A stretch of DNA of 24,052 nucleotides from a virus: the IMG/VR virus record IMGVR_UViG_3300020183_000456, positions 1 through 24,052 of that record. One strand, written 5' to 3'. Each line of letters begins with the position of its first letter. Positions within the stretch are counted from its first letter, which is position 1. The notes below the pieces were generated by a model. The model saw only the letters and a program-made list of their open reading frames with translations. It searched no databases and was not told where the DNA came from. Positions 1 through 24,052 of the stretch are shown here, one piece after another. Made by a program: the position numbers and the translations under genes.

Positions 1-259
1 TTGGTGTAGGAGTCGGAGTAGTACCTGCAGCTGTAATAGTTATTCCTGCAGATGGTTGTAATCCGCAAGCTGCTGAACCAGAAACTTTTACTAGAGTAGC
101 TCCGTTAGGTACTGTTACCTGATAGCCAGCTAGCAAAGTAGCTAAGGTTATACCAGTAGCAACTGGAGCTGCATAGCTATCTCCATTAGAGTAGATATCG
201 AAAGTAGTTCCGTTACCTGCTCCTGCCGAAGTTAATGTTATTTCTACTATTTTAGACAT
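1..259 (-). CDS. PT-linker fibre/adhesin protein, 3' part cut off by window edge
   Basis: The reading frame starts at an ATG (257-259) 14 nt after the stop of the 800-aa fibre gene and stays open to base 1, so only the first ~86 residues are visible. It begins MSKIVEITLTSAGAG, continues as a small beta-rich, Gly/Ala/Thr-rich domain with one Cys, and ends in a Thr-Pro repeat exactly at the edge. The Thr-Pro stretch matches the linkers of the upstream 800-aa protein, so this is likely another modular virion fibre or adhesin of the same system. A TATTTATA motif lies 4 nt before the start codon. The product name is inferred from composition and context; I do not recognise the N-terminal domain. 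Confidence 0.7.
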   Translation of the reverse strand, partial: MSKIVEITLTSAGAGNGTTFDIYSNGDSYAAPVATGITLATLLAGYQVTVPNGATLVKVSGSAACGLQPSAGITITAAGTTPTPTP

Positions 260-263
260 TCAA

Positions 264-271
264 TATAAATA
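264..271 (-). promoter_or_regulatory. TATTTATA motif, candidate late promoter
   Basis: Coding strand reads AAATATTTATATTGAATG. The octamer sits inside the 14-nt gap between the 800-aa gene and the next fibre gene, 4 nt before its ATG. If it acts as a -10 element, the transcript would be essentially leaderless. It is one of five exact copies, all intergenic. Confidence 0.45.
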
Positions 272-273
272 TT

Positions 274-1125
274 TTATATACAATTCTGTGCATCTAGTAC
301 AGCACCGTTAGCTGCTATCTGTGCACGTACTGATCCAATTCCTCCTTGTATTTGATACCTATAGTAATCTCCTGTACCAGCAAATTCAGAAGTAAGAGCT
401 GAATCGGTATAGAAAGTGGTTACTGTCAATGCCGTACTTTCAGCAGCATATAATGTTACACTTGTATGAGAACTAGCACAAGCAGCAACAGGATCAGCAT
501 AAGAAGTATCGTTTACTATATAAGTGTAGTAAGTTATTGGAGTAGGAGTAGGAGTATTTGTAGGTGCTGCTGGTGTAGGAGTAGGTGTATTAGTAGGAGC
601 AGAACATAGTCCTATTTGAGTTAAAGTAGTTCCATTTAACGAAGTAGGGTTACCTATCGTATCGCAGTTACAGAAATTACCAGTTGCATCTCCTGACGAT
701 ACTACTTTCGATTGATTAGAACCGTCTTCACAAGAATAATAACTTATAATATCTCCTTCAGCTGGTATACTTCCTCCTTGATATTCCCAACTATTACAAG
801 TAGCACAAGAGAACGGAGTTGGTGTAGGTGTTGGAGTTGCAGTAGGACCAGGAGTAGGAGTAGGTACTAAACATATAGCAATATTAGTAACGTTACCTGA
901 AGAGTCGATTTCACAACTATAATAATCCGTCTCTCCATCTAACTGAAATTTATAGAATCCAGGAGCTCCTGTTGGAACTAATCCACTACCTGATAACTGA
1001 GGATTGTTAAAGAATTTTATTACGGCTGTTGAACTAGATGCTGCTGCATATGATGTTACGCTAGTTATAAAAGGATCTGCGCAAGCGCTTGCTGCATCAG
1101 CATAGTGTACGCCTAAAAATTTATA
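274..1125 (-). repeat. Duplicated ~85-residue domain in the fibre protein
   Basis: The two copies correspond to bases ~871-1125 and ~274-537 and are separated by a Cys-rich domain and TP linkers. They align over most of their length: SACADPFITSVTSYAA with AACASSHTSVTLYAA, then GFYKFQL with YYRYQI, then a terminal SGNVTNIAIC with ANGAVLDAQNC. Divergence is high, so the duplication is old or the domains were acquired separately. Confidence 0.6.
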
Positions 1126-2676
1126 TTTCGTAGAAGCTACTACAGGAGTAGGAGTTGGTGTTGGAGTATTAGTAGCTATTATTACAGGAGTAGGAGTAGG
1201 AGTTGGTGTACCTGTAGGAGTAGGAGTTGGTGTAGGTGTCGGTAATACAATCTCCACAGCAGTTCCTAATACTGCACAATTAGGTGTTGGTGTTGGAGTT
1301 GGAGTAGGAGTAGGAAGATTAAGTAAAAAGTTATTAATAAAGATAGATTGAGTACTACCTGCACTTGCTGATAGAGGTACTGTAAAGAAATCTAAACCTG
1401 TATTTCTACTATAAGTTACAAAAGAAGATGCTGATACTAATCCGCCTCCTGCATTACTACTGGTGGTTTCTACTACTTCAGATCCAGAAGTAACAGTAGG
1501 GTACCCTATAATATTCCAAACACTACCGGTATAAGGAATACTTCCACTTGAATCGTTGGTCTGATAGAAAGTTTCTACTATTAACGATCTAGTGTTGTGA
1601 TATATGTTACCAGCAGAAGCGGTTATAGTAAAAGATCCTGATAATAATTGTCCAGGTTTAACTGAGTTAACATCTGGTAAAAAGGTGTAACCACTACCGT
1701 CTTCTCTAATTCTAAAATTATTATCTAATACTACTTCAGTAAAAGAAGAGCTATACTGGTTCATCTTCCAAATAACGTAAACATCAGGATACGGAGTTGG
1801 TGTGGGTGTAGGCGTTGGAGTTGGAGTTGGCGTCGGCGTCGGAGATGGAGTTGGAGTAGGCGTGTTAGTAGGAGTCGGTGTTGGAGTTGGAGTCGGTGTT
1901 GGAGTTGGAGTTGGTGTTGGCGGTATTATAGAATTTAAATAATAAGGGTTAGTTACTACTGTTAACCCTTGAGCATAAAAAATATTTCCAACCGACCCTG
2001 TGTTATTATTATTAAAAGAATAATTTAAAGCTTCGTAGATAAAGTTAGTACTGTAGAGTAAACTTCCTGTATAGTTACTAAGACTTGCAGTATATCCTAT
2101 TGACCCGGATTTACTCTTTAAGTAAGGTACTATATCTACTAAGTTTCCATTTCTATCATCTACTATATAAAAAGACTTATCAGTAGCTTCTATTGCGAAA
2201 CTTCCTTCTTTTATCTTTTCACCGTACTTTATTTGAGGTATAGAGAAAACTGTAACTTGCCCTGGAAGTCTTACGCTTGCAGATAGGGAAGAAGAGTAAA
2301 AATATCGCGTATCGGAATCTAACGTACCCGATGCAGCTGTAGACTGAAGATAGTTGGTAAAGGATTGTTTAGAAGTGTAATTTCCATCATTATATTCTAC
2401 ATCTGCTAAATCCTGATAAGTCATTTCAGCAGTAGGCTTCAAATAAGATTGAGAGTATACTTGTTGATTGTAGAATAATTTAGATATAGATCTGTAATTC
2501 AAAGAGTGAGTATCTAAATTTACAGACCCGGTATTATCTACTCCTGAGTATATGTAGTTATATCCGCTAGATGTTAGATCTGAGTAATAGGTTATATTTA
2601 TACTACCTTGCTTGTATGCCGTATGTGGTAGTACAGAGACGTCCGATCTATTAAGAGATTTACCTGCAGAACTCAT
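274..2676 (-). CDS. Modular tail fibre/adhesin with Pro-Thr linkers
   Basis: An 800-aa secreted-type, Ser/Thr/Tyr/Gly-rich virion protein. Residues 1-250 form an N-terminal domain that probably anchors it to the tail. Residues 252-295 are an almost pure Thr-Pro linker. Residues 296-452 are a beta-rich domain. Shorter TP linkers lie at about 453-463, 479-512, 603-621 and 693-713. Two homologous ~85-residue Cys-containing domains lie at ~518-602 and ~714-800 (shared pattern ACA..SVT.YAA, F/Y-Y-[KR]-[FY]-Q, terminal C). Between them is a Cys-rich domain (~622-692) with CATC and CNC. It follows baseplate and virion genes and precedes a second TP-linker protein, which fits a host-binding fibre. 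The domain layout is seen directly; receptor binding is inferred. Start ATG at 2674-2676 has A/T-rich upstream sequence and no Shine-Dalgarno. Confidence 0.75.
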   Translation of the reverse strand: MSSAGKSLNRSDVSVLPHTAYKQGSINITYYSDLTSSGYNYIYSGVDNTGSVNLDTHSLNYRSISKLFYNQQVYSQSYLKPTAEMTYQDLADVEYNDGNYTSKQSFTNYLQSTAASGTLDSDTRYFYSSSLSASVRLPGQVTVFSIPQIKYGEKIKEGSFAIEATDKSFYIVDDRNGNLVDIVPYLKSKSGSIGYTASLSNYTGSLLYSTNFIYEALNYSFNNNNTGSVGNIFYAQGLTVVTNPYYLNSIIPPTPTPTPTPTPTPTPTPTNTPTPTPSPTPTPTPTPTPTPTPTPYPDVYVIWKMNQYSSSFTEVVLDNNFRIREDGSGYTFLPDVNSVKPGQLLSGSFTITASAGNIYHNTRSLIVETFYQTNDSSGSIPYTGSVWNIIGYPTVTSGSEVVETTSSNAGGGLVSASSFVTYSRNTGLDFFTVPLSASAGSTQSIFINNFLLNLPTPTPTPTPTPNCAVLGTAVEIVLPTPTPTPTPTGTPTPTPTPVIIATNTPTPTPTPVVASTKYKFLGVHYADAASACADPFITSVTSYAAASSSTAVIKFFNNPQLSGSGLVPTGAPGFYKFQLDGETDYYSCEIDSSGNVTNIAICLVPTPTPGPTATPTPTPTPFSCATCNSWEYQGGSIPAEGDIISYYSCEDGSNQSKVVSSGDATGNFCNCDTIGNPTSLNGTTLTQIGLCSAPTNTPTPTPAAPTNTPTPTPITYYTYIVNDTSYADPVAACASSHTSVTLYAAESTALTVTTFYTDSALTSEFAGTGDYYRYQIQGGIGSVRAQIAANGAVLDAQNCI
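1792..1923 (-). repeat. Long Thr-Pro linker tract (44 residues)
   Basis: On the plus strand the tract reads as GGN-GTN/AGT-type hexamers. On the coding strand it is alternating Pro and Thr with one Ser and one Asn interruption. Pro uses CCA, CCT, CCC and CCG, and Thr uses several codons, so the DNA is a degenerate rather than a perfect repeat. Confidence 0.85.
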
Positions 2677-2715
2677 TATATAATATAAGATTTTTTACTT
2701 ACCAATTCAACTTCA

Positions 2716-3753
2716 TCACCAGTTAAGTTTTACCTGAATGAGGGCTTCTTTGGTAAAATCCTTAACGAGAGGTTTACTCAATTTAGCTACGGCTACTAAC
2801 TCTTGATTATCGTTGTATAAACCTACTGTAGTAAGGTAGGTTTGAGGGTTATTAATCAAAGTTGAATAGAGTAAAGCACCTGATCCTGATATGATACTTG
2901 GATTAGTAGTGTAGTTGAATTGATTGTTTGGTACTCTTACAAATACGTAATCTGAAGATACTGTCTCGTAGCTATTCAAAGTAAACGATGCATTTGTCGG
3001 AGACATTAAACTAAATAAGTTAGACCAAATAAAGTTATTTACGTTTGACTGAGCGTTATAAACAAGATTTATTCCTCCGTAGTTAGGGCTTAAAGATAAT
3101 GCTGCTGGATTTAAAATAATAACTCCTATATCTGCTAGGAATAATCCATAAGATCCAGAATTAGTATAACCTGCAGTTGCAGTACTGAGTGAAGGTTTTA
3201 CTGCTGTAGCATTACCGTTACTTCCACTAACGATATCATAAACTCTACCACAATCTAGATAGTTAACAGTACTAATTTGATTAGCATTTGTAGTTAAAGA
3301 GCAAGTAGTAGCTCCATTAATTAAGGTAAGATTAAATGTACCAGGGAATAAACTTTCTTTGTAGGAGTTTCTATTTACGTTAATAACAAAAATATCTCTA
3401 GCTGTTGTATTTAGACCCCCAAAGTTAAAACTTGTATTTTCATCTCCGTAAACCATATTTCTAAACTGTCCATATATAGTTCTCGTTGGAGAATTTCCTG
3501 CTACTAACTGATTATACCACTGACTTCCAGAACCTGAAATATGCCCATATGCTATCGAAAACTGAGGAAGAGAGGAAGTAGTTGCTCCACTTGCGTGATA
3601 TACATCAGTAAAAAAAGTAGGTGCAGAAGACTTGGCCGGAGTCAAATACATTGTATTTCCTTGCAAAGTTGGGTTTCCTGTAGACCACGCAGGTGCTGTA
3701 ACGGCGTCGTTCGATACTACAAAATCTGTTGATTGAAGAGTTATAAAAGACAT
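2716..3753 (-). CDS. Conserved T4-like virion structural protein
   Basis: A 345-aa beta-rich protein. The C-terminus (last ~45 residues, ..LTTVGLYNDNQELVAVAKLS..) is a signature I recall from structural proteins of marine T4-like phages; the central segment RNMVYGDENTSFNFGG followed by a RDIFVINVNR stretch supports the same family. There is no signal peptide or membrane segment. It lies between the 219-aa virion protein and the long fibre gene, consistent with a baseplate-peripheral or fibre-attachment component. The exact location in the virion is unknown; family membership is from recalled motifs, not a search. Start ATG at 3751-3753 sits 11 nt after the upstream stop. Confidence 0.65.
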   Translation of the reverse strand: MSFITLQSTDFVVSNDAVTAPAWSTGNPTLQGNTMYLTPAKSSAPTFFTDVYHASGATTSSLPQFSIAYGHISGSGSQWYNQLVAGNSPTRTIYGQFRNMVYGDENTSFNFGGLNTTARDIFVINVNRNSYKESLFPGTFNLTLINGATTCSLTTNANQISTVNYLDCGRVYDIVSGSNGNATAVKPSLSTATAGYTNSGSYGLFLADIGVIILNPAALSLSPNYGGINLVYNAQSNVNNFIWSNLFSLMSPTNASFTLNSYETVSSDYVFVRVPNNQFNYTTNPSIISGSGALLYSTLINNPQTYLTTVGLYNDNQELVAVAKLSKPLVKDFTKEALIQVKLNW

Positions 3754-3764
3754 ATTATAATTTA

Positions 3765-4424
3765 TTAAACATTAGTTTTTGTAATAGTTACCGGTACTGA
3801 AATTCTAGCTCCAGAGTCTCTACCTATAACGGTTAAGATAGTATTTAAAGTAGTTCCTGTTCCAAATAAAGTATTAACTGTAGTAGCAGTTAAGTTGATA
3901 GTAGTACCAATTACTGTTTGACTAACTACCGTACCAACCGTAGTAGTAGTATTTAAAGCAGCTGCTGATGGAGTGTTAATTCCAACACCTGTAAACGAAC
4001 TCATAGTTCTAACGTCTCCGATAGTTACTACGTATCCGGATTGCTCAAAAGTAGAAGTAGTTCCTAGATAGTTCAACGTTTGAGGGCTTATTGCTAAAGA
4101 AGCTCCTTGCTTTAAACTAATAGAGGTATATCCTACGTTAATAACCGGTATCTTTGCGGTTCCTCTTGGAAGAGTAATTAGTTTATACTTCATTATCTGT
4201 GTATCATCTGGAAATGCCTCTAATACTGGCATTCTTTCAATAGCTTCTCCATAAAACGCTGATCCTGAAGGGTGATTAGGATTATACAAGGTATAATCTA
4301 CCTCATCATCTGCTAAAGAGAATTGTGTAATTTTAAAAGAACCGTCATTTCTAGCTAGCAGCTCTCTACCCTTTTTTGTTAAAATCGCGTCAACAACGAC
4401 CGAAGTATTATTCAAATAGCCCAT
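3765..4424 (-). CDS. Conserved virion structural protein (ILTKKGRELLA family)
   Basis: A 219-aa protein whose N-terminal half (VVVDAILTKKGRELLARN, then FKITQFSLADDEVDYTLYNP) is a motif I recall from small structural proteins of many T4-like phages. The C-terminal half (~residues 125-219) is Thr/Val-rich and low in charge, likely beta-structured. It is preceded by a TATTTATA motif 19 nt upstream and a 44-nt gap after the giant structural gene, so it probably opens a new transcription unit that includes the 345-aa and fibre genes. Its biochemical role is unknown. The upstream sequence AAATAAAGAAAATATG shows the A-rich start context common in this window. Confidence 0.65.
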   Translation of the reverse strand: MGYLNNTSVVVDAILTKKGRELLARNDGSFKITQFSLADDEVDYTLYNPNHPSGSAFYGEAIERMPVLEAFPDDTQIMKYKLITLPRGTAKIPVINVGYTSISLKQGASLAISPQTLNYLGTTSTFEQSGYVVTIGDVRTMSSFTGVGINTPSAAALNTTTTVGTVVSQTVIGTTINLTATTVNTLFGTGTTLNTILTVIGRDSGARISVPVTITKTNV

Positions 4425-4443
4425 ATTTTCTTTATTTTTCTAT

Positions 4444-4451
4444 TATAAATA
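4444..4451 (-). promoter_or_regulatory. TATTTATA motif, candidate late promoter
   Basis: Coding strand reads AACTATTTATAATAG, 19 nt before the ATG of the 219-aa virion gene and inside the 44-nt gap after the 1966-aa gene. This is the copy with the most normal promoter-to-start spacing. Confidence 0.55.
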
Positions 4452-4468
4452 GTTATTTTTTATAGTTT

Positions 4469-7400
4469 TTATTGAAGGGGTTGATTGGTTTCTATCAATT
4501 TACTTTGTATTTCTCTTGTTATAGAATCTATATTTTTCATTAATCTAGGAGATACGTTATTAGGTATAACTAATCCGTAAGAAGTTTGTCCTGGTTTTTT
4601 AGCAAAATTAAAGATTACATTAGATTCATCTTTCTTTTTTGATAAGAATATAACTTCTGTTAAGAGATTTATAGGTAAAAAACTAGAAGGAAGTTCAGGG
4701 TTTATAGTGATTTTTACTACACTATTAGATCCACTTATCTCTACTGCTCTAACTTCTGATTCCTGATATAAAGTACCTTTTTTAACTATAACTGTATCTC
4801 CTACGTCTAGTGAGAACGGATAGTCTACCGCTCCATAACTATTAAATAAACTACTTGATTGTATAGATCCAGTAGTAAACTCTGGTAAAAATTGATATCC
4901 GTAGAAACCAGATAATTCATTATTGAGTATAAGTTGATTATTTCCGTCAGTACCACTTACAAAAGGAGCTGCTGAAGAAGTAGCAAAAGGATACAGTCCA
5001 ACTACCTGAGTACCTTGAGTAAATCCTAAAGTACCTGCTGTTGATAAAGATGAAGTAAAGTTAGTAGTATTAAGAGAATCTAACTGTAATTTAAACTCAA
5101 TAACATCTCCAGTAGTGAGAGTCAAGTAGTCAGTAGCTATAGAAAAATTCTGCGTAGAAGTTAAATTAGTGTTTACTGTTGAAATCCAGTTACCTCCACC
5201 GTCAGAATTTGACCATACTATTGCACTATTAATATAGTTAAAAGTACGGCTAGTAGCTGCTCCGCAAGGTGTTAGGTTAACGGTACCATAAACAGATCCA
5301 GTAATAGTTACTCCTCCTAAAGTAGGGTTCGGAGCTGTGGAACTTGCTCCATATCCGTATAAGTATTGAATATCGTTAGCTATTACATACTCTCCTGATA
5401 CTGGTCCTTTACATATATTACCACTTCCCGTAACAATATAAAGATATTGACCTACTGGAATAGTATCAATAAGATCTCCTGATTGACCTCTTATCTCAAT
5501 AGGAGTAGTAGTAGTCGTAGGGGTTGCATAATAAGCTAGACTATCATAAGATCTGTTACTATCTATATAGGCTCTAAAGTTAGTAACCGACAAATATTGA
5601 CTAGATGTTGGTATAAACTTAGTCTGAGACGTAATTGAAGATCCGTTTTTTAATACGCTATATGTATAGGATCCTGATATTCCTGTAGATTGTACTTCTG
5701 TACTTAAATCTAAAGAAGAAGTAAATCTGTAAACACCTACGGAAGATACTGTATACTTAGGGTAAGAAGTTGAAGTACCTGCTGTAAAATTATTGTTTTG
5801 ATTTTCCGTTATATTATCGAATAAACTGTAAACTACTTGTAAACTTCCACTAGTTCTAAAAGGATACTTATTAGAAGAAGACCCTGAAATAAATCCGTTA
5901 GGGTTTCTAGAATTATTTGCAGAAAAACTGTTATTAGAAGGAGTTTCAGCAGTCTTTAGAAAGTATAGTTTATTATCTATACTTTGACTATAGTACAAAA
6001 TAGGATAATAGGAATATCCACTATTAAAGATAGTCTTCGGACCATCTGTTAGTTTTTGATTTGAGTATTTTTGATTGTCAAATAGTTTTACTGTCGCTAA
6101 CTCTCCTAATTTAAAAGTATTTTGAAGCTCTTCCCAGTTTTTGTTATCTCTATTTAATTCCGTAAAAGATCCACTTTCATCTACTAGGTAAATTAAAGAA
6201 GCATTATTTCTTTGAAAGAATACAGAACTCGTAACTATTTGAGTAAATAGTCCTACTTTATTTACGTAAGAATCTACAGCCGATACGTCTCCGTATGCTC
6301 TGTTCACCGAAGGTATCGTGCTGTCTAGTATACTGTAGGTATTGTAAAGAGAACTACTATTCTTAGATCCAGCATACCTTAAGGAAGTAAATACAAACGA
6401 GTTATAGTTAGCATCGTTTAAAGTAGCGTATGGCCAAAATCCAGTACTTAAAACTGAGTTGTTAGGATTTAGACTCATAGTATAGTATAAACTATCTATT
6501 AAGCCAAAATTAACCGGTATATACTGTTTAGTAGAATAATCTAAATCGGCTATCTTTACTGACGTTACACTTCCAGAAATATTATGTTGTAAGTAATTTA
6601 AATAAATTAATACATAATCTTGAACGGTAGTTGTATCTGATATTTTATTATCGACTAACTGAGTAAACGAAGAAGATATCTTAATAGTACTTCCTCCATA
6701 TCTACCAGTAAAAGATTCTGCTCCGTCGTTACGAATTAAATTTACAGAACCAGTAAGTCCTTCTATAGTATCTATAAAAGTAGTATTTAAACTAACTCCT
6801 ATACCGTTTGATCCAGATATAAACGCAGTATCTACACTTCCAGTAGCTATTACTTTAGATCTTTGGTTGTATAGAGAAATACTTACGTTAGGAGCATAAG
6901 ATTTTACTTTATTTCTTTCCAGCAAGTGAGATTTTACTAAAACTCCAGTAGTAAGATTTGCCCTTGCAGGTACAAAATCTTTTATCATCTTAAATAAGGA
7001 GTTATCATAAAATTTTATAGCTCTAACTAAATCATATACGTTATAACTGGTTATATACTTTGAGAAGTAAAAATCTTTAAGATTCCTTAAATCTGAGTAA
7101 CTACTACTATACAGGTCAGAAGGATTTCCTACATACTCATCTAGGTCTACATTACCGAATTGAAAAGAAATATCATCATCTATCTGATCTGAAGGAGAGA
7201 ATGCTATTTCTAAATCTAAAGAATTTCTTGTTTGAGACTGGTCTAGTTTTTGAGAGCTTACATAAGGCGATAAAGTACTTCCGGTAGTTTCTATTGTATC
7301 AGGGATAAACACTTTATTGTTTACTTTTTGATATCTACCTGATCTAGGTGTACTGATTATCTCGTACTGGTTATAAGTATGATAATTAGTAGCAAACGCA

Positions 7401-10369
7401 GAGTTTCCATAAACAGCACCGTTTACAAACCCTAAAGTACCAGATCCTGGAAAGGTATAAAAAGATGGTACCCTGTTTACATTTCCATAACCTGGAATAT
7501 TAAAAGTTCCAGTAATAGCAGGGTGTAAAGAAGTAAGATCATATCCTGCTAAATTGTCTCCTATTACGGCATAATTTCCGTCAGGATAGGTGGTAAGTAC
7601 TGATTCACTAAATTGAGTAGCAAAGTAAGCAGAAGCTGTAGATACATCTCTTCCTAAAGGTATTCTAAATATACAGTTAAAAAGAGACGCTGTAGCGCTT
7701 GAATCGCTATATGCTCCTGGAGAATAAGTTTGTACATTCTTAGCATATTCATCTGGCGATCCTCTCCAATATCTAAACTCTTGATATAGTCCGCTATAAC
7801 CTTCTAAACCTAAAGTACCGTTAGTATTATTACCTCCTAAATAACCTCTAAACACTCCGTTTAGATTAACCGATGTCGTCGGTGTTAATAGAGAAGCTGA
7901 ATCTAATAAATTCCAAGATCTATTATAAGTATGTTCTGCTGCACTTATATCTATACTAGCTGATCCTACAAACCCTTGTGTGGTATTACCTTCTGCAGAA
8001 TAAAGATCTGTCTCTGCATATACCCAATATCTATTTGCGGATCCGGTAGAACTTGCTAAAGAACTAGTTTCCCTATAAACATATAAATTCCAACTTAAAG
8101 TAGGGTCATAAAAAGGTAGATAAATTTGAGAAGAAGATTTATACCCTGATCCTCCGCTTAAGTACAAGCTAAGGTATCCGTAGTTTTCATACACGCTTCC
8201 ACTAACAGCACTACCGGTTATTCCTATATTTGCTAAAGGACTATACTGAGCTTGTGTCGTAGATATGTAATCTAACCGAACACCGAACTGCATGTAAGAT
8301 CCAGTGTTTAAGTGAAATAAAGCTACTGAGTGAGAATAGAAATTACTTCCCCAAGTAGTTCCGTTATAATCTGTTGTAGGATGCCCCCAGTAAGAGTTAA
8401 ATCTAAACTGTATAGTATCCGGTACTTTTATTGATCCTGAAGTTAGATAATCAAAACTTACTGCGCTCCAAGGAGTAATTACAGAAGCTGTAGTTGAAGT
8501 AATAGTAGTAGATCCAGATACGGTTCCGAATAGAGCACTGTAAGAGCTGTTTCTTATTTGTGAACCTACTTTAGTAAAGTCATTTGATCCTCCATACTCG
8601 TTTATCCTGAGCAGCGTTTCGGGAATACCGTAACACGCTATTAATGCTCTTAGTCCTCTTTCTGTACCTTTAGTTTTTAGAAGGTATGGTAGATTATGAT
8701 AAAGTCTCTTATAAATTTCAGTGTTTATATCCTGTATTGAAGTTCCTCCTAGTGATGATGTCGGGTAACTTACAATAGACTGACTTATTTCAGATCCTGT
8801 TGGGAAATATTCAGGTCTTAAATCTCCGTTAGGTCCTATCCCTAACAGCGAATAGTAAAAATCATTACTAATATTAGTATTAGTATACAAGTTAATTCCG
8901 AAACTTCTTAAAGTATCAGCTACTAAATCTTTCGATATACCTCTATCATTACTATTATCTGCTTGGTATCTAGAAGTTACGTCCTTATAATATACGTAAA
9001 GATTATCAAAATGTTGACCTAACATACTTGTAAACAAGAATGCAGGACTATTTTCATAGTCGTCTTTAATATACTGAGGTAAAGTGTTTAGTAGATGATT
9101 AGGGTTTTCTATATCGTAAATAGAAGCTGAATAAAGTATACTTAGATATCCAGAACCAGAAGAAGGTAGTGTAGAACTTCCTAACCAATTAATTGCTTGA
9201 GAAGAAGTTACAGAATAAGGTACTTTTAATTTTACGGGCGTATTTACATCATACTTAGGCCAGGCAGTATCATCATTTGAATAGTATAAGTAATATTCAT
9301 ATTCATCGAACTTGTTTATTATGTTGTTAATAGTATCCAAGTTATTAACTAAAGATCTAGAAACAATACCTGAACCTGTTGTTACTAAAGAAGAAGTTAT
9401 ATAGTTCTTCTGCTCTAATTCAATTAACTCTAGTTTATATACAAAATTATTTATTCTCTCCGTAGCTGAGGAGTAATTAATAAAGTTTTTAAAATTAGAG
9501 TAATCTACGTTTATATCAATACTCTTTTCCTGTAATAAGCTTCTTAATCTACTATAAGAAGAAGAAGTAGTTAAACTTCCAGTTGCTAGTCCAAATAAAC
9601 TATTATAGTTAAGAAGATCTGTAGTTTGACCAATTTGCCTGTTTATATCAATATCGTAATTAGGTCCTCTTAAACTAAAAGAACTTGTAGGAGTAATTAC
9701 TGGTACTTCTACGGTTATGTTATAAGTTTGAGGTTCCGCTAATTTATTTACTAACCAAAAAGTATCTTTTAGTTGTACGTTAGAAGGTAAAGGTTCATAC
9801 AACTTGATCAATACGCTTGCTTGCTGACTTCCTGTAGCAAACAACATATTAACGCCAATAAGAGTTTTATTATCTCCAAAATTTAGTAGAAAGTCTGGGT
9901 AGTACGCTAAGCCGTTAACGGTTGTTTTATAGTTAGCAAAAGCTACATACAGTTCATTGTTGGATATATCATTCCTTTGAGCTCTTAGTTCCGTTCTATC
10001 TGTAGATATTTCCGATATCCAAAACTGATCCTGATAACTACTAGATAATAATTTTGAGTAAAAATTATAAGTAATGTCTACACTACCTCTGTCAATTCCA
10101 AAAGCTTTAATATCTGATTCAGGATTAAGCTTTAGCGTATTAGTACTATTATTAGTAGAATCTAAGTCAATAGGAGTGTAGTTATAGGCATAGTAGTTGG
10201 ATACGAGTAAAGTTTTATTCTCGTCGTAAACAAAATACTCTACATAATCTTGAGAATATAAAGTAAACTTTGGGCTTATAATCTTTTGTTCAATAAGATT
10301 TACATCCCTAGTATCATACTCCTGAAACTCCGGTTGCGTACCTAAATTATCTACTTTTACTATTTCCAT
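4469..10369 (-). CDS. Giant baseplate/tail structural protein with LamG-like domain
   Basis: A 1966-aa protein, the largest in the window. The N-terminal ~420 residues look like a beta-rich scaffold. Residues ~420-600 contain LLNTLPQYIKDDYENSPAF and later LPYLLKTKGTERGLRAL..CYGIP, a region resembling phage tail protein I / baseplate wedge proteins that join wedge to fibres. Residues ~640-870 resemble a LamG/concanavalin jelly roll ending in EFRYWRGSPDEY. A conserved block around 1065-1180 (FQFGNVDLDEYVG..) follows, then ~700 residues of Ser/Thr/Tyr-rich repeats of beta character and a short charged C-terminus. T4 gp7 occupies a comparable place but is about half this size, so equivalence is only suggestive. 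Its ATG overlaps the upstream stop by one base (TAATG), implying translational coupling. Confidence 0.65.
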   Translation of the reverse strand: MEIVKVDNLGTQPEFQEYDTRDVNLIEQKIISPKFTLYSQDYVEYFVYDENKTLLVSNYYAYNYTPIDLDSTNNSTNTLKLNPESDIKAFGIDRGSVDITYNFYSKLLSSSYQDQFWISEISTDRTELRAQRNDISNNELYVAFANYKTTVNGLAYYPDFLLNFGDNKTLIGVNMLFATGSQQASVLIKLYEPLPSNVQLKDTFWLVNKLAEPQTYNITVEVPVITPTSSFSLRGPNYDIDINRQIGQTTDLLNYNSLFGLATGSLTTSSSYSRLRSLLQEKSIDINVDYSNFKNFINYSSATERINNFVYKLELIELEQKNYITSSLVTTGSGIVSRSLVNNLDTINNIINKFDEYEYYLYYSNDDTAWPKYDVNTPVKLKVPYSVTSSQAINWLGSSTLPSSGSGYLSILYSASIYDIENPNHLLNTLPQYIKDDYENSPAFLFTSMLGQHFDNLYVYYKDVTSRYQADNSNDRGISKDLVADTLRSFGINLYTNTNISNDFYYSLLGIGPNGDLRPEYFPTGSEISQSIVSYPTSSLGGTSIQDINTEIYKRLYHNLPYLLKTKGTERGLRALIACYGIPETLLRINEYGGSNDFTKVGSQIRNSSYSALFGTVSGSTTITSTTASVITPWSAVSFDYLTSGSIKVPDTIQFRFNSYWGHPTTDYNGTTWGSNFYSHSVALFHLNTGSYMQFGVRLDYISTTQAQYSPLANIGITGSAVSGSVYENYGYLSLYLSGGSGYKSSSQIYLPFYDPTLSWNLYVYRETSSLASSTGSANRYWVYAETDLYSAEGNTTQGFVGSASIDISAAEHTYNRSWNLLDSASLLTPTTSVNLNGVFRGYLGGNNTNGTLGLEGYSGLYQEFRYWRGSPDEYAKNVQTYSPGAYSDSSATASLFNCIFRIPLGRDVSTASAYFATQFSESVLTTYPDGNYAVIGDNLAGYDLTSLHPAITGTFNIPGYGNVNRVPSFYTFPGSGTLGFVNGAVYGNSAFATNYHTYNQYEIISTPRSGRYQKVNNKVFIPDTIETTGSTLSPYVSSQKLDQSQTRNSLDLEIAFSPSDQIDDDISFQFGNVDLDEYVGNPSDLYSSSYSDLRNLKDFYFSKYITSYNVYDLVRAIKFYDNSLFKMIKDFVPARANLTTGVLVKSHLLERNKVKSYAPNVSISLYNQRSKVIATGSVDTAFISGSNGIGVSLNTTFIDTIEGLTGSVNLIRNDGAESFTGRYGGSTIKISSSFTQLVDNKISDTTTVQDYVLIYLNYLQHNISGSVTSVKIADLDYSTKQYIPVNFGLIDSLYYTMSLNPNNSVLSTGFWPYATLNDANYNSFVFTSLRYAGSKNSSSLYNTYSILDSTIPSVNRAYGDVSAVDSYVNKVGLFTQIVTSSVFFQRNNASLIYLVDESGSFTELNRDNKNWEELQNTFKLGELATVKLFDNQKYSNQKLTDGPKTIFNSGYSYYPILYYSQSIDNKLYFLKTAETPSNNSFSANNSRNPNGFISGSSSNKYPFRTSGSLQVVYSLFDNITENQNNNFTAGTSTSYPKYTVSSVGVYRFTSSLDLSTEVQSTGISGSYTYSVLKNGSSITSQTKFIPTSSQYLSVTNFRAYIDSNRSYDSLAYYATPTTTTTPIEIRGQSGDLIDTIPVGQYLYIVTGSGNICKGPVSGEYVIANDIQYLYGYGASSTAPNPTLGGVTITGSVYGTVNLTPCGAATSRTFNYINSAIVWSNSDGGGNWISTVNTNLTSTQNFSIATDYLTLTTGDVIEFKLQLDSLNTTNFTSSLSTAGTLGFTQGTQVVGLYPFATSSAAPFVSGTDGNNQLILNNELSGFYGYQFLPEFTTGSIQSSSLFNSYGAVDYPFSLDVGDTVIVKKGTLYQESEVRAVEISGSNSVVKITINPELPSSFLPINLLTEVIFLSKKKDESNVIFNFAKKPGQTSYGLVIPNNVSPRLMKNIDSITREIQSKLIETNQPLQ

Positions 10370-10707
10370 TACGTTAAGTTAGCTATATCTACTAGGTTTT
10401 TATTTGCCTCTAACAATTGCTGTCTTAAGCTGTTGATTTCATCGATTAAAGCTTTCTCATTATCAGTAAGTACAGAACTACCTACGTAAGCAGAACTTCT
10501 TTTAATCAAATATTCGTGAGAATTTATCTCTCCTTTAATAGGTATTTCAAAAAATAAACTATCATAATTTCTAAAAAATTCTTCAACCGTAACATCTTCC
10601 TGTATAGGTTCAGTAGGAGTATAAAGTTGGGTAAATTGAGTGTTAATTACGTTCTTGTAAGTAGTTTCTCCGTATACCTCCTTTACTAAATTTACTGTTT
10701 GTTCCAT
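10369..10707 (-). CDS. Small conserved tail-operon protein of unknown function
   Basis: A 112-aa acidic protein. The middle (TVEEFFRNYDSLFFEIP.KGEINSHEYLI) looks like a compact folded domain, and the C-terminal ~30 residues (ALIDEINSLRQQLLEANKNL) form a predicted coiled coil. It is coupled at both ends by single-base TAATG overlaps with the DNRLRE-like protein gene upstream and the giant structural gene downstream, so it is probably made in step with them and may be a small baseplate component or assembly factor. I do not recognise a family. Confidence 0.6.
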   Translation of the reverse strand: MEQTVNLVKEVYGETTYKNVINTQFTQLYTPTEPIQEDVTVEEFFRNYDSLFFEIPIKGEINSHEYLIKRSSAYVGSSVLTDNEKALIDEINSLRQQLLEANKNLVDIANLT

Positions 10708-11858
10708 TACCTTACAACTTTAAAAATTAAATCGTTATCTTTAATTACTACCTCTCCAGTACTTAATATAGATTTAATTAGTATTCTGTAAGATCTCTCT
10801 GGTTGAAGTCCATTCATAAAAAGAGTAAAGAAACTACCTGAAGGATCTACACTTAACTGAGTAGATTTATTATCGAAATCTACTGCCATCTCTTTAGTCT
10901 TATAATCTTGAATAGCATAATATGAAGAAGTAGGTAAGTATTTCCAGTTTAAATAAACTGAAGAAGTAGTGAACTGTCTAGTAGGAAATTGATCTCTTGC
11001 TTTAAATCTAAATTTATAAACAGAATTATTTTCATACTCTCCTAAGTTATTAGTTGATACAACAACGTAAGTATCTTGATTTACTACTAAATCATTAAAA
11101 GAAGAAGAACTTAAAGATCCTGTATTTATAGTACTATCATTCCATTTAAACTCTAAACAAGGAGGATAAATGGTATGAGTATTCATTGAAAAGAATTTCA
11201 AATTAATATAACTTTGAGGGTTTGCTTCAAAAATATCTCCACTAGATAGGTTACCCGTAAAAGGAAGTTTTACTAAAAATCCGTAATTCTGTCCTAAAGT
11301 TCCATCAACCCATTTATTAACTATATTAGTTACATTTACGTTAATATCCTTATCGGAAGTATAAGTAAAGTTTTGAGAAGCAGAGTAGTTGATATGCCAA
11401 GATCCTCCTCCTGGAGTTAAGTATTGAGCAGTGGCATTCCAAGTTACTCCGTTAACTTGAGCACTTCTATACTTCCAACTTGTACCTCCTGTGTTAGTAG
11501 GAGAATCATTAAATTTACCTGTTCCATTAGACCAGAAGTTATCTACAGGCCATACCTCTAAACTATATATTTGAGTTAAATTCTCTGCTTCAGCTAAATA
11601 TAATCTTAAAGAACTTGATACGTTACTTGCAGTAGCAGATAAGCTAATAGCGCTAAGTATTTCATTAGTGTCGAATAGTATCAAAGATCTTCTGATATCA
11701 TCTACTCCTAAGTCCTCTAAGACTAAGCTAGGACTCACTACTCCACTTTTATTGTTCATAGATCCAACTTCAAGTATCTCATCTGAACCAGCATTTGTAG
11801 TTTGGTACAGAGAATACATTGTAGTATCTTGAATCGGAAATATTTTATAGGTTGCCAT
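10707..11858 (-). CDS. DNRLRE-like virion adhesin/structural protein
   Basis: A 383-aa protein. Residues 1-~225 have the layout of DNRLRE-type carbohydrate-binding-like domains: an opening YKIFPIQDTTMYS, then RRSLILFD, a SLRLYLAEAENLT strand, and a VNVTNIVNKWVDG block near residue 180. The C-terminal ~130 residues look like one or two Ig/FN3-like beta sandwiches (VYKFRFKARDQFPTRQF, YRILIKSILSTGEVVI). It has no signal peptide. It lies directly downstream of the gp6-like wedge gene and overlaps the next gene by one base, so it is most likely a baseplate-attached structural or adhesin protein. Family assignment is from motif pattern only. Confidence 0.6.
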   Translation of the reverse strand: MATYKIFPIQDTTMYSLYQTTNAGSDEILEVGSMNNKSGVVSPSLVLEDLGVDDIRRSLILFDTNEILSAISLSATASNVSSSLRLYLAEAENLTQIYSLEVWPVDNFWSNGTGKFNDSPTNTGGTSWKYRSAQVNGVTWNATAQYLTPGGGSWHINYSASQNFTYTSDKDINVNVTNIVNKWVDGTLGQNYGFLVKLPFTGNLSSGDIFEANPQSYINLKFFSMNTHTIYPPCLEFKWNDSTINTGSLSSSSFNDLVVNQDTYVVVSTNNLGEYENNSVYKFRFKARDQFPTRQFTTSSVYLNWKYLPTSSYYAIQDYKTKEMAVDFDNKSTQLSVDPSGSFFTLFMNGLQPERSYRILIKSILSTGEVVIKDNDLIFKVVR

Positions 11859-11865
11859 ATTTTTC

Positions 11866-13791
11866 TTATTGTAAGGAAACTACCCTTCCGTAGATATCTG
11901 TATTAGGAAATTTAATTTCGAAGCACGACGGGTCTAAGCTCGGATAAATTACTCCCCCTAAAGTAGCTCCTACTATATCATAACCGTATTGGGAGTAATC
12001 ACCATCAGCATCGCTTAGATTATAAATCTCTACTTTCTTCACCGTTTGAACTCCAACCACTTTATCTAAAGTAGTATAGATATCAGATAAAATAATAGGT
12101 TGATTAATTTCCCAATTATCAATATTAAAGTACTCTTTCATTCTATCTATACAACTATTTAAGACTTCTCTACTAGAGTAATTAGGTCTTAGTACTATGT
12201 CAAAGTCAATTCCTATATTAATAATAAAGCCGGATTTTAGACTTATATTATCAGTTAACATTCTATACTGAGAGACATAAGTTTTTAAGTTCTGTAACAA
12301 TGCAGTCGGTGGCGTAGTAAGATTTTTATTGACGTCGTATGAAAGAATATAAGCAGATAAAGCTAAAGGATCGTTTAATTGATTGTTAGCTTCTAACTGT
12401 CTTCCGTACGTAAAAGAGTCTTTAGTAATATAGGATTTAGCAATTTGCCCAAATCTACTAGGCATACTGTTAATGATAGCAAGGTAATCTTCTTGAGTAA
12501 CTGCTCTCATTTGTGTAGGGAAGTTAGCTAAAGAGTTTAGTCTTAACATATCAACTGTATCTCCGTCACCTCCTCCAGAAGATGCTGAAGGATTATTTAT
12601 TGCTATAGAAGCTAAAGTTTCTGATGATAAAGTTGTATCAGGAGTTACTCCTCCAAAGAAGCTAGCAGTAACGTCGTTAACTATATTGATAGTATTACTT
12701 CCTACGTTAGATTGTGCTCCTCCTCCTACTAAATACTTTATAGTTAATGTAGTATTATACGGAGCAATACCGTAAGTTCTTGTATTTACGAAATTAAATG
12801 GATTATAAGAATTAAAAAATAAACTCCTTCCATTTACTAAACCTAAACCTACTCTATCTACATTAGGTAAATACTGTTCGTCTGTTTGTTGAGATACCGG
12901 ACTATCATCTGTTAAACCAGCTCCGAATTGTATATCTAAAGTATTGTCGGATTTAAATCTCGTTACAAATCTTCTAGGTACCTCTTTTACTTCTACTAAA
13001 TAAGGGACTTCAATAGAAGATCCTCCATAATTAGGATCTACATTTATACTATTTCTTTTTTGTACAAGTATTCTATCTTGAGCTAAATAAGGTACTTCAT
13101 AATATTGATTACCTTCACTGTCGTAGATACTTATAATCTCTATTATATCAGTATCGGTGAGAGTTGTAGTAAAAAATTTCTGCCTTGAAGTAGGTGCTGT
13201 AACCGTAGTAATTTTTAACTCTCCGGATATAATATCGATAGATTTTTTAAGTAAAAATTTAATAGGTCTAGTACCAGAAGGGTCAACTTGATATACGCTT
13301 ATTTCAGTAGGATTAGAAGAAGATGATACTGAAAAATCTAAACTGTTTGGAGTATAGTATTTTGTACCATTTCCTAGATTTGCACTAACTTGCATACCTT
13401 CTTGTATAACTAATGCATACCTAAAATCTGGAACTGGGCTTCCGTTAGTAGGATTATAAGAAGGAATGGTTTGATAAACGTCTAGTTTTGTAGTAGATGC
13501 TGAAGTAACTTTAGGTTTATAACCTAACATATACGCTAAAGTTAATAAATTATCTTTCTGTTTAGCATACTGTAAAAAAGTCTCTTGGATTTGATTATCA
13601 AGATAAAAAGACATTACATCTCCCACATAGGCAGCCATGTCAATAAACATAGAACCTGGAGACGAAGTAGAGAAGTCATTATAAGCTGTAGGATAATACG
13701 CTTTTGCATACTCTATTAATGCAGACCTCAAATCTGCAAAGTCTTTATTAATATACTTAATATCTTTTGTATTGCTAGGTTTAGATGCCAT
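11866..13791 (-). CDS. 6: Baseplate wedge protein gp6 (baseplate J-like)
   Basis: A 641-aa protein, close to the 660 residues of T4 gp6. The N-terminus DIKYINKDFADLRSALIEYA, SSPGSMFIDMAAYVGDVMSFYLDNQ and LAYMLGYKPK is the classic gp6/baseplate J signature. The C-terminal ~110 residues (FDIVLRPNYSSREVL.., INQPIILSDIYTTLDKVVGVQ) match the conserved end of the family. Gp6 forms the ring of the baseplate inner wedge and drives the hexagon-to-star change during infection. The gene overlaps the 3' end of the gp25-like gene by 11 nt, keeping the usual gp25-gp6 pairing. This is one of the firmest assignments in the window. Confidence 0.93.
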   Translation of the reverse strand: MASKPSNTKDIKYINKDFADLRSALIEYAKAYYPTAYNDFSTSSPGSMFIDMAAYVGDVMSFYLDNQIQETFLQYAKQKDNLLTLAYMLGYKPKVTSASTTKLDVYQTIPSYNPTNGSPVPDFRYALVIQEGMQVSANLGNGTKYYTPNSLDFSVSSSSNPTEISVYQVDPSGTRPIKFLLKKSIDIISGELKITTVTAPTSRQKFFTTTLTDTDIIEIISIYDSEGNQYYEVPYLAQDRILVQKRNSINVDPNYGGSSIEVPYLVEVKEVPRRFVTRFKSDNTLDIQFGAGLTDDSPVSQQTDEQYLPNVDRVGLGLVNGRSLFFNSYNPFNFVNTRTYGIAPYNTTLTIKYLVGGGAQSNVGSNTINIVNDVTASFFGGVTPDTTLSSETLASIAINNPSASSGGGDGDTVDMLRLNSLANFPTQMRAVTQEDYLAIINSMPSRFGQIAKSYITKDSFTYGRQLEANNQLNDPLALSAYILSYDVNKNLTTPPTALLQNLKTYVSQYRMLTDNISLKSGFIINIGIDFDIVLRPNYSSREVLNSCIDRMKEYFNIDNWEINQPIILSDIYTTLDKVVGVQTVKKVEIYNLSDADGDYSQYGYDIVGATLGGVIYPSLDPSCFEIKFPNTDIYGRVVSLQ

Positions 13792-14197
13792 TTTCTAGAT
13801 TTAGTGATATTTGATCCTCTATTCCAGTATTTTTTATATTATAACTGAGACTTAAGGTAAAATAGTTTTGATCATAACTAGGGGTTATAGAAATTTGAGT
13901 AATAACTACACTAGAAAAGTACTGATTAATGTCTGATCTAAGGTTTTCTTTTAACGTATCTAAAGCATTATCTGTCATTTGCTCAAATAACTGACTTCTT
14001 AATCCTGCTCCAAAATTAGGATAGTATAGTTTCTCTCTTTTATCTGTTAGTAGATAATTTATAAGGTTATATCTTACCTGTTTAATAGTCGTATAAACTG
14101 GACTAAAAGCGCTGGTACTACTGAAAGGTATAGAAACTCCTACTGCAGTACTCTTTTTTAAGTCTAACGGATCTATTGAAACTGATCTATATGCCAT
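13781..14197 (-). CDS. 25: Baseplate wedge protein gp25 (lysozyme-like fold)
   Basis: A 138-aa protein, near the 132 residues of T4 gp25. The conserved core YNLINYLLTDKREKLYYPNFGAGLRSQLFE has the gp25 layout (helix, E/R-containing turn, P-x-F-G-[SA]-G-L, then LFE). Gp25 caps the inner wedge core and helps nucleate the tail sheath. It is followed by the gp6-like gene with an 11-nt overlap and preceded by a 1-nt gap, which is the standard wedge gene pair. No frame damage is seen. Confidence 0.92.
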   Translation of the reverse strand: MAYRSVSIDPLDLKKSTAVGVSIPFSSTSAFSPVYTTIKQVRYNLINYLLTDKREKLYYPNFGAGLRSQLFEQMTDNALDTLKENLRSDINQYFSSVVITQISITPSYDQNYFTLSLSYNIKNTGIEDQISLNLENGI

Positions 14198-14198
14198 T

Positions 14199-14690
14199 TT
14201 ATATTTGTCCTTTAGCTTTTAGTGATTGCATTAAATTCGTAAAATCCGGAACGGCGTCCGGAAGTTGAACTGCTTCAAAAGTACTTGCAGGTCTAGCTGC
14301 TTGTAATATTTCGCTTACGTTCTCAGTTATAACTGTTTCTCTTTGAGGTCCTAAATTTTGCATTGCTCTCATTCCGAATCCTTGAGCATCTTGAGCACCA
14401 AAGTTACCTATACTTCTATAATCGTCTGGTTGCATTGCATATTTTGTCTCGTTTAACAAATCTGCAATAGGATCTCCTGTAGATACCCGTTCTTTTACGG
14501 GCTGTGGTTTTACTGAAGGTTTAATAGATTCCACTAAAGAACTTTTAGTGTACACTGGTTTAGAAGGAGTTATACTTCCTTCTAGTAGAGGTTTAAGTTC
14601 TTGCATAGCCAGTTTCATTTCTGTTCTGACTGCTAGAGCTACCTCTTCTCTAATTAATTTTCTTAACGCGTCTAAATTCTTAGTTGCCAT
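14199..14690 (-). CDS. Unknown tail-operon protein with LRKLIREEV N-terminus
   Basis: A 163-aa protein. Residues 3-30 form an amphipathic helix (NLDALRKLIREEVALAVRTE). A flexible Pro/Ser/Lys-rich segment follows (~38-68), then GDPIADLLNETKYAM and a C-terminal part rich in Ala/Pro/Gln. It sits 1 nt upstream of the gp25 gene. The N-terminal helix resembles the N-[IL]-[ND]-x-[VL]-RK-x-IR pattern of the start-less ORF at 23851-23976. Location in the baseplate operon implies a structural or assembly role; no specific function can be given. A near-match to the promoter motif lies 6 nt upstream. Confidence 0.6.
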   Translation of the reverse strand: MATKNLDALRKLIREEVALAVRTEMKLAMQELKPLLEGSITPSKPVYTKSSLVESIKPSVKPQPVKERVSTGDPIADLLNETKYAMQPDDYRSIGNFGAQDAQGFGMRAMQNLGPQRETVITENVSEILQAARPASTFEAVQLPDAVPDFTNLMQSLKAKGQI

Positions 14691-14695
14691 ATAGT

Positions 14696-14703
14696 AATAA
14701 ATA
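14696..14703 (-). promoter_or_regulatory. Imperfect TATTTATT motif upstream of the 163-aa gene
   Basis: Coding strand AAATATTTATTACTATATG matches the intergenic octamer at seven of eight positions and lies 5 nt before the ATG in the 38-nt gap. It is weaker evidence than the exact copies. Confidence 0.25.
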
Positions 14704-14728
14704 TTTAAATTGTATATTTTTAGTTCTA

Positions 14729-16666
14729 CTATCCACCTCTTGCTTTTCTATCTTTTTCTAACTTTTCTACAGCTTCTATAAACTCTGCAGATCCAGGTGG
14801 TCTAGTTTTAATTATATCAATATATCTTTGCTTCTCTTCAGGGGTTAGTAAATCTGGATTAGTGGTAGTTACTGCTGATGATGCAGTAGAAGTAGTAGAA
14901 GAGGTAGTTTCAACTGCTGAGTTTATGGTGCTTGTTATATTTCCAGTACTCGAAGTTAAACCTCCGGTAACTTGATTACCAACAGTAGGATCTATTTTCT
15001 TTTCTTTTATATCTGATTTAAGCTTAACGGAATTAGCATCTATTCCCTGTCTAGCTCTTTGCTTAAGTTTAGTTCCGCCAGGCAATCCGTCAACAAAAGC
15101 AGACACTGCTTGCAATACTGCTTTATTCTCTTCACTCATTTGTTGATCAGGTAAAACTCCGTCTATTTCATTCATACCGATACTAGTATATATATCTTGG
15201 TCAGTTTCTGGTAAAGAAAGGATTGAAGTAATATCTGCTACGGTAGGTACTACAGTTCCTGTATCTTTTGTAACTCCTTTATTAATTAGTAATAGCTTTA
15301 ATTCTTCAAATAGAATACTTACGTCTGTAGCAAAAGTTAGTTGAGTTGCTTCTACTAAAATATCTCTATCATCGTAAGCTACAGCTCTTCTTCTCTTATA
15401 TTTTACTCCTTTATCAGTTAATTCCTCTTCGTCTATTTTAAAAGTATACCCGTTGTAGGTAGCTTGGTTAGCATTTGCTTGCGCATCAAGATAGCTTTGA
15501 GTGATTTTATCTATTCTTGCTAGAGAAGCTCTTAAACTACCGTTTACAAGTACTAACTCATTTACCATTGGCGAGTTTTTGGTATCTTCACAAGTTTCTA
15601 AATTCAATATTAGAATTTGAATCTGATTAACTACTTCTCTAACTGCTCCGGCTATAGTAATTAAAGTTCCGTATATTACATTTATTAATTGATTTAATTG
15701 TTTAGCCCTCTTTTCTGCATCGTCTAGTTTTTTATCTACTTTTTGTCTTGCTGCAATTAAAGTATCAGTAATACCGTGCGTAGTAGTAGTATTAGGTAAA
15801 GGTAATGCTCTGTAAAATTTAATTATAATCTTTAATACTTTTACTAAAATTACTAATACCTTAGAAATAATTCTAGCAGTATTTACGTACTGTAAAGCTT
15901 CTTGACAGATATTATCTGCTGCTCTGGCTAAGTTCAGTCCCTTTCTAATATAGGGTAAAAGTTGCGCAGGATTTAGTATTCTTTGTAATTCCTTAACCTG
16001 TTCAGGTATAAGTCTATCGACTATAGAACCTAAAGAAGGTAAGCTTGCTATGAAAGATAAAATTTCTCTTGCTTTTCTAATCTCGGTTAGTAATTTTTGA
16101 ATCTCCGCATTAGGTATTTGATTAAAATTTTCATAAGTTGACTGAGCTGCAGAGATTTGAGTTAGTATGCCTATTACATCAAATATTTGATTTTTAGTCT
16201 GTAGAAGTTTAGGGAATAGAGTTAATATGTCGGTATCTATTAGATTATTAACTTCAGCAAGATAACCAGTTAACTCTTTGATCTTAGCATCATCAAATTT
16301 AGTGTTATTTAAGTAATCTCCGTCTAAAAAGTCTAAAGCTTTTTTAGCAACATCTCTTACCTTTAGTATTTTCTTTTCTATAGAGTTTGCTTCTTCCTGC
16401 CCTTCTCTTACTTCCTGTCTTACTAACTGAACCTGACCTAGAGAGTAACTTATAATATTGCAAAAGTCTATAGCATTTATTTCTCTGAAAATAGGTAGTA
16501 ATCCGTTAGTCTTAGTAGCTCTGCCTGGAAATTTAATTCCTCCATCCTTATCTGGATTCCCGTAAGCTACGTTTACAATACCATTCTCTATTTTCTGCAG
16601 TGCTACCGTAGTAGCAGTAATTAACTTCTCCAATCCCTTACCTGTAGGTACTATAACATCTGCCAT
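14729..16666 (-). CDS. Large helical virion protein, possible hub or tape-measure-like
   Basis: A 645-aa, mostly alpha-helical protein. Residues ~90-240 are long charged helices (coiled-coil character). Two strongly hydrophobic stretches lie at ~262-285 (KVLVILVKVLKIIIKFY) and ~327-356 (VIYGTLITIAGAVREVV). The C-terminal ~90 residues are Ser/Thr-rich low complexity followed by a charged helix (EEKQRYIDII..). It is placed between the tip-like protein and the gp25/gp6 wedge genes. Length and composition fit a tape-measure or central hub protein such as the T4 gp29/gp27 group, but no diagnostic motif is visible and the assignment is contextual. The upstream stop-to-start arrangement abuts the tip gene. 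Confidence 0.6.
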   Translation of the reverse strand: MADVIVPTGKGLEKLITATTVALQKIENGIVNVAYGNPDKDGGIKFPGRATKTNGLLPIFREINAIDFCNIISYSLGQVQLVRQEVREGQEEANSIEKKILKVRDVAKKALDFLDGDYLNNTKFDDAKIKELTGYLAEVNNLIDTDILTLFPKLLQTKNQIFDVIGILTQISAAQSTYENFNQIPNAEIQKLLTEIRKAREILSFIASLPSLGSIVDRLIPEQVKELQRILNPAQLLPYIRKGLNLARAADNICQEALQYVNTARIISKVLVILVKVLKIIIKFYRALPLPNTTTTHGITDTLIAARQKVDKKLDDAEKRAKQLNQLINVIYGTLITIAGAVREVVNQIQILILNLETCEDTKNSPMVNELVLVNGSLRASLARIDKITQSYLDAQANANQATYNGYTFKIDEEELTDKGVKYKRRRAVAYDDRDILVEATQLTFATDVSILFEELKLLLINKGVTKDTGTVVPTVADITSILSLPETDQDIYTSIGMNEIDGVLPDQQMSEENKAVLQAVSAFVDGLPGGTKLKQRARQGIDANSVKLKSDIKEKKIDPTVGNQVTGGLTSSTGNITSTINSAVETTSSTTSTASSAVTTTNPDLLTPEEKQRYIDIIKTRPPGSAEFIEAVEKLEKDRKARGG

Positions 16667-16667
16667 C

Positions 16668-17096
16668 TTACAAAGTTTTAGTTACTTTAGATAAAGTATT
16701 AGGTAATCTCTTTCGAATACCATTTACCGTTTCTGATAACCTAGCTGCAGACTTTACTATACCTGGTATAGCTATCTCTAATTCACTTTCACTTAGCATA
16801 GTCATAGCCATTGAAAAAGAGTTTAAAGCGGAACACAGAAGAGTTAAATCATCTACTAATGCATTTCCTCTTATAACTGGTTGCTGTGCATTAAGTCCTA
16901 ATTCGATAGTGTTACCATTAATAAAAACTCCTTCAGAAGAGTTAATATGAGTAGATCCTGAAGTTGATAATACTACAGCTTTATTGGCAAATATAAATGC
17001 AGAATCGTCTTTAGCGTGAAAAACGATCCTACCTCCTACTAAAGTAGCTTGCTCTCCAGTATATGGAAACTTAGGTATATAACTACCAGTATACAT
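16668..17096 (-). CDS. Baseplate spike/tip-like protein (beta-helix type)
   Basis: A 142-aa protein. Residues ~18-75 show short alternating strands (GGRIVFHAKDDSAFIFANK, AVVLSTSGSTHI, GVFINGNTIELG) followed by QPVIRGNALVDDL. This resembles the C-terminal repeats of gp5/VgrG needle proteins, where each turn carries a short strand, and the usual 'PVVKGD' turn that follows them. The C-terminal ~55 residues are helical (LLCSALNSFSMAMTML..). It is encoded 1 nt after the OB-fold hub gene. In T4 these parts are one protein with a lysozyme; here they are separate and no lysozyme is present. Function is inferred from pattern. Confidence 0.6.
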   Translation of the reverse strand: MYTGSYIPKFPYTGEQATLVGGRIVFHAKDDSAFIFANKAVVLSTSGSTHINSSEGVFINGNTIELGLNAQQPVIRGNALVDDLTLLCSALNSFSMAMTMLSESELEIAIPGIVKSAARLSETVNGIRKRLPNTLSKVTKTL

Positions 17097-17097
17097 T

Positions 17098-18045
17098 TTA
17101 GGTTGCTTCTAAAGTTTGTTTATCATAATAACTTGCTGCTAAATTTTGAATTGCAGGTTTAAAATCAACTAAAGGTACTACAGTATCAGGATTGTAAGTA
17201 GCTTGAAATCCTAATTTAAACGTATCTAAAGGATAATTAGAAACGTTTAAAGATATTGCTTGATTATGCGATAACCATAATTGAGCTCCGTCTTTATTTA
17301 TATCTTCTACTGTAGGAAGCCATCCCTGAGGGTCATTACTGTAAGCTCTTTTATTTGAAATAATAGTAATAGGGTCTCCGGTTTTGCCGGTAGAACTCCA
17401 AGTATTATTTACAGATTTTTCAGTTACTGTAGTCCCGAATCTTATTGATTGTCCAAATCTTCCTTCCAATATAACATCGCCTTCGAAAGGTAGTAGAGGA
17501 TTTACGTCTGCTTTTTCTTTAAAATACTCTCCTAAAGGCATATTAAGAGATTTCGATACTGAAGTATTTACTGCTCCTCTACTTATATCCTGATCAGAAG
17601 TATTATCTACGCTTATTTGCTTTTCGTATACTCTAAGATCAGGGAATGCGTTATGATGTTGACTATTCCAAAGATTATATGCTGGAAGGTAAAAATAATC
17701 TTGAGCAGATGCATTTTCGTTTAAGGAAGGAGAAGGGCCTGGTAGAATAGCTACGATCTCTCCTATTACCGGATAGTTTTTTAAATTTCCGTATAGAGGT
17801 TTAGCAAATACGTTTGAAACTCCTTCTCCTTCTGGATTATTACTTTCTTGAAATAAGTTAAACTTTATACATCCTACGCTACCCCATCCTCCATTTAGTA
17901 TAAAATCCTTATCTATCTTTCCATCTTTAGTATATTGACCTAATACTATTTTAGTAACTCTACCTAAAAGAATTTGTTTTCGATATCCTCCGATACCGCT
18001 AGTTCCTTTAATATTAAAGTTAAATCCTTGGTTATCACTTGCCAT
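17098..18045 (-). CDS. Baseplate hub gp5-like OB-fold protein
   Basis: A 315-aa protein. Residues ~25-105 read as an OB-fold (ILLGRVTKIVLGQ, WGSVGCIKFNLF, PLYGNLKNYPVIGEIVAILPGP), followed by YLPAYNLWNSQHHNAFPD. Residues ~183-235 (LLPFEGDVILEGRFGQSIRFG, then TGDPITIISN) carry a motif I recall from gp5-like hub proteins of marine T4-like phages. No glycoside hydrolase or lysozyme catalytic pattern is seen. It is translationally coupled to the 120-aa gene (TAATG). It probably forms the collar on which the needle tip protein encoded next is mounted. The OB-fold reading is fairly secure; partner identity is inferred. Confidence 0.75.
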   Translation of the reverse strand: MASDNQGFNFNIKGTSGIGGYRKQILLGRVTKIVLGQYTKDGKIDKDFILNGGWGSVGCIKFNLFQESNNPEGEGVSNVFAKPLYGNLKNYPVIGEIVAILPGPSPSLNENASAQDYFYLPAYNLWNSQHHNAFPDLRVYEKQISVDNTSDQDISRGAVNTSVSKSLNMPLGEYFKEKADVNPLLPFEGDVILEGRFGQSIRFGTTVTEKSVNNTWSSTGKTGDPITIISNKRAYSNDPQGWLPTVEDINKDGAQLWLSHNQAISLNVSNYPLDTFKLGFQATYNPDTVVPLVDFKPAIQNLAASYYDKQTLEAT

Positions 18046-18407
18046 TAGTTAACTATATTAGAAGGTAGTTGAGGAATATTTACACCTTTAATTTCTGCAA
18101 ATAACTGCTCTCTTTCTTTCTCTGTTAGAAGTTCCCCACTGTCATCACCAGCATTAGCTTTTCTATCCATAGCTTTTTGAATAATAGAAGCCATTTTAAT
18201 TAAAGCTTCATCGTTCTTAACTGCTACTTCCATATAACCTTGAATAAGAGGTACTATCATAATAGCCTCTCCCGGTTCATTTATCATATCTTTCAACTGA
18301 AGAATAAGTTCTTTGAGTTGTTTTTCTTTAGATTTTTGATTGGTATAGATATCCTTCATTAAGGAACTCCAACTTTTTCCTTCAAATATTTCGTCGTTTA
18401 ATTCCAT
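18045..18407 (-). CDS. Small helical protein opening the baseplate operon
   Basis: A 120-aa charged, helical protein (ELNDEIFEGKSWSSLMKDIY at the start, IVPLIQGYMEVAVKNDEALI in the middle, EKEREQLFAEI near the end). It is the first gene after the late sigma factor and has a TATTTATA motif 12 nt upstream of its ATG, so it likely leads the long structural operon. I recall similar short proteins beside hub genes in other phages, but no function is known to me. It could be a chaperone or a minor tail component. Confidence 0.6.
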   Translation of the reverse strand: MELNDEIFEGKSWSSLMKDIYTNQKSKEKQLKELILQLKDMINEPGEAIMIVPLIQGYMEVAVKNDEALIKMASIIQKAMDRKANAGDDSGELLTEKEREQLFAEIKGVNIPQLPSNIVN

Positions 18408-18419
18408 AAAACGGTTTTA

Positions 18420-18427
18420 TATAAATA
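18420..18427 (-). promoter_or_regulatory. TATTTATA motif, candidate late promoter of the baseplate operon
   Basis: Coding strand reads TTCTATTTATATAAAACCG. It lies in the 28-nt gap between the sigma gene stop and the first baseplate-operon gene, 12 nt before the ATG, where a late promoter would be expected. Confidence 0.55.
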
Positions 18428-18435
18428 GAATTAAA

Positions 18436-19209
18436 CTATTTTTCTAACTCGTATTCTCCTTTTTCTAGATATAAACTAAGTCTTTCTTTATATATACTCT
18501 TCATTTTTTTAATAACCCTAGTAACAATGGGGGTAGGTACATCAGTTATTTCCCTAATGTATATATAGATTGCTTTTTTAGAAAGAATATCTAAAGACCC
18601 TCTATTTTTAAATAACTCCAGTACTGCATCGGCTACTTTTGCTTCTTTTTCTTTACAGAAAAGTTCAAACATTTTTGAATCAACATACCTAACGAAAATA
18701 TCTATAAACTTGCTTACATAGGAAGCTTCGGAATGCTCAGATGTTATATCGGCTAGAATAGTTTTATCTGTATCTACATCCTCTAGAGTAGCTTTATTTT
18801 TTAATTTTTTATAGTTATTATTATTGTATATAATCAAGTATCTTTTAGCAATAGTTCCAAAATAGGAATAAGCTTTTCCTTTTGCTTGATCATACTTAGA
18901 AAGCTTTTCTAAAAGAAAACAAGTTACTTCATGTTGCAATTCTTGAATACTATCTACTTCGGTATAATAGAACTTAAATGTGTGAATTATGTTTTCTGTT
19001 AGTTTGAAGAAAGCATGTTGAATTCTAGAATTATAAATTCTGTTTCTCTCATCCTGATCTAAAGAAGCTACATACTCTAGAATAGCAGTTTCTGTGTCTG
19101 GTGTAAAATAATATATTTTTTGCCTTGGCTTTCTCTTTCTAACTGTTCCTTTCTGTGTAAGCAGAACTTCACTATCAGAAGTCAAAGTTTTCTCTAGTTC
19201 ACTCATCAT
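18436..19209 (-). CDS. 55: Late-transcription sigma factor, gp55-like
   Basis: A 257-aa protein, longer than the 185 residues of T4 gp55. Residues ~58-135 resemble sigma region 2: an E-L-Q-H-E-V helix near 90-94, then LSKYDQAKGKAYSYFGTIAK and a Tyr/Asn/Lys-rich segment ending near 138. Residues ~205-245 are a helix-turn-helix-like end (IYIYIREITDVPTPIVTRVIKKM). The N-terminal ~30 residues are extra, with a basic patch RKRKPRQ. Gp55 directs host RNA polymerase to late promoters. It overlaps the upstream gene (ATGATGA), so translation may start at either of two adjacent Met codons. It directly precedes a TATTTATA motif and the structural operon. No sliding-clamp binding peptide was confirmed. 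Confidence 0.8.
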   Translation of the reverse strand: MMSELEKTLTSDSEVLLTQKGTVRKRKPRQKIYYFTPDTETAILEYVASLDQDERNRIYNSRIQHAFFKLTENIIHTFKFYYTEVDSIQELQHEVTCFLLEKLSKYDQAKGKAYSYFGTIAKRYLIIYNNNNYKKLKNKATLEDVDTDKTILADITSEHSEASYVSKFIDIFVRYVDSKMFELFCKEKEAKVADAVLELFKNRGSLDILSKKAIYIYIREITDVPTPIVTRVIKKMKSIYKERLSLYLEKGEYELEK

Positions 19210-19472
19210 ATTTTAAACTTATTCAATTCAGCTTGTATAGCTTTCACTGTGTTAAAAAAGAAACCAATTTCATCGTCAGATTCAAATGCGCCTAACGTAT
19301 CTAAATCCTTAATTCTCTTATCAGAAGTACTAATTAGTTTAGACATTTCAATTAAAATATTATCTCTATTAAATACCAATTCTTCTAACTTAATGTTTTT
19401 GTTTGTTAGATTCCAAATAACATAACTCATTAGTATAACTAATATACTTAAAATAATTATTAAAACTACCAT
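19206..19472 (-). CDS. Small membrane-anchored protein
   Basis: An 88-aa protein with one strong N-terminal transmembrane helix (residues ~2-23, VVLIIILSILVILMSYVIW), followed by a helical region and a conserved-looking end (FESDDEIGFFFNTVKAIQAELN). The topology is likely N-terminal anchor with a cytoplasmic helical tail. It overlaps the sigma gene by 4 nt and starts 1 nt after the HD-domain gene. The function is unknown; its position suggests co-expression with the sigma factor. Confidence 0.65.
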   Translation of the reverse strand: MVVLIIILSILVILMSYVIWNLTNKNIKLEELVFNRDNILIEMSKLISTSDKRIKDLDTLGAFESDDEIGFFFNTVKAIQAELNKFKI

Positions 19473-19473
19473 A

Positions 19474-20235
19474 CTAAATATTTTTTAAAGCATTCAATAA
19501 AGCAGGATTATTTGAGCTTACTCTCTTCATTGCTTCTGCTTGTGCTGCTGGTTTAGATATTGTTTTAGGTTTATTTACTCCAGATTTAACTCCTACTTTC
19601 TGTAACCACTCATTCTCCCACTCTACTCTTGAGGCAAGAAGATCGGCTTGGTGTAAAATTAGAGGTAGAGAAGTTCTAAGCTTTGATTCACTATTACCTG
19701 AAATCAAAAATGCTTTGTTTGCATCATCATAAAGCCCGTCGTGAATTTTAATTCCTATAAATTCATTAACTGAAATTTGTATGCCTTCATTTTGCAAAAT
19801 AAAAAGTGAGTTGTCTTGTACGGGTAAAAAAGGAAGCTCTGTGTTTGGTTTATAGTTAGCCCCTTGATTTTTTACATGCCATTCAGAATCGTTGGGTACA
19901 TATCTAGGTTTTCCAAACATTCCCAACTTTCCTAAATCATGATTAATGGCTGCAAACACTAACTCTTCTTTTGTAAAGTTAATAGTTCCACCCATCTTTT
20001 CCCACACCTCTAGTAAATTTAAGGAAGCTTCTACTACCCTGTTTATGTGGTCTACATAACCTCCTGGAAAGGAATTATGATAAGCTGCTCTGGAAGAAGC
20101 GGGAGCAATTACTAAAATATCTTCCTGAGACTGATATAGCCCCAGTAATTTGGTTGCTCTTGGTTCTGAGATGTGTAATTCAATATTCTTATAAAACTTT
20201 GCTAAATTGCTTTGAATTTGTTCTGCTTGTAACAT
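19474..20235 (-). CDS. HD-domain phosphohydrolase
   Basis: A 253-aa protein with a full set of HD-superfamily metal ligands: H63 (GGYVDHINRV), H99-D100 (AINHDLGKLG), H165 (IKIHDGLYD) and D198 (LHQADLLASR). The family hydrolyses phosphate esters of nucleotides or cyclic nucleotides, or acts as a nuclease. The substrate cannot be told from sequence. The spacing between ligands is longer than in minimal HD domains because of a ~50-residue insertion (~105-155). The C-terminal ~40 residues are a Lys/Ala/Pro-rich extension. It sits between the small coiled-coil gene and the membrane-protein gene in the sigma-factor operon. Possible roles are nucleotide-pool control or defeat of a nucleotide-signalling defence; both are inference. 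Confidence 0.8.
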   Translation of the reverse strand: MLQAEQIQSNLAKFYKNIELHISEPRATKLLGLYQSQEDILVIAPASSRAAYHNSFPGGYVDHINRVVEASLNLLEVWEKMGGTINFTKEELVFAAINHDLGKLGMFGKPRYVPNDSEWHVKNQGANYKPNTELPFLPVQDNSLFILQNEGIQISVNEFIGIKIHDGLYDDANKAFLISGNSESKLRTSLPLILHQADLLASRVEWENEWLQKVGVKSGVNKPKTISKPAAQAEAMKRVSSNNPALLNALKNI

Positions 20236-20244
20236 AACTATTAT

Positions 20245-20433
20245 TTATTGAAAATTTTCTGACTCGTTATTTATGAGAGTCTGGATGTTTGCCAACGTTT
20301 CCTTAATGTCTTTTAGTTTATCATTATAATTCATAACTACATATTCTCCTCCAGCTCTTAAGATAGAAGAAAGTTGATTAAGCTGGTTATCTACTTTTTC
20401 TAACTGTCGGATTACTACTAATTTATTTCTCAT
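20245..20433 (-). CDS. Small coiled-coil protein
   Basis: A 62-aa charged protein, helical throughout (VIRQLEKVDNQLNQLSSIL and DKLKDIKETLANIQTLIN), with a short Gly-containing break between two helices, suggesting a helical hairpin or oligomer. Its ATG overlaps the glutaredoxin-like stop codon (ATGA), and it is followed by the HD-domain gene after a 9-nt gap. No family recognised. Confidence 0.55.
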   Translation of the reverse strand: MRNKLVVIRQLEKVDNQLNQLSSILRAGGEYVVMNYNDKLKDIKETLANIQTLINNESENFQ

Positions 20434-20732
20434 TTTATAAATTTTTTAATTTCAAAAATTAAATGCTGGGTTGTTTCATATGGGTAAACAAAAGTGAAAT
20501 TGTTTATGCTTGTAGGCTTAATATCGTCACCTACAAAATAAATTACATTGTTATTTTTTCTTACTTCTACTATCGGGTAAGTCTCAGTATCTAGCAACTG
20601 CTCTAATGCGTGACTCTCATCTAGATAGTCATCAGCATCATAAGCATTAAACTTTACACCTTCTTCTTTTAAGCTTTTTATTAAATTATTACAATGTTCA
20701 CAATAGCTTAAAAAATACAAATTTATTTCCAT
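20430..20732 (-). CDS. Glutaredoxin/thioredoxin-fold protein
   Basis: A 100-aa protein with a thioredoxin-fold opening strand (INLYFLSY), a C11-E-H-C14 redox motif followed by a helix, and the cis-Pro loop T51-Y-P53-IVEV. An unusual VGDDIKPTSINNFTF segment replaces the usual glutaredoxin GG motif. Phage glutaredoxins commonly reduce the phage or host ribonucleotide reductase, but no such enzyme is in this window. It is the first gene after the ~150-nt purine-rich leader and overlaps the coiled-coil gene by 4 nt. Confidence 0.75.
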   Translation of the reverse strand: MEINLYFLSYCEHCNNLIKSLKEEGVKFNAYDADDYLDESHALEQLLDTETYPIVEVRKNNNVIYFVGDDIKPTSINNFTFVYPYETTQHLIFEIKKFIK

Positions 20733-20882
20733 TTATTTACTATAGATGTTAATACACTTCGAAGTTGGTTATTTTATAATCTTTATATTTTTTTATTTCA
20801 TTTTATCTTCTTTCTTTCACTTTCTCTCTCAATCAATTTATTTTTAATATTTAAAATATAAAATATTTTCACTTTTTTTTCG
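20733..20882 (-). other. 150-bp AT-rich, purine-rich leader between operons
   Basis: This is the longest clear gene-free gap. The coding strand holds a purine run (GAGAGAGAAAGTGAAAGAAAG) and little G+C elsewhere. A perfect 10-bp palindrome ACTTCGAAGT lies at 20756-20765, 24 nt upstream of the glutaredoxin-like start. An A/T-only hairpin (arms 20846-20852 and 20861-20867) is too weak to call as a terminator. No exact TATTTATA occurs here, so a different class of promoter, perhaps early or middle, may drive the glutaredoxin-to-sigma operon. Confidence 0.35.
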
Positions 20883-21179
20883 TTATGTTCCAACTTCTTT
20901 TGGAAAAAAGTTTAGATTTTTTTCTAAAATTTCTATAACATACTTAGTATCACTACATTGTTCATACATTTCTTCTTGTATAAGAATGTCTAGAAGTCCA
21001 TTATAAAACCCTAGCATCTCCTCTGCTCTTTCAAAAGTTAATTCTTTAAATGCATCCTGTCCTCTTGTATCTATAAGCCTTTTACTATGGCTAACGTTAT
21101 CTAAAGCAACGGCTATCACAAAGTCACCAAGAGCAGGACTATAGGAGATAGCCTGATTGTAATCCTCGATAAAATTCAT
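20883..21179 (-). CDS. Small acidic protein of unknown function
   Basis: A 98-aa acidic helical protein beginning MNFIEDYNQAISY and ending in LEKNLNFFPKEVGT. I chose the ATG at 21177-21179. The frame stays open 14 codons further to a TTG at 21221, 4 nt from the 722-aa gene stop, so a TTG start giving 112 aa is possible. The ATG is preceded by an A/T-rich stretch as at other starts here. It may be co-transcribed with the tagged modular gene upstream. No family recognised. Confidence 0.6.
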   Translation of the reverse strand: MNFIEDYNQAISYSPALGDFVIAVALDNVSHSKRLIDTRGQDAFKELTFERAEEMLGFYNGLLDILIQEEMYEQCSDTKYVIEILEKNLNFFPKEVGT

Positions 21180-21224
21180 ATAATATTTTTTAAATGTCTG
21201 TGTAAAGTGGGATAGAAGCAACTT

Positions 21225-23393
21225 TTAGAGAAGATATGGTCTTAGATCATTCCATTTTTTCTTCTCTCCAGATTTAAGCATTTTGTGAAGCTCATCCGCT
21301 TCGTCGTAATCTGGACCAATAAACAACCAGTGCATGCTTCCGTTTACGTAAGAGTGGTCTACTACTTCAACATATTCAGGTGCCTCCTCATACATGGAAA
21401 AATTAACATTCGGATCTGCATCACTGCCTTCATCTGCGTAAAGGTCTTCTTCCAGTTGCTGGTAGAGTGATTCAGCTTCAAGTTGAGGGTCTCCTTTTAT
21501 TTTTTTAAACTCTTCAATTTTATATTCCGATACTCCTCTTCCGGTATCAGGATCTAAAGTTCTAGCACGACTTGCTCTATATTGAATAACTAAACACTCA
21601 TCTTCTTTGAATTCTCTCTCTTCAAAAGGATTAAATTCTTCATCCTCTCTCAACCTTTCTCCACTTATATTAGATTGATAACAATAGTCTTCAATCTTAT
21701 CAGTTATTTCATTTCTAGTAAGTTCAGCTAACTGTTCTTTATTGAGAGGAAAGCGAGGTTTACCATCATTACCTAATTCAGAACCACCAACCCACCCCAT
21801 TTCATGACTATCAAAGAATGCAATAAAATCTCTATCCTCTGTACAATCCTCACAACTAAGGTAAACTCTCCAGGTATCATCTCCAATGTAATGCATTCCC
21901 TCATTTCTAAGAGTTACTTGATCAAGAGTTTTTTCTGTCTCAAATGGATTAAATTCTTCTACATCTTCAGTAGCCATAGTAGCATTAAAGTGTTCGTCAT
22001 CTACTTTTGTTATACTCTTTTCTGGAATTACTATAGCATTAAGAGAATCTAACCCTGCTGCTTTAGCTGCTAGAAACCTATGGTGACCGTCTAGTATTTG
22101 ATACTTATCATCTAGCTGTCTAACTAAAATAGGATTCACTTTCTTATTACTTTTGTAAGCTTTAATAAGAGATTTAATATCCTCCTTATCTTTTAGTTTG
22201 GCTTTTAATGGTTCATTTGCAACTAAATCGTTTAAAGAAATTTGTATAGCAGATTCTTTATCTAAATACTCATCTCCAAATACGTCTACTCCTTTATCTC
22301 CTGGATATAAGTTAACTTCTATATCTTCGGTAGCCATAGTAGCATTGAAGTGTTCAATATCTACTTGATTAGTTTCTGGATCCACTTCTTTACCGTGATT
22401 GTTATGCTTTCTTGCGGTTTCTGATAAAAACTCATGAAAAAACCTATCTTGAATGTCTGATTTGAGAAAGTTATTGCTATTCAAAAGAGAAAGGTCTTCC
22501 CTATCAAGATATTCCATATCAAAACTATCTCGTTCATCAACAGAGACGCGAGAAATACGTTCATTAAAAATATTGTAAATAGCATAATATAATAAATTAT
22601 CAGCTTCAGGATCAGTAAATGTAACGAAATAATCTCCCTCATCACCTTCCTTATATTCTTCCATATCCTGTACTGTAAACTCTATATCATGTAACCCCTT
22701 CTCTACCTCAAAAGGATTAAACTCCTCTTGTTCATTTACAAGTTCAGGATTGCGATCAATAAGTTGATCAATACGGTTAAGGACTTCATCAGAATCAAAG
22801 TTATTCACTAATTCCTCATATACAACAGTATCAGGTTCTCCCAAAGTAGAAAGCATGTGTATAACTATGTAGGCAAGATCTTCAACAGGAAGATCCGCAT
22901 ACCGAGGTCGATGCATGAAAGGATACCTCTCTTCAGCAGCAGACCTAATACTATCTATAATAATATCATCGTAGTCAGATACTTTCTTTTCTTCAAAAGG
23001 GTTAAACTCCTCTTCTTCTCTCAAACCTTCTAAATCAAGATCTGCCATATCAAACTCCCCTTCATCCTCATTTCCACCATCTTTTAGGTAATAGGATCTT
23101 CTGGTCTTAATTAAATAATCTGCAAACGTGCTATAATCATCTCTATTTAAAAAAGATAAAAAAACTCCCGGGTCATTAGATATATCACATAGATCATCCA
23201 CAGTACCCCATACATCATCTTTAATATTACCTCGATTATCAATATAGTATACCTCGTCTGTCTTAGGGTCAATAGCCACCCGTCCAGACTTTAGTATAAT
23301 TCTATTATCCACTTCAAAAGGATTAAATTCTTCCTCTTCTTTTAGAAGACCAGCATTCTTCATTAAACGGTGTTGATCGCGGCGGAATATCAT
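21225..23393 (-). CDS. Tagged multi-module protein with ParB-like domain; possible internal-head polyprotein
   Basis: A 722-aa strongly acidic protein. It opens with RLMKNAGLLKEEEEFNPFE (residues 9-27), nearly identical to the start of the 142-aa protein upstream. EEFNPFE recurs at residues 128-134, 223-229, 479-485 and 585-591, and a second tag, EHFNATMATED, at 347-357 and 467-477. These tags separate about six modules of ~90-130 residues. The module at ~375-465 is a ParB/sulfiredoxin-like domain (NPILVRQLDDKYQILDGHHRFLAAKAAG; DGHHR at 435-439). The module after residue 485 contains C-E-D-C. The others are unrecognised. LKE, LRE and LRE precede the tag in three copies, resembling L-x-E sites of the T4 prohead protease. 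I infer a packaged polyprotein; a single large multidomain protein with linker motifs is the main alternative. Confidence 0.7.
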   Translation of the reverse strand: MIFRRDQHRLMKNAGLLKEEEEFNPFEVDNRIILKSGRVAIDPKTDEVYYIDNRGNIKDDVWGTVDDLCDISNDPGVFLSFLNRDDYSTFADYLIKTRRSYYLKDGGNEDEGEFDMADLDLEGLREEEEFNPFEEKKVSDYDDIIIDSIRSAAEERYPFMHRPRYADLPVEDLAYIVIHMLSTLGEPDTVVYEELVNNFDSDEVLNRIDQLIDRNPELVNEQEEFNPFEVEKGLHDIEFTVQDMEEYKEGDEGDYFVTFTDPEADNLLYYAIYNIFNERISRVSVDERDSFDMEYLDREDLSLLNSNNFLKSDIQDRFFHEFLSETARKHNNHGKEVDPETNQVDIEHFNATMATEDIEVNLYPGDKGVDVFGDEYLDKESAIQISLNDLVANEPLKAKLKDKEDIKSLIKAYKSNKKVNPILVRQLDDKYQILDGHHRFLAAKAAGLDSLNAIVIPEKSITKVDDEHFNATMATEDVEEFNPFETEKTLDQVTLRNEGMHYIGDDTWRVYLSCEDCTEDRDFIAFFDSHEMGWVGGSELGNDGKPRFPLNKEQLAELTRNEITDKIEDYCYQSNISGERLREDEEFNPFEEREFKEDECLVIQYRASRARTLDPDTGRGVSEYKIEEFKKIKGDPQLEAESLYQQLEEDLYADEGSDADPNVNFSMYEEAPEYVEVVDHSYVNGSMHWLFIGPDYDEADELHKMLKSGEKKKWNDLRPYLL
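21956..22004 (-). repeat. Direct repeat, downstream flank of ParB-like module
   Basis: Second copy of the ~49-bp repeat, encoding VDDEHFNATMATEDVE and running straight into an EEFNPFE tag. Differences from the first copy include silent third-position changes, so the repeat is not brand new. Confidence 0.8.
22316..22364 (-). repeat. Direct repeat, upstream flank of ParB-like module
   Basis: This ~49-bp segment matches 21956-22004 at about 43 positions, exactly 360 bp (120 codons) away. It encodes VDIEHFNATMATEDIE. The pair brackets the ParB-like module in frame. Confidence 0.8.
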
Positions 23394-23396
23394 GTA

Positions 23397-23404
23397 TATA
23401 AATA
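23397..23404 (-). promoter_or_regulatory. TATTTATA motif, candidate late promoter of the 722-aa gene
   Basis: Coding strand reads TACTATTTATATACATG. The octamer lies in the 27-nt gap after the 142-aa gene and only 3 nt before the ATG. As a -10 element it would give a leaderless transcript or favour the second Met (Met11, MKNAGLL). Confidence 0.45.
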
Positions 23405-23420
23405 GTATTAGAGAATAGAA

Positions 23421-23849
23421 CTATTTCTTCAAATAACTAATTCTTGTATTATACAACTGCTCACCGTAGCTTATAACCCAGTCTTTATTCTGATTTAAAA
23501 GCTTAAAAAGAAACTCCTTTAGCTCGGTCTCATCAACATCAGCAAGCACAGCAGGTATATCATACCCCTCTATTTCTCCTTCACCCCGAAATATTATACC
23601 TCCACATATGTTTACTATATCCTTATCCCAAGACTCTGGGTTATCTTTTCTTGGGTCATTTACTCTCCGCATTGCTGTAACGGTAGTATTAACTACTTTT
23701 TTTTCTGCATAAGCCACCGCCAGGAGATTTAACAAAAAGTCTTTATGTTGTTCTAAGGTTGTAGTAAAGTCTTCAAAGGGGTTAAACTCTTCTTCCTCCT
23801 TAATTAACCCGGCTAATTTCATTAGTCTTTGTATGTCTGGTGTACTCAT
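23421..23849 (-). CDS. Small protein with the RLMKxAGLxKEEEEFNPFE tag
   Basis: A 142-aa protein. Residues 8-26 (RLMKLAGLIKEEEEFNPFE) match the N-terminus of the 722-aa protein at all but two positions. The remaining ~115 residues form one acidic alpha/beta domain (FLLNLLAVAYAEKKVVN, DIVNICGGIIFRGEGEI, ELKEFLFKLLNQNKDW) that I do not recognise. The N-terminal helix plus IKE site recalls the capsid-targeting peptides of T4 internal proteins, which gp21 removes after (L/I)-x-E. I infer a packaged internal-head protein or the single-module counterpart of the 722-aa protein. The start ATG lies one base after a TAG that ends another open frame. Confidence 0.65.
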   Translation of the reverse strand: MSTPDIQRLMKLAGLIKEEEEFNPFEDFTTTLEQHKDFLLNLLAVAYAEKKVVNTTVTAMRRVNDPRKDNPESWDKDIVNICGGIIFRGEGEIEGYDIPAVLADVDETELKEFLFKLLNQNKDWVISYGEQLYNTRISYLKK

Positions 23850-23850
23850 A

Positions 23851-23976
23851 CTAAAAAAGAAAATTATTTTTTTTCATTTCTTCAGCAATTACTTGACGGA
23901 TTGCTTTGCGTACTTCGTTAATATTCGTTGTATTATTTTTGATATGTTTATGTGTATAAATATTAGGGAACTTTAT
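23851..23976 (-). other. Small ORF without a usual start codon, possible frameshifted gene
   Basis: After an in-frame TAA, a 41-codon frame runs to a TAG placed one base before the 142-aa gene's ATG, as operon neighbours are elsewhere here. It encodes NINEVRKAIRQVIAEEM near its end, a helix like the NLDALRKLIREEV start of the 163-aa tail protein. No ATG, GTG or TTG is in frame before that helix. A 15-codon ATG frame (24020-23973, beginning MANPNENKY) overlaps its start in another frame, so a -1 shift or a one-base error would join them. A rare start codon or a non-coding origin are also possible. Confidence 0.3.
23955..23962 (-). promoter_or_regulatory. TATTTATA motif, candidate late promoter
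   Basis: Coding strand reads CTAATATTTATACACA, upstream of the 142-aa gene and inside the start-less ORF region. It has no start codon close downstream; the nearest accepted ATG is about 106 nt away. Confidence 0.4.
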
Positions 23977-24017
23977 TTAATATATATAACAACGTACTTA
24001 TTTTCGTTAGGATTAGC

Positions 24018-24026
24018 CATAAATAG
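24018..24026 (-). promoter_or_regulatory. Imperfect CTATTTATG motif overlapping a short-ORF start
   Basis: Coding strand ACACTATTTATGG shares eight bases with the CTATTTATA consensus; its final ATG is the start of the 15-codon MANPNENKY frame. It could be a promoter-like site or a chance match. Confidence 0.2.
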
Positions 24027-24052
24027 TGTTTTAGTGCGATCTACTTTATTAA

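Follow-up and report, generated by a model that had tools for sequence, protein, structure and literature searches.

A six-module protein with repeated prohead-protease-like sites, a probable cargo polyprotein carried in the head of a T4-like phage

The internal head proteins of phage T4 (IPI, IPII, and IPIII) and Alt carry a short N-terminal capsid-targeting tag ending in (L/I)-x-E, after which the prohead protease gp21 cuts, and each is encoded as one protein per gene (PMC9026906). Polyvalent proteins, such as P1 DdrB with its ParB-like domain, join several unrelated domains in one chain and have been proposed to be packaged, processed, and injected; the proposed processing is by a built-in metallopeptidase, a zincin-like domain that is common but not obligatory (PMC5512222). 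In P1 DarB, a single large protein of 250 kDa, the N-terminal tag suffices to send the protein into the head (PMC9024508). Head proteins of SPN3US and phiKZ are single substrates with several x-x-E cuts made by a gp21-related protease; the accessible portions of these reports place the extra cuts within the removed propeptide and report no release of several mature proteins (PMC5694885, PMC10052503).

The window, which is the whole stretch of 24,052 nucleotides analyzed here (IMG/VR record IMGVR_UViG_3300020183_000456), is a virus fragment in which tail genes predominate. The baseplate wedge protein shares 46% identity with its counterpart in Flavobacterium phage immuto and 43% with the one in Microcystis phage Mel-JY01, the HD hydrolase shows 45% identity to the immuto protein, and relatives of the gene at 18436-19209 number in the hundreds among IMG/VR contigs. 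An 800-aa tail-fibre-like protein (274-2676, minus strand) includes long PTPTPTP runs. No head gene (protease, scaffold, or capsid) was recognized within the 24-kb window. A gene for a 722-aa protein, which adjoins the genes for glutaredoxin and the HD hydrolase and tail genes and lies outside any head cluster, probably encodes a cargo polyprotein of a T4-like phage that is packaged in the head and cut between its modules by the prohead protease. The features of this gene and of its upstream neighbor are as follows.

21225..23393, minus strand: proposed six-module cargo polyprotein of 722 aa (P0001; open reading frame, near-identical in contigs L001 and L002)
23337..23369, minus strand: N-terminal tag RLMKNAGLLKE, residues 9-19, proposed cut after Glu19 (tag profile, 17.4 bits)
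23016..23336, minus strand: module 1, residues 20-126, starting with EEEFNPFE and ending with GLRE (folded alone)
22731..23015, minus strand: module 2, residues 127-221, starting with EEEFNPFE and ending with LVNE (tag register)
22326..22730, minus strand: module 3, residues 222-356, starting with QEEFNPFE and ending with EHFNATMATE (tag register)
21966..22325, minus strand: module 4, residues 357-476, ParB/Srx-like, between (E)HFNATMATED direct repeats (Pfam, PDB, repeat DNA)
21645..21965, minus strand: module 5, residues 477-583, starting with DVEEFNPFE and ending with RLRE (tag register)
21228..21644, minus strand: module 6, residues 584-722, starting with DEEFNPFE (tag register)
23313..23333, minus strand: EEFNPFE copy 1, preceded by L-K-E (exact match)
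22992..23012, minus strand: EEFNPFE copy 2, preceded by L-R-E (exact match)
22707..22727, minus strand: EEFNPFE copy 3, preceded by V-N-E (exact match)
21939..21959, minus strand: EEFNPFE copy 4, preceded by MATE-DV, a weak site (exact match)
21621..21641, minus strand: EEFNPFE copy 5, preceded by L-R-E (exact match)
22323..22355, minus strand: EHFNATMATED copy 1 (repeat DNA)
21963..21995, minus strand: EHFNATMATED copy 2 (repeat DNA)
23421..23849, minus strand: proposed single-module tagged cargo protein of 142 aa (P0002; open reading frame)
23796..23828, minus strand: tag RLMKLAGLIKE of the 142-aa protein, residues 8-18 (tag profile, 23.7 bits)
23772..23792, minus strand: the single EEFNPFE of the 142-aa protein (exact match)

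The locus resembles the T4 internal proteins in its short N-terminal tag ending in (L/I)-x-E, its proposed small cargo, and the presence of an S77 protease in the phage group. It differs from them in that six modules stand behind one tag, in that the tag has another sequence, common to the scaffold C-terminus, and in that the internal junctions retain the cut site alone. Like the polyvalent proteins, the 722-aa protein combines unrelated domains in a single chain, a ParB-like one among them, whereas its modules are separated by a repeated tag and its candidate cut sites resemble those of the prohead protease. No peptidase domain was found in the 722-aa protein by the Pfam scan. DarB likewise has an N-terminal tag, but of another sequence and on a single large protein. 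We know of no separate T4-type scaffold in P1.

The computed mass of the 722-aa protein is 84 kDa, with a pI of 4.35 and a net charge of -94. EEFNPFE starts at residues 21, 128, 223, 479, and 585, that is, at spacings of 107, 95, 256, and 106 residues, and the 256-residue gap is divided into about 124 and 132 by two copies of EHFNATMATED, which start at residues 347 and 467 and flank the ParB-like domain. The modules 1 to 6 are 107, 95, 135, 120, 107, and 139 aa long. The DNA of the window matches back-translated EEFNPFE exactly at six places, against none in 100 dinucleotide shuffles, and no 5-mer occurred more than twice in any of 500 shuffles of the protein; a chance origin of the repeat is thus ruled out. 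The residue positions and the shuffles bear out the five EEFNPFE and two EHFNATMATED copies of the earlier note, which had also reported RLMKxAGLxK ahead of the N-terminal copy and ahead of the copy in the 142-aa protein; these are RLMKNAGLLKE and RLMKLAGLIKE, respectively.

Two other IMG/VR contigs (L001 and L002) carry the same gene, with 98-99% protein identity over the overlap, and an assembly artefact is therefore unlikely. Both contigs break within this gene, and the window itself stops a short way upstream of it, which may reflect variability of the region or difficulty in assembling it. Compared with L001 (17582-23232), the window has nine base differences, all nonsynonymous, which is odd for a virus, and they are too few to judge.

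The tag was searched for in related phages. A prohead protease of the Peptidase_S77 family (the T4 gp21 family) is encoded by six of eight relatives, including both isolates, immuto and Mel-JY01. The relatives have the tag in the form R(M/L)Q(K/Q)LAGI, and the immuto sequence is MKKQILSEQFRRMQKLAGIITESQFNE; immuto has a tagged protein of 154 aa with LAGIITE. Counted over the window and seven records of related phages, the loose RLMKxAGL motif was found 13 times at the N-terminus (two of these being the window's own), seven times at the C-terminus, and twice internally, against shuffled expectations of 0.05, 0.05, and 0.5. In all five records inspected for this, a C-terminal copy forms the final residues of the protein encoded between the protease and major capsid genes, such as SRWQKLAGIIK in immuto, whose capsid and protease were identified via PHROG, and ERMKKLAGIVK in Mel-JY01.

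Scanning IMG/VR for exact matches to RMQ[KQ][LF]AGI revealed at least 123 copies in at least 120 contigs. Among the matches listed, 84 of 123 lie within 1-5 aa of the stop (median protein length 357 aa), 37 are N-terminal in small, diverse proteins (median 123 aa), and two are internal. For the C-tagged proteins among these matches, a major capsid gene was found less than 400 nt downstream in all 55 cases with enough flank, and a prohead protease upstream in 40 of 47; they therefore occupy the position of the gp22 scaffold. As a control, the same DNA pattern was scanned in 84,980 bacterial and archaeal genomes, where the matches were chiefly internal or non-coding (24 internal, 8 outside open reading frames, 4 in very short and 5 in short doubtful ones), and two were true phage scaffolds. 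A tag profile built from other phages gives 17.4 bits for the tag of the 722-aa protein and 23.7 bits for that of the 142-aa protein, and none of the remaining open reading frames in the window exceeds 4.8 bits.

Because the motif is placed at the scaffold C-terminus and at the N-terminus of small proteins, it is most simply explained as a prohead-building contact. This role as a targeting signal, proposed in the earlier note, is strongly supported by the sequence comparison, as in related phages with an S77 protease a tag of this type is found at the end of the scaffold and at the beginning of many small proteins. The proposed search for both motifs over phages had a divided outcome: RLMKxAGL-type tags occur in relatives, whereas EEFNPFE is confined, within IMG/VR, to this virus population. 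Other IMG/VR matches to EEFNPFE are unrelated, non-repeated, and chance-like, and it was rejected as a general phage motif. No occurrence of EHFNATMATED was found elsewhere. The search for RLMKxAGxxKE elsewhere gave one unrelated lysine-rich family and nothing more, and no convincing match was obtained for RLMKLAGI as the end of the window virus's own scaffold. Two RFMKLAGI-tagged proteins (L287 and L290) consist almost wholly of acidic repeats and appear nearer to a prohead core than to cargo.

The tags run into candidate protease sites. Among the matches listed, all 37 N-terminal tags are followed by [LIVF]xE within 14 aa, versus 21% of control stretches from the same tagged proteins, and in 25 of the 37, as in both window tags, Glu is observed at position 11 from the tag Arg. 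The two window tags end in (L/I)-x-E, with LLKE and LIKE at positions 8-11. The capsid propeptides of the relatives were compared at the putative equivalent of the T4 gp23 cut site, which we take, by eye, from the ENQ...xxE context and knowledge of T4. All 60 distinct sequences have [V/I/L]-x-E there (for example, LVVE, IVAE, LVTE, IVSE, LLRE, and LIKE). Since most of them (48 of 60) have Val, V-x-E is probably also a good cut site in this phage group. The propeptide sites LLRE, LIKE, and LVTE resemble LLKE, LIKE, and LVNE of the window.

The junctions in the 722-aa protein are LLKE/EEEFNPFE, GLRE/EEEFNPFE, LVNE/QEEFNPFE, and RLRE/DEEFNPFE, and that in the 142-aa protein is LIKE/EEEFNPFE. Thus, to the LKE or LRE noticed earlier before three copies (1, 2, and 5), copy 3 adds V-N-E in the same register. 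A same-register Φ-x-E precedes four of the five copies, for which P is ~7e-7 if the copies are treated as independent, which they are not; the figure overstates the case because the copies probably share descent. The exception is copy 4, after the ParB module, where MATE/DVEEFNPFE offers A-T-E alone, as does the left edge of that module. At the internal junctions, the RLMKxAGL half of the tag is gone and the cut-site half is retained. The whole protein contains 14 [LIV]xE. The cutting by the protease that the earlier note envisaged is favored by the register of the sites and by the relatives' capsid propeptides, and is less well matched by the weak site at copy 4.

The six modules and the 142-aa protein are mutually dissimilar outside the shared tag pieces. 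Tandem duplication of a single domain is excluded because the modules are unrelated; the match between modules 3 and 4 is the EHFNATMATED tail alone. Polyvalent proteins are defined by two or more unrelated domains in one polypeptide of a mobile element, and the 722-aa protein contains such domains. Module 4 is the sole one of the six with a recognized family: residues 384-456 match Pfam ParB_N with the e-value 1.3e-9, as a general ParB_N match, and ParB chains in PDB match at ~7e-5. This similarity marks it as a nuclease or nucleotidase of the ParB-like kind. On both sides, the module is bracketed by a near-identical direct repeat of ~45 bases coding VDxEHFNATMATEDxE (21963-22355, minus strand), so that it appears as though inserted or exchanged as a cassette.

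Searches for homologs of the whole 722-aa protein in phage records gave weak ParB matches and nothing else. Standalone homologs of the window's own modules were searched for and not found, no ParB-domain protein was found in the eight relatives, and no defence-system model matched. The earlier suggestion that the modules are effectors thus gains a recognizable activity in the ParB-like module and none in the other five.

Structure prediction of a module alone, as proposed earlier, was performed for module 1. Residues ~27-100 form one compact domain (pLDDT ~70-85), while the EEEFNPFE start and the C-terminal linker before the next cut site are below 50, leaving the tag outside the confident fold. 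This prediction fits a bead with loose linkers. The full 722-aa chain, predicted without an alignment, has a pLDDT of 34 and is uninformative. In fold searches with the module 1 model, no significant match was found in PDB, and the best match among viral models was an unnamed protein (e-value 2.9e-3).

Three independent cases were found in the relatives in which the domain of a tagged standalone protein recurs as a non-first module of a larger protein. In all three, the homology begins at a Φ-N-E junction, and the larger protein has no RMQQLAGI half there. One case is L255, where a two-module protein of 195 aa (DINESQ-INE/KNEDLLSF) matches its 171-aa neighbor (LNE/KNEDLLSF; pairwise e-value 9e-8). 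In L268, a 428-aa scaffold protein embeds a cargo-like domain (INE/AKKATFTVPAND) that matches a tagged 100-aa protein of L220 (LNE/ARKPDLIIPAND; 4e-17). In L214, a 760-aa core-region protein directly upstream of the protease (INE/ALNKEL) matches a tagged protein of L226 (LNE/ALNKDM; 1e-9). The L268 and L214 loci were confirmed as head clusters. A full tag also lies midway in a 521-aa protein of L183. Such re-use of domains is thus a habit of the group, and among the examples found the window protein takes it furthest. The origin by fusion of tagged genes that the earlier note proposed is supported by these three cases as analogs; for the modules of the window protein itself, the searches gave no standalone relative.

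The proposed course of events is as follows. Late in infection, the 722-aa chain would be made, and its N-terminal tag RLMKNAGLLKE would dock at the place where the scaffold C-terminus docks, building the chain into the prohead core; the steps up to docking rest on comparison with the relatives, which strongly supports the targeting. The S77 protease would then cut after Φ-x-E, beginning at the end of the tag (LLKE) and continuing at the internal junctions LRE/EEEFNPFE, VNE/QEEFNPFE, and LRE/DEEFNPFE, and MATE/D would probably be cut on both sides of the ParB module. From such cleavage between the modules, up to six small proteins of ~95-139 aa would be freed, a predicted size equal to that of single-module tagged proteins in the relatives. 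These products would be present in the virion, remaining in the head with the DNA, and, by analogy with the T4 internal proteins, would enter the host at infection and act on it. That the modules are anti-host effectors is a guess. For this large aquatic T4-like group as a whole, we lean slightly toward one packing address common to the scaffold C-terminus and the cargo N-termini, together with true polyproteins that release several injected proteins.

The main rival reading makes the 722-aa protein a sacrificial component of the prohead core. Targeted by its tag, it would help build the core and then be chopped, and the pieces would mostly leave, like those of T4 gp22 and gp67, which gp21 cuts into several fragments (PMC9026906); the repeats would serve destruction and not the release of effectors. 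The protein is very acidic, as core proteins are, and some tagged relatives (L287 and L290) are acidic low-complexity proteins. The modules, however, resemble folded domains, namely the ParB-like enzyme and the predicted domain of module 1, and a ParB domain is needless in a core protein. The sites also fall between the modules, with so few [LIV]xE in all 722 aa. This reading is therefore considered unlikely. Slightly less likely still is a polyvalent protein that loses the tag alone and is packaged and injected whole as one multidomain chain, with the EEFNPFE copies serving either to link the modules flexibly or to dock a partner common to them. Such a protein would be in the company of other large multidomain head proteins, such as DarB (PMC9024508) and the polyvalent proteins (PMC5512222), and copy 4 indeed has no good cut site. 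Against it stand the Φ-x-E in one register before the other four copies, matching the capsid propeptide sites of the group, and the junctions before embedded modules in the relatives, which likewise keep Φ-N-E.

A protein outside the virion, whose tag and repeats act otherwise in the infected cell (for example, in multivalent binding) and resemble the scaffold tag by convergence, is very improbable. The gene does lie beside glutaredoxin, HD hydrolase, and tail genes, away from a head cluster, and EEFNPFE has no known partner. Convergence accords poorly with tags that score 17-24 bits on a profile from other phages versus at most 4.8 for other window open reading frames, and with a tag class that lies at a protein end in 121 of the 123 viral copies among the matches listed and is common to the scaffold.

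The reading as a cargo polyprotein cut between its modules is only partly new. The earlier note knew of no phage effector polyprotein organized in this way; packaged, possibly processed multidomain proteins (PMC5512222) and capsid-targeting sequences (PMC9026906, PMC9024508) are already described, while the tag family and the repeated-site layout appear to be new relative to the literature searched. The tag sequences do not occur in the open-access literature searched, beyond which other papers may exist, and a repeated prohead-protease site between modules was not found in the reports on polyvalent proteins or on the T4 and P1 capsid-targeting sequences. If the reading is true, phage heads use polyproteins in the manner of many viruses of animals and plants, and a single targeting signal serves many cargoes. 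Modules joined behind one tag would load several proteins in a fixed ratio under one address, and sharing the tag would spare the cost of tagging each cargo protein. The scaffold/cargo tag would also be a simple sequence rule predicting injected proteins straight from genomes in an apparently widespread, mostly environmental phage group, for which virion proteomics is needed today phage by phage. The reading is directly testable in the isolate immuto.

Two further observations were made in these records. In the relatives L028 and L030, a 352-aa open reading frame in a neighboring gene has an internal repeat of 130 residues (NVSMGVVAE...IEEWEV). Besides the tag, another class of motif concentrated at N-termini, LRxIIREE/LKKLIKEAV, was found in the related phage records L103-L156 (16 N-terminal, 3 C-terminal, and 2 internal copies, against shuffled expectations of 0.05, 0.15, and 0.25). 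In the window, it occurs in a 163-aa protein (14199-14690); immediately ahead of the 142-aa gene (23851-23922, minus strand), the stretch INEVRKAIRQVIAEEMKKNNFLF lacks a start and looks like a remnant.
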